From positions 3,569,658-3,633,657 of the forward strand of contig NZ_CP042913.1 of NCBI RefSeq assembly GCF_008065115.1: 64,000 nucleotides of DNA. Reading direction: 5' to 3'. Position numbers and translations under genes: made by a program. Every line of letters begins with the position of its first letter. Position 1 is the stretch's first letter. Below, piece after piece: positions 1 through 64,000 of the stretch. The notes beneath the pieces were generated by a model that was not told the origin of the DNA, searched no databases, and saw nothing but the letters and a program-made list of their open reading frames with translations. Source of the DNA: Bythopirellula goksoeyrii (GTDB lineage: Bacteria; Planctomycetota; Planctomycetia; Pirellulales; Lacipirellulaceae).

Positions 1-452
1 CCAGTATTGCAACTTCGCTTGTTGGAGGAGTAATCATGGCGGGTTTCTTGGTGGGAGGAGTCTGCTTCCACACGTACGGTCTGACACTAATCTCTCGCAG
101 CGAAGCAGGTTCGCTTAAACATATCGAACTAACTACAGGTATCGGAGTGGTCATTGCGGGCCTTGCATGGATTGCAGCTTTGCCGTTCACAATTGGGGAT
201 TTAGGAATTCCAGTTGTCGCATGGTTTGGGGTTTGTATTTTGCTGCTAATCATTGAACTCTTGCTCGCACGTCAACTGTTGACCAATCCGAGTCAAAGTT
301 GCATTCGTCAAACTGTCGGGACACTGATCTTGATGTTTATCCCTTTAGATGCGGCGGCAAGTGCATTGGCGGCAGGGTGGTCAGCGGGATTCTGTGTTTT
401 ATTGCTACTCCTGCCGGTTCGCTTGCTTAGCCGTTGGACTGGTCAGACTTGA
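1..452 (+). CDS. EboC-like UbiA-family prenyltransferase, C-terminal part (5' end outside window)
   Basis: The frame is open to the left edge, so this is the C-terminal part (about 150 residues) of a longer protein and not a gene starting at the ATG at 36. It is a chain of hydrophobic helices with the sequence GLTLISRSEA in the first loop and IPLDAAASALAAG near the end. Both resemble the C-terminal half of UbiA-type integral-membrane prenyltransferases of the EboC group. UbiA enzymes transfer prenyl groups to acceptors in the membrane; the true substrate of EboC is not settled. The Asp-rich catalytic loops lie upstream of the window. The gene is followed after 50 bp by a TIM-barrel gene and an EboF-like gene in the same direction, which supports the ebo assignment. 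Family placement comes from recognised motifs; the pathway role is inferred. Confidence 0.6.
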   Translation, partial: SIATSLVGGVIMAGFLVGGVCFHTYGLTLISRSEAGSLKHIELTTGIGVVIAGLAWIAALPFTIGDLGIPVVAWFGVCILLLIIELLLARQLLTNPSQSCIRQTVGTLILMFIPLDAAASALAAGWSAGFCVLLLLLPVRLLSRWTGQT

Positions 453-502
453 GTGTACAATCGACTCGGTGAGATGAGAGAACACGGGCGGAGATTCTCA
501 GA

Positions 503-1342
503 ATGTACCTTGGATACAACACAAATGGATTGGCACACCATAGCTTGCCTGCGGCAATCGAACTGTTAGCAGAGATTGGGTACCGGAGTGTGGCCATCAC
601 GCTGGATCATGCCGCACTGAATCCCTACGATCCCCATTTTGAATCCGAACTCCGTGAGATAAGCGACTTGCTGGTAGAACACAACTTGCGATCGACGATC
701 GAAACAGGGGCCCGATTCCTCTTAGATCCTCGTCATAAGCATCAACCGACGTTGCTTTGCTCGAAAGGGGAGGGGAGACCACTACGTGTTGAATTCTTGC
801 GCCATGCGGTCGATATTGCAGCAGCGCTCCGAAGCGACTGCGTCTCGCTTTGGTCGGGTGTATTGCCTGTGGGAGACACTGCGGCGGACGGCATGGCACA
901 TCTGGCGGAGAGTTTGCATCCGGTACTCGACTATGCAGGACGGCATGGAGTGCGGCTAGGGTTTGAACCAGAGCCTGATATGTTGATCGACAGGATGGAC
1001 CGATATGCAGAGCTTCTCACCTTGATTGATTCGCCGTTCATGAAGCTCACCCTCGACGTAGGGCATGTCCATTGCCTGGAAGAGAACTCCATTCCAGATG
1101 TCATTGCTGAGTGGCACGAGCGAATCGTCAATATACACATCGAAGACATGCACCGTGGAGTGCATGAGCACCTGATGTTTGGCGAGGGTGAAATAGATTT
1201 CCCGTCGGTTGTCGCCGCATTAAAGGAAGTTGAGTATGATGGCCCCCTGCATGTGGAACTGAGTCGCCATAGCCATCTGGGCCCTACTGCCGCAAGACAA
1301 GCGTATGATTTCCTCAACCCCCTGATCGATAACCATGCCTGA
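503..1342 (+). CDS. sugar-phosphate isomerase/epimerase-like TIM barrel, EboE-like
   Basis: 279 residues, the usual size for xylose-isomerase-like TIM barrels (AP endonuclease 2 fold). Visible metal-site motifs are GFEPEPDML (around residue 155), LTLDVGHVHC (around 190), VNIHIEDM (around 212) and FGEGEIDF (around 230); together they supply the Glu/Asp/His ligands typical of the fold. The EPEP motif recalls EboE proteins, but this one is shorter than the cyanobacterial EboE I know. The start has a GGAG about nine bases upstream. The stop overlaps the next start by 8 bp, so the two genes are probably translationally coupled. The substrate is unknown; the ebo role is inferred from neighbours. 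Confidence 0.65.
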   Translation: MYLGYNTNGLAHHSLPAAIELLAEIGYRSVAITLDHAALNPYDPHFESELREISDLLVEHNLRSTIETGARFLLDPRHKHQPTLLCSKGEGRPLRVEFLRHAVDIAAALRSDCVSLWSGVLPVGDTAADGMAHLAESLHPVLDYAGRHGVRLGFEPEPDMLIDRMDRYAELLTLIDSPFMKLTLDVGHVHCLEENSIPDVIAEWHERIVNIHIEDMHRGVHEHLMFGEGEIDFPSVVAALKEVEYDGPLHVELSRHSHLGPTAARQAYDFLNPLIDNHA

Positions 1343-2660
1343 ATACGTCGTTTTACTTTCCGTGCCGGGTCTACGTAGAAAAGACTTAGAACACATGCCT
1401 CGCCTTCGCGCACTCACCGAGGGTGGAGATTGTGCAGAATTGGTGCCGAGTTTCCCCGGGGTAACATGCTGTGTCCAAGCGAATATGACGACAGGCCTGC
1501 CGCCGAATGAACATGGCGTAGTGGCCAATGGCTTCTATTTTCGCGACAAAGAAGAATGTGAAATGTGGATTGCGCCCAATAGCTGTATTCAGCGGCCACA
1601 ACTCTGGGACATCATGCATGGGCACGACTCGCGACTTACAGCGGCAGCTTGGTTTCCGCTGCACAGCGTTGGCTGTGGTGCCGACGTCGTTTGCTGGCCG
1701 GCGCCGAAACATAATCCCGATGGGAGCGAATCCCTCTGGTGCTATTCCAAGCCCGAGCCGCTTTATACAGAGCTACTGGAAAGACATGGGCATTTTCCTC
1801 TACAGCACTTTTGGGGGCCTTTTGCTAACATTAAATCAACCCAGTGGGTTGTCACCACGGCAATCGAGGCCGCCGAGAAGTTTCGACCAAACTTGTTTTA
1901 TGCCTATCTCGCGCATCTGGACTATGCGGCTCAGAAAGAAGGCCCTGACAGCCCGGCCGCGGTGCGAGCATTGGGCGATTTGGATTCCGAGATCGGTCGG
2001 CTTGACGAAGGGTTTGCAAGAGCCTATCAGGGGAGTGAGCCGCTGTGGCTGGTGGCTAGCGAATACGTGATCACACCGGTTGAGCACGTGTCCTATCCCA
2101 ATCGAATGCTGAGGGAGGCAGGTCTCCTCACAGTTGGGCTCGAAGAAGGCCGCGAGCAGCTCGACTTTGGGGCAAGTAGGGCATGGGCTTTGGTCGATCA
2201 TCAGTTTTCGCATGTATTTGTTAAGGATCATGATCCGCAGGTCTGCCGCAAGGTGTTTGATCTGCTGAGCAATTGCGATGGCATTGCCGACGTGCTAAGC
2301 CATGATGAGCTAGAGAAAGTTGATCTTAAACATCCGCTCTCTGGTGATCTGGTAGTCATCTCCGAACCAAACAGTTGGCAAGCATACTATTGGTGGCTGG
2401 ACGATTGTCTTGCACCAGGTTTTGCTCGCGCGGTCGATATTCACCGCAAACCGGGTTACGATCCTGTCGAAATGTTTTGGGATCCCAATGCCAAAGGTAT
2501 CCCTCTGGACGCGAGCCTAGTAAAGGGCAGCCATGGTGCGCCGGCAAAAACTGCCGAGCAGCGAGGGGTGTTGCTTTCGTCTCAACGAGGCGTTTTCGTC
2601 GAACGACCTCTGGCAGATACCGACGTGGCAGACGTCGTTCTGCGTCAATTTGGCATCTAA
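1335..2660 (+). CDS. alkaline-phosphatase-superfamily nucleotide pyrophosphatase/phosphodiesterase, EboF-like
   Basis: 441 residues with the overall plan of nucleotide pyrophosphatase/phosphodiesterases: an N-terminal VVLLSVPGLRR strand, the nucleophile segment SFPGVTCCVQANMTTG (around residues 40-55, the Thr being the likely nucleophile), YLAHLDYAAQ (around 193), SEYVITPVEHVSYPNR (around 237) and a late SHGAPA (around 397). The first strand normally ends in an Asp-Gly metal ligand; here the Asp is Pro, so one metal ligand is missing or supplied elsewhere. I recall the same loss in some ebo-associated members, so this may be a family trait. It overlaps the TIM-barrel gene by 8 bp. No signal peptide is seen, so it is probably cytoplasmic. 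Superfamily call is firm; activity and EboF role are inferred. Confidence 0.7.
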   Translation: MPEYVVLLSVPGLRRKDLEHMPRLRALTEGGDCAELVPSFPGVTCCVQANMTTGLPPNEHGVVANGFYFRDKEECEMWIAPNSCIQRPQLWDIMHGHDSRLTAAAWFPLHSVGCGADVVCWPAPKHNPDGSESLWCYSKPEPLYTELLERHGHFPLQHFWGPFANIKSTQWVVTTAIEAAEKFRPNLFYAYLAHLDYAAQKEGPDSPAAVRALGDLDSEIGRLDEGFARAYQGSEPLWLVASEYVITPVEHVSYPNRMLREAGLLTVGLEEGREQLDFGASRAWALVDHQFSHVFVKDHDPQVCRKVFDLLSNCDGIADVLSHDELEKVDLKHPLSGDLVVISEPNSWQAYYWWLDDCLAPGFARAVDIHRKPGYDPVEMFWDPNAKGIPLDASLVKGSHGAPAKTAEQRGVLLSSQRGVFVERPLADTDVADVVLRQFGI

Positions 2661-2821
2661 GCTAGCACTGCATGGCTAAGCCTTGCGGATTGGGAAAGCT
2701 ATTTCAGCTGTGCTGCTTGGACCGAATCTTCACTCGGCACCCTTCCGATACCTCTAAACAGAAGTGCTTCCCCACAGCGCTCTGATAAAGACCCCTTCTT
2801 GACCCTCGCCGGGATCCTGCC

Positions 2822-3883
2822 ATGAAACACACACTTGTTTGCTCGATTTGTTTTGCCTTGTTGCTCTCTTCTTCTGCTCTGGCGGCACGACCCGTTGTGC
2901 CAGGTACGGGAGCGCGAATCGACTATGTTGGAGACGATTTCGAAGACACTGAGTGGAGCTTTGTCCACAGGTTTCCAAAAAGTTCCCGCGAGCAAGATCA
3001 ACAATTACGCTCGCCAACTGGTTATTCGACGAATGGTCGGTGGGTGGAAGGCCCAGAACGAGGACAGCCAGATCACATGCAGATCGTGCCGACTCCGACA
3101 GGTGGTCTTCCAGGTAGCAAGCATGCACTTTTGTTGCGCACTTTGAATTCCGGCATCCCGGGTTACAACACCTTCGAGACAGAGCAAGACGACTTTGTCG
3201 CGAATAGTCTGGCCCGAATCGGTGGGGTTCCCGTAAGTGAGATTCCCAGTGCAGTTGCTCGAATCTATTTGCCACCAGTTGACGAGTGGGAAAATCGTAC
3301 CGGACCCCATTTTGGCTTCCGTTTGAGCACTCAGACCACAACGACTGAGACAAAGCGAGCAGGGCTGTTCGGATCGCGTACCGTCACTGAGGCAGAACCC
3401 TATTGGCCCGGTCTGTGGATTCATTTTCGCAGCGAAGGAAGCAAAGGAGCTAAAGAGGATTCCGCCTTCTTGACCTACCGCGGTGATACGCGTGGCAACG
3501 ATGTGCGATGCAAGGAGATTCCCGTGGAAGAGTTTGGCTGGTGGACTATGGGCATGTCGGTGACACCCGATGGTATGATTCATTACTATGCCAAACCAGG
3601 CGTTGAAGACCTTACTCAGGCAGATTATATCACGTCGCAATTCCCCTACGGATTCTCTGCACAGCGATTCCGCACGTTCTTTTTCAATTCGTGCAATCGC
3701 AGTGATGGCAAGACCTGGTCGACACCTTTCTTGATCGATGATCCTGCCTTGTACGTGGTGAATTCGTCGCGGATTGAGAATCTTGTGGAGCGGAAGATCC
3801 AACGCGACATCCGCAATGCTGAGCGTCGCGCCAAGATGAAAGAGCAGACTGCCAATCGGTCGAATAAATCTTCGAATCGGTAG
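2822..3883 (+). CDS. secreted protein of unknown function
   Basis: 353 residues with a clear Sec signal peptide (residues 1-21, cleavage after LAA). The mature part has no motif I can name. It begins with a YVGDDFEDTEWSFVHRFP segment, is rich in aromatic residues and glycine, and reads like a beta-sandwich or lectin-like exported domain. The last 40 residues are charged (many Arg, Lys and Glu) and probably helical. It sits alone between the plus-strand ebo-like genes and the minus-strand TatD gene, convergent with the latter and about 160 bp after the former. I infer an exported, possibly cell-surface protein and assign no function. Confidence 0.7.
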   Translation: MKHTLVCSICFALLLSSSALAARPVVPGTGARIDYVGDDFEDTEWSFVHRFPKSSREQDQQLRSPTGYSTNGRWVEGPERGQPDHMQIVPTPTGGLPGSKHALLLRTLNSGIPGYNTFETEQDDFVANSLARIGGVPVSEIPSAVARIYLPPVDEWENRTGPHFGFRLSTQTTTTETKRAGLFGSRTVTEAEPYWPGLWIHFRSEGSKGAKEDSAFLTYRGDTRGNDVRCKEIPVEEFGWWTMGMSVTPDGMIHYYAKPGVEDLTQADYITSQFPYGFSAQRFRTFFFNSCNRSDGKTWSTPFLIDDPALYVVNSSRIENLVERKIQRDIRNAERRAKMKEQTANRSNKSSNR

Positions 3884-3925
3884 TTAAGAACCGAGGACTT
3901 CCCCGGACGGCTACCACAAGTAATA

Positions 3926-4738
3926 TCAGCAGGGTGGTTTGAAATCGAAACCGCGGCTTTGGCCGAAGAAATTGACTGGGTTGTCGTAGACGATCCTACG
4001 AATGAGCTCCTCGCTATGACCGCGGCGCCGCATTTCTAAAATAAAGTCGGGGACTGCGGTCGGTTTGGACGGGCCCCAGTCCCCGGCAGAGTTTACCAAG
4101 AGTCGTTCGGGACCGTAGATTTCGACCATGTCCACAGCTCGGGCCGGTGTGCATTTGCTTACCGGGTAGAGCGTCATCCCCGCCCAAAAGCCGTTTTCCA
4201 GCACGGGGCGGATCGTATGTTCTTCGACATGATCGACTAGCACACGCTGCCGATTGATGCGACTATCCCCCATGAGCATGTCCAGAATCATGCGGGTACC
4301 TTGATACTTGTCTTCCAGATGAGGCGTATGGATCAGGATCTGCTCATCGGTCCTCATGGCTAGATCGATGTGCTCTAGAAACACGACTGCTTCGTTGCGG
4401 GTGTTTTTATTCAGTCCGATCTCTCCAATACCTAGCACGCCTGGAGAATCGAGAAACTTGGGGATCATGGCGATCACTTCGCGTGAGAGTTCAACATTTT
4501 CGGCTTCTTTCGCATTGATGCATAGCCAAGTGAAATGCTGAATGCCGTAGCTGGCTGCTCGGCAGGATTCGAAATCCGTAAGCTGGCGAAAATAATCGCG
4601 AAAACCGTCGACGCTACCTCGATCGTACCCTGCCCAAAAGGCGGGTTCACTCAGGGCAATGCATCCCATTTTGGCAAGCGTTTCGTAGTCGTCCGTGGTT
4701 CGGGAAACCATGTGAATATGGGGATCGATGTAGTACAC
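3926..4738 (-). CDS. TatD-family metal-dependent hydrolase, EboB-like
   Basis: 270 residues of amidohydrolase-type TIM barrel. The metal site is complete by eye: DPHIHM at the N-terminus (His7 and His9), GEIGLNKNT (Glu about residue 103), LIHTPHLEDKYQG (His about 137), VDHVEEH (His about 167) and NSAGDWGPSKP (Asp about 218). TatD proteins are usually nucleases or related hydrolases; the EboB subgroup belongs to the ebo cluster, which in cyanobacteria is needed to move a scytonemin precursor to the periplasm. A UbiA-type, a TIM-barrel and a phosphodiesterase gene of ebo type lie 1.3 kb away on the other strand, so the cluster is present but split. It lies 51 bp after the small gene at 4790-5053, probably cotranscribed. 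Confidence 0.75.
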   Translation of the reverse strand: MYYIDPHIHMVSRTTDDYETLAKMGCIALSEPAFWAGYDRGSVDGFRDYFRQLTDFESCRAASYGIQHFTWLCINAKEAENVELSREVIAMIPKFLDSPGVLGIGEIGLNKNTRNEAVVFLEHIDLAMRTDEQILIHTPHLEDKYQGTRMILDMLMGDSRINRQRVLVDHVEEHTIRPVLENGFWAGMTLYPVSKCTPARAVDMVEIYGPERLLVNSAGDWGPSKPTAVPDFILEMRRRGHSEELIRRIVYDNPVNFFGQSRGFDFKPPC

Positions 4739-4789
4739 GCTGCTTCTTATGGGGAGAGTTAGGAATCGGTTGATTGGACTGAGAATTGT

Positions 4790-5053
4790 CTAACGCTTGG
4801 GCATGTGTAGCGTATCAGACCAGTTTTCATCGTAGGGGCGGCTAAACAACAATTGGATTCGCGCTGCTCGGTCGCTTTGATCGTCCAAAAGCATTTCCAG
4901 AGCTGATCGAAGCTGTTTCACACGTGGGTCGCTCGATAGCCGCTCATCGCCTCGGGCAACACGATCCAGAGTCGCGGCGATTTCGAGGATTTTCGCTCGG
5001 GTGGGAAGGTATTCCTGCTCCAAGAGAGTCTCGGCTGACATATTCTCAGGCAT
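4790..5053 (-). CDS. small acidic helical protein, unknown function
   Basis: 87 residues, strongly helical and charged, without Cys or membrane segments. The pattern (EYLPTRAKILEIAATLDRV, then RVKQLRSALEMLLDD) suggests a small helical bundle. It precedes the TatD/EboB-like gene by 51 bp on the same strand and is probably its operon partner. EboA is normally more than twice this length, so I do not call it EboA. No function is assigned. Confidence 0.6.
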   Translation of the reverse strand: MPENMSAETLLEQEYLPTRAKILEIAATLDRVARGDERLSSDPRVKQLRSALEMLLDDQSDRAARIQLLFSRPYDENWSDTLHMPKR

Positions 5054-5333
5054 TTAGAAGTTATTCCTGCACGTTTAAAGACCTATAAGGAGTGACGAAT
5101 TTCCTGTGCCAGCGGCAGCATTATCCGCATCATATCAATTTTGACGGTGTCAGGTGCGATGGCAACCCTTCAGTCTAGCCAAATGAGTTTGGAATAGCTA
5201 TTTTCAGCACCACTTTTTGCTCGGCCCTTCTTCCCGGGCCAGAGTGCAACCTACTCTTTTGTTAGCTAAAACCGTCTCTTGGCACAACTCCGAATACCTC
5301 ACTACGGTTACCACCGCATTGAGAAGAATCGAC

Positions 5334-6944
5334 ATGAAATCCCCTCTTGAATTAACTTTTGAAGTCCTAGCCAACAGTCGCAACGAGTCGGCCAATGAGG
5401 TGCTTCTCACGGCATTTCAATGGGAAAATGGACCGCTGTTTATCGAGTCACTCAAGACGATTCTGGCTCGTCGCAACAAGGAAGCGCATACGGCAGTTCT
5501 GCAGCGCTGGCACGAATTGGGTGAGCCCGAGCGACAATTGATACTTAAGTCGCATAGCAGAATATCGGGGGCCCTTCGTGATGCGATACTGAGTGAGGAT
5601 TCATTGCTGTTCACAAACGCCTGTCAAGTCGTTGAACATATTGAAGATTATGACCTCGTTCCTAACCTGGTAGCTCTCTCCGAACATACAACGAGTCCTC
5701 ACGCCAAAGAGGCCGCTGCTCTCGTACTGCGACTGACGGAAAGGCTGAGCGCACTACTAAAGAAAACTAAAAAGCAAAACGAGACTCGTGATCCGCGCGT
5801 ATATCGCAAGAGCGTCCTCGAATGCCTTAAGCGAAGTTTGGAACGCTATCGCTATCACAAGAGGCCAGAGCTATTGGAAGCGTTTTCGCAGATTTGCGAA
5901 TCCAATGACGAGTTCCTCCTCACGATCCTCGACGACCCGCATCACCCGTGCTTCAAAGACATGTCGCATGCATTTGCGTCAAGCGCCAACTCCGCGGTCA
6001 TCGACTTGCTATTGAAGATGCTTCAAGGCGAAAAGGTTCCGGCAACCATCTTGAGCATCGTCTCCTATCGTACCGACCGCAAATTCATTTGCCGAATGCT
6101 TGAGTATTGCGATCAAGCGAAGTCAACACCTCTCTCTCGAAGTCTCAAGAGGCTGCGGAGCCTTTCGTGGCTTAATGTCCCTTCGAATCGCCTTTCGACG
6201 TTTTGCGAAGCAGACCAAGTACTGTGTGTCCATATGCTCAGCGCTTCTGGCGTTTCCCCGGATGCAGTACTCGATTCACTCGAGGAGCTACTGCTCGCGG
6301 GCGAGCCAGCAGGACGAGCAGCTGCTTGCGAGGCCCTTGCGGAGTTTCCAGGCGACCATACCAATCATTTGATTCTGCAAGCTGTCTACGACACTTCGCC
6401 CCCGGTGCAGGCTGCTGCCACGCGGCAATTGCGAGACCGGCACATACCTGGCACGATGCCGTTGCTTTCAGATCTGCTCGATGGACCCCATGAAGAAGTT
6501 CGCAACGCGGCGCGCGAGGCATTGGCTGAATTCTCCTTCGAGAACTTCGTCAAGAATTACGATAACTTGAGCGAAGAAGCCCGCCAGACTACGGGAAGTT
6601 TTGTGCAAAGAGTCGATGAGGAATATCTCGCGCTGTTGAAGAATGAACTCTCTGCCCAAGGGGTCAAGCCCCGACTACGGGCGATCGAAATCGCACAGCT
6701 CTTGGAGGTGGTACCGTTTGTTGTGGACGACTTGCTAACGCTGCTCACTGACAATGACCACGTTGTACGTGCCGCAGCGGCAGAGGCGCTCAAGTATTGG
6801 CCGGTACCCGAGGTGCAGGCAGCACTTGAGATAGCTGCCCTCGACCGCAGCGGAACCGTGCAGAATGCTGCAAGAAATAGCCTAGCCGTGTTTGGCAGTT
6901 TTGAGCAGCCCACATCACCAGATCTGGTGGAGGCGCGACAATGA
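5334..6944 (+). CDS. HEAT-repeat protein
   Basis: 536 residues from the ATG at 5334. A TTG start at 5217 would add 39 residues of poor composition, so I prefer 5334. The C-terminal half shows repeated HEAT/PBS-lyase-type helical pairs, for example GRAAACEALAEFP, VQAAATRQLRD, VRNAAREALAEFS and VRAAAAEALKYWP, spaced about 30-40 residues. The N-terminal half is helical with less obvious repeats. HEAT solenoids are protein-binding scaffolds; no enzymatic motif is present. The stop overlaps the next start (ATGA), so this protein and the small membrane protein downstream are probably made together. Confidence 0.8.
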   Translation: MKSPLELTFEVLANSRNESANEVLLTAFQWENGPLFIESLKTILARRNKEAHTAVLQRWHELGEPERQLILKSHSRISGALRDAILSEDSLLFTNACQVVEHIEDYDLVPNLVALSEHTTSPHAKEAAALVLRLTERLSALLKKTKKQNETRDPRVYRKSVLECLKRSLERYRYHKRPELLEAFSQICESNDEFLLTILDDPHHPCFKDMSHAFASSANSAVIDLLLKMLQGEKVPATILSIVSYRTDRKFICRMLEYCDQAKSTPLSRSLKRLRSLSWLNVPSNRLSTFCEADQVLCVHMLSASGVSPDAVLDSLEELLLAGEPAGRAAACEALAEFPGDHTNHLILQAVYDTSPPVQAAATRQLRDRHIPGTMPLLSDLLDGPHEEVRNAAREALAEFSFENFVKNYDNLSEEARQTTGSFVQRVDEEYLALLKNELSAQGVKPRLRAIEIAQLLEVVPFVVDDLLTLLTDNDHVVRAAAAEALKYWPVPEVQAALEIAALDRSGTVQNAARNSLAVFGSFEQPTSPDLVEARQ

Positions 6945-7351
6945 TTGAAACACTTGCTACCGTCGGCTTGTTCGCTCAGTTCTCTAAATGGGAGCGCCTT
7001 GGTGATGGTTTCCGCCGGTCAGGTCCGCCTATGGAACTAGCGGACTTTGTCCCGTATGTGGCAGGGCTCTTACTGGTTGTGGGCTTAGTCGCTGCCTTCG
7101 TCGCCTATCGCCGACGAAATGACCTGGAAAGGCCATGTACGGATTCGCAGAAGCTGTTTCGCGAACTCTGTCAGGCCCATCAGTTGGACCAGGGCACTCA
7201 AAAGTTGCTGAGTAAGTTGGCAGTTGCATTTCAATTGGCTCAGCCTGCCGAGGTGTTTGTTTCACCTCGCGTGTTTTCCCCGGATCAATTGCCGGAGCAT
7301 TTGCGAGCCGAAGCCGCTCGAATTGTGGAACTTCGCGAGCGGTTGTTTTAG
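6941..7351 (+). CDS. small single-span membrane protein
   Basis: 136 residues. One transmembrane helix (VPYVAGLLLVVGLVAAFVAY, about residues 39-58) is followed by a basic stop-transfer segment (RRR) and a soluble C-terminal domain of about 75 residues with helical character. The start overlaps the HEAT-protein stop by 4 bp, indicating coupling; it may anchor the HEAT protein or act with it at the membrane. No family was recognised. Confidence 0.65.
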   Translation: MIETLATVGLFAQFSKWERLGDGFRRSGPPMELADFVPYVAGLLLVVGLVAAFVAYRRRNDLERPCTDSQKLFRELCQAHQLDQGTQKLLSKLAVAFQLAQPAEVFVSPRVFSPDQLPEHLRAEAARIVELRERLF

Positions 7352-7361
7352 ATGACCGTCA

Positions 7362-7374
7362 GCCGCGTAGCGGC
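7362..7374. repeat. GTA-loop palindrome between convergent genes
   Basis: A perfect hairpin, GCCGC-GTA-GCGGC, lies in the 45 bp between the small membrane protein gene and the convergent ccsBA. It has no T-run. The same architecture with compensating base changes (GCTGC-GTA-GCAGC) occurs at 54588-54600, suggesting a dispersed REP-like palindrome. It could also help terminate either gene. Confidence 0.5.
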
Positions 7375-7396
7375 ACGTCTCTTGGGTAAGCCTCAA

Positions 7397-10300
7397 TTAT
7401 GCCTCTTGGGAAGTTGTGTCTCCTGGAGACCTTCCAAGTGCACCCAGAAGCATCGCTGCCAATTGGCTAGCAACGAATAGCACGAGCCATTTTAGGCGGC
7501 CTTCGGTGAAACCGTAGGAGTGTAGACCAACTCCCATCAGATTAACGCCGAACCAAGACCAAGCTGTGACCACGTTTCCAAAAACGGCCAGCACGGCCAG
7601 GCTGCGGTGAGCCAGCATGCCGCCCCAGCGAGCGTGCAACACAAGGGCGTTCCAGAGGACGATGATTAGGGCACCGTTTTCTTTTGGGTCCCAACCCCAG
7701 AAGCGCCCCCAGGAATCGTCGGCCCAGAGGCCACCCAGGACGGTCCCCACGAAGCTGAAAAAGAGAGCGAAGCAGATTGTGCCGTACATCATGCGGATGA
7801 GTTGTTTCCGGTTTTCGGCGTCCAGCCGATTCAGCACTAGTGCCATGAAAACATAAACCAGGCCCATCATGCCGGCTAAGATGGTTGTCGCGTAACCGAG
7901 CGTGATGCAGACCACGTGGGTGGCTAGCCAGAACTGGGTATCCAGAACGGCTTGCAAGACCATGTAGGTATCGCCGTCGCCGGCCAGGTTGTACGCGATG
8001 AACAGGGTGGGAAACCCGACCACTGCCGCCAACAGATTTCCTAGCCCACGACGGTAGACATGCTCGTAGACCAACGCAAAAAGGACGGCGGCCCAGCCGA
8101 TAAACACGGCTGAAGAATAAAGATTTGTCACCGGGGGACGACCAGAAATATAGATGCGAGCTCCCAGGGCATAAGTATGCAGCAAGAACGTGAACCACAA
8201 CAGCCAATTCGCACTGCGGTTGAGAATTGCCGTCCAGCCGAGCCAGGAACAGGCCGAGAGGACGAAGCACACCAGATACAGGGCCATGGCAAGTACAAAA
8301 GGATTAAACTGGTTGATGTAGGCCTCATAGTCGATGCGATTTAGGTCAAGAATCTCTGCGGTCTTTCGGGAGAGTGCATCGGGATTATCATTAAGCTTGG
8401 CGGCGAATTCTGTATCAGCAGCGGACCGCTCAGCAACCAGCTCTTGATAGGAGGCAACCGACGAATTGAACTTTTCCAAATCGCCGGAGCGGTAGGCGTC
8501 AAGAACGGCGCGCAGGGAGGGGATCGCTTCATTCACAGGCTTTCCTGAAATGCTGTCCACAATGAAATTCGCCTCGGCCGCAAGCATGATCTGCCAGGGT
8601 TCTTCAGGTGTGGCGGGGGGGATAGCGCGGGGGCTTTTGGGGTCGAGAGCTTGGATTTCTTGGCCAAGCCTGGAAAGATCCGCCATCAAATTCTCTCGAG
8701 AATCCGTACGCACGGCGGGTGATGCAAAGGAATTTTGCAAAGTTCGATAAAGGACAAGCTTTCTCGCCAAATCCAAGAATTTCTGCTGGACAAATGTACG
8801 CTGAGCCTCCGGGACCTCCATTGCCAACTTCCACTGTTTCATGGTTTCTTCATTTTCCTCTGCCAATTCCGCGATGCTGTATCGAAAACCATCGCGAGGT
8901 TCGAGATTTAGCGTTTGCAACACATCGAGATTCTCAATGCGAATGATGCGGTAGTCCTGAGCGGCGCGGGTATTGGCAATTACATCAAGCAACCAGCGGA
9001 TAGCAGGGACCTTCGGGCTTTGATCCACTTCCCCCTTGCCGGAGAGCACTGTCAGCATATTGCGAGCCATCGTATCGTACGGTTGGATACGCCCCTCGTA
9101 GGCCAACGGCAATTTGCCAAATTCGTATATCTGCATTTCCGTGGGCGGAAGCTGGTGGGGACGCGCCCGTCCGGCTACCCAACCTACAAAGAGGAGCAGT
9201 ACCAACGCAGGAATCCAGACCTGCGGAGAACGCCAATCGGAAAGTACTTCCATTGGTGATTGGCGTGCTGCCAACACTGCAGCGTTTGTCTTGCGATTGG
9301 CAAAGCGAGTGAAGGTCAGACCAAAATGGTACAACATCCCGGCCGCGACCAGCATGCAAGCGACGTAGGGGATCATCCATCCGGTGTTGGAAACCACTTG
9401 CAAGACGGTGCCACGTTCGGTTTCCTTATCCCAGTCGGCCTGATAGAGCGTGTCACCACCATAGCGGAGGGGATTATTCATCCAGATTTTCGCCTCGCGA
9501 TCGACGTGATTGGCGGGGTCCGTCAGACGAACTTCCGAGGAAAAGTTTTTGGGGGTCTCCGTTCCGACATACCGGTCGAAGCGGAAATCCAAGAGTTCCA
9601 CTGAATACGGTTTCATCATCCGCTTAAACTGCATTTGCATTTCGTACGGCTTACCATCAATTTCAAGACTCTCAGTCATGGCTGCCGATGAGGGCAAGGC
9701 CCACGTAAGATAGGTGCCTAGAGGCTCATGGTCCTGTTTGGTAAGTAATTCTAAGTACGCGGCCGGCAGATCGACCGCTTGCTCGGTCGAGGCACCAGTA
9801 CTCTTGGGACGCTGCTCGACTATCCGCATGGTTCCCCATCCCTCGGTTGCGCGGGTCGTTTCACCAGGCTGTGCAAGTCGTGTTACCGCGTTGGGTAGAA
9901 ATTCGGTCACGCGAATGGCAAAGGGGAGGGCAGGGTGCTCGATTATTTCGCCCGAGTCAGCAGCCGCCCGTAACATCGACACGGGGACCACGGTCACTTT
10001 GTCTTTCTCTGGACCTGATTTGTCGACGATGGCTAACTCGGCACTGCGAATGTCTTCTGCGTAGTTGACGGTTTGCCCCTCGGCAATTTGCATGCGGGCT
10101 TCCTCAGCAGTGAGGCCTGTGTGCAATTCACTAAACATCAACAGACCAACCCCGCCGTGCAGAAGCACGATCCCAGCACGCTGCCCAAAGACAAGCCGGC
10201 AGCCGGCCAAGAGTACCAGTCCAGCTGCTGCGCCCTTGATAAGTTGCCAAAGGATTCGCAGTCCTGAAGGGTCAAGCTGTGCTTCTGGATGGATGAACAA

Positions 10301-10954
10301 CCAGAGCGTCACAGCGACTAGTACGGTGCAAGTCGCCGCCCCAAGCCACCACAACCAGGAGGAACCTGTTTTGGCGCGATTGGGGAAATTCAAGGCAAGT
10401 CGATAGGCAAACAATAAGGTAGAGGCCCCCAAAGCTGCCCTCAGGGCATGCCATAGACCATTGCAAAACTGAGGGGAGAGTTCACTTCGGACATTATCAC
10501 CTAATCCGCTTTGCACAGCCGCGTAGGTTAACAGTATGCCCACGACAATCAGACCGCTTCCAAATCTTAGTTGATTGCCCGAGCCACTAACTTTGAATCG
10601 TGTGAGATGGGCAGCCAGCAGGTTAGCCCCCAAGAGGGCCCCTAAGGTCCACCCACCAGGAAACGGAAAAACGCCGGCGATGTCCCAAGAACGCGGGAAA
10701 AATATTTGCACATCAATCCAGGCAACCAATGTGCGGAAATAGCGATGGACGACAAACCAAATATCGTGGTCGATTTGCGCTAGCGTACCGGCAAGGATGA
10801 GGAAAATACTCAGAGCAAAGAGAACCACGGTCAGGCGCAGCGAGGCAAACCCAGCGATTATTTCTGCAAAGAGGCTTATTTTGCGGGCCGTTTGCGATGT
10901 TGTTATGTGGGGGGGAATGGTTTCTCGATAATCTTGGATTTCAGTAGTTGCCAC
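7397..10954 (-). CDS. ccsBA: fused cytochrome c synthetase CcsBA (ResB + CcsA), System II
   Basis: 1185 residues. The N-terminal 600 or so residues carry ResB/CcsB-type helices (RLTVVLFALSIFLILAGTLAQ near residue 40) and a large exported domain; the C-terminal 350 carry CcsA helices with the haem-handling WWD segment RFWGWDPKENGALIIVLW (around residue 1085) and flanking His residues. System II synthetases move haem across the membrane and attach it to CXXCH motifs of exported apocytochromes; the fused form is known in several lineages. The extra region between the two halves (about residues 600-850) is helical and exported, longer than in typical fusions. It is the last gene of a minus-strand run. 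Function is confident; the role of the central insertion is unknown. Confidence 0.9.
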   Translation of the reverse strand: MATTEIQDYRETIPPHITTSQTARKISLFAEIIAGFASLRLTVVLFALSIFLILAGTLAQIDHDIWFVVHRYFRTLVAWIDVQIFFPRSWDIAGVFPFPGGWTLGALLGANLLAAHLTRFKVSGSGNQLRFGSGLIVVGILLTYAAVQSGLGDNVRSELSPQFCNGLWHALRAALGASTLLFAYRLALNFPNRAKTGSSWLWWLGAATCTVLVAVTLWLFIHPEAQLDPSGLRILWQLIKGAAAGLVLLAGCRLVFGQRAGIVLLHGGVGLLMFSELHTGLTAEEARMQIAEGQTVNYAEDIRSAELAIVDKSGPEKDKVTVVPVSMLRAAADSGEIIEHPALPFAIRVTEFLPNAVTRLAQPGETTRATEGWGTMRIVEQRPKSTGASTEQAVDLPAAYLELLTKQDHEPLGTYLTWALPSSAAMTESLEIDGKPYEMQMQFKRMMKPYSVELLDFRFDRYVGTETPKNFSSEVRLTDPANHVDREAKIWMNNPLRYGGDTLYQADWDKETERGTVLQVVSNTGWMIPYVACMLVAAGMLYHFGLTFTRFANRKTNAAVLAARQSPMEVLSDWRSPQVWIPALVLLLFVGWVAGRARPHQLPPTEMQIYEFGKLPLAYEGRIQPYDTMARNMLTVLSGKGEVDQSPKVPAIRWLLDVIANTRAAQDYRIIRIENLDVLQTLNLEPRDGFRYSIAELAEENEETMKQWKLAMEVPEAQRTFVQQKFLDLARKLVLYRTLQNSFASPAVRTDSRENLMADLSRLGQEIQALDPKSPRAIPPATPEEPWQIMLAAEANFIVDSISGKPVNEAIPSLRAVLDAYRSGDLEKFNSSVASYQELVAERSAADTEFAAKLNDNPDALSRKTAEILDLNRIDYEAYINQFNPFVLAMALYLVCFVLSACSWLGWTAILNRSANWLLWFTFLLHTYALGARIYISGRPPVTNLYSSAVFIGWAAVLFALVYEHVYRRGLGNLLAAVVGFPTLFIAYNLAGDGDTYMVLQAVLDTQFWLATHVVCITLGYATTILAGMMGLVYVFMALVLNRLDAENRKQLIRMMYGTICFALFFSFVGTVLGGLWADDSWGRFWGWDPKENGALIIVLWNALVLHARWGGMLAHRSLAVLAVFGNVVTAWSWFGVNLMGVGLHSYGFTEGRLKWLVLFVASQLAAMLLGALGRSPGDTTSQEA

Positions 10955-10982
10955 AACAGTATCCGGAGTAAAGCTGACTTAA

Positions 10983-11044
10983 TAGCCTCCGCCGGAAGGC
11001 GGGGGTTAAATGGCGGGCAAAACCCCACCTTCAGGTGGAGGCTA
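10983..11044. repeat. imperfect inverted repeat upstream of ccsBA
   Basis: Arms of about 22 bp (10983-11004 and 11023-11044; TAGCCTCCGCCGG pairs with the complement of the CAGGTGGAGGCTA side) flank an 18-bp spacer. The transcript would form a strong GC-rich hairpin. It lies between the lipoprotein gene and ccsBA on the minus strand and could be an intercistronic terminator or a dispersed palindromic repeat; there is no clear T-run. Confidence 0.6.
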
Positions 11045-11097
11045 CCTCTATGGAGTTCGCCCTCTAGCATACCGCTCTAAGATGGGCGACGTAACGG

Positions 11098-12201
11098 CTA
11101 TTCAAAGTGAACTGAGGCAAGAAACTCTTCGAATCTGTCCTGCTGCTCGTCTACAATTTCCGAATTGCCAACGATCTTAAAGAACCAGACCTTTTCGCCA
11201 TGTTCGACCATTGCAACCAGCATGGTAGCCTGGGGATTGGTCTCTGCAGGACTCTCGAGGCGAATAAAGCTCCCCTCATTACCATCGATTTCGGTCTTCT
11301 CGATGTATTCTTCGAGGTTCGTCTCGGGAGGCAAGCCTACTTGAGAGGCCCAGCGTTGGGCATTGGCCAGTACGTCCGTAATCTGAGGGCCTGCCGAGGT
11401 AGGGAGCGGGATCACCGTGACTTCGGCTTGTTTGTCACCTGTGCCGATGTTGAAAGCTGCCTTCCGCATCATGGAGGTCTTGCCAGGCTGCCAGCCCTCA
11501 GGCGTCTCAAAAGTGAACCCCGCATTGGCGGATGGGGGAGCCACGGCCTGAGCGGATTTGGGAGGGGCCGCTTTCTTAGCTCCTCCTGTCATCCCAGCGT
11601 GTGGATTCATCGTAGGAGTCTGCTTGAGGATGCCTGAGAGCTCGACAACGGTAGCCTGACCGGTGGCCGTTTCTATTTTGCTAGTCTGTTCGAGGATAGC
11701 CTGCTTGGATAGCTCACCCTGACTCAATTGTCCGAGCCAGCGATTCACATTGAGGGCGACATACTCGTCCCAGGGACCAGAAAGAGGCAACGAGGAAATG
11801 GCGATTTCTAGATCCTCCTTCTCATCGGGGACCACGATGGTAGCAAGACGCATTTGGGAGGGTCCTTTTTCGGACCATCCATCGGGAACTTGCCAAGCAA
11901 GTGGACTCTCTGCCGAATCTCCTTTTTCGACGGTCTTGAGAAACCTATTGAACTCGTCGCGATGCCGAGCAACTGCTTCAGCGGGTCCAGCCAACTTGAA
12001 AAACCAGACTGTCTTGTCCACCGGTAACATGGCTGCCAAGGTATGGTCGAGTTGACTGGCAACTTCCTCTTTGTTGAACGGAGGACGCGGAGCAGATGTT
12101 CGCTCTGTGGTGTAGGTGCTGATTTCTTCATTTGGCTGACAGGCTACACATGCCAAAAACAAAAAGAAGAGAACTGAGCATCGGGCGAGGGCAGTAAACA
12201 T
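11098..12201 (-). CDS. lipoprotein with duplicated domain
   Basis: 367 residues from the ATG at 12201, which begins a lipoprotein signal (MFTALARCSVLFFLFLACVAC); an ATG at 12306 would bury this signal under 35 residues and is less likely. The mature protein holds two copies of one domain: each has a WQVPDGW or ETPEGWQ segment, a LATIVVP or VTVIPLP strand, a W(L/A)xQ(L/V)G helix and ends with VWFFK(L/I)xG plus a final EF..FL helix. In the second copy these come in order; the first copy is split around the N-terminus, where VWFFKLAG appears early. I recognise it as a planctomycete-type exported protein without known function. It lies between the HTH-membrane protein and ccsBA on the same strand. 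Confidence 0.7.
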   Translation of the reverse strand: MFTALARCSVLFFLFLACVACQPNEEISTYTTERTSAPRPPFNKEEVASQLDHTLAAMLPVDKTVWFFKLAGPAEAVARHRDEFNRFLKTVEKGDSAESPLAWQVPDGWSEKGPSQMRLATIVVPDEKEDLEIAISSLPLSGPWDEYVALNVNRWLGQLSQGELSKQAILEQTSKIETATGQATVVELSGILKQTPTMNPHAGMTGGAKKAAPPKSAQAVAPPSANAGFTFETPEGWQPGKTSMMRKAAFNIGTGDKQAEVTVIPLPTSAGPQITDVLANAQRWASQVGLPPETNLEEYIEKTEIDGNEGSFIRLESPAETNPQATMLVAMVEHGEKVWFFKIVGNSEIVDEQQDRFEEFLASVHFE

Positions 12202-12462
12202 ATGAGAGTACACTGGAGGGAAGCTGAGAGGTTTAAGAACAACCTCCAGCTTGACGGATTGGCTCGATCTCTGCAAGAACGCAGCCACACATATGCGAAG
12301 CGGCATTGAAGAAATGGGCCGAGAAGCAACGCGGATCTAATTCCTAAGAACTACACAGCAATGAGAGACATTCTGAAACTCTAGTGTGATAGATTCGGAC
12401 CTGACCTCTCTGCGAAAATCCGCAGAATCAGCGTTTTTCCGCGTTACATTTCTTATGTCTGG

Positions 12463-14088
12463 TTAGTTCAGGCCGAACATTCCCAAGAGTGCTTCGAGCA
12501 TCGAGCTATTGAGGCTGTAGGTCTCGTCCCAACTCCAGATGTTGCGAACCATGTCGAGCATCATGATGCCAGCTAAGATGAGTAAGATAGCCGGAGCCAT
12601 CAATAACAGGATGTTTCCTAAGGTGTATTGACCCTCGGCAGCCGGAACTGCCACTGGGCCCGCATAGGCCCCCATGCCAATATCACCAACTGGGGCGTCA
12701 CCAAAGTCTTCGGACAACACGACCCCTTCATCAGCTTCTTCAGAAAATGCATCGGCATCCAACCCCCCCGCCTCTTCCTCAAAAGCACCTAGATCGGCGT
12801 CCAGGGCGATGACTTGCGAACTACTGTCACCATCATCAGCCCCTCCCTCGCTCAAAGGAGTAAGCTGAAAATCATCATCGGTCTGGAGGTCGCCAGATTC
12901 CCCAGCGAGGCTCGATAGGTTTGATTCTCCTCCTAGTAACGAGATCTCAGGGTCGGAACCTTCCAGCGATAACGAGCTTAGAATTGCCGAGCCTCCCACG
13001 TCCAAGGGGATGTCATCGAGCGCAAGTCCACTATCCGAGGGGGACACGAGATTGATTCCGCTATCGCCACTGTCGAGGGTCAAATCACTTCCCCCTGAGT
13101 CGGCTAGTATCAGGTCGTCATCCGTCGCCAAATCCAGTTCCGCATCTGATCCTTCATCGCTCTGTAGTGAGACTCCGGACAGTTCTTCCAAGGGTACGTC
13201 AGTCGAACCCATGTTTGCATCATCTTCGGCTTCCTCGTCGTCGAGTTTTAGGTCGCTCTCGCCTTCTTTTTCGACCAGCGACTTTTTCGACTTACTTGAC
13301 TCATCAGAAAGATCGCTCGGATCGAGAGCGAGGCTCGACTCGGCGGCAAGATCAATTTCTAGTTCCTCAAGATCTTCAAACTTGCGTTTGGCACTCGAAA
13401 GATCCTCACTGTCGTCATCAAGCACACCCGATCCGGATATTTTCGAAGAGTGTATATCTGACGCCTCGCTGGGGGCAGAGAGCTTGGTGTCGTCGTCATC
13501 CGTCACATCATCAGCCAATTCTAATTCAAGATCAGCATCCTCTAACTCAAGTTCCTTACGGCCGATGATTGTACTCAAAGAACCACTCACAGATTCACCC
13601 AACTCCTCCTCACTGAGCAGGATTGAGTCCGAGGCATCATGCGAGCGATCTGGATCCTCCAATTCAATTGAGCTGGATTCCGCGGTTACGGTATCATCTG
13701 GATCGACCAGTTCGAGTTCGCTACTGGCCGAAAGCGTGTCTGTATCTTCCAAGGGAAGCGAAATCGCGGATTCATCTGGCTCAGACTTCGAATCGACTTC
13801 ATCATCCTCATCAGCTAAACCAAGTTCGAGATCATCGACCTCACTTAGGTCCTCAAGAGGTTCGGCTGCAACCAGTTCTTCGGGATCAACGAGCCCAATG
13901 TCGCTCGGAGGTGGGACGTCTGGAATTCCATCCTGGGCCATACCTTCAATTTCGTCTCCTCGAAACTTCCAACTCGAGCCGTCTCGATAGGCGCGTAGCA
14001 TTCCGCTCTCACGGAGCTCGTTGAGTTTCTCCGCAGAAATCCCCAACTTCTCAACTGCTTCGTCAAAATTATAAAACTTCTGTTCCAT
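12463..14088 (-). CDS. membrane-anchored helix-turn-helix protein with long acidic region
   Basis: 541 residues in three parts. Residues 1-52 form an excisionase/MerR-like helix-turn-helix (FDEAVEKLGISAEKLNELRE, then RAYRDGSSWKFRGDEIE). Residues about 55-470 are extremely rich in Asp, Glu, Ser and Leu with repeated SDLxLD/LELAD-type units and no basic stretch, so probably disordered. Residues about 490-520 form one or two membrane helices (NILLLMAPAILLILAGIMML). The layout puts a DNA-binding-like domain and an acidic linker on the cytoplasmic side of an anchor. It could tether DNA or act as a scaffold; no direct evidence. A long Ser-rich frame on the opposite strand is only its shadow. Confidence 0.75.
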   Translation of the reverse strand: MEQKFYNFDEAVEKLGISAEKLNELRESGMLRAYRDGSSWKFRGDEIEGMAQDGIPDVPPPSDIGLVDPEELVAAEPLEDLSEVDDLELGLADEDDEVDSKSEPDESAISLPLEDTDTLSASSELELVDPDDTVTAESSSIELEDPDRSHDASDSILLSEEELGESVSGSLSTIIGRKELELEDADLELELADDVTDDDDTKLSAPSEASDIHSSKISGSGVLDDDSEDLSSAKRKFEDLEELEIDLAAESSLALDPSDLSDESSKSKKSLVEKEGESDLKLDDEEAEDDANMGSTDVPLEELSGVSLQSDEGSDAELDLATDDDLILADSGGSDLTLDSGDSGINLVSPSDSGLALDDIPLDVGGSAILSSLSLEGSDPEISLLGGESNLSSLAGESGDLQTDDDFQLTPLSEGGADDGDSSSQVIALDADLGAFEEEAGGLDADAFSEEADEGVVLSEDFGDAPVGDIGMGAYAGPVAVPAAEGQYTLGNILLLMAPAILLILAGIMMLDMVRNIWSWDETYSLNSSMLEALLGMFGLN

Positions 14089-14188
14089 CGAGACCTCTTG
14101 GGCTCCAAGAAAGCTTGGACTCCGTTAGGCTCGGCGCTGTACCCTCCATGTGAGCAAACGAGCTAAATAGTAAAAGTTTCTTCCTTAG

Positions 14189-14530
14189 TTATTTCCTCTG
14201 TATCGAATTCTTGATATCTGCCGGTGAAGGGGCTCCACTATTGAACTCCAGCATCTGCAAATCGGCGCTCATGTCACGAACGCTTTTCAATTGAATTTCT
14301 CCTGTTTCACGACTGATGTCGTAAACTCCCATCACCCGCGCCGCGGGATCAATAACGATGACCCTCAGGGGTCGACCGTCAACATCCTGTACGTGGGTGA
14401 TAAGTCCATCGCCCGCCATCCCGGTTGGCATAATCGGTGCCGCATTGGCTGGCTGCCAATTCCACAGCAACGCCAAAGCGAACCAACCCAATCCAACCGA
14501 CGCGACTCCGACGCCAATCCTTTGCCACAT
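14189..14530 (-). CDS. small exported or membrane-anchored protein
   Basis: 113 residues with an N-terminal hydrophobic segment (VGVASVGLGWFALALLW) followed by ANAAP, which looks like a signal peptidase site. The mature 80 residues have two short beta hairpins (GRPLRVIVIDPAARVMGVYD) and a helical C-terminus. It precedes the helix-turn-helix gene by about 100 bp on the same strand. Function unknown. Confidence 0.65.
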   Translation of the reverse strand: MWQRIGVGVASVGLGWFALALLWNWQPANAAPIMPTGMAGDGLITHVQDVDGRPLRVIVIDPAARVMGVYDISRETGEIQLKSVRDMSADLQMLEFNSGAPSPADIKNSIQRK

Positions 14531-14758
14531 TGCACGACCTCCTGTTCAAATCGCCCCCAGCGGGGCTCGGTTTGGGGAGCAACTCCTACTATTCATTCTA
14601 AAAGCCACACCCCCAGGTTCAAGGAAATTTCGCCCCATCCTATTATGCTGCCTGAATTTACTCAAACTGAGATTCGCTCAAAACCGAATAACCGCTAGAA
14701 CTGCCGGATAGAAAGCATGCGGATTGCGTTCCGGGGATGGTTTGCTAGTCTAGGCTCC

Positions 14759-15559
14759 ATGGCCTCTGAAAACAGTAAAAAACGCTTGGAATTCGCCGTC
14801 GAGATCGCTCGTCAGGCTGGAAAGTTCACTTTGCAACACTTTCGCAGCCGCGATCTGGCAGTTGAACGCAAGGGAGATGGGTCCCCAGTAACCCTAGCGG
14901 ACCAGGGTGCCGAAAAGTTGCTCCGAGAGCAAATATCGCTTCGATTTCCCTCCGATGCAATTCTGGGAGAGGAATTTGGCGAAACACCAGGGTCAAGCGG
15001 CTACTGCTGGGTGCTCGATCCCATCGACGGAACGAAGGCATTTATCAGCGGTGTGCCGCTCTTTACGACGCTTGTGGCAGTGATGCATGACGATCTTCCG
15101 ATGGCGGGAGTGATCTATGCTCCGGCTGTCGATGAGATGGTCTATGCCTCGAAGGGGAACGGCAGTTGGCACACTGTTGAGGGCGGCACTCCTGAGCGCT
15201 GCCAAGTGTCTCAGGTGGCAAAACTGGAGGAAGCTGTTTACTTGACGACCTCCGTTCGTTCCTACACGAAAGATCGTAAATCGGACGGCAGAGGGGTGTT
15301 CGATGCCCTGGCCGCCGCCTGCCGTGTGACACGCACTTGGGGCGACGCGTTTGGCTATATGCTCGTAGCCACAGGGAGGGCGGAGATCATGATCGACCCG
15401 GTGATGAACCTGTGGGACGCTGCTGCGTTGCAGCCCATAATCGAAGAGGCGGGGGGCAAGTTCTTCGATTGGCAAGGGAAGGCAAGCGTGCATAGTGGTG
15501 AGGCGGTTGCGACCAACGCTGCCCTGGCAGAGGCCGTGCAGGAAATGCTAGCAAAGTAG
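14759..15559 (+). CDS. hisN: inositol-monophosphatase-family phosphatase, probably histidinol-phosphatase
   Basis: 266 residues from the ATG at 14759; an ATG at 14717 is possible but adds an atypical extension. The metal-dependent phosphatase signature is complete: GSPVTLADQGAEK, the EEFGE loop, WVLDPIDGTKAFISGVP (DPxDGT metal motif) and LWDAAALQPIIEEAGG (WDxA motif). The GTKAFISG version and the length fit the HisN-type enzyme of histidine synthesis (histidinol phosphate to histidinol), although related inositol phosphatases share most of this. No other his genes are nearby. Confidence 0.8.
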   Translation: MASENSKKRLEFAVEIARQAGKFTLQHFRSRDLAVERKGDGSPVTLADQGAEKLLREQISLRFPSDAILGEEFGETPGSSGYCWVLDPIDGTKAFISGVPLFTTLVAVMHDDLPMAGVIYAPAVDEMVYASKGNGSWHTVEGGTPERCQVSQVAKLEEAVYLTTSVRSYTKDRKSDGRGVFDALAAACRVTRTWGDAFGYMLVATGRAEIMIDPVMNLWDAAALQPIIEEAGGKFFDWQGKASVHSGEAVATNAALAEAVQEMLAK

Positions 15560-15566
15560 TGGCCGT

Positions 15567-15971
15567 ATGCTCACACATTCGCTAGTGGGCAACGTGCATC
15601 GCAGTTTAAGCCTCGTCTATTCTTCTCTTCAACTTTTGAAAGATACAGTCAGTCGAAGCTTATCCGCATCTCATTTGTCAAGAAGCAGAATATGCGTCTT
15701 TGGCAACGACTTCGCAGGTCGCAGAGGTCCAGATTTCGACGTCTGGCAAACGGCCTATGGCACATCTGCGGTTGGTGATGCGGACGGTGACGGCGACTCC
15801 GATGGAAGCGATTTCTTGATCTGGCAGCGGGAATTCGGTTCAGGAATTCCTCTTATTAGCTCACAAATTGCGGTTCCAGAACCTAGAAGCACACTGTTAC
15901 TGGCTATGGCAGGAGTGAGCCTAGCCATTCTGTGGAGTAGGGATTGTACTCGGGGCTCAAACTGGCCCTAA
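15567..15971 (+). pseudogene. remnant of a PEP-CTERM/dockerin-like exported protein
   Basis: Only the C-terminal part looks like protein. A dockerin-like doublet (FDVWQTAYGTSAVGDADGDG, then SDFLIWQREFG) is followed by VPEPRSTLLLAMAGVSLAIL and a basic tail, the PEP-CTERM sorting signal. The 45 residues before it have no signal peptide and no domain, so the front of the gene has probably been lost. It starts 8 bp after the hisN stop and ends before the rpmB promoter region. A short intact gene cannot be excluded, but it would have no export signal. Confidence 0.55.
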
Positions 15972-16078
15972 CTTCTGTCCACAACAGCGGTTGCATCGGT
16001 TGCGGGGATCGGTATACTGAGCGGTTTACCCAAAATCAACTTAGACCACTGTTTTTCAGTATACGAAGGACCAGAACG

Positions 16079-16354
16079 ATGGCCCGACAATGTGAAGTTT
16101 GCGGCAAAGGCCCACAAATCGGCAACTCGGTAACGATCCGCGGTAAGCGAAAGTATCTCGGCGGCGTCGGTACGAAGATCACGGGAATTACGCGCCGACA
16201 ATTCAAACCGAATCTCCAGAAGGTTCGTATAAGCACCCCAAACGGCACTCACAAGTCGATTTTGGCTTGCACGCAGTGCATTCGATCCGGATCGGTCACC
16301 AAGATCGTTCGCCAGGCCCCGTTCAAGGTCCCTGATGCACCGGCTGTCTCTTAG
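16079..16354 (+). CDS. rpmB: 50S ribosomal protein L28
   Basis: 91 residues from the ATG at 16079, preceded by AAGGA about ten bases upstream; a longer frame starting at 15944 is not plausible. It opens with MARQCEVCGKGPQIGNSV and continues with KRKYLGG and ITRRQFKPNLQ, the L28 core. Cys6 and Cys9 (CEVC), with a second pair later (LACTQCIR), make this the zinc-binding C+ form. L28 is a component of the large ribosomal subunit. Confidence 0.92.
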   Translation: MARQCEVCGKGPQIGNSVTIRGKRKYLGGVGTKITGITRRQFKPNLQKVRISTPNGTHKSILACTQCIRSGSVTKIVRQAPFKVPDAPAVS

Positions 16355-16407
16355 GCCGTTCTGTAGTGAGTATCTGAACCGACTACTTTTCTTGCGAGAG
16401 AAGGGCG

Positions 16408-16695
16408 ATGGCAATCACTCGCACTGATGTTGAAAAAGTGTCGCTCCTGGCACGCCTGCAATTGAGCGACGCCGAGCTAGATCGACTTACAACGGAACTC
16501 GCCCAAATAGTGGAGTACGTCGATCACCTCAGTGAAGTCCCTACTGAAGGGGTCGAGCCGATGGCTCACGCGGTTGAGGTACACAATGTCTTCGTGGCTG
16601 ATGAAGTAGAGGCGAGCCTGCCTCGTGAGAAGGCATTGGCAAACGCACCTCGTCACAACGACCGAGCATTCCTGGTGCCCCCCGTGCTAGGTTAG
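16408..16695 (+). CDS. gatC: Asp-tRNA(Asn)/Glu-tRNA(Gln) amidotransferase subunit C
   Basis: 95 residues, full length for GatC. The N-terminal helix (VEKVSLLARLQLSDAEL) and the ILEYV-like segment AQIVEYVDHLSEVPTEGVEP are typical. GatC stabilises GatA and bridges it to GatB in the GatCAB complex, which converts Glu-tRNA(Gln) and/or Asp-tRNA(Asn) to the correct aminoacyl-tRNA. It lies 5 bp before gatA. Confidence 0.93.
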   Translation: MAITRTDVEKVSLLARLQLSDAELDRLTTELAQIVEYVDHLSEVPTEGVEPMAHAVEVHNVFVADEVEASLPREKALANAPRHNDRAFLVPPVLG

Positions 16696-16700
16696 ACTAA

Positions 16701-18251
16701 ATGCCCTCGCTTTCGCCACTTATTGAAAATTCTGCGACTGAACAGCTCAAGCAACTTGAGCAGGGCGACATCACTGCGGCTGAGCTGACCCAGGCATATC
16801 TTGATGCGATCACCGCACGAGACTCTAAGGTCGGAGCCTATCTTCGCGAAGAAGGCGAACGTGCACTTGGGCAAGCAGCTTCAGTGGACGAGCGGCGCAG
16901 CAAGGGGGAATCACTGGGAAAGCTGGCTGGGCTTCCTGTCGCCGTCAAAGACGTACTCTGCGATAAGTCGACGTTGACGACCTGTGCCTCCAAGATGCTG
17001 GAGAATTTTCGGCCTCCTTACGACTCAACCGTCGTGGAGCGGCTCAAGGCGGCCGATGCCGTGCTAATTGGGCGAACCAACATGGACGAATTTGCCATGG
17101 GGGGATCGACGGAAAATTCTGCATTTCAGATTACTCGCAACCCCTGGGACCTGGAAAGGTCACCGGGAGGCTCAAGCGGCGGAGCAGCGGCCTGCGTTGC
17201 GGCGGGAATGGCTCCCTTGTCTATTGGTACTGACACGGGGGGGTCGATTCGACAGCCAGCGGGGCTTTGTGGCGTTGTGGGGCTCAAACCGACCTATGGG
17301 CGAGTGAGTCGCTATGGTTTAGTGGCTTTCGCCAGCAGCCTGGATCAAGTGGGACCACTCTCTCGAACGACGCAGGATGCCGCCCTACTTTTAGAAACCA
17401 TCGCGGGGCATGATCCACGCGATTCGACATCGCTCGATCAACCGGTACCCGAGTATTCAAAAACCATTTCTGAGCCGCTCAAGGGATTGCGAATTGGTTT
17501 GGTAAAGGAACATTTTGCGGAAGGCTTGGACCGCGAGGTTGAGTCCGCGGTCCGCGAAGCCTTTCGGATTTACGAATCGCTTGGAGCTACTGTAAAGGAA
17601 GTCTCTTTGCCACATAGCAAACATGCCGTGGCTACCTACTATGTGATCGCCCCTTGCGAAGCCTCTAGCAACCTGGCTCGGTACGATGGTGTGCACTACG
17701 GCCATCGTACGGACGAAGTTGCGATGCTGGCGGAACTCGCTGCTGAACGTAAGTCATTAGAAGCCGCAAAGGATGAGATCGGTCTCACGCGGCTTGATTC
17801 TACACTAGTGCGAATGTATCGAAGATCCCGCAGCGAAGGATTTGGCCCCGAGGTGAAACGCCGCATCATGCTCGGCACCTATGCACTGAGCGCTGGTTAC
17901 TACGATGCCTATTACCTCAAGGCATTGAAGGTTCGCCGCTTGATTCGCCAAGATTTCGACAACGCATTCGGCGAAGTCGATCTGATCGCCGGCCCGGTGA
18001 CCGCTCAGACGGCATTCAAACTTGGCGAGATGGTTGAAGACCCGCTCTCAATGTATTTAGTGGACCTGTACACCGTGAGCGCAAATCTAGCGGGAATTCC
18101 CGGAATAAGCGTGCCCTGCGGGTTCGACAAAGCAGGCCTGCCGATCGGTCTTCAATTACTGGCTCCACCACTGGAGGAAGAGAGGTTGCTTCGAGGGGCG
18201 CATATGTTCGAGCAGGCAACAAATTGGCATCAACGCAGGCCGGAGATGTGA
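16701..18251 (+). CDS. gatA: Asp-tRNA(Asn)/Glu-tRNA(Gln) amidotransferase subunit A
   Basis: 516 residues of amidase-signature enzyme. The catalytic triad is visible: Lys83 in AVKDVL, cis-Ser158 in [11 protein letters not shown] and Ser182 in [11 protein letters not shown]. GatA releases ammonia from glutamine for GatB. It follows gatC by 5 bp; its stop codon touches the left inverted repeat of the GxxExxY unit that separates it from gatB. Confidence 0.96.
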
Positions 18252-18289
18252 TTTTTTGCCCGCGAATCACGCGGATGTTCGCGGATAGG
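18251..18289 (+). repeat. left inverted repeat flanking the GxxExxY gene
   Basis: A 39-bp stretch with three CGCG(A/G)AT-type units ending in TTCGCGGATAG. Its reverse complement matches 18733-18771 over nearly the whole length with a few substitutions. It begins at the last base of the gatA stop codon. Confidence 0.8.
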
Positions 18290-18335
18290 AAATGAATTTG
18301 TTGCAGTCACTTTTTGGATTGAGTTCTCGAGAAAT

Positions 18336-18728
18336 ATGTCTGAGTTGATTTTGGAAGAAGAGAGCTATGCGATTCTTGGGGCTTGCTTTGAAGTATATAA
18401 CGAAATTGGTTGTGGTTTTTTAGAAGCAGTCTATCAGGAGTGTCTTGAAATTGAATTCTCTAATCGCGGAATCCCTTATGTATCAAAGCCTGAAGTAAGC
18501 ATTCGATTTGGAGAACATGTGCTTCAGAAAAAATATGAAGCAGATTTCATATGTTATGATCAGATCATAGTGAAAGTTAAGGCTACCTCGCAACTACTTG
18601 ACCACAATACTGCGCAAACACTCAACTATCTCCATGCGACCAAGTTACCTCTTGGTCTTCTAGCCAATTTCGGACACCACCCAAAACTGCAATACAAACG
18701 CATCGCCCTGACGAAAAAGTCATCTTGA
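18336..18728 (+). CDS. GxxExxY-family protein, probable nuclease-fold, key Glu replaced
   Basis: 130 residues. The defining motif GCGFLEAVYQECLEIEF (G-x-x-x-LE-x-x-Y) is present, followed by ISIRFGE-like strands, YEADFICYD and TAQTLNYLHATKLPLGLLANFG, all typical of the GxxExxY family, which is thought to have a restriction-endonuclease-like (PD-(D/E)xK) fold. Members usually have VIVELKA; here it is IIVKVKA, so the Glu of the E-x-K pair is Lys (AAA where a G-to-A change from GAA would give it). If that pair is catalytic this copy is inactive. The gene stands between gatA and gatB, bounded by long inverted repeats. Its codon use is more A+T-rich than the flanking gat genes, suggesting it came from elsewhere. 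Confidence 0.85.
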   Translation: MSELILEEESYAILGACFEVYNEIGCGFLEAVYQECLEIEFSNRGIPYVSKPEVSIRFGEHVLQKKYEADFICYDQIIVKVKATSQLLDHNTAQTLNYLHATKLPLGLLANFGHHPKLQYKRIALTKKSS

Positions 18729-18732
18729 ATAT

Positions 18733-18771
18733 CTATCCGCGAACATTCGCGCAATCCGCGGGCCAATTTTT
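18733..18771 (-). repeat. right inverted repeat flanking the GxxExxY gene
   Basis: Counterpart of the repeat at 18251-18289, starting CTATCCGCGAACATTCGCGC and ending at the base before the gatB start codon. The two repeats thus define a 521-bp unit that exactly fills the gatA-gatB gap. Confidence 0.8.
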
Positions 18772-20238
18772 ATGGAACCTTACACCACCATTATCGGATT
18801 AGAAGTACACGTTCAGCTTGCTACCAAGAGCAAGCTATTCTGTCGGTGTAGCACGCAGTTTGGGGCGGAGCCTAATACACAAACTTGTCCTGTGTGCCTT
18901 GGCCTGCCGGGGTCGCTACCGGTGATGAATCGACATGCGTTCGACTTGGCTTTGAAGACTGCGGTGGCGATTAACTGTGAGATCCCCAGCTTCACGAAAT
19001 GGGATCGCAAGCAGTATTACTATCCCGACTTGCCCAAGGCGTATCAGATTAGCCAGTTCGATTTGCCCATGTCTTCGGCGGGATACTTGGAGATCAGCGA
19101 CGACAAAAGCGCTTTTGAACCAAAACGTGTGAGGATCACCCGGGCACATTTGGAGGAAGACGCCGGCAAGAGCATTCACGATGAGGCTGCTGGGAAGGCC
19201 GATAGCGAGATCGATTTGAACCGCACGGGGACGCCGCTATTGGAAATTGTCTCTGAACCCGACCTGCGGAGTTCCGCCGAGGCAAAGGCCTACTTGCAAG
19301 AACTCAAACTATTGCTGACATATATTGGTGTCTCCGATTGCAACATGCAGGAAGGGAGTCTGCGAGTGGATGCCAATGTGAATTTACACATTGACGCGGA
19401 GGAAGGAAAAATCGCCACGCCGATTGTTGAAATCAAAAACATGAACAGCTTTCGTGCTGTGGAGCGAGCACTCGACTACGAAGCCCCCCGACAATACCGT
19501 GTTTGGCAGGAAACGGGGCAGAAAATCGGCGAGGCACCCAAGCAAACCCGCGGTTGGGATGACGGAGCAGGTATCACTCTCGAACAACGAAGCAAGGAAG
19601 AATCGAGCGATTATCGCTATTTTCCTGATCCCGATTTGGTCCCCGTGTTGGTCTCCGAAGAACAAGTCGCGAACGCTCGCAAATCGTTGGGCGAACTCCC
19701 TGCCGAACTTCGAACCCGTTATGCCGAGGAAATGGGACTTTCGGCTTACGATGCCGGTGTAATCGTCAACCAGGGTCGTTCAGTGATAGATTATTTTGAG
19801 CAAGTTGCCCGGGAAAGCAGCGATGCCAAAAGTGCCTGCAACTGGGTCACCCAAGACATTTTGCGACTACTCAAAGAGCAAGAAAAAGGCATCGAAGAAT
19901 TCGGTGTCTCTGCTAAAAACCTAGCTGGGATGATTTCAGCAATTAACGATGGAATGCTGCCGAAGCCACGCGCCAAGGACGCCTTTGAGATCATGCTCGA
20001 AGAGGGTATCACGGCGGAGCAAGCGATAAAGAAACTAGGAATCGAGCAGGTAGACGAGTCGGCCCTCGTGGAACTTTGCCGCGAACTGTTGGAGAAGAAC
20101 CCGCGAATAGTTGCTGATGTACAAGGGGGTAAAGTGCAGGCGATTGGTGCCTTGATTGGACAAGCGAAGAAGCTCAATCCCAATGTCGACCCGGCTCGAT
20201 TCCGTGAGATTTGTTTGGAGTTGGCTCAGCAAGGGTAA
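18772..20238 (+). CDS. gatB: Asp-tRNA(Asn)/Glu-tRNA(Gln) amidotransferase subunit B
   Basis: 488 residues, full length. It opens with TIIGLEVHVQLATKSKLFC and keeps the zinc-site cysteines (FCRCS, then TCPVCLGLPG), the PDLPKAYQISQ loop, the HLEEDAGKS motif and the C-terminal YqeY-type helical domain (GVIVNQGRSVIDYFEQ through AIGALIGQAKK). GatB phosphorylates the mischarged tRNA and transfers ammonia. It is the third gat gene, set apart from gatA by the GxxExxY unit. Confidence 0.96.
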   Translation: MEPYTTIIGLEVHVQLATKSKLFCRCSTQFGAEPNTQTCPVCLGLPGSLPVMNRHAFDLALKTAVAINCEIPSFTKWDRKQYYYPDLPKAYQISQFDLPMSSAGYLEISDDKSAFEPKRVRITRAHLEEDAGKSIHDEAAGKADSEIDLNRTGTPLLEIVSEPDLRSSAEAKAYLQELKLLLTYIGVSDCNMQEGSLRVDANVNLHIDAEEGKIATPIVEIKNMNSFRAVERALDYEAPRQYRVWQETGQKIGEAPKQTRGWDDGAGITLEQRSKEESSDYRYFPDPDLVPVLVSEEQVANARKSLGELPAELRTRYAEEMGLSAYDAGVIVNQGRSVIDYFEQVARESSDAKSACNWVTQDILRLLKEQEKGIEEFGVSAKNLAGMISAINDGMLPKPRAKDAFEIMLEEGITAEQAIKKLGIEQVDESALVELCRELLEKNPRIVADVQGGKVQAIGALIGQAKKLNPNVDPARFREICLELAQQG

Positions 20239-20243
20239 TCGTC

Positions 20244-20846
20244 ATGCCGCCCCGAGAGTCAATCATTGGCCATCACCTGATTTGGACACTGTATGGACAT
20301 TGGCTGTCTAACGACTTGCGAGGGAGTGGGTCAAAGAAGATTCGCAAGAAAGAGTTTGAGGAACTTGGCCCCATCTACCTCGGGCGTAGACCGGCACACC
20401 TACAACCTTCTCGTGACAAGCTTCGTGAGTTTCACAAGCAAGCGGAACCTCTTCTGCAGTTCAATAGATTTTGGTTGGATGACGCGAAGAGACAAGTCGT
20501 TGGAGAGGGGTTTGGAGAAGTCATTGCGAAACAGGGGTATACGGTGTGGGCGGGTGCAGTGCTTTCAAATCATGCCCATCTGGTGATTCGCCGTCACCGC
20601 GACGACGCTCTCACGATGTGGCACAAGTTCGGGGACGCCCTTCGCTTGCGTCTTCGCGAGCACCCTGAAATAGGCTTCACCCACCCCGTGTTGTCCGAGC
20701 GGCCTTACAAAGTTTTTCTACACAATCCCGAGGAAGTTCGCTCGCGAGTCATCTATGTCGAGCGGAACCCCGAGAAAGAAGGACTTCCGCGGCAGGAATA
20801 CTCGTTTGTACAGGTGTATAATAATTGGCCCTTTCATAAGCGTTGA
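20244..20846 (+). CDS. IS200-like (HUH, Y1) transposase-domain protein
   Basis: 200 residues from the ATG at 20244; an earlier start at 20211 would overlap gatB. Features of the REP-associated transposase type are HHLIWTLYGHW near the N-terminus, the HUH motif in AVLSNHAHLVIRRH (around residue 115) and the VIYVERNPEKEGLP segment near the C-terminus. HUH enzymes nick single-stranded DNA at hairpins; REP-associated ones are often domesticated and single-copy. No inverted ends were seen next to it, and the expected Tyr nucleophile is not certain. It lies 5 bp after gatB and 25 bp before the SAM hydrolase gene, so it is probably read with them. Confidence 0.65.
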   Translation: MPPRESIIGHHLIWTLYGHWLSNDLRGSGSKKIRKKEFEELGPIYLGRRPAHLQPSRDKLREFHKQAEPLLQFNRFWLDDAKRQVVGEGFGEVIAKQGYTVWAGAVLSNHAHLVIRRHRDDALTMWHKFGDALRLRLREHPEIGFTHPVLSERPYKVFLHNPEEVRSRVIYVERNPEKEGLPRQEYSFVQVYNNWPFHKR

Positions 20847-20871
20847 GACCGCGAAGACGCAAGCGTGGTAC

Positions 20872-21651
20872 ATGATCATCACTCTCACCACTGACTTTGG
20901 AGCGAGCAGCCCCTATGTGGCGGCGCTTAAGGGGGTGATTCTCTCGATCAATCCCCAGGTGCAATTAGTCGATATTTCGCACACGATTCCCCCTCAGCAG
21001 ATTCGCCTTGCAGCTCAGGTTCTGGCAAATACGACGCCGCTGTTTCCGGCGGGCACTATCCATGTAGCGGTTGTGGACCCCGGTGTGGGGACTTCCAGGG
21101 ACATATTGTACGCCGAATTCGGCGATCAGAGGTATGTTTGCCCGGATAATGGCCTGCTGGATCGGTTGGCGGATCGGCACTTGCCCACTAAGATAATTTG
21201 TGTAAACGAAGCACAGTACTTCCGACCTCAGGTCGCACCAACGTTTCATGGCCGCGACATCATGGCACCTGTGGCTGGACACTTGAGCCTCGGATTGGCT
21301 CCCGATTTGCTGGGCCCGCGACATGAGACGCTTGTAAATTTGCAGTGGCAAGAGGCAGAGAAAATGGCCAACCGGATTGAAGGAGAAGTGGTTGAGGTCG
21401 ATTCTTTTGGGAATCTGATTACGAATATCACGCGCGATATGCTCGCCGATGTCCCAACAGACGAAACGGTCGCCATTCGTTGTGACGATCACGAAACCCG
21501 CAGTATCTTCCAGACCTACGGCGATCAACCTGCCATGACACTCGTCGCACTCATCGGATCAAACGACAATTTGGAAATCGCCATCGTGGACGAGAGTGCC
21601 ACCATCATGCTTGGAGTGGGTGTCGGCGCTCCTGTTGAAGTCTCCTGGTAA
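20872..21651 (+). CDS. SAM hydrolase (adenosine-forming), DUF62/SAM hydroxide adenosyltransferase family
   Basis: 259 residues from the ATG at 20872, where homologues begin (IITLTTDFGASSPYVAALKG). Further family motifs: VVDPGVGTSRD, YVCPDNGLLD, TFHGRDIMAPVAGHLSLG and VDSFGNLITNI. The enzyme cleaves S-adenosylmethionine with water to adenosine and methionine; fluorinases and chlorinases are relatives, but those carry an extra loop that I do not see. It precedes bioA, which also consumes SAM, by 33 bp. Confidence 0.88.
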   Translation: MIITLTTDFGASSPYVAALKGVILSINPQVQLVDISHTIPPQQIRLAAQVLANTTPLFPAGTIHVAVVDPGVGTSRDILYAEFGDQRYVCPDNGLLDRLADRHLPTKIICVNEAQYFRPQVAPTFHGRDIMAPVAGHLSLGLAPDLLGPRHETLVNLQWQEAEKMANRIEGEVVEVDSFGNLITNITRDMLADVPTDETVAIRCDDHETRSIFQTYGDQPAMTLVALIGSNDNLEIAIVDESATIMLGVGVGAPVEVSW

Positions 21652-21684
21652 ACCATCCTCCCTCTGAAACAGCCAGGTTTGACT

Positions 21685-23049
21685 ATGTCTTCCCCCAAAT
21701 TGCTCGCCAAGTGGGATCTTGACCACTATTGGCATGCGTTTACTCAGATGGCGGAGTATGAATCGCTAATCATTGATTCTGCCCAAGGAGTCTGGCTTTA
21801 CGATGTACATGGCAACCGCTACTTGGATGGCATCAGTAGCATGTGGTGTACGCTCCACGGGCATCGACACCCAGTGATCGACGAAGCAATTCGAAATCAA
21901 ATCAGCAAAGTAAGTCACGCTACCTCGCTGGGCGTAGCAACTCCGCCGGCCATTGAACTCGCGCGACGGCTTGCCGAGCTAGCTCCCGGCGACCTCAATC
22001 ATATTTTCTTTGGCAGTGATGGATCTTCTGCTGTCGAAGCTGCGCTGAAGATTGCCTTTCAGTACTGGCAACAATGTGAGCAACCTCGACCTACCAAGAC
22101 TCGTTATGTGGCCCTCGATGGTGCCTACCATGGCGATACGCTTGGGAGCGCCAGCGTCGGTGGAATCGGCAAGTACACAGCAATCTTTGAGCCACTGTTG
22201 TTCGAGGTGCATCGGTTACACGCTCCCGACAGTCGCCTGCTTCCGGAAGGTTCAGGAGCGGAATACTTTCTTCAGCAATTGGAGTCTCTGCTTGAGCAGC
22301 ATCATCAGGAGATTGCTGCCTTGGTGATTGAACCGCGCATTCAAGCTGCTGCGGGGATGGTCTTCCAACCATTGGGATATCTGCGCGGAGTACGGGAGCT
22401 TACCCGGAAGTACAATGTGCTGATGATCGCGGACGAAATCGTTACCGGTTGCGGCCGCACTGGAAATATGTTTGCCTGCGAGTCGGAAGGAGTTGTTCCC
22501 GACCTGCTTTGCCTTGGAAAAAACCTCACCGGAGGCTATCTTCCCTTGTCAGCGGCAATTGCCTCAAGTGAAATTTACAAAGCGTTTCTAGGCGACCAGA
22601 ACAGCGGTCGGGCCTTCTTGCATGGGCATACTTTTGGTGGCAATCCGCTTTCAGCGGCCGCTGCACTGGCGTCTCTCGACGTATTGGCTAGTACCGAGGT
22701 TCAATCGCGATTGCGGGCTCAGTGTGACCAACTTGAAGAAATACTCAATGAGTTGAGTGCCATGCAAAATGTAGCTGAGGTCAGGCAATTGGGCATGGTC
22801 GGTGCGGTGGACCTTGCCCCGGCGGACTCGCATGGACAATGCTTCCCTCCTGAACTGCGGTTTGGTCATCAGGTCTGTCGGGAGGCACTAAAGCGTGAGG
22901 TCTGGATGCGCCCCCTCGGAAACACTTTGGTAATTATGCCGCCGCTGTGTATCACTAAAGACGAACTGGAGTTCTTGGGCCGAGTCGTCCTCGAAAGCAT
23001 CGAAGCTGCGACGCAGTCGATTGGGCCAGCCGCTTTACAGCCGAAATAA
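21685..23049 (+). CDS. bioA: adenosylmethionine-8-amino-7-oxononanoate aminotransferase
   Basis: 454 residues from the ATG at 21685 (a TTG two codons earlier is possible). Class III PLP-dependent aminotransferase: HYWHAFTQM at the N-terminus, the substrate-site GISSMWCTLHGHRHP, the FFGSDGSSAVEAALKIA segment, IADEIVTGCGRTG (Asp contacting the PLP ring) and the PLP lysine in CLGKNLTGGYLPLSA. The WHxxTQ and SMWC signatures fit BioA, which makes 7,8-diaminononanoate for biotin using SAM as amino donor. No other biotin genes are in the window. Confidence 0.93.
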   Translation: MSSPKLLAKWDLDHYWHAFTQMAEYESLIIDSAQGVWLYDVHGNRYLDGISSMWCTLHGHRHPVIDEAIRNQISKVSHATSLGVATPPAIELARRLAELAPGDLNHIFFGSDGSSAVEAALKIAFQYWQQCEQPRPTKTRYVALDGAYHGDTLGSASVGGIGKYTAIFEPLLFEVHRLHAPDSRLLPEGSGAEYFLQQLESLLEQHHQEIAALVIEPRIQAAAGMVFQPLGYLRGVRELTRKYNVLMIADEIVTGCGRTGNMFACESEGVVPDLLCLGKNLTGGYLPLSAAIASSEIYKAFLGDQNSGRAFLHGHTFGGNPLSAAAALASLDVLASTEVQSRLRAQCDQLEEILNELSAMQNVAEVRQLGMVGAVDLAPADSHGQCFPPELRFGHQVCREALKREVWMRPLGNTLVIMPPLCITKDELEFLGRVVLESIEAATQSIGPAALQPK

Positions 23050-23105
23050 GGTGGAGCCTCAAATCCAGCCCGTTACTAGGTGAGAGTCTATAGCAGCGAG
23101 ATTCA

Positions 23106-24515
23106 TCAATAAGTCGGCTGTGGCTTTCGAGGGCGGAAGGAGCCTGGGCTATATTGATTGTTAGGAACTTTATATTCACCACGAGATTCCAAAGGAAAGT
23201 CCTCAGGGCGAGCAGAGGAGCCCAATGCCACGGTCCGTAGTTCCACTTTCCAGCCCATGAGAGTAAGGAACTCATCGAGCGAGATCGTTTCGATGCCAAG
23301 CCGGTCGGCACTCTCATTCATCTTTGCCCAAGCTTGGCGCTGGGCTTCTGAATCTTTCAAGGCACTATCGGGAAACTCGCCTAAGATCAGGTAGCGTGTG
23401 TCTACCGTCATCTCGCCGTCAACTCCACCATTTTCGCCAGGTTGTGCATCTACTTTGCCATTGTTGAGGGCAATAATTCGATTGAGTTCTTCTAGGTCAC
23501 TTTTGTCATCGTCGTTAAAGTCGATCAATCCCGCGATGGCGAAACCAACTTGACGACCGCGATTCCAGACCTGGCTATAAATCTTGTCCCCTTCCATCAA
23601 TGGTCGCGTCGGAATGTCACTGGTAATGCGAGCCTCTGCCATGTGGGGGCTGAGAATCTTGGTAACTTCAATGCTTCCCTTCGTTTCGGCCTTGAGTGCG
23701 TCGCTTTCATCACCACTATAGACCGTAAAGGTTACCTGAGGGCGAAGATGGTCCGCTTCGCCAATGTTAATCCAAACCTTCTGGTCTTTCTGATTCACCC
23801 ACCGGACCAGCCCATCTGCTGGCTGGGCGAAGGGATCGGGATCAGCTTGATTGCTGCGTAGGATCGTGATATCGCGATCGAGCTTGGCCAGTTGTTCCGT
23901 TTGTTTTTTCTCTGCCGACGAGAGTTCACTACGTGCCTTGTCGACTTCCTCACGATGCTGGGCAAGTTGTTCTGCCAATTTATTCTGCTCGGCAACCATG
24001 TCCTGGCGTGTTTTTTCGAACTTGGCTCGTTCAGCTGCAGCGTCTTCCTGCATCTTCTTTTCGGTATTCCTGAACTCAGTAAACTGTTTTTCCATCTCAG
24101 CCTTGAGGGCTTGCAGTTGTTCATCAAGTTCCTTGACGTTTGATTTTGCTTGCGTCTCACTCAGTGCCAGCTTGTGATTTTCTTGCTGCAAATTCTGCAG
24201 GAGCGGGCTGTAAAATCGGACACTTTCATCGAACGTGCTGCCATACTTGGTCATATCTTCCTTAAAGGCTTCTTCGACTGTTTGGAAAGTGTCTTCCTCC
24301 TTGAATCCCATCCACTGCTTAAAACTGTTTGCCTCCGATTGAGCGCTACTCGCGGCTGTTCTTTGGCTACTGGCATCTTGGACGGCAGCATCTGCCCGTG
24401 CTACTTGCTTCTTCCGCTCGTTATTGATGAGCAGCAGGCCCACAATCATTAGGATCAATAGCAATACCAAGGCAATGACTACGCCTTGCAAAGTTTGGTT
24501 GTCTCGAGAAGCCAT
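23106..24515 (-). CDS. membrane-anchored coiled-coil protein
   Basis: 469 residues from the ATG at 24515 (an upstream ATG at 24617 adds 34 residues in front of the membrane anchor and is less likely). One N-terminal membrane helix (VVIALVLLLILMIVGLLLI, residues 10-28) is followed by about 190 residues of heptad-rich coiled coil (QLQALKAEMEKQ, AERAKFEKTRQD, VDKARSELSSAEKKQ). A globular C-terminal domain of about 220 residues then includes WINIGEADHLRPQVTFTVY and ends in a Pro-rich tail. It looks like a bitopic scaffold or tether; I know similar planctomycete proteins but no function. It is convergent with bioA. Confidence 0.75.
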   Translation of the reverse strand: MASRDNQTLQGVVIALVLLLILMIVGLLLINNERKKQVARADAAVQDASSQRTAASSAQSEANSFKQWMGFKEEDTFQTVEEAFKEDMTKYGSTFDESVRFYSPLLQNLQQENHKLALSETQAKSNVKELDEQLQALKAEMEKQFTEFRNTEKKMQEDAAAERAKFEKTRQDMVAEQNKLAEQLAQHREEVDKARSELSSAEKKQTEQLAKLDRDITILRSNQADPDPFAQPADGLVRWVNQKDQKVWINIGEADHLRPQVTFTVYSGDESDALKAETKGSIEVTKILSPHMAEARITSDIPTRPLMEGDKIYSQVWNRGRQVGFAIAGLIDFNDDDKSDLEELNRIIALNNGKVDAQPGENGGVDGEMTVDTRYLILGEFPDSALKDSEAQRQAWAKMNESADRLGIETISLDEFLTLMGWKVELRTVALGSSARPEDFPLESRGEYKVPNNQYSPGSFRPRKPQPTY

Positions 24516-24960
24516 CGGTAAATCTCTATTCTCTTGATTGCTTGCGAAAGACTGAAGCGAACGAACGCGCCGCGGATATGTCTTCTTAGCGACGCTACTA
24601 ACTATTGTACGAAGCAAGACAGCCCGAGTGCGAACTAAACGCCCAGATTGCTTCGCTGTGACAAGTAATTCGAAGTCGAATTTGCCCTAACTTAGGTGGA
24701 CAGGAACAACAAGAATCGCTCTAAGTCGAGCTTAATTAGGGAATTACGTCATGTCAAGAATTGATACATAGGCAGTTTAGGTAATAGCGATTCTCCGTGT
24801 TACGAGCCATTCAGCAGGATATCAGCACCTTGGTAACAAGCTGAAAGTAGGCAATACTGGCCCTCGACCGAACATGGCTCAACTGCTCCAAGAGTCACCT
24901 GAAATCTCCACATTAGGACGAATCCACGTTCACTAATTGCTGAAATCGACAGAATAAACC
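24516..24960. other. 445-bp intergenic region upstream of polA
   Basis: Divergent control region between the coiled-coil protein gene and polA. I see no open frame, hairpin or clear -35/-10 pair. It presumably carries the promoters of both genes. Confidence 0.4.
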
Positions 24961-27816
24961 ATGTCCTCTCGCTCGCGTCAGTCATCATTACCCGGGATGG
25001 AATTGTCTGTTGATACAACCGGAGCTGAAGCGTCCAAGGAAGCCGATCCAAAGGGATCCCAGCAGGTCGATACCCTCTCAGACTGGAGTATCTGCGGAAT
25101 TGACGCCCACTCGCTCATCTTCCAGGTCTTCCATGCGATTCCTGAGATGACTAGCCCTCATGGGGAACCTGTTGCGGCAGTCTACGGATTCATACGCGAT
25201 GTGTTGCAACTGCTGGAGACTCGCCGGCCAGATGCGATCTTCTGTGCATTCGATCTGCCGGGACCGACTTATCGGCACAAGTTGTATTCGGATTACAAAG
25301 CCGACCGAGGTGAAATGCCTGCCGATCTCATCCCGCAGATTCCCAAGATAATCGAAGTACTCGAAGCGTTGGGAATACCGGTTGTAAGTAGTCCTGGGTT
25401 CGAGGCGGACGATGTTTTGGCGACTCTTGCCCGGCGATGCAATGAGTTGGAAGCGGATTGCCTCATCGTGACCGGCGACAAGGACTGCCGCCAGTTGATC
25501 ACTGATCACGTGTCGCTCTTTAATATCCGGAAAGGGGAAATCTACGATGCCGAATCATTACTCGCCGATTGGGGAATCCTTCCCAGCCAGGTGGTAGATT
25601 TCCAGGCATTGGTAGGTGACAAGGTCGACAACGTGCCGGGTGTTCCGCTCATTGGCCCCAAAATCGCCAAGGAACTGCTGGCGGAGTACAAAACCCTCGA
25701 AAACGTTTTGGACCATGCCAGCGAGGTGGCCGGTGCCAGGCGACAGCAAAATCTCGCTAATCACCGCAGCGACGCGCTGATTTCCCAGGAATTGGCACGG
25801 TTGGAAAACCAGGTGCCAGTCGATTTTGATTGGAATGCTGCCCGATATCGTACTGTTGACTATGACCGACTAAATGACCTGTTTCGCCAGTTTGGGTTTC
25901 GCACGATGGGTCAAAGGGTGGCGGCACTGGATGGAGGCTCTGCCAACTCCCAAAAGCACGTAAATCCAACTGATTCCGAATACCACCTGGTTGAAACACT
26001 TGAGAAACTCGACACCCTTGTTAAGCAACTAAGTGGCGAGTCGCATATCTCAGTGGATACTGAAACCACGGATGTGAATCCTCGAAGCGCTCAAATCGTT
26101 GGCTACGCCTTCGCCTGCAAACCTGAGGAAGGATACTACGTTCCGGTGAGGGCTCCAGCTGGCCAACCAGCCCTTGACCCTGGGCTTGTTGCCGACAAGT
26201 TGCGGCCGATCCTGGAAGATCCAGCGATTGCCAAGATCGGGCAGAACCTCAAGTACGACTATGTTGTACTCCGACAAGTTGACATCCAGCTAGCCGGCAT
26301 CGCTTTTGACACGATGATCGCCAGCTTCCTCCTAGACTCGGGAGAGCGGAGCCATGGGCTTGATGGCTTGGCACTTCGGCACCTCGGGCACGAGACAATC
26401 AAGATCGATTCGCTGATCGGCAAAGGGAAAAACCAAAAGCGGATGGACGAAATACCCGTGGATGCAGTGGCTCCCTACGCCGCTGAAGATGCTGAAATCC
26501 CGCTCCGACTGAAACCCCTTTTGGAAGAAGGATTGGCTAGCCAAGGATTGGAGGAATTGAACGATTCAGTGGAGATACCACTCATTGCAATTCTAGGTGA
26601 TATGGAATACGAGGGGATATCGGTTGATACGGATCGCTTGGCTGAATTGAGCAAAGACTACCGTTCACGACTCGACAAGCTGACCATCGAAATCGAAGAA
26701 ATGGCGGGGCACCCCATCAACATTGCCTCACCGAAGCAATTGTCCGAGTTGCTGTTTCAAGAGTTGAGACTTCCAATCATCAAGAAAACAAAGACCGGAG
26801 CTAGTACCGATGCAGGTGTGCTCGAGGAGCTAGCTCCATTGCATCCATTGCCGGCGAAGATTGTTGAGCACCGTCAGTATGCCAAGCTGCTCAACACCTA
26901 CATTGACGCCCTGCCAACAATGGTTCATCCCGATACCGGTCGCGTCCATGCTTCATTCAGCCAGACAGTCGCCTCCACGGGGCGGCTCAGTTCCAGCAAC
27001 CCGAATCTGCAAAACATCCCCATTCGAACGGCAGCGGGAAGGGAAATTCGTTCCGCGTTCCGTGCCGGCCCGGCTGGCTGGAAACTACTGGCTGCCGACT
27101 ATTCTCAAGTTGAATTGCGGGTACTGGCTCATTTCTCTGAAGATGAGACGCTCTGCGCCGCCTTCGCCAACAACGAGGACATACATACTCTGGTGGCTAG
27201 TCAGGTAGAGGATGTGGCGCTCGAGGCAGTGACCGCGGATATGCGGCGACGTGCCAAGGCTGTGAATTTTGGCATTATCTACGGGCAAAGTCCCTTCGGA
27301 TTGGCTAAATCGCTGGGGATCTCCCAAGACGAAGCTGCCGAGTTTATCGAAACGTATTTCGCCCGCTATCCGGGTGTACTGCGTTTCATGATGCACACGC
27401 TCAGTTTGTGTCGGGAGCAAGGATATGTTTCGACCTTGCTTGGCCGGCGGCGGTCAATTCAAGGAGTGCGGCCTGTCCCGAAGGGGCTACGCGAAGAAAA
27501 ATCGGGGGCACTGCGTCAACTGAACCTTGCCGAACGCACCGCGGTCAATACGGTGATTCAAGGCTCCGCTGCGGATTTGATCAAGCTGGCAATGATCGGG
27601 GTTGAGCGCAGCCTGCGCAAATCGAGGCTCACTGCCACGATGCTCTTGCAAATCCATGACGAACTGTTGTTTGAAGTGCCGCCCACTGAGGTGGATGACT
27701 TGGCACGGCTAGTAGTGGCTGAGATGAGTGGCGTTATGCCACTGAGAGTGCCACTGCAAGTTGATGTCAAGTTCGGCGACAACTGGGCTGAGTGCGAATC
27801 GTGGGAGGAAGGCTAG
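24961..27816 (+). CDS. polA: DNA polymerase I
   Basis: 951 residues with all three domains. The 5'-nuclease (about residues 45-330) has GIDAHSLIFQVFHA, YKADRGEMP, GFEADDVLAT and TGDKDCRQL. The 3'-5' exonuclease (about 340-540) is intact: SVDTETTDVNP, KIGQNLKYD and YAAEDAEIPL. The polymerase has motif A (AADYSQVELRVLAHFSED), motif B (RRRAKAVNFGIIYGQSPFG) and motif C (LLQIHDELLFEVP). A 40-residue polar N-terminal extension precedes the nuclease, longer than usual. It is involved in Okazaki fragment processing and repair synthesis. coaE follows after 41 bp and is probably cotranscribed. Confidence 0.97.
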   Translation: MSSRSRQSSLPGMELSVDTTGAEASKEADPKGSQQVDTLSDWSICGIDAHSLIFQVFHAIPEMTSPHGEPVAAVYGFIRDVLQLLETRRPDAIFCAFDLPGPTYRHKLYSDYKADRGEMPADLIPQIPKIIEVLEALGIPVVSSPGFEADDVLATLARRCNELEADCLIVTGDKDCRQLITDHVSLFNIRKGEIYDAESLLADWGILPSQVVDFQALVGDKVDNVPGVPLIGPKIAKELLAEYKTLENVLDHASEVAGARRQQNLANHRSDALISQELARLENQVPVDFDWNAARYRTVDYDRLNDLFRQFGFRTMGQRVAALDGGSANSQKHVNPTDSEYHLVETLEKLDTLVKQLSGESHISVDTETTDVNPRSAQIVGYAFACKPEEGYYVPVRAPAGQPALDPGLVADKLRPILEDPAIAKIGQNLKYDYVVLRQVDIQLAGIAFDTMIASFLLDSGERSHGLDGLALRHLGHETIKIDSLIGKGKNQKRMDEIPVDAVAPYAAEDAEIPLRLKPLLEEGLASQGLEELNDSVEIPLIAILGDMEYEGISVDTDRLAELSKDYRSRLDKLTIEIEEMAGHPINIASPKQLSELLFQELRLPIIKKTKTGASTDAGVLEELAPLHPLPAKIVEHRQYAKLLNTYIDALPTMVHPDTGRVHASFSQTVASTGRLSSSNPNLQNIPIRTAAGREIRSAFRAGPAGWKLLAADYSQVELRVLAHFSEDETLCAAFANNEDIHTLVASQVEDVALEAVTADMRRRAKAVNFGIIYGQSPFGLAKSLGISQDEAAEFIETYFARYPGVLRFMMHTLSLCREQGYVSTLLGRRRSIQGVRPVPKGLREEKSGALRQLNLAERTAVNTVIQGSAADLIKLAMIGVERSLRKSRLTATMLLQIHDELLFEVPPTEVDDLARLVVAEMSGVMPLRVPLQVDVKFGDNWAECESWEEG

Positions 27817-27857
27817 TTTATCGGATGGAAGTTGACAGTCTGGCAGAATAAAACTTT

Positions 27858-28457
27858 ATGCATGTAATCGGCCTAATCGGTGGGATCGCCAGCGGCAAGT
27901 CGGCTGTTGCCAAGGAGTTGGCTTCACTCGGAGCCGTCGTACTTGATGCTGACGCTACAGCCCACGAGGTCCTCGATCGACCAAGAGTCCAAAAGGCCCT
28001 TGTGAACCGCTGGGGGAAAGAAATCCTCGATGCAGACAGCAGGATTGACCGCTCCGCAGTGGCAGATCGAGTCTTCTCAAAGACAAACGAGGGCCGCGAG
28101 GACCTTGACTTCCTCGAGGATCAACTTCATCCAGTAATCCGTGAAGAGTTCGAGGCTGAAATTTCTCGATTGGCGCAAACCTCGACGCCAGCAGTAGTTA
28201 TAGACGCTCCTTTGTTGCTCGAAGCGGGTTGGAGGGAGCTTTGCAATGTGCTGCTGTTTGTTGATAGTCCGCTTGCGGAGAGGCGGTCCAGAGCCGAAAA
28301 CCTGCGTAATTGGAGTGCGCAAGAATTTGCGGCGAGGGAAGCCGCACAATTGCCGATAGAAGAAAAGCGGCGCCACGCCACCCATGTGATCGCCAATGAC
28401 GGCTCACTGGAGAGTCTTATTACACGAGTACACCAGTTCTGGCAGACCGTGTCGTAG
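27858..28457 (+). CDS. coaE: dephospho-CoA kinase
   Basis: 199 residues, normal length. The P-loop is GLIGGIASGKSAVAKEL; LDADATAHEVL carries the substrate-site Asp, and VIDAPLLLEAGW and VDSPLAERRSRAENL are the other family blocks. It catalyses the last step of coenzyme A synthesis, phosphorylating the 3'-hydroxyl of dephospho-CoA. It follows polA, an arrangement seen in other bacteria. Confidence 0.93.
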   Translation: MHVIGLIGGIASGKSAVAKELASLGAVVLDADATAHEVLDRPRVQKALVNRWGKEILDADSRIDRSAVADRVFSKTNEGREDLDFLEDQLHPVIREEFEAEISRLAQTSTPAVVIDAPLLLEAGWRELCNVLLFVDSPLAERRSRAENLRNWSAQEFAAREAAQLPIEEKRRHATHVIANDGSLESLITRVHQFWQTVS

Positions 28458-28745
28458 ATGTAACTCTCTGAGAGGTCTTAACTAAGAATTAATATCGAGC
28501 ACGCCTTCCCCTGGCATCGATTCTGTGTATATTAAAACCACTGGCCCTGAGATTTCCTCACAGCCAGCCCGCCCGACGCATTTCCCGCGTCATTAAAAAT
28601 TCCAATTTCGCTTTCCGTTTTTATTGTTTTTCTGTAATAATGAGGTTGGCTCCTTGAGAGCTTCTCCTCGTTATGCTCCGTTAGAATTCCCCCCGCCGGC
28701 GCTGTTCGCGCGCCACACTCTCTCACTTTTCAGGAGATTTTTACT

Positions 28746-30227
28746 ATGTCTGAATCATCCAACTACGGCACAAGGTCTGGACGAAGTTCGTCCTACAATC
28801 GCCGACGCCGACCCTACGACAACAGTAGTGACAGCCACATCGATGGCGACGCTTTGGCGCAACTAGAGCGAGAAGAGCCACTCTCGATCGCTGAAGAACT
28901 GGACAAGGCAGCCGAGCGTGTTCGCCGTGTCGGCAAATCCATCGAGCGAACCGACACGCCCGACCCCAATATGCACATCGCTGCCTTGCAAAAGATGCAG
29001 ATGCCGGAGTTGATTGAGGTTGCCGAGGCCGAAGGGGTTGAAGAAGCAGCCGGTCTGAAAAAGCAAGACCTGATTTTCCGCATCCTCAAACAGCGGGTAA
29101 AACTCGACGGGATGATGTCCGGAGAAGGAACGCTAGAAATCCTTCCTGATGGATTCGGTTTCTTACGTAGCCCTGACTACCACTATCTCTCCTGCCCAGA
29201 CGACATCTATGTATCGCCGAGTCAGATTCGCCGGTTTGGTTTGCATACGGGTGCAACCGTGGCGGGGACTATTCGTCCTCCCAAGGAGAACGAACGATAT
29301 TTTGCTTTATTGAGAATTGAGTCCGTCAACGGTGCCGATCCTAATCTGCTCTCTCGCAAGGTGTATTTTGACAATCTGACCCCCGAGCATCCCGACTCAC
29401 GGATCGTTATGGAGTCGACTCCCGACGAAATCGCGATGCGGGTGGTCGATATGATCGTGCCAATCGGCTTCGGCCAACGCGGATTGATCGTCAGCCCCCC
29501 ACGGGCTGGTAAAACTATACTCATGCAGAAAATGGCCAAGAGTGTATTGGTCAATTATCCCGACGCCTATGTTGTGATGCTGCTCATCGATGAGCGGCCT
29601 GAAGAAGTTACTGACATGGAACGTGAGGTGAAGGGCCCCAACTGCGAAGTGATTAGCTCCACGTTTGACGAACCGGCGGCTCGGCACATTCAGGTGGCCG
29701 AGATGGTCATCGAAAAGGCCAAGCGAATGGTGGAATACGGCCGCGACGTGGTTGTCTTCCTCGATTCGATCACCCGCTTGGCACGGGCTTGGAACTCGGA
29801 GTGTCCAAGTTCCGGCAAGATTCTTTCAGGAGGTATCGACGCCAACGCGATGCAGCGTCCAAAACGGTTCTTTGGCTCGGCCCGTAAAGTGCAAGAGGGT
29901 GGGTCGCTGACGATCATTGCCACGGCACTTGTTGATACTGGCAGTCGCATGGACGAAGTCATCTTTGAGGAGTTCAAAGGGACTGGCAACCAGGAAATCG
30001 TGCTCGATCGCCAATTGGTCGACAAACGGATCTGGCCCGCCATCGACATCAATCGCAGCGGTACCCGTCGCGAAGAAATGCTCATGGATCCCGAAGAACA
30101 TCGTCGCGTGTGCATGTTGCGGCGCGTGCTGAACGAAATGAGCCCCACCGATGCCATGGACCTGCTGACGACACGCCTTCGCAAAACCAAGTCGAATGCC
30201 GAGTTCTTGATGAGTATCAAGGAGTAG
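28746..30227 (+). CDS. rho: transcription termination factor Rho
   Basis: 493 residues. An N-terminal Ser/Arg/Asn-rich disordered stretch (1-50) and a charged helical segment precede the Rho N-terminal domain ([18 protein letters not shown]). The cold-shock-like RNA-binding fold contains [19 protein letters not shown] and the ATPase domain has Walker [44 protein letters not shown] and [19 protein letters not shown]. Rho unwinds RNA and ends transcription as a hexamer. The start is set by AGGAG eight bases upstream. A 288-bp leader separates it from coaE; Rho leaders often carry autoregulatory sites, but I see no decisive signal. Confidence 0.97.
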
Positions 30228-30258
30228 GACGTCCTCGCCTATCGGTGCAATTTCACCC

Positions 30259-30720
30259 ATGGAAAAACCTCCATTAGACGGTTCAGAGCGTTTTGCAATT
30301 GTCGTGGCTGAGTGGAATCGCTCGATCACGGCAAAACTGCTCGAAGGTGCGCTGAGTACCCTCTCAGCCGCAGGGGTGGCTGATGCCCAGATCGATGTTG
30401 CGTGGGTACCCGGGGCTTGGGAGATCCCGCTGGTCGCACAGCGGTTCGCCCAATGCCAGAAATACGCGTCGGTGATTAGCCTGGGTGCGGTCATTCGAGG
30501 CGAGACGTCGCACGATCAGCACATCAATCGTGCGGTGAGTCTTTCCCTGCAGCAGATTGCCTTGGCGTGTGATCTGCCGATGATTTTTGGGCTTCTGACC
30601 TGCGAAACGATGGAGCAGGCAATCCATCGTTCTGGGGGCAACGTGGGCAATAAAGGAGCCGAGTGTGCCGAGGCTGCCTTGCGGATGGTCGCATTGCTCA
30701 AGAACTCCCCACCGAAGTAG
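30259..30720 (+). CDS. ribH: 6,7-dimethyl-8-ribityllumazine synthase
   Basis: 153 residues, full length. Family blocks are IVVAEWNRSITAKLLEGA, VAWVPGAWEIPLVAQR, VISLGAVIRGETSHDQHIN (catalytic His in the SHDQH loop) and FGLLTCETMEQAIHRSGG (usually TxNTxEQA; here TCETMEQA, conserved in role). It is the penultimate enzyme of riboflavin synthesis. It precedes nusB, a pairing common in bacteria. Confidence 0.93.
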   Translation: MEKPPLDGSERFAIVVAEWNRSITAKLLEGALSTLSAAGVADAQIDVAWVPGAWEIPLVAQRFAQCQKYASVISLGAVIRGETSHDQHINRAVSLSLQQIALACDLPMIFGLLTCETMEQAIHRSGGNVGNKGAECAEAALRMVALLKNSPPK

Positions 30721-30783
30721 AATGCCCCAGCGGCTGTTCGAAGAATAGTGACGCAATTTATTTAACCCCCCGAATGTCTTCCC

Positions 30784-31215
30784 ATGGCAAATCGTAGTCG
30801 AGCTCGCGAAGTTGCGCTGCAAGCGCTGTTTCAGGAAGATCTCAATCCGAGAGAATCTCGCGATCAGGTTATGCCTCTGCTGGAAAACCGTTTGAAGGAA
30901 CCGGAGCTACGCGAATTTGCTATCTCGCTCGTACTCGGGGTTTTGCGAAATCGAGAAGAACTGGATGCGTTGATTGCCGCTAAAGCAGACAATTGGAGTG
31001 TCTCGCGGATGGCCGCGACGGATCGCAATGTGATTCGCTTGGGTGCCTTTGAAATTCGCTACACGGACACTCCGCCTAGGGTAGCCATCGACGAAGCGGT
31101 CGAACTGGCGAAACGCTTTGGGTCTGCTAACTCTTCTCAGTTTGTGAACGGAATTCTTGACAAGTTGATCGAAAGGAAAGAGAGCGAAAGTGACGAATTA
31201 CCCAAGCACGAATGA
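30784..31215 (+). CDS. nusB: transcription antitermination factor NusB
   Basis: 143 residues. It opens with ANRSRAREVALQALFQEDL, the arginine-rich helix that binds boxA RNA. The C-terminal motifs DRNVIRLGAFEIRYTDTPPRVAIDEAVELAKRFG and FVNGILDKL (each cited in part) are standard. NusB with S10 assists rRNA antitermination. It follows ribH by 63 bp. Confidence 0.94.
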   Translation: MANRSRAREVALQALFQEDLNPRESRDQVMPLLENRLKEPELREFAISLVLGVLRNREELDALIAAKADNWSVSRMAATDRNVIRLGAFEIRYTDTPPRVAIDEAVELAKRFGSANSSQFVNGILDKLIERKESESDELPKHE

Positions 31216-31302
31216 ATGACAAAGTCCGAATAACGATTGCCCTATAGCATTTCGTCCTTCAGGCTTCGACATTCTCTCGTCATTCCGTCATTCGTCATTC
31301 GT
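31207..31302. repeat. imperfect inverted repeat with CGTCATTC units
   Basis: The left arm (31207-31236, ACGAATGAATGAC through GAATAACGA) overlaps the nusB stop and is a rough inverse of the right arm (31278-31302), where CGTCATTC repeats three times. It is spacer-type filler, possibly a transcript hairpin between nusB and ftsY. Confidence 0.45.
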
Positions 31303-31312
31303 ACTTAAACAC

Positions 31313-32254
31313 ATGGGAATTTTCGACAAGTTTCGTAGTGGTCTGAAAAAGACCGCCAATCTTCTGAAAACTGACGTTCGTGATCTTTTTAAGAGTGAAG
31401 GACGACTGATTGACGATCAGTTCCTTGATGAGATGCGGGCCATACTATTCAAAACCGACATGGGCTACGATTCCATCGAAAAGATCGTAGACGAAGTCGC
31501 CACGAAGATGCGTGGTCGAGTTGTGACACTTGAAGAAGTCGTTGCGACTTGGAAGGCGAAGCTTACCGAACTCATGGCTCAAGAAAATTCTCCGATTAAG
31601 TTTGCTGAATCGGGTCCAACGGTCATCATGGTCTGCGGTGTAAACGGGGCCGGCAAAACGACTTCGATTGCAAAACTAGCACATTTACTAAAATCGCAAG
31701 GCAAAACAATTGTACTCGGGGCAGGGGACACGTTTCGTGCCGCTGCAGTCGAACAATTAACAATTTGGTCTAAACGGCTTGGTGTAAACCTGGTCACTGG
31801 AGAGCAAGGTGCCCATCCCGCATCAGTCGCTTATCGGGCGGTCGAAGAATGTATCTCAACCGGGGCTGATGTTTGTATCGTCGATACAGCTGGCCGACTA
31901 CAGACTCAAAAAAACCTGATGGCTGAGCTTACCAAGATCCAGCAATCGATCCGCAAGCTGATCCCCGAGGCACCACATGAAGTGCTTCTGGTGCTCGATG
32001 CCACGACAGGTCAGAACGGAATCAGCCAAGCGAGCAACTTCACAGAGGCCGTGGATTGCACAGGTATAATCCTAGCGAAACTCGATGGTACTGCCAAAGG
32101 TGGTGTCGTTGTCGCTATCAAGCAGCAAGTGGGGCTCCCTGTCAAATATGTCGGTGTAGGTGAACAACCCGAGGACTGGGCACTCTTCAATCCTGTTGAT
32201 TTTGTCGACGCTCTGTTTGCCGAAATCGGTGCCACAAGTACGGCTTCAGCGTAG
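31313..32254 (+). CDS. ftsY: signal recognition particle receptor FtsY
   Basis: 313 residues: the NG core only, without the acidic A domain of E. coli. N domain: GIFDKFRSGLKKTANLL. GTPase motifs: GVNGAGKTTSIAKLA (G1), GDTFRAAAVEQL, VDTAGRLQTQKNLMAEL (G3), TKLD-equivalent AKLDGTAKGG (G4) and VGVGEQPEDWALFNP. FtsY docks SRP-ribosome complexes at the membrane for cotranslational insertion. Confidence 0.96.
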   Translation: MGIFDKFRSGLKKTANLLKTDVRDLFKSEGRLIDDQFLDEMRAILFKTDMGYDSIEKIVDEVATKMRGRVVTLEEVVATWKAKLTELMAQENSPIKFAESGPTVIMVCGVNGAGKTTSIAKLAHLLKSQGKTIVLGAGDTFRAAAVEQLTIWSKRLGVNLVTGEQGAHPASVAYRAVEECISTGADVCIVDTAGRLQTQKNLMAELTKIQQSIRKLIPEAPHEVLLVLDATTGQNGISQASNFTEAVDCTGIILAKLDGTAKGGVVVAIKQQVGLPVKYVGVGEQPEDWALFNPVDFVDALFAEIGATSTASA

Positions 32255-32282
32255 CGGTGCCTTTCAGCCGCCGGTTGCAAGG

Positions 32283-32355
32283 CGTCATTCCCGCGCAGGC
32301 GGGAATCTATTCGGCGGCATTTCAAGACTGGGTTCCCGCCTGCTCGGAAATGACG
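32283..32355. repeat. CGTCATTCCCGCGCAGGCGGG-type inverted repeat after ftsY
   Basis: Arms 32283-32307 and 32330-32355 are imperfect inverse copies (each begins CGTCATT on its own strand and contains GCAGGCGGGAA), with a 22-bp spacer. The arm sequence belongs to a palindromic repeat type widely dispersed in bacterial genomes. Here it follows the ftsY stop by 28 bp and would form a strong hairpin able to end or stabilise the transcript. Confidence 0.7.
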
Positions 32356-32506
32356 GTAGGAGCGGCCCTGCCCAAAAGCGCGACATCCTCTGATTAGCCT
32401 TCTTGCAGACTGATCGAATCACCCAAGATTTGATGATATTTTCTTGCGATGTAAACCCTTTTAATCAAAAAGGTTACGCTACACAACCAAGTTGATTTCC
32501 ATGTGC

Positions 32507-32522
32507 TGGCACAATGATTGCA
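32507..32522 (+). promoter_or_regulatory. sigma-54 (RpoN) promoter of amtB
   Basis: TGGCAC-N5-TTGCA with exactly ten bases between the invariant GG and GC, which matches the -24/-12 consensus almost perfectly. It lies 178 bp upstream of amtB and points toward it. Sigma-54 control by NtrC-type activators is standard for ammonium transport genes. I did not find a clear NtrC palindrome upstream. Confidence 0.85.
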
Positions 32523-32553
32523 TTAGCCCTGCCTCGGCGAGTGGCAAACTTCT

Positions 32554-32621
32554 CTGCAGGGTAGTCCTGCAGGTGTGCGAAGAGTTCTCGTCCGGGGTCT
32601 TTCCGTGAAGGCCCCCAGGAC
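32554..32621 (+). other. structured 5' leader of amtB
   Basis: Two stem-loops lie in the predicted transcript. The first is a perfect 7-bp stem CTGCAGG / CCTGCAG with loop GTAGT (32554-32572). The second (32590-32621) pairs GGGGTCTT with AAGGCCCC around a six-base loop, extended by GTCC/GGAC with a two-base bulge. Both are between the sigma-54 promoter and the amtB start and have no terminator T-run. The leader could be a regulatory RNA; I could not match it to a known riboswitch. Confidence 0.55.
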
Positions 32622-32699
32622 CCAAAAGGTGGAATTCTAGATAACTGTGCGGTCCTGCGGTGTAACTATCCTTCTGACAATGTAAAAAGGGCGAATGTT

Positions 32700-34103
32700 A
32701 TGTTTTCTCTCGTGATGACTCGCAGCTGGCAATCTTTGCTAGTTGCCCTGATGCTGTCGCTCAGCGCGACGGCCCTTCTTAATCAGCCGGCTTGGGCTCA
32801 GGAAGACGTAGCTGTGACCGACGAAGCGGTTGTAGTGGAAGAGTCTGGTGATTTGGGCGTTGGCTATGCTCTCGACAATGCGATGCTGTTCCTCGCCGCG
32901 GTGTTGGTTTTCTTCATGCAAGCGGGTTTTGCCATGGTGGAAGCCGGCTTCAACTCCTCGAAGAATGCCGTCAATATCCTGTTTAAAAACTCGATGGATA
33001 TTTGCGTCGGAGTGCTCTTATTCTACGCGATTGGTTTCGGCTTGATGTATCCAGGCAACTACGGAGTCGACGTCGAAGCTCACAAGTATTTTGCCTTTGG
33101 CGGTTTTGGGCTCGACGGCTACGAAGCTGCTGCCGATCGTACTTTCAGCCCTGAAGTTGACTGGTTTTTCCAAGCGGTATTCGCAGCTACCGCAGCGACA
33201 ATCGTTTCTGGGGCCGTTGCGGGACGTATGAAAGTTGGAGCTTACTTGATTTATAGTGCTGTGCTCACGGCATTTGTCTATCCAGTGAGTGGTTTCTGGA
33301 AATGGGGCGGCGGTTGGCTGGGCCAAATGGGCTTTGCCGACTTCGCAGGATCAGCAGTTGTACACGCCGTGGGTGGTTTTGCCGGTCTGGCAGGAGCCAT
33401 CATCCTTGGCCCTAGAATTGGTCGCTTTGTAAATGGCAAGTCAATTCCTATGCCTGGTCACAGCATGCCAATTGCTGCTTTGGGTGTCTTTATCCTGTGG
33501 TTCGGCTGGTATGGGTTTAATCCTGGTAGCCAGTTGGCCTTCCATTCCACTGGTGACATCGATGCCACGATGCACATTGCGATGACCACAACGCTTGCAG
33601 CCGGTGCTGGCGGAATTGTAGCCACTCTGCTGAGTTGGTTCATGTTTGGAAAGCCTGATCTTTCCATGGGCCTCAATGGCATCCTTGGTGGTTTGGTGGG
33701 AATTACGGCATGCTGCGATTGCATGTCAAACAATATGGCCATCGTTGTCGGTACGGTTTCCGCCGGTCTTGTGATTGCCGGAATACTTCTGCTCGATAAG
33801 CTGCAGATCGACGACCCGGTGGGTGCTTTCCCAGTCCATGGACTGTGTGGCCTCTGGGGTTGTATGGCCATTGGCATCTTACCTAACACTCTCACCGCTG
33901 GCCCTGAGCCATCGACGTCGTTCATGACCCAAGCGATCGGTACATTTTCGATTGCGGGGTGGGCCTTTGCAACGATGTTTGTTCTGTTCTCGATCCTCAA
34001 AGCAGCCGGAATCCTCCGAGTCTCTGAGGCGGAGGAGCAGCAAGGTCTCGATGTGAGTGAGCATGGAATGCAGGCCTACACCGGTACGCCTAGCTACTCA
34101 TGA
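32700..34103 (+). CDS. amtB: ammonium transporter AmtB
   Basis: 467 residues. A signal-like N-terminus (LLVALMLSLSATALL) and an acidic exported stretch precede eleven predicted helices. Conserved blocks are FFMQAGFAMVEAGFNSSKN, FAGSAVVHAVGGFAGLAGA (first pore His), WFGWYGFNPGSQLAF and the second pore His in AFPVHGLCGLWG. One oddity is ITACCDC where other Amt proteins have ITAPCA. It conducts ammonium; the C-terminal tail (LRVSEAEEQQGLDVSEHG) matches the PII-responsive tail of Amt proteins. The PII gene lies 460 bp downstream. Confidence 0.96.
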   Translation: MFSLVMTRSWQSLLVALMLSLSATALLNQPAWAQEDVAVTDEAVVVEESGDLGVGYALDNAMLFLAAVLVFFMQAGFAMVEAGFNSSKNAVNILFKNSMDICVGVLLFYAIGFGLMYPGNYGVDVEAHKYFAFGGFGLDGYEAAADRTFSPEVDWFFQAVFAATAATIVSGAVAGRMKVGAYLIYSAVLTAFVYPVSGFWKWGGGWLGQMGFADFAGSAVVHAVGGFAGLAGAIILGPRIGRFVNGKSIPMPGHSMPIAALGVFILWFGWYGFNPGSQLAFHSTGDIDATMHIAMTTTLAAGAGGIVATLLSWFMFGKPDLSMGLNGILGGLVGITACCDCMSNNMAIVVGTVSAGLVIAGILLLDKLQIDDPVGAFPVHGLCGLWGCMAIGILPNTLTAGPEPSTSFMTQAIGTFSIAGWAFATMFVLFSILKAAGILRVSEAEEQQGLDVSEHGMQAYTGTPSYS

Positions 34104-34564
34104 TCCTTTGAGAATAGTTAATAGTATCGCCGCCTGTGGAGCGCTGGACCCTCCCAAGTGTTCCACAGGTGGCGCGAGTATAGTTTGGAAAGACCTTTGC
34201 CTGGGTCGTTGATGATGTCCCAACTGGCTTGGTTGCACTTCGCCGCCTACAGTGCGACCAAGCCGGGACTTCATCGCCTGAGCAGTTTTTCAATGCGGCA
34301 AATATCGCGCGGATTCCTACACCTTAAATTAGGTTTCGAATCGTCTGACGTCACCTTCCAGCCTACTGAGGTAAAGTTGAGCCGATAGCAGGCTCATCAA
34401 ACCAGAAGGATGCCCCAATGGCTTGGGTGGGTTTTCCGCCTATTCCTGCCCAGGCCGGGGTGTCCCTGTTTGAAATGCGGATTGCGGATCGCGGGTTGCG
34501 GAATTAGGATAGTTGTCCACATTCTTCCTGATTCCGAACTCCACCTTCCCAATTCCGAATTCGA
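34104..34564. repeat. amtB-glnB spacer with two inverted repeats and simple-sequence tail
   Basis: 461 bp without a gene. Inverted repeat 1: 34129-34140 with 34162-34173 (CCTGTGGA/TCCACAGG core, 12 pairs including a G-U), a likely transcript end or processing hairpin after amtB. Inverted repeat 2: 34211-34239 with 34251-34275, about 25 bp per arm with a four-base insertion (GGCTTGGT / ACCAAGCC core). From about 34480 to 34564 the sequence is degenerate TTGCGGAT/ATTCCGAA simple repeats, a spacer type also seen elsewhere in this window. No sigma-54 site was found here. Confidence 0.6.
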
Positions 34565-34912
34565 ATGAAGCTTATCATTGCCATTGTCCAGCCAAGCAAG
34601 CTGGAAGACGTCAAAGCGGCCCTTTCCAAAGTGGAGGTGGTCCGACTCACGATTATGGACGTCCAAGGGTTTGGACGGCAAAAAGGCCAGACCGAGGTTT
34701 ATCGCGGTCGCGAGATTACGGTCAACCTGTTGCGTAAAGTGCAACTGCAAATCGCCGTGAATGACAACTTTGTCGAACCCACCATAGACGCCATCATTGA
34801 AGGGGGACGCACCGGAGAAAGCGGTCAGATTGGCGACGGCAAGATCTTTGTTCTGCCCCTGGAAGATTGTATTCGTATTCGCACCGGAGAACGTGGTCCG
34901 GAAGCGATCTAG
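34565..34912 (+). CDS. glnB: nitrogen regulatory protein PII, lacking Tyr51
   Basis: 115 residues. It aligns to E. coli GlnB without gaps through residue 60: the VQGFGRQKGQTE core of the T-loop base, Tyr46 and Arg47-Gly48 are present, but residue 51, the uridylylated tyrosine, is Ile (YRGREI where E. coli has YRGAEY). The B-loop TGESGQIGDGKIF carries three extra residues. PII trimers sense ATP/ADP and 2-oxoglutarate and bind Amt transporters. Without Tyr51, GlnD-type modification is impossible, so signalling here would rest on ligand binding (or modification elsewhere in the loop). It could equally be called glnK given the amtB neighbour. Confidence 0.92.
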   Translation: MKLIIAIVQPSKLEDVKAALSKVEVVRLTIMDVQGFGRQKGQTEVYRGREITVNLLRKVQLQIAVNDNFVEPTIDAIIEGGRTGESGQIGDGKIFVLPLEDCIRIRTGERGPEAI

Positions 34913-35105
34913 CGGAAACCGGCTTTATCAGGCGAATGCTTGAATCTACCCCATTCTCTTCTCCAATCGTAAAAGACTCTCCGTCATACGAGTCCGAGTG
35001 GTGGATTTGCACTTCGGGTTGGATTAAGATGTCTCGATTAGCGGTCCCATTAGGGATCTGGCTTTTCGCATTGCATCTCATTTCTTGTCTGAACAGGATT
35101 TATTC

Positions 35106-37028
35106 ATGGGCGGAATCGACATTCTGGTTTTCGTTTTGTTCGTTGCTTCGGTGATAGGCATTGGACTTTGGAAGAGCAAAGACGAAGAAACCAGCGGCGA
35201 GAAGGGAGCTCAGGAATATTTTCTCGCAGGTCGTGGCTTGACTTGGTGGCTTGTTGGTTTCTCTCTCATTGCCGCCAATATTTCAACCGAGCAATTTGTC
35301 GGCATGAGTGGTGAGGCAGCCGACTGGCTAGGCATGGCAATCGCCAGCTACGAATGGATGGCAGCCATTACGTTGGTTGTGGTTGCATTTGTCTTCTTAC
35401 CAAAATTCCTTAAGAGCGGAATCTACACTATTCCTGAATTTCTGGAGTATCGCTACAACACCTTCGCGCGCACGGTGATGGCTATCACCACGATGATTAT
35501 CCTCGTGGGAGTTCCTACCGCATCGGTCATATTCTCGGGTGCCAAGGTCATCAGCGTTTTTTTCCAAGGGCAATCTCTATTGGGATTCGACCTAGGAAGC
35601 ATCACGGTAGGCTGCTGGATTATCGGCATCCTGGCGGCAGGTTATGTTTTCGCAGGAGGTCTCAAGGCATGTGCCTGGGCAGACTTGATCCAGGGTGCCG
35701 CCCTGATCGTGGGAGGAGGGATTATTGCTTACTTGGCCCTTCATGCGCTCGGAGCAGCAGATCCTCAGGAATTGATCACAACAGCTAGGAACAGCGAAGT
35801 GACCGTGGAGAGCCTGGAAAGAGCTACTTCCCTGGAAAGGTTCTTCGCCCTCAATAAAGGGGAACTGCCCGATGGCAAGCTCCATATGGTTCGCCCCTTG
35901 GATGACAAGAAAATCCCCTGGTCGGCACTGTTGATCGGGCTTTGGATTCCCAACTTTTTCTACTGGGGGCTTAATCAATACATCACTCAACGGACTCTCG
36001 GATCTAAGTCCTTGGCTGAGGGCCAGAAAGGTATTATTTTTGCCGCTTTCCTGAAATTAGTCATACCCTTCATCGTGGTGATTCCGGGAATCTTGGCCTT
36101 TAACCTCTACAACGGCGATCTCAAGGAACTCGCGGAAAAGAAAAACCAACATTTACTAACTGAATTAGATGCAGGATCAGAAAAACTTTTTGATTTTACC
36201 GATCGCTACGCAGAGGCGAATCCGGAGAAAGCCGCGGAGATCGTCAATCACAACGCTACACTCTTGGCAGAATTCCTCCTGGAAGGCGATGACCGCGAAG
36301 TGATTTCGATCTGGGGAAGGAATACGGAATTAGTCGCTATGTCAGAAGCCAAGAAAATCCCCGTAGCGGGCAAGCTAGTCGGCTATGACTATGATGCAGC
36401 GTTCCCCACGCTCCTGAAGAATCTACTTGTACCAGGCAGTGGCGTCTTGGGGTTTGTTTTGGCAGCGATTTTTGGTGCCGTTGTTAGCTCTTTGGCCTCT
36501 ATGCTCAATTCAGCGTCCACCATTTTTACAATGGACATTTACTACAAGCTGCGCAAGAGTGCCTCACAGGGAGAGTTGGTTGCAGTTGGACGCACTTGTA
36601 CGATTATTTTTGTGCTGATCGCTCTATTGATTGCGCCCAATCTGGGTAGCCCCAAGTTTGGGAATATCTTCAACTACATCCAAGAGTTCCAGGGATTTAT
36701 CTCTCCTGGTGTGCTGGCAATATTTGTCTTTGGATTACTTGTACATCGTGCCCCTCGCTCAGTGGGGACAGTGGGCCTCCTATTAAACCCTGTTCTTTAT
36801 GGTGCTCTCAAAGTGTTCGCCCCACAGATCGCATTTCTGGACCGGATGGCGATTTGTTTTGGAATCATCCTGGTTGTGTTGGCTATCATGACCAAACTCA
36901 ACCCGCTCCCTGTACCGGTCGAACTCCCCGTGAATGAATCGATGAATCTGGAAGAGTCTAGTACGGCGAAGTTCTGGGGAACGGTTGTCGTGATTCTAAC
37001 ACTCGCTCTCTATGTGGTATTCTTCTAG
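35106..37028 (+). CDS. sodium:solute symporter (SSS/SGLT family)
   Basis: 640 residues from the ATG at 35106, chosen because AGGA lies seven bases upstream; a TTG at 35085 is the alternative. About 14 membrane helices. Family blocks are YFLAGRGLTWWLVGFSLIAANIS (cited in part, near residue 45), GIYTIPEFLEYRYN and VVSSLASMLNSASTIFTMD. The best likeness is to SGLT-like sugar symporters, with a long soluble loop around residues 340-430 between helices. The true substrate cannot be told. It overlaps the convergent larE by 4 bp. Confidence 0.85.
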   Translation: MGGIDILVFVLFVASVIGIGLWKSKDEETSGEKGAQEYFLAGRGLTWWLVGFSLIAANISTEQFVGMSGEAADWLGMAIASYEWMAAITLVVVAFVFLPKFLKSGIYTIPEFLEYRYNTFARTVMAITTMIILVGVPTASVIFSGAKVISVFFQGQSLLGFDLGSITVGCWIIGILAAGYVFAGGLKACAWADLIQGAALIVGGGIIAYLALHALGAADPQELITTARNSEVTVESLERATSLERFFALNKGELPDGKLHMVRPLDDKKIPWSALLIGLWIPNFFYWGLNQYITQRTLGSKSLAEGQKGIIFAAFLKLVIPFIVVIPGILAFNLYNGDLKELAEKKNQHLLTELDAGSEKLFDFTDRYAEANPEKAAEIVNHNATLLAEFLLEGDDREVISIWGRNTELVAMSEAKKIPVAGKLVGYDYDAAFPTLLKNLLVPGSGVLGFVLAAIFGAVVSSLASMLNSASTIFTMDIYYKLRKSASQGELVAVGRTCTIIFVLIALLIAPNLGSPKFGNIFNYIQEFQGFISPGVLAIFVFGLLVHRAPRSVGTVGLLLNPVLYGALKVFAPQIAFLDRMAICFGIILVVLAIMTKLNPLPVPVELPVNESMNLEESSTAKFWGTVVVILTLALYVVFF

Positions 37029-37867
37029 ACCTTAGAACTTGAGGTGCTTAGCTGATCCACAGATACCAACTGAGTAAAACTACCTGACCGAAATCCTTCC
37101 AAGTCGACCGTTACATAGCGGAAGCCCAACTCTCGCAATCGGGCGGTGATGAGTTCCCGGCAGGCCGGTTCTGCCAGCCTTGCTATTTCCCTGGCTTCGA
37201 CTTCTAAGCGGGCCAACTCATCGTGGTGGCAGCGAACTCGCACCGAGCTGAATCCTAGTTCTCGGAGGAAAACTTCAGCGGCATCGATGCGTTGGAGCCG
37301 TTCAGGAGTGATTTCCAGACCGTAGACCACTCTGCTGGAGAGGCAGGGCGAAGCAGGTTTGTCCCATACCTCCAAGTCCCACGCTTGAGCGAGTTCGCGC
37401 ACCCCTTGTTTGTCGATACCGCACTCGACCAAGGGGCTCAATACACCATGCTCCTTGGCAGCTTGTAAGCCTGGGCGAAAGTCGCCCAGGTCATCCGTGT
37501 TGGTTCCGTTGGCGATTGTCACGAATCCAATCTCATCTGCAAATGCACGCATTTGGCTGTAAAGTTCCGTCTTGCAGTGCCAACAGCGAGTGGGTTCATT
37601 CTTCAAGTACTCGGAATGCGACAGTTCATCGGTGGCAAGTGTTTCGTGGCGTATCCCGATCGCACTGGCAATGCGTGGCGCGGCTTCCAGTTCTCCTTCG
37701 GCCAAGCTGGCACTCACCCCCGTGACGGCTAAGGCCCTCTCGCCGAGTGCCAAATGTGCGGCCATCGCGACCACAGCACTATCGACGCCACCCGAAAAGG
37801 CGATCACGCAATCTGGGAGATTGCGAAGATAATCGAGCAATCGTTGCTGCTTGTCGGTAGTGGACAT
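37025..37867 (-). CDS. larE: ATP-dependent sacrificial sulfur transferase LarE
   Basis: 280 residues. The N-terminal PP-loop is AFSGGVDSAVVAMAA; later come RCWHCKTELY, ANGTNTDDLGDFRPG and KPASPCLSSRVVYG, whose Cys corresponds to the sacrificial cysteine of LarE. LarE adds sulfur to pyridinium biscarboxylic mononucleotide for the nickel-pincer cofactor of lactate racemase and related enzymes. No larB, larC or larA is in the window, so the partner genes are elsewhere. Confidence 0.9.
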   Translation of the reverse strand: MSTTDKQQRLLDYLRNLPDCVIAFSGGVDSAVVAMAAHLALGERALAVTGVSASLAEGELEAAPRIASAIGIRHETLATDELSHSEYLKNEPTRCWHCKTELYSQMRAFADEIGFVTIANGTNTDDLGDFRPGLQAAKEHGVLSPLVECGIDKQGVRELAQAWDLEVWDKPASPCLSSRVVYGLEITPERLQRIDAAEVFLRELGFSSVRVRCHHDELARLEVEAREIARLAEPACRELITARLRELGFRYVTVDLEGFRSGSFTQLVSVDQLSTSSSKV

Positions 37868-37882
37868 GGGGGAACCCCTGCT

Positions 37883-38212
37883 TCAGGTATTCTGATGATC
37901 AATCCTTTTCGGATCGATTCTCTGATGAGTGCCGTGATTTTCTACAGATCGCAAGTGGCAAGGAGCAACGTTCCAATGCTCACCGGTATCCGTAACAACC
38001 GTGACGGTCTTTTTGTTGTATTTCGTTAAAACGCCAACTCTTGAACCGCCGCGCCCAGAATCGAACTCGACACGCTCGCCGATACGATACTCCAACATAT
38101 CCGCATGAGCGTGCATTTCATGCAAAAATCGTAATCGGGCCACGACGCGGTGATTAAGGTCTACCAATTCCGCTTCGGACAGTTCATCAATATTGATGAG
38201 ATCTCTAGCCAT
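37883..38212 (-). CDS. small protein with N-terminal helices and a beta barrel-like domain
   Basis: 109 residues from the ATG at 38212, chosen because GGGAGGAGA lies about eight bases upstream, one of the best ribosome-binding sites in the window. A helical pair (INIDELSEAELVDLNHRVVA, ARLRFLHEMHAHADM) is followed by a short beta domain (RIGERVEFDSG, GVLTKYNKKTVTVVTDTGE) like KOW/SH3-type folds that bind RNA or protein. It precedes larE by 15 bp. Function unknown. Confidence 0.65.
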   Translation of the reverse strand: MARDLINIDELSEAELVDLNHRVVARLRFLHEMHAHADMLEYRIGERVEFDSGRGGSRVGVLTKYNKKTVTVVTDTGEHWNVAPCHLRSVENHGTHQRIDPKRIDHQNT

Positions 38213-38355
38213 ATTACAGTCTCCTCCCTGGACTCTATTATGCAGAACAATAGCCATGCGGCTAGCCAATTTGTTGACTAGCGCACTCTCCGCTCCGCCT
38301 CGCGAGACCCATCAGGGGCATTGCGGCTGAGAGAAAAGCGTTGCGACTGACAGAT

Positions 38356-39474
38356 TTACGTTGGCTTGCTGATATCGCGGAAGAGGGGTTCCATCACCTT
38401 AGTATTGCGGTCCAGGGCGAGAATGACCGTGCGTTGTTCCACTCCATCGGAAGCACTGGCAACAATCGGAATCACCTGACGCTGCTCGGTGAGTTTGAGC
38501 TTGGCTGAGAATGTTCCGTCAGGCCGCACGTTGATGGGCACCCCCTTAAGTGTGACGTGAGCAGTTCGGGAGGTCACACCAAAGATGGTCACTTCCGCGT
38601 CGACAGCAAGTTCCAAACCTGAATTGGAATCCATTGCTGCGCCATTGCCGTATCGTGTGTGCATTGGAGAGCCCAAGGGGCGATGCAGACGAGTTTCGAG
38701 GATTTCCTGCAATTCCCGGCTTGTTCCTTGCGGTGTATATCCGCCACTCATGGCAAAGATTCGATCCGCGTTCTCAGCCACGTCGGACCAGTTTTCGTCT
38801 ACGGTCTCGTTTGCGTCAGGGGAGGGCGTCTGAACGCAATTGCTGCGGGCTAGCGTATAAAAAGTGCCGTCTGCGGAAAGATAACCGATCTCCATACGAA
38901 AACTGCAAGGAGGATCCGTCACGTCGACGTACCAATTCGACACCCCACCGTGGATTGCAATATCTCGATCGAGTACTGTCGAGCCAGCCTCCATTATGCG
39001 AAAAACTCGCAAGGTTGGTTGGCTGTGGTGCCAGCGCTGGCCCATGGCCGCCTGAGCGCGATCGATACTAGGTTGTGAGAGACTCCAATGAGCGTGCAAC
39101 CAGTAGGGGTCACGAACCATCACCACGAGGCGGTCTTCTCTGTCCTGGTCAAACTTACTGGAATCGTTGAGAGCCAGATTCTTCAAGACCGCCTTTTTTT
39201 GTTGCATGACTAGAATATCATGGCGAATATGCGGTGGTGTTTCAGATTTTTGCTTTGCTGAACCATTTTGGCTTGATATTTCGCTTAGAGCTGTTTTTTT
39301 GGGAGGTGATTCACCGCCTGGCTGCCGACGGGGAGACATTCTTTTACGCGCAACACTTGAGAGTGCTCCGATCAATTCGTCCTTACGCATGGAATGCCAA
39401 CCGGGGATACCGTGCTGACGGGCCATCTGGGCGAGGTCTTTGGCAGTGTGGGAGCGGAGGGAGGTTGCGGTCAT
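38356..39474 (-). CDS. DUF4912-domain protein with N-terminal SAP-like helix-extended-helix
   Basis: 372 residues from the ATG at 39474. Residues 1-45 (LRSHTAKDLAQMARQHGIPG, then MRKDELIGAL) form a Rho-N/SAP-like helix-extended-helix, a motif that often binds nucleic acid. A basic Pro-rich linker follows. The DUF4912 domain contains VMVRDPYWLHAHWSL, RVFRI and FRMEIGYLSADGTFYTLARS. The C-terminal third has a beta-rich domain (AEVTIFGVTSRTAHVTLKG, RPDGTFSAKLKL). The role is unknown. It is divergent from the ATP synthase operon. Confidence 0.75.
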   Translation of the reverse strand: MTATSLRSHTAKDLAQMARQHGIPGWHSMRKDELIGALSSVARKRMSPRRQPGGESPPKKTALSEISSQNGSAKQKSETPPHIRHDILVMQQKKAVLKNLALNDSSKFDQDREDRLVVMVRDPYWLHAHWSLSQPSIDRAQAAMGQRWHHSQPTLRVFRIMEAGSTVLDRDIAIHGGVSNWYVDVTDPPCSFRMEIGYLSADGTFYTLARSNCVQTPSPDANETVDENWSDVAENADRIFAMSGGYTPQGTSRELQEILETRLHRPLGSPMHTRYGNGAAMDSNSGLELAVDAEVTIFGVTSRTAHVTLKGVPINVRPDGTFSAKLKLTEQRQVIPIVASASDGVEQRTVILALDRNTKVMEPLFRDISKPT

Positions 39475-40046
39475 GGCTCTTGGAACCCAAAAAGGGCGTC
39501 GATTCGAGTTTGTTCGGACAATCAAAATACGGGATGAACAAAACTTCCGTGATTCGATCAGCCGACCAGAACCCGATTACAGGCCATCCGAGAATGTGAA
39601 CCCTGACCAGGCACCAACATGATTCGTTGCGATCCCCCTCCAAAAAGACTAGGTGGAGCCGCAAATCCTTTAAAATCCATCTTAACCTCGAATCACGCAA
39701 AACGCAACTTTTTGGACAACTGAGATGACCGTAAGCCCATATTTGACAGCATGTTACGTCCTCACTGACTAAAAATCGCTCGACACGATCTTGGTGCCCA
39801 ATGAATGGAAGCCTCTTCGTAAGTTCTTTTTGGGATCAATATCAGGCGTATCAGTTGGTTGGTAGAAGATTGAGTGTTTCGAAAGACTTTGTGAAAAATT
39901 GCACGAATCCCCCTTTGCGCTCCAATGACTCCCTATTAGATTAGGCCGGTCTAGAAAAATTTGTGTTTCTGAGTCTCTATACCACTTCTTAGCGTGACCT
40001 TACGGCACGCTTTTTAAGGGATAGGTTCAGCAGGTTAGGGATTTTG
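39475..40046. other. intergenic region upstream of the ATP synthase operon
   Basis: 572 bp without a convincing gene. The only clear element is the terminator-like hairpin at 39991-40015, annotated separately. The operon promoter must lie in this region, but I see no good -35/-10 pair. Confidence 0.4.
39991..40015 (+). terminator. terminator-like hairpin before the atp operon
   Basis: AGCGTGACC, a short TTA loop, GGCACGCT and then TTTTT form a stem of about eight pairs with a one-base bulge and a T-run, in plus orientation 32 bp before the first atp gene. It could insulate the operon from upstream transcription or act as an attenuator. Confidence 0.5.
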
Positions 40047-40397
40047 ATGTCCTGGAAGCCGTCAACTGGGCCTGATGCTGAGAACGACACGAGACTAGGC
40101 GAACGAGATGCTCAGGGAGACAACCGCTCTGCCACTGCGAAAGCTACTGAGTGGGCATCGCGAATCATGACCATTTCGTTGGAAATGGTACTTCCAGGCC
40201 TGGCAGGCTATTGGCTGGATAGCAAGCTAGGCAGCAAGGGATTGTTCATGTTGTTGGGATTTGCTGCAGGAAGTTTTATTGCTTTCAAGCAGTTGATGGC
40301 AATTGCCAAAAAGGGACAGACCAAAAGTCCGAATTCCCACCAAGCATCGAGCAAAGACACCACCTCAGCCAACCGTTCCAAGAAAGACGAACTGTGA
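40047..40397 (+). CDS. AtpZ/AtpI-like small protein, first gene of the ATP synthase operon
   Basis: 116 residues from the ATG at 40047 (a TTG one codon earlier is possible). A polar N-terminus of 40 residues precedes two hydrophobic helices (MTISLEMVLPGLAGYWLDSK and GLFMLLGFAAGSFIAFKQLM), the pattern of AtpZ/AtpI-type accessory proteins, which help assemble the c-ring or carry Mg2+/Ca2+. The stop overlaps the next start (GTGA), showing coupling. Confidence 0.7.
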   Translation: MSWKPSTGPDAENDTRLGERDAQGDNRSATAKATEWASRIMTISLEMVLPGLAGYWLDSKLGSKGLFMLLGFAAGSFIAFKQLMAIAKKGQTKSPNSHQASSKDTTSANRSKKDEL

Positions 40398-40828
40398 CTC
40401 AATCATCGCCAGGCTGGCCTAAATGCGACGCATCGCGAAGCTTGGTTTCCTGCGCCTTGTTCCTAGTCGTAGTCATGGCGATCTTTGTCGCCTGTTGCCT
40501 GCCGATCGCTTTTTGGGTTGGGCAATCTGCCTGGATTGCTCTGCTGGCAGCAGCAATGCTTTGCCTATTTGCAGGGTTGGCCGCACTAACGATTTCTTAC
40601 TTCTTCAGTTCCATCGGTCAAAGCCTGGCAGGAATGCTATTGGCCATGGGGTGCCGCCTATCGCCGCCCTTGGTGGTTTGTCTCTGGCTGGCCCTGAACC
40701 AAGATCAGACGAATCAAAACTCCTTTGTGGGTTTCTTGATTGGTAGTTATTTAGTGTCGTTGGCGGCGGAAACGTTTCTCTCGGTCCGGATGATCGATTC
40801 CCTTTCCCCCAAGCCAGCGGCAAACTGA
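40394..40828 (+). CDS. ATP synthase operon membrane protein (AtpI-like)
   Basis: 144 residues from a GTG that overlaps the previous stop. Four predicted helices (LVVVMAIFVACCLPIAFWVG, IALLAAAMLCLFAGLAALTI, AGMLLAMGCRLSPPLVVCLW, GFLIGSYLVSLAAETFL). Size, topology and place before atpB fit an ATP synthase subunit I-type protein; sequence similarity to E. coli AtpI is not obvious. Confidence 0.65.
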   Translation: MTQSSPGWPKCDASRSLVSCALFLVVVMAIFVACCLPIAFWVGQSAWIALLAAAMLCLFAGLAALTISYFFSSIGQSLAGMLLAMGCRLSPPLVVCLWLALNQDQTNQNSFVGFLIGSYLVSLAAETFLSVRMIDSLSPKPAAN

Positions 40829-40844
40829 ACGCGAATCTCTAGAT

Positions 40845-41753
40845 ATGGCCAATCCCCTCGATCCTAAAGAATTATTTAGCCACGTCGAAGATTCGACGAG
40901 CTTTCACTTGCCCAGGGCGATCGCACCTGAGGGCTCGCACGGCCATGTCGAGTTGCCCCAGCCCTTCAAGCTGGACAAGCCGTTGATTGAAATGAACACC
41001 GGCAATGAATTGATCGACAAGACCATTCAGCCGCTTGACCTCAAACTGACCAAATTCATGGTGCTTGAGGTCTTGATCGCTGCGATTATAGTTATTCTCT
41101 TCGTCTTTCTGGCCATGCGACTCAAAGGGGGTTCGCAAGCCAAGGGGCGGCTTTGGAATATGCTCGAAGTCTTTTTGCTTTATATACGCGATCACATCGC
41201 CCGGCCTTGCATCGGTTTTCACGAGGCTGACAAGTTTGTTCCGTTTCTGTGGACTATGTTCTTGTTCGTGTTGGGTTGCAATCTAATGGGGATGATTCCT
41301 TGGATGGGCTCTCCGACGGGTGCGTTGGCGGTCACTGCGGCGTTGGCATTTGCCACGTTTATTGTCGTGATTGGCTCAGGCATGAAGAAGCTTGGTGTCG
41401 TCGGCTTCTGGAAGGCTCAGGTACCCCATATGGATTTGCCCAAGCCGATTGCTATTCTGTTGATTCCGCTAATTTTTGTGATCGAAATACTTGGTTTGTT
41501 CATAAAACATTGTGTGTTGGCCGTTCGTTTGTTGGCCAACATGATGGCGGGGCATGTGGTGCTTGCCGTACTATTGGCCTTTATTGCTGCAAGTGCGGTA
41601 GCTGGCCAGGCTGTTTGGGGGAGTGTCACCGCTGCCAGCGTTCTCGGGGCGACAGCCTTGAGTTTGCTCGAATTGTTTGTGGCCTTTTTACAGGCATATA
41701 TTTTTACCTTTCTGTCGGCTTTATTCATCGGAGCAGCGGTACATCCCCACTGA
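40845..41753 (+). CDS. atpB: ATP synthase Fo subunit a
   Basis: 302 residues. After a polar N-terminus, five or six membrane helices. The essential Arg is in the helix HCVLAVRLLANMMAGHVVLA and the conserved final helix is LLELFVAFLQAYIFTFLSALFIG (cited in part). It forms the proton half-channels against the c-ring. The N-terminal region (about residues 1-70) is longer than in E. coli. Confidence 0.95.
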   Translation: MANPLDPKELFSHVEDSTSFHLPRAIAPEGSHGHVELPQPFKLDKPLIEMNTGNELIDKTIQPLDLKLTKFMVLEVLIAAIIVILFVFLAMRLKGGSQAKGRLWNMLEVFLLYIRDHIARPCIGFHEADKFVPFLWTMFLFVLGCNLMGMIPWMGSPTGALAVTAALAFATFIVVIGSGMKKLGVVGFWKAQVPHMDLPKPIAILLIPLIFVIEILGLFIKHCVLAVRLLANMMAGHVVLAVLLAFIAASAVAGQAVWGSVTAASVLGATALSLLELFVAFLQAYIFTFLSALFIGAAVHPH

Positions 41754-41830
41754 GCACTCAGCTGAATATAAGTTCGATTGTGTATAGTTTTTCCCAGGTC
41801 TCGATTTCGTTCTAGGAGATTTCAAAAGTG

Positions 41831-42139
41831 ATGAAGTTGGTCAAATTAATGTCGTTTTGTTGGGCTGCCTTGGCCGTTACTGGTCCAGCCATGGCACAAG
41901 AAGCTGGTGAAGTCGCCGCTGTCAGTGGTGGCATGAATCTAGGAGCTGCTTTTGGTGCAGGTCTCGTGATTATCGGTGCCGCATTGGGAATCGGTCGAAT
42001 AGGTGGACAGGCTGTTGAAGGTATGTCCCGCCAACCAGAAGCTGCTGGAAATATCCAGACTGCGATGATTATTTCTGCTGCGTTGATCGAAGGTGCAACG
42101 TTCTTCGCCTTGATCGTTTGTATGCTCTTTAACAAGTAG
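41831..42139 (+). CDS. atpE: ATP synthase Fo subunit c with N-terminal signal-like segment
   Basis: 102 residues from the ATG at 41831 (a GTG lies one codon before). Subunit c is usually about 80 residues; here the first 23 (KLMSFCWAALAVTGPAMAQE) look like a cleavable signal peptide. The hairpin follows: GAGLVIIGAALGIGRIGGQA, the polar loop GMSRQPEA, and the second helix with the ion-binding Glu (ISAALIEGATFFALIV). The residues around the Glu lack the Gln/Ser-Thr set of sodium-binding c subunits, so proton use is likely. Confidence 0.94.
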   Translation: MKLVKLMSFCWAALAVTGPAMAQEAGEVAAVSGGMNLGAAFGAGLVIIGAALGIGRIGGQAVEGMSRQPEAAGNIQTAMIISAALIEGATFFALIVCMLFNK

Positions 42140-42200
42140 CATTTGGCCTCAAGTAATCTTTAACAACCTGCAAACGCGATTTTGCAATAGGGTGCTGCGC

Positions 42201-42851
42201 ATGAGCTTTCGATTGATGAGTTCCTGTTTGCTTTTAATGCTTGCGCTAAGTGGCTGGCTCGTTGATTCACCGACCGCCGAAGCTGCCACCGATGAGCATG
42301 CTGCTACCGCCGAAGAGCACGGGGGTGGTCACGAAGGTGGCGATCCCAATCCTTTGGGTTTCGATATCGACTTAGCATTATTCACGGGAATAGTATTTCT
42401 TGTGTTGTTTGCTGTACTGAGCAAGTTTGCTTGGCCGGCGATTTCGGCGGCGCTTGTGGAGCGTGAAAAACGTATCGAGAGCAATATTGCCGAAGCGGCA
42501 GTCAAGCACGAAGAAGCGAAGAAGCTACTCTTGGAGCACGAAGCCAAACTAGCCAGTGCTGCCGACGAAGTGCGGGCACTCCTGGAAGAGGCCCGGCGGG
42601 ATGCGGAACACACCAAGAACCAGATCATCGCCGAAGCGAAGCATGCTGCCGATCAGGAGCGAGATCGCTCGCTACGCGATGTGGAGCGAGCTACGGATGC
42701 CGCGATGAAAACTCTGGCAGAGACAAGCGCCAATCTGGCGGTCGAATTGGCAGGGAAGGTTGTGAAGCAGAATATTTCCGCCGAGCAACAGTCGCAGTTG
42801 GTGCGTGATGCGTTGGGCAAGTTGACTTCCATGAGCCCTAGCCAGAACTAA
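42201..42851 (+). CDS. atpF: ATP synthase Fo subunit b with signal peptide
   Basis: 216 residues from the ATG at 42201 (a GTG at 42192 is possible). A signal-like helix (SCLLLMLALSGWLVDSPTAEA) and a His/Gly-rich stretch (EEHGGGHEGGDPNP) precede the usual membrane helix (ALFTGIVFLVLFAVLSKFAWP) and the long charged stalk helix. Such N-terminally extended b subunits put the start outside the cytoplasm. It is the peripheral stalk linking subunit a to the F1 head. Confidence 0.93.
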   Translation: MSFRLMSSCLLLMLALSGWLVDSPTAEAATDEHAATAEEHGGGHEGGDPNPLGFDIDLALFTGIVFLVLFAVLSKFAWPAISAALVEREKRIESNIAEAAVKHEEAKKLLLEHEAKLASAADEVRALLEEARRDAEHTKNQIIAEAKHAADQERDRSLRDVERATDAAMKTLAETSANLAVELAGKVVKQNISAEQQSQLVRDALGKLTSMSPSQN

Positions 42852-42860
42852 GTGGATTTG

Positions 42861-43487
42861 ATGTCCGAAAGCTTTTTCAGCAACGATTCCTCGAATGAGT
42901 CTGTTCTCGACGTTGGCGCCGAGATGCTGTCGCGTGTGTATGCTAAAGCGGCCTTAAACGCCGCTGGGGATCACGATTCTCAACAGCGTTTGATCGACGA
43001 ACTCAATGCCGTTGTGAACGAGGTTCTCGCAAAACATCCCAAATTGGAGAAAGTTTTTGACTCCGCGCTAGTTTCTCAGGATGAGAAGCTTGGAATTCTG
43101 GAGCGGGTGCTGGGAAAGAATCTGTCTCCATCGACACTGAATTTCCTCTATGTCCTAACTAAACATGATCGACTGGGCATATTGCGGCAGGTGGTTCGTT
43201 CTGCCAACGAACTTTGGAAAAAAAGATGCAACCAAGTGACAGTTCACTTGGAACTGGCACAGGCTGTGGAACCAGCATTGGAGCAAGAGATCATTGCTAC
43301 CCTTGCGAAGACGCTCGATTCGAAACCAATCGTCGAAGTGAAGATCAACCCCGACTTGATAGCAGGTATGGTAGTGCGGGTCGGTGATCGAGTGTTTGAT
43401 GCTTCCACACGCACTAGCTTAGAACGTATCCGTCAAGCGATGATCACTTCGGCAGTCGAATCGATCCAACGACACCATCGCCCTTAG
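42861..43487 (+). CDS. atpH: ATP synthase F1 subunit delta
   Basis: 208 residues from the ATG at 42861 (a GTG at 42852 is possible). It has the OSCP-type N-terminal helical domain (SRVYAKAALNAA, VFDSALVSQDEKLGILERVL) and the C-terminal block IVEVKINPDLIAGMVVRVGD. It joins the b stalk to the top of the alpha/beta hexamer. Confidence 0.93.
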   Translation: MSESFFSNDSSNESVLDVGAEMLSRVYAKAALNAAGDHDSQQRLIDELNAVVNEVLAKHPKLEKVFDSALVSQDEKLGILERVLGKNLSPSTLNFLYVLTKHDRLGILRQVVRSANELWKKRCNQVTVHLELAQAVEPALEQEIIATLAKTLDSKPIVEVKINPDLIAGMVVRVGDRVFDASTRTSLERIRQAMITSAVESIQRHHRP

Positions 43488-43496
43488 GCGAGTTAA

Positions 43497-45080
<1,584 letters not shown>

Positions 45081-45162
45081 AGAACTTTTTACTCCGGTCG
45101 CTAACGCTCGCGGCTCGCCTTTCTTCACTAACTACTAATACCTAACAGCTAACCCCCTCCTA

Positions 45163-46050
45163 ATGGCCAATCCCAGAGAACTTGATAAGCGACGCAAGTC
45201 GGTTCGCAATATCCGTAAAATTACGCGGACAATGGAACTGATCGCTACGGCACGTTTCAAGAAAGCCATGGATCGTGCTGCTGCAGCCACGGCCTATACG
45301 GACCGTATCACACAATTGGTTAGCGATCTCACCAAGACGGGCCTCAAAGTGAGTCATCCGCTTTTGGAAAAGCGTGAGAAGACAGACCGAGCCGTTCTTT
45401 TGGTGCTTACAGCCAATCGCGGTTTGTGTGGCGGTTTCAACGGGAACCTGATTCGAGCTGCCTTAGAGCGGTGGAAAGAACTCAAAGCGGAAGTTCCCGA
45501 TTGCCGACTGGAGATCTCCGGCAAGCGGGGCATTGGTGGTTTCAAATTTCGCGGTTATCAGGCCGATCAATCCTACACTCACTTCGAGGATAAGCCTTCC
45601 TTTGCCGAAGTAGAATTGATCGCGAATCGTTTTCTGGACGAGTACACCGTTGGTGCGATCGATCGACTCGATGTGGTATACACCAAGTACGAAAGCATCG
45701 CCCGCCAGCACGTCGCAGTTGAAACATTGCTTCCGCTAGGTTCGTTGGGAACTGAAGATTCAACAACTGATGATTCATCGGCCGTCGCGGGTCCTCAGTA
45801 CGATTTCCTTCCCTCGCCGGAGAGCATATTGGAAGAAGTCGTGCCCACTAGTTTCAAAGTGAAACTGTTCAAGTGCTTTTTGGATTCGGCAGTCAGCGAG
45901 CAGATTGCTCGGATGGTGGCGATGAAGGGAGCAACGGAGAACGCAGGCGAATTGATCAAGAGCCTGAGCATGCAATACAACCGTGCCCGCCAAGGTCGAA
46001 TCACGTCTGAATTGATGGACTTGATCGGCGGCGTCGAGGCACTCAAATAA
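45163..46050 (+). CDS. atpG: ATP synthase F1 subunit gamma
   Basis: 295 residues. N-terminal helix RKSVRNIRKITRTMELIATA, LTANRGLCGGFNGNLIR in the middle and the C-terminal helix NAGELIKSLSMQYNRARQG. It is the rotor shaft inside the alpha/beta ring. The 82-bp gap from atpA is the longest between the F1 genes. Confidence 0.96.
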   Translation: MANPRELDKRRKSVRNIRKITRTMELIATARFKKAMDRAAAATAYTDRITQLVSDLTKTGLKVSHPLLEKREKTDRAVLLVLTANRGLCGGFNGNLIRAALERWKELKAEVPDCRLEISGKRGIGGFKFRGYQADQSYTHFEDKPSFAEVELIANRFLDEYTVGAIDRLDVVYTKYESIARQHVAVETLLPLGSLGTEDSTTDDSSAVAGPQYDFLPSPESILEEVVPTSFKVKLFKCFLDSAVSEQIARMVAMKGATENAGELIKSLSMQYNRARQGRITSELMDLIGGVEALK

Positions 46051-46107
46051 CTTTTACCTATTACGGAATTATTTAGCCGCGATACAACGCATCGCTGGGA
46101 GACCTAA

Positions 46108-47556
<1,449 letters not shown>

Positions 47557-47568
47557 CAGGTTCCCGTA

Positions 47569-47985
47569 ATGTCAGAAGCCACCCTAACTGCCCCGCTCCG
47601 CTGTATCGTAGTAACACCTGAAGAGACGGTGTTGGATGCGACCGCAGATTTTATTGCGCTCCCCTTGTTTGATGGCGAATTGGGTGTTGGAAGAGGGCAC
47701 AGCCCGTTGATTGGTCGGCTAGGGTATGGGGAATTGCGACTTCGAACCGGCAAAGAGACGGTAAGCTATTATGTCGACGGTGGCTTTGTGCAGGTGGTCG
47801 ACAATGTGGTCTCGGTACTCACGAATCGATCCCTAAAAGATTCTGCCGTAGACACGGTGGCAGCTTCGGAACAACTAGCCGAGGCTCTCACTCGCAAGGT
47901 TGGCGGAGAGGAAGCTCTGGCCATTCGCGATCGGCTCGTTTCTCAATCTCGGGCCCAATTGCGGGTAGGCATGAAAGCCAAGTAG
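47569..47985 (+). CDS. atpC: ATP synthase F1 subunit epsilon
   Basis: 138 residues. N-terminal beta sandwich (CIVVTPEETVLDATADFIAL, DGELGVGRGHSPLIGRLG, YYVDGGFVQVVDNVVSVLT) and a C-terminal helical hairpin. It connects the rotor to the c-ring and may regulate ATP hydrolysis. It closes the atpB-E-F-H-A-G-D-C operon. Confidence 0.95.
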   Translation: MSEATLTAPLRCIVVTPEETVLDATADFIALPLFDGELGVGRGHSPLIGRLGYGELRLRTGKETVSYYVDGGFVQVVDNVVSVLTNRSLKDSAVDTVAASEQLAEALTRKVGGEEALAIRDRLVSQSRAQLRVGMKAK

Positions 47986-48045
47986 CCTTTGTGCAAAGTC
48001 GAGAATCTACCGTGGCGGGCAGTGCAGGGCAGCGAAATCGCGGCA

Positions 48046-48741
48046 TCAACAATTGTGATGACGTCGACGAACGGACTTCCGCCTGGCAATTCGGCCGCCA
48101 CTTGCTAGGTAGCCATGCTGGATAGCAAACCATTCGGCGTAACGTTCACGATCTGTATAGGTTGAGTTTCGAGCGTCTACCAAGTGGCCAAGTTCGTGGA
48201 TCAGAATATTGTTCAAGTAAAAGTCCTGAATTGCTGACTCGCTCCAGCTGAGGCGCCATGAGCAGTTGTCAGGCCGGTCCCAGCGTCCCCCAAACATCTT
48301 TGCTTCGTTGACGACCTCGGGGCGAGGAGGAGCATAAAACAGTTCTTCTCGTGACTCTTCAAGCGGATAGAGATACAATGTTGCACCCCATTGCATGCCA
48401 TAGCACGGGAAACTCTGTTTCTTGCGGGTCATTCCGCTGAACTGGATCACCTCCAGATCACGGAGAAATACCTGAGGAACCTGCTCCAGGCGTTTTCGTA
48501 CTTGATCGGGCGTGAGCACATGGCGGTATCCGGGGCCTGGATCTTGAACGATGATCTTATAGGGGTCACCGTTCTCAGTGGGTTCGTGCCAATCCTCGGG
48601 AGGTGAAAATGGAGCTTTTGCGTCCCTGCTACCCAATAATTGCCTGCGACCTCGCTGTGAGTGGCGGACCACAGAGGTTACAATCGTCTTCTTAGCCTGA
48701 TAGCTACTATTTCGAAGAGGATGTTGACGCCGCGTTGTCAT
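48046..48741 (-). CDS. putative zinc metallopeptidase-like protein (HELGH)
   Basis: 231 residues from the ATG at 48741 (one at 48759 is also possible). The only strong motif is ILIHELGHLVDARNSTYTDR (HExxH around residue 187), followed 17 residues later by RYAEWFAIQHGYL whose Glu could be the third ligand, giving a gluzincin-like site. The N-terminal 60 residues are basic and probably disordered. No signal peptide. A conserved block WGATLYLYPLEE precedes the active site. It converges on the ATP synthase operon. Substrate unknown; a non-catalytic role is possible. Confidence 0.6.
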   Translation of the reverse strand: MTTRRQHPLRNSSYQAKKTIVTSVVRHSQRGRRQLLGSRDAKAPFSPPEDWHEPTENGDPYKIIVQDPGPGYRHVLTPDQVRKRLEQVPQVFLRDLEVIQFSGMTRKKQSFPCYGMQWGATLYLYPLEESREELFYAPPRPEVVNEAKMFGGRWDRPDNCSWRLSWSESAIQDFYLNNILIHELGHLVDARNSTYTDRERYAEWFAIQHGYLASGGRIARRKSVRRRHHNC

Positions 48742-48951
48742 CGTCGCATCCGATACCAATGGGGGGGAGGAAAACTGGCTGACTCTCGGATGAGAGCCAT
48801 GAAGAACCGGGAATGATTTTGGCTCTCACAGGACCCTGAAAAGTAAAATGGGGCCTACTGAAAGCTTACATCTATCGTACTCAGGCAGGTGTTTCGGTTC
48901 CACGAGATTGTCATAACATGATATTTGGCAATGACTTAGGGACTGGACAGC

Positions 48952-48970
48952 ACCCCCTCTTACAGGGGGT
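48952..48970. other. short GC hairpin in the divergent spacer
   Basis: ACCCCC-TCTTACA-GGGGGT lies between the divergent metallopeptidase and glutaredoxin genes. The spacer (48742-49042) shows nothing else I can name. Confidence 0.4.
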
Positions 48971-49042
48971 TTGCAAGGGCTTGACACAAGTCCCCTGCGG
49001 TGCCCGATTGGGTCGACTTAAAGGTCAAGACAAGATTGATCT

Positions 49043-49336
49043 ATGAAAAAAAACACCGTGATGGAAAGTCACACGACACCTACCCCTGTGAGATGTGATC
49101 AAATGAACGTAACCCTTTACACGCGAGAAGGTTGCCACTTGTGCGATGACGCCAACGCCTTGCTATGTGCACATGGATTATCACCTCGCAAAGTAGATAT
49201 CGATGAGAATGAGCAACTTCGCAATAAGTTCGACACATGTGTTCCGGTTGTCGAGATCGATGGGAAGATACGCTTTCGAGGTAAGGTAGATCCAATTTTG
49301 CTAAAGCGACTTCTAATTGCTGAGTCGAATGCGTAA
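49043..49336 (+). CDS. glutaredoxin-like thiol protein (DUF836 type)
   Basis: 97 residues; a shorter start at 49103 (77 residues) would begin at NVTLYTREGCHLC and is equally plausible. The active site is CHLC in a thioredoxin-like fold, followed by VDIDENEQLRNKF and the cis-Pro loop (CVPVVEIDGKIRFRG). Glutaredoxin-type oxidoreductases reduce disulfides. It lies 33 bp before thiO and is probably cotranscribed. Confidence 0.8.
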   Translation: MKKNTVMESHTTPTPVRCDQMNVTLYTREGCHLCDDANALLCAHGLSPRKVDIDENEQLRNKFDTCVPVVEIDGKIRFRGKVDPILLKRLLIAESNA

Positions 49337-49369
49337 GTCCTCAAGTAAATTTCAGCATATAACCTGAAA

Positions 49370-50491
49370 ATGCACAAAATAGGTGATTCTTTTGATATCG
49401 TTCTCGTAGGTGGCGGAGTCGTCGGCCTTTCTCTTGCCTGGGAACTTGCCCAACAGGGTGCCAAGGTATGCCTCATAGATAGCCATGAATTGGGGCATGA
49501 GGCATCTTGGGCTGCCGCAGGCATGCTTCCCCCAGGACCTCCTGAAGACAAATGGCCTTCGTGTAGCGCCTTTGACCAACTTGCAGGGTTGAGCGAGAAG
49601 CTGCATAGACAGTGGCACACAAAACTGGCCGAAGTCACGGAGATTGATAATGGCTATGAAACAAGGGGGGCAGTGTATCTTGGCGATCCATCTCTCCAAG
49701 AAAAATGCAGAATCTGGGACCAATGGGGAGTTCCCTTTCATCGGTTGCCTCCACCTGCATTGACAGATATTGAACCTCGTATAGAACATCTGGGCGACGG
49801 GGTTTTCCTGCCGAACGAGGCTCAACTTCACTCTCGCCACCATTTGCAGGCACTTGAATCGGCCTGCTTGAATGAAGGAGTCACACTGAAGCCCCATTGC
49901 CAGGTTACAGGGTTCGACAAATCTGGAAACCGAATCTCGGCAGCACTTACCAACACTTCACCAATCTGTGCCGATAATTTTTGTCTTACCGCAGGTTGCT
50001 GGACTGAAGAACTTGGTCCTAGCCTGGGTCTCAATTTGCCGCTGAAGCCAGTTCGTGGGCAAATACTCCAATTGAATGGACACGCCGGAATCCTACATCG
50101 GATAGTGAACAAGGGCCCCCGGTACCTAATGCCCCGTTCAGACGACTGTATTCTCGTAGGCTCCACTCAGGAAGAGGTTGGATTTAACCAACAAACCACC
50201 CTTGAAGCTCGGAAAGAGTTGCTTGATTTTGCCCATGAACTCTGTCCGACGCTTCGTGACTTTCAAGTAATGAACCACTGGGCCGGCCTGCGACCCGCTA
50301 CCCCTGATGAGCTTCCTTACTTGGGGCAGCTACTGGATTGGGAGAATGCTTGGATCGCCACGGGACATTTTCGTGCGGGGATTCAGCTTTCGACAGGCAC
50401 GGCTAGGGTGATGCGGGACCTTATCTTGGGCAAGAGCCCACAAGTAGATGTAACCGCGCTAGGGATCGAGCGGGTGCAGGGCCAAACCTGA
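49370..50491 (+). CDS. thiO: glycine oxidase ThiO
   Basis: 373 residues of FAD-dependent D-amino-acid-oxidase-type enzyme. Dinucleotide motif VLVGGGVVGLSLAWELAQQG, then the signature EASWAAAGMLPP, the middle RPVRGQ-type block LKPVRGQILQL, VGSTQEEVGFN and the C-terminal GLRPATPDELPYLG and TGHFRAGIQLSTGTA. Glycine oxidase supplies dehydroglycine for the thiazole of thiamine. Other thiamine genes are not in the window. Confidence 0.9.
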   Translation: MHKIGDSFDIVLVGGGVVGLSLAWELAQQGAKVCLIDSHELGHEASWAAAGMLPPGPPEDKWPSCSAFDQLAGLSEKLHRQWHTKLAEVTEIDNGYETRGAVYLGDPSLQEKCRIWDQWGVPFHRLPPPALTDIEPRIEHLGDGVFLPNEAQLHSRHHLQALESACLNEGVTLKPHCQVTGFDKSGNRISAALTNTSPICADNFCLTAGCWTEELGPSLGLNLPLKPVRGQILQLNGHAGILHRIVNKGPRYLMPRSDDCILVGSTQEEVGFNQQTTLEARKELLDFAHELCPTLRDFQVMNHWAGLRPATPDELPYLGQLLDWENAWIATGHFRAGIQLSTGTARVMRDLILGKSPQVDVTALGIERVQGQT

Positions 50492-50652
50492 ATAACTAGT
50501 CCGTTGGGTGCAATTCACACGTGGTTTATTGCAACGCTGACCTGCAGATCTTTAGCGTCTCTTGAGTGCGCTAGATACTATCAAAGTAAGCTCTAAGTGC
50601 AGTATCAGTGGTTTTGGATTGTGTAAATTCTTTATGTAGATTATGTTAAGTT

Positions 50653-50681
50653 TTGATTAATAATTCTGTTTAGATTAGAAT
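50653..50681 (+). promoter_or_regulatory. sigma-70-type promoter candidate
   Basis: TTGATT, 17 bases, TAGAAT in an A+T-rich stretch 100 bp before the DUF1559 gene. It matches 4/6 and 5/6 of the -35 and -10 consensus with ideal spacing. It probably drives the DUF1559-VTC-DUF4956 genes. Confidence 0.55.
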
Positions 50682-50784
50682 ACGAGTACTAACAGATCAA
50701 CCTTTCCCCTCCCCGCTAACTCACCGGCGCGGTTTTTGGCAAACATGGTTGGATTGATTCCTCTCAATTCTTCTTCTCAGACGA

Positions 50785-51804
50785 TTGGCAACAATGGTAG
50801 TTTCCTCAATAGAATCATCCCCAATGCCACGTTCTTTGCCTCGCTCGCTTGGATACTTCCGCTTTGCTTCCCCAAAGTTCAGTGCCTTCACACTTGTAGA
50901 GTTGCTGGTTGTGATCGCCATCGTCGGTATCTTGATCGCATTGCTACTCCCCGCAATACAAGCTGCTCGCGAATCAGCGCGGCGCTCGACTTGCCAGAAC
51001 AATCTCAAGCAAATTGGGTTAGGGCTTAACAATCACGTTAGCGCTGTGGGCTATTTTCCTCCGGGCAAGAAATGGTCGGGACCGCGTGATCTACCGACTA
51101 CTTTTTCCATAGGATGGTCGGCATATTTACTTGATTATATGGAGTCCGGCATCGTCCTCGATGGCATAAACTTCAAGATACCTCTTACCGACCCTGCCAA
51201 TCTGCCTTCAACAGGGACTGTGATCGATACCTACCTCTGTCCCAGTACGAGTCTCATAGAATCCCATCGAACGAACGATGGCTACCTAACCGGTTTGGGA
51301 ACTGGCCAGGGCGACGGGATGGCATGCATCGACTATCTCGGTATCTCAGGACCTCATCGAGATAAGATCAACCCAACAGATGGGCAACCCTACGGAAGGC
51401 AACGTGGGGTATTGGTCGGCACGAAAGGCTTGCCAGATGAGGACACTGTCATTGAGCCTCCCAGAGTGCGACCAGCCAATATCACCGACGGATTGTCGTA
51501 CTCAGCATGTGTCGGTGAGTGTACTGGACGCGGAGTCGACTTGAAGGGCTCGGGCGAGATTGATGCTCTCAATGGGGCATGGGCCTCAGGTAGCAACGTC
51601 AGCCATATTCGAGGACAAGTCAACGGAAAGCTACCACCAGACGCCTGGAGCGAAGAGCGCATCTATTCCGAACACCCTGGTGGAGCACAGATTCTCATGG
51701 CAGATGGATCCGTTCATTTTGTCTCTGAGGAGGTCGACGCCGACACGATCCGCAGTCTTTGTTCACGCGACGGGGGGGAGATCATCGATGAATCTGCTCT
51801 CTGA
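50785..51804 (+). CDS. DUF1559 (H-X9-DG) pseudopilin-type protein
   Basis: 339 residues from a TTG; an ATG at 50824 (326 residues) is equally possible. The type IV pilin-like signal is AFTLVELLVVIAIVGILIAL (residues about 35-54), where Ala stands before the Phe in place of the usual Gly, so cleavage by prepilin peptidase is uncertain. The planctomycete DUF1559 block LLPAIQAARESARRSTCQNN and the C-terminal HPGGAQILMADGSVHFV follow. These proteins are abundant in planctomycetes and are thought to be exported or form pilus-like structures. The gene overlaps the next by 17 bp. Confidence 0.88.
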   Translation: MATMVVSSIESSPMPRSLPRSLGYFRFASPKFSAFTLVELLVVIAIVGILIALLLPAIQAARESARRSTCQNNLKQIGLGLNNHVSAVGYFPPGKKWSGPRDLPTTFSIGWSAYLLDYMESGIVLDGINFKIPLTDPANLPSTGTVIDTYLCPSTSLIESHRTNDGYLTGLGTGQGDGMACIDYLGISGPHRDKINPTDGQPYGRQRGVLVGTKGLPDEDTVIEPPRVRPANITDGLSYSACVGECTGRGVDLKGSGEIDALNGAWASGSNVSHIRGQVNGKLPPDAWSEERIYSEHPGGAQILMADGSVHFVSEEVDADTIRSLCSRDGGEIIDESAL

Positions 51805-52570
51805 GCAAAATGCGACTGCTCGTGATTCGGCAGATATACATCACGCGATTAGCTCCATGAACCGGATCAGCCTGTCCGAGATGGACAGTGTGGCGCTGAT
51901 GGACCGCGTAGATACGAAATACGTCCTGGGGCGTGATCACCTGCTACATTTGCTATCTCAACTCAAGTCCGAGTATAGTGTGCTGGAAGTCGAGGGGGTC
52001 TGTGTGTCTCCCTATGCCACACTCTACTTCGACACGCCGGAGCTCACGAGCTATCTTGACCATCATAACGGCAAGCTGAATCGAAAGAAAATTCGAATGC
52101 GCAAGTATTCGTCCAACGGCTGCTGCTTTTTTGAGATCAAGCTGAAAAACAGCAAAGGCCGCACCAAGAAGCGACGGATTGCGATCCCTGCAATCGAGGA
52201 AAATATTTCTCCGAATTTGGGCGATTTTGTTCTCTCGCAGACCGGAGATTTGCCTGACTTAAAACCGCAGTTGTGGATCTACTTTTCTCGCATCACACTC
52301 GTAAACCAGCTTTGTGCTGAACGGGTGACATTTGACTTGGGACTTGACTTCCATCTTTCAGGCACCCACGAACAGTTGCCTGATCTCGTCATCGCCGAAG
52401 TAAAACAGGAAAAGGACGATCGTTCTTCCCCAGTTCGCAAACACCTTCGAAATCTGGGCGTTCGGCCCATGCGAGTGAGTAAGTATTGTCTTGGGAGTTC
52501 ACTGCTCAAGCCTCATCTGAAATACAACCGTTTCAAACGCAAACTTCTGGCGATTAAGAAAATCGCTTAG
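51788..52570 (+). CDS. VTC-domain (polyphosphate polymerase-like) protein
   Basis: 260 residues from the ATG at 51788, 17 bp inside the DUF1559 gene. The tunnel-fold domain is recognised by RVDTKYVLGRDHLLHLLSQL, YATLYFDTPELTSYLDHHNG, RKKIRMRKY and FFEIKLKNSKGRTKKRR, and VIAEVKQEKD near the end; alternating Lys/Arg and Glu residues line the tunnel in the VTC/CYTH family. The yeast relative makes polyphosphate from ATP. It is followed by a DUF4956 membrane protein, the usual bacterial partner. Confidence 0.85.
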   Translation: MNLLSEQNATARDSADIHHAISSMNRISLSEMDSVALMDRVDTKYVLGRDHLLHLLSQLKSEYSVLEVEGVCVSPYATLYFDTPELTSYLDHHNGKLNRKKIRMRKYSSNGCCFFEIKLKNSKGRTKKRRIAIPAIEENISPNLGDFVLSQTGDLPDLKPQLWIYFSRITLVNQLCAERVTFDLGLDFHLSGTHEQLPDLVIAEVKQEKDDRSSPVRKHLRNLGVRPMRVSKYCLGSSLLKPHLKYNRFKRKLLAIKKIA

Positions 52571-52605
52571 ACGGCCCGAACCGCTTAACATAGGTCTGCT
52601 TCAGA

Positions 52606-53274
52606 ATGTTGGAATCTCTAGCTCTCGCTGTATTGGAACCACTTGAGATTCCACTCTATGATGACGACATGCTGAAACTCCTAGTGCGTTTTGGCATCAA
52701 TTGCGTTGTTGTGACGATACTTGTTTGCTTGGTCTACTACAAAAACTCCGGCACCAAAGATTTTCTATTTACGTATTTCATGATTAACGTCATGGTCTTT
52801 TTCATATGCTTTACACTTAAAAAGTTTGACCTCGGACTAGGCATGGCGTTAGGACTCTTTGCCATCTTTGGAATTCTTCGGTATCGTACGGATACCATAC
52901 CTATCAAGGAGATGACCTATTTGTTTATGGTCATCGGAATTGCTGTCGTAAATTCCTTGGCAAACAAGAAAATGAGCTATGCTGAGCTGGCATTCACGAA
53001 CATAGTTATTGTCCTCCTTTCTGCTTTTCTAGAGAATCTCTCGTTCGTTAAACGAGAGATGCGAGAGCAGATTCTTTATGAGAAGATCGAACTAGCGAAA
53101 CCAGCCAGATACGAAGAGCTCCTGGCAGACCTAGAAGAACGGACCGGGCTAAAGATTAGCAGGATTGAATTGGGCCAAATCAACTTCCTGAACGATACAG
53201 TCGAGATCAATGTCTACTATTTTCTCCACGAACAAGAGAGCATTAACGGAGTGAATGTGACTCGCAGGATCTAG
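52606..53274 (+). CDS. DUF4956 membrane protein
   Basis: 222 residues. Several N-terminal membrane helices (FGINCVVVTILVCLVYY, FLFTYFMINVMVFFICF, LGMALGLFAIFGILRYRTD, YLFMVIGIAVVNSLANK) and a soluble ferredoxin-like C-terminal domain (ELLADLEERTGLKISRIELG, TVEINVYYF). FGILRYRTD is the family signature. DUF4956 proteins accompany VTC-domain proteins in many bacteria, probably forming a membrane complex for polyphosphate. It lies 35 bp after the VTC gene. Confidence 0.85.
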   Translation: MLESLALAVLEPLEIPLYDDDMLKLLVRFGINCVVVTILVCLVYYKNSGTKDFLFTYFMINVMVFFICFTLKKFDLGLGMALGLFAIFGILRYRTDTIPIKEMTYLFMVIGIAVVNSLANKKMSYAELAFTNIVIVLLSAFLENLSFVKREMREQILYEKIELAKPARYEELLADLEERTGLKISRIELGQINFLNDTVEINVYYFLHEQESINGVNVTRRI

Positions 53275-53295
53275 CCTGCTATACCTCGGTAAAGT

Positions 53296-53865
53296 TTACT
53301 GACGACTGTGCGCTTGTCGCAGAGCATCCCGAGCAATCGCTGTGAAGCTCACCCCCAAGAAGGCGACCCAGGTACCCAACACTGCGCTAGAGATCGTGCC
53401 AACCACCCACCCCGACCAGCCGACGCGGTTTCCGATGGTAGCGGCTAGCAGTGTGCCCCCCAACAAGGTTCCGATCAAGAACCCCGTAAGCAAGAACCAC
53501 CGCATGCCTCTTACTAACTGGCTGAAATTGGCCAAGTTGGTTTCTTCAGGAAGGGATAACTTGGCCATCTCGTAAGGTTCTGGGGTCGAATGAGGATGGT
53601 CGGGGACCTGCCGTGGATCAGTGGCCCGCCACTGACGAACTTCTTGAGAAGTGTCGCGCAAACGAGTGCCAATCAGGTTCCCCAGGACGTGAGCCAGCAG
53701 AAGCAGCGTTACCGCGAGGATCACCAGTGGCCAAGGGCCGTGAGTCAGGACAATGAGCGTACAGAATAAGCCAGCTAGCGTGACAATCAGAAAAAGTTGC
53801 TTGAGCCCGAACTTGAGCAGGTGGGGTTCACGACGCGGGGCAGGGGAGTTCAGCGAAGTACTCAT
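53296..53865 (-). CDS. multi-span membrane protein, unknown function
   Basis: 189 residues from the ATG at 53865; the longer frame to 54096 runs through the transposase remnant and is not real coding. About four predicted helices (FLIVTLAGLFCTLIVLTHG, PLVILAVTLLLLAHVLGNLI, GMRWFLLTGFLIGTLLGGTL, GWVVGTISSAVLGTWVAFLG). A soluble loop around residue 85 is rich in Pro and His. It converges with the DUF4956 gene. No family was recognised. Confidence 0.65.
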   Translation of the reverse strand: MSTSLNSPAPRREPHLLKFGLKQLFLIVTLAGLFCTLIVLTHGPWPLVILAVTLLLLAHVLGNLIGTRLRDTSQEVRQWRATDPRQVPDHPHSTPEPYEMAKLSLPEETNLANFSQLVRGMRWFLLTGFLIGTLLGGTLLAATIGNRVGWSGWVVGTISSAVLGTWVAFLGVSFTAIARDALRQAHSRQ

Positions 53866-53911
53866 ATACCTATTATCTGCAAAAGAGGGTTCACAGGCAA
53901 TTACAAAGTTT

Positions 53912-53926
53912 AGCCGCGACGCGGCT
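53912..53926. repeat. REP-like palindrome next to the transposase remnant
   Basis: AGCCGC-GAC-GCGGCT lies exactly at the point where the transposase remnant begins. Palindromes of this kind are the substrates of REP-associated transposases. Confidence 0.5.
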
Positions 53927-54549
53927 GCAGAGTGGAGCTCGGCAAAAGCGGATCGCGACTGTCCGAGTCCTGCTCGCCAGGAGAGGAGGCTCTCCTGGCC
54001 ACGTGTGCGTACATCGACCTCAACCCCGTCGCGGCGGGAGTGGCGGCCACCCCCGAAACCAGCCCACATACCTCGATTCGCCAACGGGTCTGCCATGCCA
54101 GAGAAAAGGGAAAAATCCCCGCACTCTCAGAGGCAGCCCACGGCTCGGTGGCTGGCTCTTGGGCCATCGGCCTGTTGGAGGCAGACCACTGGCTCTGCCC
54201 CATCGAGGACTTGCGCAACAAAGGTGGACCTCGGGAAGGGATGATCGAAGGTTTTTCCCTAGGGAGCTATCTGCTGTTGGTCGACTACACCAGTCGGTTG
54301 TGCCGTCAGGGCAAGGCACGACTCTCGGAGGAAGTGGCCGGCATCTTCGACCGGCTCGGCACGAGCCGGCAATTGTGGGAACAGCGGTTTCACAGACTAC
54401 TGGCCAAGTCCCGTTTGCTGGGCAACTACTTTGCCACGGACGCGGCACGGTTACAACGGGTCGCCAGTCGCCGAGGCGTGCACCACGTCGACAACGCCAT
54501 CCGGCTGGCAACGGGTAGTGTCCGTCAAGATGCGCACATTTGTTTTTAG
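53914..54549 (+). pseudogene. 5'-truncated REP-associated-type transposase
   Basis: About 210 codons, open from just after an in-frame stop at 53911. The block LLATCAYIDLNPVAAGVAAT followed by TSIRQR is the C-terminal signature of HUH (Y1) REP-associated transposases. The HUH half expected before it is absent, so only the C-terminal region remains. It runs to a stop at 54549, just before the left end of the IS256 element. It is not functional. Confidence 0.65.
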
Positions 54550-54580
54550 GGTTTAGCCCTGTCGGTAGGTCCGCCCCCAA

Positions 54581-54604
54581 CTCCGTAGCTGCGTAGCAGC
54601 GGAG
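54581..54604 (+). repeat. hairpin directly before the group II intron
   Basis: CTCC (GTA bulge) GCTGC-GTA-GCAGC-GGAG ends at the base before the intron's GTGCGC. When the intron is removed, a further 12-bp perfect stem appears: CGCCCCCAACTC (54572-54583) with GAGTTGGGGGCG (56604-56615). Group IIC-type introns insert next to such stem-loops. Confidence 0.7.
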
Positions 54605-56603
54605 GTGCGCTGGGCATGGTCGAGCGATTGAGGGTGGAAGTCCCCTGTGGATCCTAACGGAGGTAACCACGAGGTGAAAGCAACTGCACGAGACGGAGTT
54701 TGGACATTGGACAATCGAAGTCTATCCCGCGAGGGCGTGTGGGGAGGAAGCCGTAGCCGAACTGCAGCACCGAACGTAAGTGAACCCTCAAACGGGCTTC
54801 TCGGACCTGGGTTAGCGTGCCTTCCAGCGCGACGCCCGATATCCGTTGGTGGCCGAGGAGTAGTGAGGGCGGAGGCGGCAGGACATTGTTCGATCTTACC
54901 CCAGGAGATCTCTGCGGGTCCGCCTATCGGTATTCCGGAAGAAGGCAACGACGACCGGTTGATGCCCGCAGAGAAGTCGGATCGCCCCATAGTAGTGCTG
55001 AAGCTGGGTAATGCCGGTGGAGCGAAGGGGGCGACAAGTTGTTAAGTGCTGGAACATGCCAACTGGCTTTCGCGTTTGCCGACAGCCCGCATGGGGGCAA
55101 GGACGAGAGAACCTCGGACGAATCCAAGGGAAAGTCGCACCTGCTGCTCAGAGCGAATACCAAGGAGGTAGATCATCCAGCCACCTGGGTAGCCGACGAC
55201 ACAAGTCGGTCACTGGAACAAGTAGCCTCGGTGTCTAATTTGGCCCGGGCGTTGCTTAACGTCGCGCGCAATAAAGGTGCGGCAGGTGTGGACGGACGTG
55301 GTGTACGGGAAGTGGTTGAGGCTTCGCCCCAACTGCTTGCTCAGCTACGCCGTGAATTGCTTTCGGGTACCTACCTGCCTGGCGACATTCGCCGGGTCTG
55401 GATTCCCAAGTCCGGTGGCGGGCATCGGGGCCTAGGTATTCCGAATGTCGTGGACCGCTGGGTTCAGCAGGCCGTACTCCAAGTTTTGGAGCCGATCTTC
55501 GAGCCGACGTTTCACGACAGCAGTCACGGATTCCGTCCGAGGCGTGGTGCACAAACGGCCATTGCTGCGGCCAAGCAATATCTGGCAGAAGGATATGCCT
55601 GGACGGTCGATATTGACCTTTCAAAGTTCTTCGATCGTGTTCACCACCAGCGGCTATTAAACCGCTTGGCGAACCACGTAAAGGATGGGCGTCTCCTAAA
55701 GCTAGTGCATGGCATGCTCAAGGCGAAGGTTGTGTTGCCCGATGGCACACGAACGGCCACGACCGAAGGCGCACCGCAAGGTGGTCCGCTTTCTCCGCTA
55801 CTTTCCAATGTAGTTCTTGACGAACTCGATTGGGAACTGGCACGTCGTGGACTTCGGTTCGTGCGTTACGCCGACGACTTCAGCGTGTTCGTGAAAAGCG
55901 AACGTGCCGGTCGTCGGGTGATGGACTCCGTCAGTAAATTCATTGATAGACGCTTGCGTCTGCTGGTCAATGAAGACAAGAGTTCCGTCACGGGTCCGAA
56001 TTATCTAACTTTCCTCGGCTTTCAACTCGGCAAGAATGCCGAGGGCCAAGTCATGGTGGCAATCTCTCGCCGAACTAAGGAGCGAATGGATGCCCGTATT
56101 CGTGAGCTAACGCCACGAGTCTGGGGTCAATCGCTGTCGACGTGCTTCGAGAGAACCGAACGCTACCTGCGAGGATGGATTGGATACTTTCGGTTGTGTA
56201 CCGAAGATTCCCTGCGACCGCTCCACAAGTTCGACGCCCACATTCGGCGTCGTATTCGGGCGATTATCATTCGTCAGAAGAAGCGGGACCGGTATCTGTT
56301 CCGCCACCTGCAAACACGTGGCGTTTCTCGGAAGTCGGCGGCTAAGACCGCCTTCACTCGTGCTGGCGTTTGGAGACGCAGTGTCAGCTATGGCATCCAT
56401 CAGGCGTATTCCAACGCCTGGTTCGCCGAACGATTGATGCCGCTCACCGACCGTTGGCATGCCTTGAACCCTTCCCGACAGGTCTTCATCAAACAGCAAC
56501 GACTGTTTGAAACCTAAGGCAGCAACTTGAAGAGCCGGATGCGTGACCCGCAAGTCCGGTTCTGTGAGAGGCTTGGGGGAGAGATCCCCCGGGCCTACTC
56601 GAC
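54605..56603 (+). mobile_element. group II intron with reverse transcriptase
   Basis: The 5' end is GTGCGC, the expected group II start. About 430 nt of RNA domains precede the maturase gene. Domain V is at 56532-56562: GAGCCGGA paired with TCCGGTTC, an inner TGCG/CGCA stem and a two-base bulge, including the catalytic AGC. A domain VI hairpin follows (GGGGGA/TCCCCC core, 56575-56590) with a candidate branch-point A at 56597. The end CGAC (56603) has the usual terminal AC. All parts appear intact, so the intron may be active. Boundaries at the 3' side are good to about 2 bases. Confidence 0.85.
55039..56517 (+). CDS. group II intron reverse transcriptase/maturase
   Basis: 492 residues from a TTG with AAGGGG eight bases upstream; the first 45 residues are weakly conserved, so the start is uncertain. 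RT blocks: AGVDGRGVRE, RRVWIPKSGGGHRGLGIPN, HGFRPRRGAQTAI, VDIDLSKFFDRV, EGAPQGGPLSPLLSN, RFVRYADDFSVFV (active-site YADD), FLGFQLG. The maturase (X/GIIM) domain includes ERYLRGWIGYFRL and LHKFDAHIRRRIRAI. No HNH endonuclease domain follows, as in endonuclease-lacking introns that use replication forks or single-stranded targets. It lies within the intron, which it helps splice and mobilise. Confidence 0.93.
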   Translation: MLSAGTCQLAFAFADSPHGGKDERTSDESKGKSHLLLRANTKEVDHPATWVADDTSRSLEQVASVSNLARALLNVARNKGAAGVDGRGVREVVEASPQLLAQLRRELLSGTYLPGDIRRVWIPKSGGGHRGLGIPNVVDRWVQQAVLQVLEPIFEPTFHDSSHGFRPRRGAQTAIAAAKQYLAEGYAWTVDIDLSKFFDRVHHQRLLNRLANHVKDGRLLKLVHGMLKAKVVLPDGTRTATTEGAPQGGPLSPLLSNVVLDELDWELARRGLRFVRYADDFSVFVKSERAGRRVMDSVSKFIDRRLRLLVNEDKSSVTGPNYLTFLGFQLGKNAEGQVMVAISRRTKERMDARIRELTPRVWGQSLSTCFERTERYLRGWIGYFRLCTEDSLRPLHKFDAHIRRRIRAIIIRQKKRDRYLFRHLQTRGVSRKSAAKTAFTRAGVWRRSVSYGIHQAYSNAWFAERLMPLTDRWHALNPSRQVFIKQQRLFET

Positions 56604-56623
56604 GAGTTGGGGGCGTGCGCGGC

Positions 56624-57838
56624 CTACGAGGCCACTCCGCTGGTCTCCTTCGTTGTCTCTTGCAATCGCTCCATATCGAGGTACTTGCGCGTGCCCCATT
56701 TGGTACCAGCGACGTGTCGCAGTCTTGCGGATACCAGCATCAATGCGCTGTTGCCGTCCGGGAAGGCACCCACGACGCGCGTCCGCCGGCGGACTTCGCG
56801 CATCAATCGCTCCAAAGCGTTGTTCGTGCGAATCCGCGTCCAATGCTCGCGAGGATAGGACATGTACCGCAACGTCTCGCCCACGCCCTCCTCGACCACC
56901 TTGGCTGCCTTGGTGAGCTTCATCGCTCGCAGCTTCTCCACAACATCGCCCGCCTTCTTCTTGGCCGCCTCGCGGTCTTCCTGCGCGTGAATTGCCTTGA
57001 GCATCGCCATCACCTCCTTCATTCGATGACGAGGAACTTCCGAGCCGACGTTGCGATACCAGTGGACCACACACCGTTGCCAGTCTGCCTCGGGATAAAA
57101 CTCGCCCAAGGCTTCTACCAACCCTAAACACTTGTCGCTGGTCACCAGGCGAACTCCCTTCAGGCCACGCTCCTTGAGATGCCGGAGGAACTTCCGCCAA
57201 CTCTCGGTATCTTCCTTCGTCCCTTCGCAAACACCCAGAACCTGCCGATAGCCGTCCTGGTCGACGCCCACGGCAACCAATACCGCCACGTTCTTCACCT
57301 CGCCGCCCCACGACCGTTTCAGCCAAATACCATCCAGGGCCACGTAGGCAAAATCGCCCTCGATCGGCTGGTTTCGCCAGGCTTCGATCCGCTCGTAGAG
57401 CTGCTGATTCAGCTCGCTCACCGTGCTCGGAGAAACTCGTGTTCCCCACAACGCCTCGGTGATGTCCTCCACCCGGCGAACGCTCACCCCGGCGAGGTAC
57501 ATCTCCATTAGCGCCTCTTCGACCGACGACTCCCGTCGTCGGTACCGCTCAATAATCTGCGTCTCAAATGGCAAACTGCGGAGTCTAGGAACCTTGAGCG
57601 TCACTTGGCCTGCCTTTGTCTGCAGTCCGCGATCGTATGACCCGGCCCGCGTATCCACGCGGTCGGGGCTCCGCTCGTAACGCTTCGCTCCACAGAGTTG
57701 ATCAGCTTCGGCCTCCAACAGTCCATTGAGCGTCTCCTCGACGCTCTTGCGAACCACCTCGTCGACGTGCCCTCGAATCTGAGCCTCGTCGATCTGAACC
57801 ATGCTTCCGTTTTCAGTACTTCCTGTTAAACTCGCCAT
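56624..57838 (-). CDS. IS256-family (mutator-type) transposase
   Basis: 404 residues from the ATG at 57838, chosen because AAGGAG lies nine bases upstream. The catalytic DDE residues are in YVALDGIWLKRSW (first Asp), LVTSDKCLGLVEAL (second Asp) and RTNNALERLMREVRRRTRVV (Glu). RCVVHWYRNV carries the CxxH of mutator transposases. N-terminal region with PDRVDTRAGSYDRGLQTKAG also fits. It appears intact. It moves the element by cut/copy-and-paste. Confidence 0.95.
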   Translation of the reverse strand: MASLTGSTENGSMVQIDEAQIRGHVDEVVRKSVEETLNGLLEAEADQLCGAKRYERSPDRVDTRAGSYDRGLQTKAGQVTLKVPRLRSLPFETQIIERYRRRESSVEEALMEMYLAGVSVRRVEDITEALWGTRVSPSTVSELNQQLYERIEAWRNQPIEGDFAYVALDGIWLKRSWGGEVKNVAVLVAVGVDQDGYRQVLGVCEGTKEDTESWRKFLRHLKERGLKGVRLVTSDKCLGLVEALGEFYPEADWQRCVVHWYRNVGSEVPRHRMKEVMAMLKAIHAQEDREAAKKKAGDVVEKLRAMKLTKAAKVVEEGVGETLRYMSYPREHWTRIRTNNALERLMREVRRRTRVVGAFPDGNSALMLVSARLRHVAGTKWGTRKYLDMERLQETTKETSGVAS

Positions 57839-57924
57839 CGTGGCAGTCTCCTTCGCTTGGGGGAATGAATCGTAACAATCCAATTCCTACCAAGCAGGGG
57901 CTGCCCAAACAATCTGCGCAATAA

Positions 57925-58316
57925 TTAGGACGTTATCCGCTTTACCACAGTTTGCAAGTTTTTGATCTTACCTGTGATGAACTTTCCTACGACGAAGAAT
58001 TCTTGACAGCGGCATTGCTACTCGCCGTGGGCAAAGGGATCGATCAAAGCGACCACGTTATCACGGGTTTAGAAGCACTCGATGGAATGATCACCCAGAG
58101 GACGGCGCGGCTAATTGAAAACCATATGCTCGCTCATTCAACCGACGATGGATCAATCGGATGGCGCTAAGCTCGTTGGCTCAAGGAATCAGAAGACTAT
58201 GACGAGTTGGTTTTGCTTGGAAAATACGACCGAGCAGGTCGCCAAGTTGGAGTCAAAACTCCTGAACTCGAAGAAGCAATCACCTATCTTAGTGAATTGA
58301 GCACAATGTGTAGCTG
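57925..58316 (+). pseudogene. broken gene flanking the IS256 element
   Basis: A frame open from 57925 runs into an in-frame TAA at 58168 and continues without further stops to a TGA at 58314. Before the TAA it reads like protein (QVFDLTCDELSYDEEFLTAA, MITQRTARLIENHMLAH) and after it too (RWLKESEDYDELVLLGKYDR, TPELEEAITYLSEL). The 5' end abuts the IS end, so the gene has lost its start and gained a stop. I do not recognise the family; it is acidic and helical. Confidence 0.5.
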
Positions 58317-58357
58317 AATGAGACATGAGTCGAGAGAGTTCTCATTGCATTCATAAT

Positions 58358-58492
58358 TTAGGTCTGCCTCCGACCTATCCTCCGGCTCAGAATCATAATT
58401 CCAGCCACTGCGCAGCCGCAAAGCAGCAGTGACGACGGCTCCGGGATGACGGAGATATCTTCGATTGTCTGGACTGGGCTGACCTGGACTCT
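58358..58492 (-). other. in-frame PEP-CTERM tail detached by a stop codon
   Basis: Directly after the TAA that ends the gene at 58493-59275, the same frame stays open for 44 codons: RVQVSPVQTIEDISVIPEPS, a hydrophobic helix (SLLLCGCAVAGIMIL) and a basic tail (SRRIGRRQT), then TAA. This is a complete PEP-CTERM sorting signal. A single base change in TAA (for example to TAT) would reconnect it. Confidence 0.75.
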
Positions 58493-59275
58493 TTATATTT
58501 CATTCCCGTTCAGGTCCGTGTTCAGAAGACCCGGTTTGCCCAAACCTCCCTGCGTGAAAAACACACCGTAGAAGTAGAGACTGTTGTTGAAGTAGTCCAC
58601 ACCTGTGGCCCTATTAGTTGGCGACTTCACTGTAATGACCGGAGCAGATGGCACAAGCAGACCGGTCAAAGCATCGTACTCACGATATACGTTGACGGCG
58701 TCGTTATCGTTGATCAGGAAGTTTCCATTCGGAAGAACAGTAAATCCGTCAGCCCCAGGGAGCGGACCCTGGATGGTGACCGTAGTCTGAATCTGCCCGT
58801 TCATAGGGTTCAAGCCATAAACGATGAGCGGCCCTTGCTGGGGTCCGGGTAGATAACCGGTCAATGCGTACAGTCGTCCGTTGAAGAAGTCCAGGTCCTG
58901 GATGTTGAATCCCGGACGCGGATTGGGAAGCGTGGTGAGATCGGCCCCACCATTTCCCCCGTTGTACGGCGCCACGTGTATCCCGGGGCTAGGTCCGCTG
59001 CCAAACGAACTCGTGTTGGTGTAATAGACCAGGCCGCCAACGACTTCTACGGCACGACCGTCGCCGACGCTTTGCTTATTGAAACCAGATGTTGGTGTCC
59101 CCCCTATGGCATAATCCCAGGTTAGAATCGATCCAAATTGCCCTGCTCCCGTCCCTCCCAGATGGCCGACGATGATTGGGCCTGCATAAGCTCTCCCGAA
59201 GAAAACCAACAGTCCAAGAACGGCATACAGAGCGACTGGAATCGCCCGCGCGAGGCCTAGAAAATTAATGCTCAT
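58493..59275 (-). CDS. exported protein, PEP-CTERM type but lacking its tail
   Basis: 260 residues. Signal peptide: MSINFLGLARAIPVALYAVL and on to GRAYAG. The exported domain is rich in Gly, Asn, Pro and repeating beta strands (DGRAVEVVGGLVYYTNTSSF, LDFFNGRLYALTGYLPGP, GFTVLPNGNFLINDNDAVNV, GVDYFNNSLYFYGVFF), suggesting a beta-propeller. The frame ends in TAA at NGNEI and the sorting signal follows in frame. As read, the protein would be released and not anchored by exosortase. A sequencing error, a real nonsense mutation or stop-codon readthrough are all possible. Confidence 0.7.
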   Translation of the reverse strand: MSINFLGLARAIPVALYAVLGLLVFFGRAYAGPIIVGHLGGTGAGQFGSILTWDYAIGGTPTSGFNKQSVGDGRAVEVVGGLVYYTNTSSFGSGPSPGIHVAPYNGGNGGADLTTLPNPRPGFNIQDLDFFNGRLYALTGYLPGPQQGPLIVYGLNPMNGQIQTTVTIQGPLPGADGFTVLPNGNFLINDNDAVNVYREYDALTGLLVPSAPVITVKSPTNRATGVDYFNNSLYFYGVFFTQGGLGKPGLLNTDLNGNEI

Positions 59276-59344
59276 TTGAAATTCCCTGTGACGTTTCTTT
59301 AGATTAATTGCAATTGAAAAAGAAGGGTGTGCGAGTCAAATTCC

Positions 59345-62300
59345 TCAGAGAGACCTGTACCCTTTGCCTATCTGGCGTCCGTGACGGCGAGACAAGAAAC
59401 AGAGCATTGGAATTGCTCCTGCAAGGGAGAGTGAGGGAGGTTCGGGAATTGTCTGGCACCACATCACAGCTTCCAATTGTCCGGTGTTTGAATTAAGGGC
59501 CTCTCCCACGATGCAAATTCCAGTCGGAGTGACATCTACCCCTTCTGCCACAGAACTGACATAGTTTGGTGGCAGTAGAGTACTTAGGTCGAAAAAAGAA
59601 GTCGACGTTCCATTCCACAGTGCTGCATGAGCAGTCGGCGAAGAACTCAAATAGGCAAAGCCAACTTGCCAACCCGCTTCCGCGTCTATCGCCCAGCCAC
59701 CTATTCCACCAGTCGGAGTGAGATCGGTCCAACTACTACTTGTCAGGTGCCATAAGGCGGGTCGATCTGGGGAGGTGAGAAAGCGTACATATCCCACGGA
59801 ATCGAATGCGTCGCTCCCCAACGCCACGCTGCCTCTTGCTCCCGCAGGGTGTATATCGGTCCAACCAATTCCTTTCCCATGCCACACTACTGCGTGTCGC
59901 TCATTAAAGCCGGTCACGGCGTTCGGAAATTGGGCCGATCCAACTGCCCACAATGCCGATCCCACATCATTTATTTCAGAGGAATACGCTCCCACTGGAT
60001 GAACGTCCTGCAAAGTGGCTGGCGTGGTGCTTCCAAGCCAGTTCCACACGGCGGCATGGTCTACACGACCAGTAACGCGCGAATTGTAATACCCGCCGAT
60101 AGTATTACCATAAACACCACGCGCTTCGGAATTATCGGTGCGTATATCAATAATCGCAGGGAGATAATTCGAACCGGTCCCCCCCCACGCGTAGGCAGAA
60201 CGTTGAGAGGAAACTGTATCTCTGTATCCAACCGTCAGACCCTTGTTCGTAGCCAACGCTCTACTACTTGCAGGCCCGGGATCGAGATTCACCCAGCTTG
60301 CCGCAGATGAGCTCCATTGGACCGCGTCCTCCATTCCACTTCCTGGCCCCCCGCCTGGGACGACGCCTCCCAAGCCTAGGGTCGAACCGGCAGCTGAACC
60401 AACTTGAATTCCAGCATCAATACTCTTGGCCCACGAAGAGGTCATGCCGCTGGTGTGCAGCGAGGTAAATGTCCATCCAGTCTGCGCTTTTGCTTGCATC
60501 GCAAAGCCGGTAGTGCAGATGATCACCAAACATCCCGTCGTGATCGAGTTGGTTGCCATTGATTCTGAAATACATTGTCGGTTTCTTATTATCAAGACCC
60601 CGCACAGCCCACCCAGAAGAAGTACGAGGCTTCCCGGCTCTGGCACAACTCCCAAGGCGATAATGCTTCCCGAAGAGTCAATGTCTCCTCCGGAGGCACC
60701 CCCGACGAGGCCTACCGAGCCGAAGGCACTTGCCGGGAGCCCCAAGAGGTTGGAGTATCCATCGACGATGAATTCCCAGGTTTCGCCCGCCTGAAAAATA
60801 CCGTCGGCGGGCGAGAAACTTTCGTTGAGAAGTGGTCGATTTGCTCCAATCGAATCAATCTTGAAGGCTGATTCGCCGTTCACAAAGCCGTCACGATTAG
60901 TGATGGTTGTTTCAGGGTCTGCTACATACCATAAGTCTTGCCAGTCAAATCCTGAGAGGTTTGTCATCCGTACCAGTCGGTTGACCACGCCTGGAATCGC
61001 ATGCTGAAGGCATGCAATGTCTGGCGTGGGGATGGCATTGGCACTAATCAATTCATCCGGCGGAAAGGCAATGCCCAATTCGTCAACATTGATCGGCACG
61101 GTGAGTGTATCGCAACACATTGGATCGTCTTGGGAAGAAACACTCACAGGGCTCGCGACTGCAGGTCTGGTTGCCAAGGACAGCGATAGAGTTGCCAGAC
61201 CTACTAGGGAGAGTTTCATGATGTGCTGCGTAGTGGCGATTCTCTCAGGTCGCATTCGGCTGAGAATTGCTACTACTCCCATTCCTAAGAGCACCAAGCT
61301 GCCGGGCTCTGGCACGGTAGGATACTCGGAAACCTGAATCATGTAATTGCCCGCCAAAAAATCGTTGAGCATTTGTTGAGATCCTGTTCCCTGAAAGAAC
61401 AATTGTTTGCGGATATCTACAGGCGTTCCTGGGGCGAGGGGATCAAAGAAGAAGTCAACATTCGTCCCTGAGTTTTGAATCACAAGGTTGTTCGGTCCGG
61501 GAGGTGGCCCAGGAGTCGTGATTTGCACAGTGCCCCAGGACCAATCTGGCGTCAAAATCTCTTCGTGCCAATCGGTCCAAGAAGGTCCTGGGCCAACGAT
61601 CAGATGTTCATTCAAATTGAGAATTGGATTTGCCAGGAACAGTAAGAAATCATTGATGTCTACGTTTCCGTTGCCGTCCTGATCCGGATTTGGAGCGAGC
61701 CATTTTTCAAACGGACCGGCAGTCGGGTTGTAACTCACCGGAATCGGATTAGCTGGATCACCCAGGGTGAAATCGCCGTTGGGTCCTTGCGGAATAGTGA
61801 AGTGTGGCGTGGGGGCGGGTAAAGGAATTAGGGTTGGGGGACCTGCCGAAATACCGGGGCTGATCTGGGCCTGGGAAGTTGCTGCGGTAAAAATTGTTAG
61901 CAGCCCGATAGCGCCTATCGTCATAGGAAGCGATTTTGAGATTGCGGCCAGACACAACCGCCGCCGTGAGGAGGCAAGTCCAATTATGCTTAACAAGCCA
62001 AGAACTAAACTGGAGGGCTCGGGTACTATTGTAAGATTCATCTCGGCCAGATCGACGACTCCAGGACGTTGATTGAGCCTCGCATTGCCGAAGCCAACCT
62101 CCGCACCAACTCGTAGCGTTCCTGTCGGTACAATTACATTATTTAACGCAATAGTTTCCCAAGTCCCAATATTGGCATCGAGGTTAGGATTTGAAGCAGT
62201 GAATGTTGCAATCGCACTTCCTGGACCCACGGGATTAAAGGTATTAAAAAATCGCAAAGCAACATATCCACCTGCACCCGCTGCAGCCGAAGGAACATTG

Positions 62301-62791
62301 AAACAGGCGGAGAGGTCGATTGTTGCATTTCCAGCTGTTATGGCTGCTTGAAATATCGGCGCTGACAGATCGACAAACTGAATCGCCTGGGTCGCTACGC
62401 CCCCTGTTGCATTCTCCCGCAACATTCCATTTCCCTCCTTGGGAGTAATTAGATTTAGACCTGAGTTCAAGAGTACGGGGACAAAGGCCCCCGACTCTAT
62501 TCCCCATGTGTCGAAGACAGGTGTGTTGTAAGCCGTTGTGTATGCGATGGGTGCGTTCGTGGGCGGGGTGTTGAAGCCGGGATCCGTCAGCAGTGGGAAT
62601 ACTTGCGCCCGAGCTTGGCTAAGGCACACAACACTCAGCAGTGCAATCGAGAAAGTGAGTAGTTTGGAGAAGTATGTTGGGTGCGATCCCCAAGATCTTC
62701 CGTTGGTGTCGAGCAATTCCGTGGGATTCGTTGGAGTTGCTTCTGCTTGAGAATGCAGAGTAATGTCGTAATTGATAGGTTTAATATTCAT
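59345..62791 (-). CDS. four-module PEP-CTERM tandem fusion (putative exosortase-substrate polyprotein)
   Basis: 1148 residues in one uninterrupted frame. Module 1 (1-289): signal peptide near 44-62, beta-rich domain, VPEPSS at 256, basic SSRRR at 274. Module 2 (290-524): signal peptide MTIGAIGLLTIFTAATSQAQ, a dockerin-like DQDGNGNVDINDF at 370, VPEPGS at 493, basic SRMRPER. Module 3 (525-744): signal peptide MKLSLVGLATLSLSLATRPA, VPEPGS at 716, basic IRNRQ. Module 4 (745-1148): signal peptide MATNSITTGCLVIICTTGFA, HAF-type repeats (AVVWHGKGIGWTDIHP, PALWHLTSSSWTDLTP, AALWNGTSTSFFDLST), IPEPPS at 1115 and a basic tail. Linkers between each basic tail and the next Met are about 8-12 residues. 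Internal Mets are at 61924, 61219 and 60559; none has a good ribosome-binding site. Signal peptidase and exosortase could cut it into four proteins. Confidence 0.85.
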   Translation of the reverse strand: MNIKPINYDITLHSQAEATPTNPTELLDTNGRSWGSHPTYFSKLLTFSIALLSVVCLSQARAQVFPLLTDPGFNTPPTNAPIAYTTAYNTPVFDTWGIESGAFVPVLLNSGLNLITPKEGNGMLRENATGGVATQAIQFVDLSAPIFQAAITAGNATIDLSACFNVPSAAAGAGGYVALRFFNTFNPVGPGSAIATFTASNPNLDANIGTWETIALNNVIVPTGTLRVGAEVGFGNARLNQRPGVVDLAEMNLTIVPEPSSLVLGLLSIIGLASSRRRLCLAAISKSLPMTIGAIGLLTIFTAATSQAQISPGISAGPPTLIPLPAPTPHFTIPQGPNGDFTLGDPANPIPVSYNPTAGPFEKWLAPNPDQDGNGNVDINDFLLFLANPILNLNEHLIVGPGPSWTDWHEEILTPDWSWGTVQITTPGPPPGPNNLVIQNSGTNVDFFFDPLAPGTPVDIRKQLFFQGTGSQQMLNDFLAGNYMIQVSEYPTVPEPGSLVLLGMGVVAILSRMRPERIATTQHIMKLSLVGLATLSLSLATRPAVASPVSVSSQDDPMCCDTLTVPINVDELGIAFPPDELISANAIPTPDIACLQHAIPGVVNRLVRMTNLSGFDWQDLWYVADPETTITNRDGFVNGESAFKIDSIGANRPLLNESFSPADGIFQAGETWEFIVDGYSNLLGLPASAFGSVGLVGGASGGDIDSSGSIIALGVVPEPGSLVLLLGGLCGVLIIRNRQCISESMATNSITTGCLVIICTTGFAMQAKAQTGWTFTSLHTSGMTSSWAKSIDAGIQVGSAAGSTLGLGGVVPGGGPGSGMEDAVQWSSSAASWVNLDPGPASSRALATNKGLTVGYRDTVSSQRSAYAWGGTGSNYLPAIIDIRTDNSEARGVYGNTIGGYYNSRVTGRVDHAAVWNWLGSTTPATLQDVHPVGAYSSEINDVGSALWAVGSAQFPNAVTGFNERHAVVWHGKGIGWTDIHPAGARGSVALGSDAFDSVGYVRFLTSPDRPALWHLTSSSWTDLTPTGGIGGWAIDAEAGWQVGFAYLSSSPTAHAALWNGTSTSFFDLSTLLPPNYVSSVAEGVDVTPTGICIVGEALNSNTGQLEAVMWCQTIPEPPSLSLAGAIPMLCFLSRRHGRQIGKGYRSL

Positions 62792-62855
62792 TAGTTTCTT
62801 TCTCTAATTATTGAGCTGAATTGGTTAAGAAATACAAATCCGAACAAAATCGCAG

Positions 62856-63671
62856 TCATTTTCTCCATTGGCGGTACCTCCTGGTCAATCCCACGCACCC
62901 AAAGGCCAGCATCACCACACTCGACGGCTCAGGAACCACCCCCACTCGCATACTATTAAAAAAGGCATCGTTTGCGGGACTGAGTCCGGAAGCGGAATTT
63001 TGCAGGACGATTCCCATGACATTGCCATCCAATGTGGTTAATGGGAGGGTCTGCGAGTTTCCATTCCGCAATGTGACTTTCAGGTCGAAGGTCGTCGAAC
63101 CAGTTCGCAGCAGATTGAAGGAGAGCCCTTCGTCGGCAAAACCAAGAGTGCTCTGCTGATGGGCGGTGAGGTTCTGAGAGTAAACCTCGTAGGTAGAATC
63201 TCCCCCGTGGTATCGGAATAGGATGTAATCACTGTTAGTGATGAACTGCAACCCTGCGAATTGGGTTGTGTCTACGCTACCATTGTCAAAATCGATTTCA
63301 ATCGCTTGTCCGATGGACAAGGGTCCACCGGTCAATTGGCGGAAAGCTGCGATGGCGCTGTTGCCGTTGCGGGCAAAGAGTCCCCACGAGCGGCCTGCGG
63401 TGTCGATGTCTGAATCGCCAGCGATACCTTGGGAGTTTCCATCGTCTAGGCCATCGCCATTAGCGGTCGAAGTCCCCATGAACTGGCCAGCACTACCTTG
63501 GGGAAGAAAGGCCCACGGGGTAAAGCCGAAGCCACCGTTGTCGCCTGCCTGCCAACCATTGTTGTAGACAGCATCGGCAGCAGAATCGAAGGCAATGTTT
63601 GCCGCGCCAAGTGGAGCAATTCCACAGCAAGAAATCAACAAGAGCTGACCAGCGAATAGTATGCGTGTCAT
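62856..63671 (-). CDS. PEP-CTERM exported protein
   Basis: 271 residues from the ATG at 63671, where the signal peptide begins (MTRILFAGQLLLISCCGIAP, cleavage near LGAA); a start at 63758 would add 29 residues in front of it. The exported domain is a beta-sandwich-like fold (FDSAADAVYNNGWQAGDNGG, GDSDIDTAGRSWGLFARNG, AIEIDFDNGSVD, YILFRYHGGDSTYEVYSQ). The C-terminus has VPEPSSVVMLAFGCVGLTRR and a basic tail. It is a substrate for exosortase; no exosortase gene is in the window. 64 bp separate it from the four-module gene downstream, possibly one operon. Confidence 0.85.
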   Translation of the reverse strand: MTRILFAGQLLLISCCGIAPLGAANIAFDSAADAVYNNGWQAGDNGGFGFTPWAFLPQGSAGQFMGTSTANGDGLDDGNSQGIAGDSDIDTAGRSWGLFARNGNSAIAAFRQLTGGPLSIGQAIEIDFDNGSVDTTQFAGLQFITNSDYILFRYHGGDSTYEVYSQNLTAHQQSTLGFADEGLSFNLLRTGSTTFDLKVTLRNGNSQTLPLTTLDGNVMGIVLQNSASGLSPANDAFFNSMRVGVVPEPSSVVMLAFGCVGLTRRYRQWRK

Positions 63672-63835
63672 ATAAACTTTCAGGTAAAAAAGGGTTTGGT
63701 AGATGATTCCAGATCTGGAACGGAGTAAAGTAAAAAATCGTATCTGTGATTGGACCATGTTGAATCAGGCGAGGCCCCAGCCATTCCCCCTATCTGAGAG
63801 AATGGCAAATGCCTCAAGAAAAGTTTTTCCAGCAT

Positions 63836-64000
63836 CTAGCTCATGCAACCCTTTCGTCGCCAAGCGAGCATCGCAAGGATTGTCAAGCCGGCGATCGCAA
63901 CCGAAGCCGGCTCAGGCACGGCGATCGGTTGTTGACGGAGTGTGAACTTGGTCACTCCCCGAGGTAGGTCGGGGACGTCGAACGAGAAGGTGTATTCTGC
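63836..64000 (-). CDS. PEP-CTERM protein, C-terminal end (rest outside window)
   Basis: The last 54 codons of a minus-strand gene entering from the right edge. They read AEYTFSFDVPDLPRGVTKFT, LRQQPIAV, then PEPASVAIAGLTILAMLAW and the basic RRKGCMS before a TAG at 63836. It is a standard PEP-CTERM sorting signal. It extends the minus-strand cluster beyond the window. Confidence 0.85.
   Translation of the reverse strand, partial: AEYTFSFDVPDLPRGVTKFTLRQQPIAVPEPASVAIAGLTILAMLAWRRKGCMS

Follow-up and report, generated by a model that had tools for sequence, protein, structure and literature searches.

A single reading frame of the planctomycete Bythopirellula goksoeyrii holds four successive PEP-CTERM precursors, and it probably encodes a polyprotein of four exosortase substrates that is cut by signal peptidase and exosortase. 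The frame lies within a stretch of 64,000 nucleotides that was analysed as a whole (the window, to which coordinates refer), and it belongs to a class of chained PEP-CTERM ORFs in planctomycetes. For this class, the best reading is that of single-chain precursors cut by the same two enzymes, with cleavage being the part that we infer.

Four PEP-CTERM units in one reading frame

The ORF sits within an array of tandem PEP-CTERM genes, and its parts and immediate neighbours are as follows.

62856..63758, minus strand: upstream PEP-CTERM gene of the array, separate, with its own stop (Pfam/NCBIfam scores)
59345..62791, minus strand: candidate four-unit PEP-CTERM polyprotein ORF, ATG start, 1148 amino acids, no internal stop
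61925..62791, minus strand: unit 1; its homologue G009:C39 is a separate 335-aa frame with one PEP-CTERM
62603-62674: unit 1, signal peptide 1, preceded by an N-terminal extension of about 40 aa
61955-62026, minus strand: unit 1, PEP-CTERM helix
61220..61924, minus strand: unit 2; homologues in Botrimarina colliarenosi (L001) and G001, one PEP-CTERM each
61865-61924, minus strand: unit 2, signal peptide 2, shortly past the first basic tail
61244-61315, minus strand: unit 2, PEP-CTERM helix
60560..61219, minus strand: unit 3; paralogues in the same array and separate-frame matches in other genomes
61151-61219, minus strand: unit 3, signal peptide 3
60575-60646, minus strand: unit 3, PEP-CTERM helix
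59345..60559, minus strand: unit 4, ending in the terminal PEP-CTERM and a true stop
60482-60559, minus strand: unit 4, signal peptide 4
59378-59449, minus strand: unit 4, terminal PEP-CTERM helix
58493..59275, minus strand: separate downstream array gene with a signal-peptide-like start

The first-pass annotation had described a frame of 1148 codons made up of four units, each with a signal peptide and a PEP-CTERM, and this is confirmed by our reading of the ORF together with Pfam and NCBIfam. Specifically, PF07589 and TIGR02595 both score above their cut-offs in three stretches each, while the fourth stretch, IPEPPSLSLAGAIPMLCFLSRRHGR, was recognised by reading the sequence only. The (V/I)PEP motifs hold at ORF residues 256, 493, 716 and 1115, as annotated, and behind each come a hydrophobic stretch and then basic residues. 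Tails 1–3 are each followed in turn by a signal-peptide-like segment (h-region mean Kyte-Doolittle values of 2.14, 2.03 and 2.25), and the signal peptide of unit 1 was likewise read from the sequence rather than from predictor output. Only the PEP-CTERM of unit 4 is located near the protein C-terminus, the other three being internal. Of the neighbouring genes, the upstream one scores 17.9 bits with PF07589, just under the cut-off of 20.7, and 18.2 bits with TIGR02595, above its cut-off of 16; a Pfam PF07589 scan found no PEP-CTERM in the downstream one.

The ORF sequence also bears out the claim that three successive junctions lack a stop and keep frame, the first letters of the internal ATGs being 61924, 61219 and 60559. 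Programmed stop read-through is ruled out, as no stop is present at the junctions. One alternative frame is closed at all three junctions and the remaining frame is open at junctions 1 and 3, so the openness of such short linkers is not remarkable on its own. What stands out in the ORF is the absence of three consecutive gene ends where they would be expected.

A class of chained PEP-CTERM ORFs

With respect to other proteins carrying at least two PEP-CTERM motifs with signal peptides, a search that the first-pass annotation had suggested, planctomycete genomes were surveyed with junction profiles and the DNA was then read, the PF07589 match list alone not showing motif pairs. This yielded 32 ORFs with 2–10 PEP-CTERM motifs per frame and 72 junctions in 17 genomes (16 besides the window genome), including homologous pairs whose junction stays in frame; two search profiles were trained on some of the counted junctions, so that the matches of those junctions arise by construction, as does PEP conservation among the counted units, since the scan demanded a [VILAT]PEP motif. 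Junction profile A1, whose signal-peptide half is poorly aligned, was left out of the searches. Three fetched matches proved to be single PEP-CTERM genes and not chains (G089 L160, G435:C212 L165 and G513 L166), and a further three were excluded from the count: G461 (its second unit is short and has no PEP), G544 (part of its first unit is masked as N) and G425:C62 (a single PEP ahead of a contig edge).

Of the 32 ORFs, 23 were scanned with Pfam, which recognises at least two PEP-CTERM stretches in 19 of them, with 7, 10 and 8 in the three longest chains. It finds fewer in the other four, namely one each in G034_a, G018 and G007_a and none in the Botrimarina ORF (best score 15.6 bits against the same cut-off of 20.7), and it misses one motif in each of the window, G016_a, G033, G035_a and G035_b ORFs. 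The Botrimarina ORF, from B. colliarenosi Pla108, has two units joined by a junction free of start codons. An exosortase is present in all 17 genomes, that is, in the window genome (three PF09721 matches above cut-off) and in 16/16 of the others.

Homologous fused ORFs align across the junction between species, genera and families. The G423–G427 pair shares 81% over 848 aa across its junction, G033–G035 61% spanning two junctions, G016–G034 42% across the junction and G290–G435, from different families, 54%. dN/dS is below 1 at all four junctions computed (a set that leaves out the G019–G034 pair) but at each it exceeds the value of one or more flanking units; it is 0.19 across the G423–G427 junction and 0.80, over 47 codons, at G033–G035 junction 1. 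These data bear on whether missed stops or frameshifts have created false fusions. Several of the other genomes are indeed draft assemblies with many contigs; nonetheless, the window genome and the fusion carriers G016 and G034 are single contigs, the pattern is seen again across 17 genomes, the frame is shared by homologous fused ORFs, whose junction dN/dS stays below 1 where computed, and three junctions in one ORF would demand three independent errors. An assembly or sequencing artefact is accordingly very improbable.

The junctions themselves are compact. The median loop between the PEP-CTERM helix and the next signal-peptide core is 9 residues, it measures 12 residues or fewer at 57/72 junctions, and D/E is absent from 64/72 loops. 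Behind the h-region, A-x-A occurs at 51 of 74 signal-peptide-like junctions (the set prior to final filtering to 72), compared with a mean of 39 and a maximum of 50 in 1000 shuffles, and a strict A-x-A is absent from the remaining 23/74. This enrichment argues against a reading in which the whole chain is translated and stays uncut inside, as a multidomain surface protein on several membrane hairpins with the last PEP-CTERM alone processed. Such a protein would fit with some internal motifs falling under the Pfam cut-off and with the view of Haft et al. 2006, in passages of PMC1569441, that rare long-tailed PEP-CTERM examples are possibly non-functional. On the other side, window units 1–3 are homologous to stand-alone PEP-CTERM genes, and according to sections of PMC7157517 the archaeosortase ArtA cuts an internal sorting signal in HVO_0405. 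Overall, we regard an uncut chain as distinctly unlikely, and cleavage by signal peptidase and exosortase as the preferred reading.

Start codons and initiation signals

For the class, there is good support for translation as one chain, as 29 of the 72 junctions lack ATG, GTG and TTG where a start would be needed (counted from the residue just ahead of the first basic one up to h-region +2; other definitions shift this count), compared with 32.8 expected from codon composition. Likewise, 57 junctions lack ATG compared with 59.1 expected. Start codons are thus not enriched at the junctions over codon composition, which indicates that internal starts are not being kept. The annotated interpretation is partly supported, with translation as one chain holding up well for the class and the release of mature proteins at 1:1:1:1 a prediction; for the window ORF the evidence is more divided.

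All three window junctions keep an ATG, for which the chance from composition only is roughly 0.01 (given class frequency and loop lengths), and separate initiation at these sites may thus still function. The first-pass annotation had offered internal Mets as such starts; the ATGs are indeed retained, but they lack Shine-Dalgarno pairing. Anti-SD pairing at the internal ATGs nearest the signal cores is +1.9, +1.1 and +0.2 kcal/mol, whereas 16/22 reference starts reach -5 kcal/mol or better, the reference being 13 loci (ATG only) and 9 array ORFs (any start type, one being the fused ORF itself) once those that gave no start candidate (one array gene and 7 of the 20 loci fetched) had been omitted. 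With any internal start type allowed, the window junctions reach at best -4.4, 0.4 and -3.4 (one-sided Mann-Whitney p 0.036), where it should be kept in mind that the SD start rule overlooked unit 1's true start and the nearest-ATG rule chose wrong starts for some genes. Another fusion of the same genome, L029, has a linker with an ATG and a clear SD.

Homologues of the window units in relatives

Elsewhere, the homologues of units 1–3 occupy separate frames of single-gene size (221–469 aa). Unit 3 has separate-frame matches in G005, G008, G009, G010, G011 and G012, and its paralogues in the same array (L024 4762-5481 and 618-1463) are separate genes. Among the matches in 14 genus genomes, units 1–3 are in separate frames, no fused four-unit frame was found, and unit 4 has no homologue. 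In G011 (L019), the PEP-CTERM gene preceding the unit 2 homologue terminates at a TAA that is exactly in frame with that homologue. The first-pass annotation had named stop codons at each junction in relatives as one of the findings that would speak against a single precursor, and this is what relatives show in part, through the separate genes for units 1–3 and the in-frame TAA of G011. Together, these two observations make the window fusion lineage-specific, and it looks young. With ATGs kept at its junctions, albeit without Shine-Dalgarno pairing, and units 1–3 separate in relatives, the window ORF is the most ambiguous example of the class.

These same observations are what favours separate products, with ATGs starting units 2–4 by coupling or in an SD-free manner and the stop losses a near-neutral accident in a tight array: homologues and paralogues are separate genes, the G011 stop precedes the unit 2 homologue in frame, an ATG is kept at every window junction, the ORF lies in a tandem array and the L029 junction retains a good SD. 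We nonetheless consider this explanation unlikely. The internal ATGs pair poorly relative to the reference starts, products started internally could only be additional to the full chain as no stop intervenes, and the 29 start-free junctions of the class are left unaccounted for. Some independent initiation may occur in the window ORF alongside the polyprotein that we favour.

Proposed processing of the chain

In terms of mechanism, we infer the membrane topology, both cleavages and an equal dosage of the products. One polypeptide would be made from the whole ORF, with signal peptide 1 beginning Sec export. Each PEP-CTERM helix would then halt transfer and leave its basic tail in the cytoplasm, where the short basic loop could double as the n-region of the next signal peptide, such that export resumes. 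Signal peptidase would cut behind the internal signal peptides and exosortase at every PEP site, so that four mature surface proteins are released; a helical hairpin would presumably remain between neighbouring units after cutting.

Relation to known systems

Each window unit resembles the PEP-CTERM/exosortase (EpsH) substrates (PF07589, TIGR02595) described in parts of PMC1569441 in having a signal peptide together with PEP, hydrophobic helix and basic tail, and the exosortase is genome-encoded here as in known systems. In contrast to the single signal near the C-terminus that known substrates have 'virtually without exception', in the words of an excerpt of PMC1569441, the frames described here contain 2–10 complete precursors. 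Cutting at internal sorting signals is already known, as in HVO_0405 and, by name, 'midcut-by-XrtH'. HVO_0405 of Haloferax volcanii is a gene fusion whose central tripartite signal is cut by ArtA, of the exosortase family; as portrayed in portions of PMC7157517 and PMC9263693, it has a single internal signal in one fused protein and is not a series of complete precursors. The NCBIfam family NF033207, 'midcut-by-XrtH', suggests an exosortase cutting mid-protein, a likeness of name only; the window ORF is unmatched at E<=1, and only the G290 ORF matches weakly (20 bits against a cut-off of 45). For MXAN_5598, which has an internal MYXO-CTERM, a two-gene fusion and internal processing have been proposed, but the portion of PMC11980579 that describes it points to a different sorting enzyme and to a beta-barrel/OmpA part after the internal tag, not another tagged substrate.

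Our literature search found no description of complete exosortase substrates joined in a chain. Viruses and hormone precursors are the usual setting for polyproteins that yield several secreted proteins on cutting, and bacterial examples are rare. The cytochrome b/c1 precursor of Bradyrhizobium (fbcH) is a membrane polyprotein from a bacterium, in which the split occurs at an internal signal peptide; it differs from the PEP-CTERM chains in comprising respiratory complex subunits, with one cut and no sortase.

If correct, the proposed reading would mean that exosortase acts within polypeptides and not just at their ends, that signal peptides are not confined to the start of a chain, and that one cytoplasmic loop can combine a C-terminal sorting signal with the signal peptide of an N-terminus. 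Predictors confined to protein ends would miss all internal units, and the start-free junctions make the chain reading directly testable. Whether planctomycetes generally chain up to 10 exosortase substrates, with tail and signal peptide sharing an arginine loop, and dice them into fixed-ratio surface proteins is a proposition to which we give even weight for and against. The chains point to a bacterial way of making surface proteins as polyproteins that has so far gone unnoticed.

A four-unit PEP-CTERM reading frame

Four PEP-CTERM units share a single reading frame in the Bythopirellula goksoeyrii window:

59345-62791, reverse strand, four-unit PEP-CTERM ORF (ATG start, 1148 aa, stop-free)

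Residues 256, 493, 716 and 1115 of this ORF mark VPEP, VPEP, VPEP and IPEP motifs, respectively, each followed by a hydrophobic stretch and then basic residues, and a signal-peptide-like segment follows basic tails 1, 2 and 3. The first-pass annotation, which had described a 1148-aa frame with these motifs and intervening segments, was accurate. Both PF07589 (Pfam) and TIGR02595 (NCBIfam) score above their cut-offs in the ORF, in three stretches apiece. With respect to the alternative frames, one is closed at every junction, but the third stays open across junctions 1 and 3, so that linker openness alone is unremarkable; what is remarkable is the absence of three successive gene ends.

The ORF lies within a one-directional array of PEP-CTERM genes that starts in the adjoining stretch L024, at about 69441, and reaches down to 58493. 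The remaining array genes each end in their own stop and are separated by gaps of 46-164 bases, sizes that depend on a nearest-start rule known to put some starts in the wrong place. Two separate genes of the array are paralogues of unit 3 (41-44% identity), and one weak paralogue of unit 2 (21% identity) is also present there. The last array gene (58493-59275) has a signal-peptide-like start, no PEP-CTERM that we found and an end near a mobile segment, and may be truncated. A 3.4-kb segment occurs twice, inverted and at 99.7% identity, on either flank of the array (54514-57940 and L024 13057-16486); it carries a transposase-like and a reverse-transcriptase-like ORF, both assigned by reading the sequence, and the two copies could mobilise or invert the array. 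In the genome as a whole (single contig, 6.47 Mb), scoring 150 of the 316 candidates gave at least 99 PEP-CTERM matches at E ≤ 0.001; the genome also has three exosortase matches.

Matches to the window ORF were found in nine of the 14 genus genomes searched, its own genome counted. Outside the ORF itself, the matching frames are 221-469 aa in length and correspond only to portions of units 1-3. In genome G011 (contig G011:C501, stretch L019), two tandem PEP-CTERM genes occupy the same frame with one TAA between them; the downstream gene is the unit 2 homologue, and an ATG lies eight codons past the TAA. This pair shows such a junction in its unfused, and possibly pre-fusion, state.

Fused ORFs in other genomes

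Junction profile A2 was searched in 14 genus, 43 family and 397 class genomes and profile A3 in 296 order and 392 phylum genomes, the two genome sets overlapping. From the profile matches 33 stretches were examined, and after removal of three doubtful ORFs the final count stood at no fewer than 32 ORFs that each hold at least two PEP-CTERM motifs in one frame, from 17 genomes and with 72 junctions. As at most 17 to 150 candidates were scored per genome and top-ranked matches considered, these chain counts are lower bounds. The ORFs, some of them cut by contig ends, comprise 10, 8, 7, 6 and 5 units (one ORF each), 4 units (three ORFs), 3 units (seven) and 2 units (17). In the family Lacipirellulaceae, at least nine of 43 genomes carry one or more fused ORFs. 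Two-unit examples include one in genome G007 and the following:

L025 5637-7586, two-unit ORF, B. goksoeyrii, 649 aa
L029 2516-5464, two-unit ORF, B. goksoeyrii, 982 aa
L001 2364-5654, two-unit ORF, Botrimarina colliarenosi Pla108 (G020), a planctomycete of the same family

The draft genome G425 contributes eight of the 32 ORFs, its junction-profile matches on C326 and C354 being left out of that number. At the threshold used, no junction-profile match was obtained in G313, of the same family as G425, or in the six other genomes of the family of G290.

Among 23 of the 32 ORFs scanned with Pfam, 19 contain two or more PEP-CTERM stretches, including 10 in G425:C91, 8 in G425:C80, 7 in the G290 ORF and 4 in G435:C17. 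A single stretch was detected in G034_a, G018 and G007_a, and none above the Pfam cut-off in the Botrimarina ORF; one counted motif was missed in each of the window, G016_a, G033, G035_a and G035_b ORFs. Unit content is varied, with sulfatase-modifying-factor-like, concanavalin-like, F5/8 and dockerin-bearing domains. The G290 ORF (L078 7591-14874) has seven units, six of them sulfatase-modifying-factor-like; the odd unit among these is of another family, with weak SMP-30/phytase-like matches. The six related units share 49-88% pairwise identity (88% over 334 aa for units 2 and 5), which suggests that whole precursors were duplicated and inserted in frame.

Junction architecture and internal starts

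In most junctions, the basic tail of the PEP-CTERM leads almost immediately into a hydrophobic signal core and an A-x-A, as in VPEPSSFVLVLAGLAACVASRRRKVAVVAASLVVFAAVGAASNEAHA of G034. The loops have a median of 9 residues (12 or fewer in 57 of 72), and 64 of the 72 lack acidic residues. A-x-A was present at the expected place in 51 of 74 signal-peptide-like junctions, a set taken before final filtering, versus 39 on average, and 50 at most, over 1000 shuffles.

In the stretch that would need to hold an internal start, ATG is absent from 57 of the 72 junctions (59.1 predicted from codon composition), and ATG, GTG and TTG are all absent from 29 (32.8 predicted). The junctions therefore show no enrichment of start codons, evidence against separate initiation for the class as a whole. 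Excluding B. goksoeyrii and G425 leaves 32 junctions; 13 of these, spread over 10 genomes, are start-free. The start-free count calls for care, as seen in G290, where five of six junctions have a GTG beside arginines and one has none.

The loops of the window ORF (15, 15 and 18 residues) are longer than is typical of the class, and each contains an ATG. The chance of this in all three is about 0.01, as estimated from the class-wide ATG frequency, and these ATGs are therefore probably the former start codons of genes joined in the fairly recent past. Those closest to the signal cores score +1.9, +1.1 and +0.2 kcal/mol and lack a Shine–Dalgarno site, versus -5 kcal/mol or better for 16 of 22 reference starts. 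Of the 20 loci retrieved for this reference set, 7 yielded no candidate start, nor did one gene of the array. With every internal start type admitted, the comparison gives p = 0.036 (one-sided). The expected product is accordingly the full-length chain, with extra internal initiation possible. The linker of the L029 ORF has a good Shine–Dalgarno site and ATG (AAAGAGGAACTTACCATG), and translation there could plausibly proceed either way, as a full chain and as separate units.

Conservation across junctions

Fused ORFs from different species align across their junctions: G423–G427 (81% over 848 aa), G033–G035 (61% over 1032 aa, spanning two junctions), G290–G435, from two families (54% over 716 aa), G016–G034, from two genera (42% over 924 aa) and G019–G034 (36% over 660 aa). 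The G423–G427 junction (52 codons) has a dN/dS of 0.19, and the units on either side of it have 0.12 and 0.15. For G033–G035 the two junctions give 0.80 and 0.40, for G290–G435 the junction value is 0.38, and for G016–G034 dS is saturated. On these values the junction is under constraint, looser than that in the domains.

Proposed processing and relation to known systems

In terms of topology, PEP-CTERM tails would remain cytoplasmic under the positive-inside rule, and a signal peptide likewise requires its basic end in the cytoplasm, such that one shared loop could serve both. Each unit would then be freed by signal peptidase and exosortase. All 17 genomes with chains contain an exosortase. 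Three of the matches lie in large frames (G016:C1:1484638-1485399, 1742 aa; G019:C91:533714-534469, 1739 aa; G020:C2:93067-93819, 1755 aa), possibly fused to other large domains; among the matches listed, exosortase frames in the other genomes with chains are 311-607 aa.

Internal sorting signals have precedents. Cleavage of a central signal by an exosortase-family enzyme is established for HVO_0405, itself a two-gene fusion (PMC7157517), and according to PMC9263693 the ArtA signal may be C-terminal "or in other regions". PMC11980579 reports an internal MYXO-CTERM and, citing others, states that tags of this type work mid-protein. Mid-protein exosortase cutting also seems already recognised in the name of an NCBIfam family, "midcut-by-XrtH", whose cut-off was not passed by the window ORF or four other fused ORFs scanned.

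No description of a chain of complete PEP-CTERM precursors was found in the literature searched, of which coverage was partial and hence not proof, and the same partial coverage yielded no paper combining "PEP-CTERM" with "polyprotein". Wording of the "tandem PEP-CTERM" type, in the excerpts found, meant several proteins, and passages of PMC3237569 and PMC12078418 hold nothing on chained precursors. Taking this together with the "midcut-by-XrtH" precedent, we therefore assign the chains to the PEP-CTERM/exosortase system and regard the chaining of complete precursors as what is new about them.
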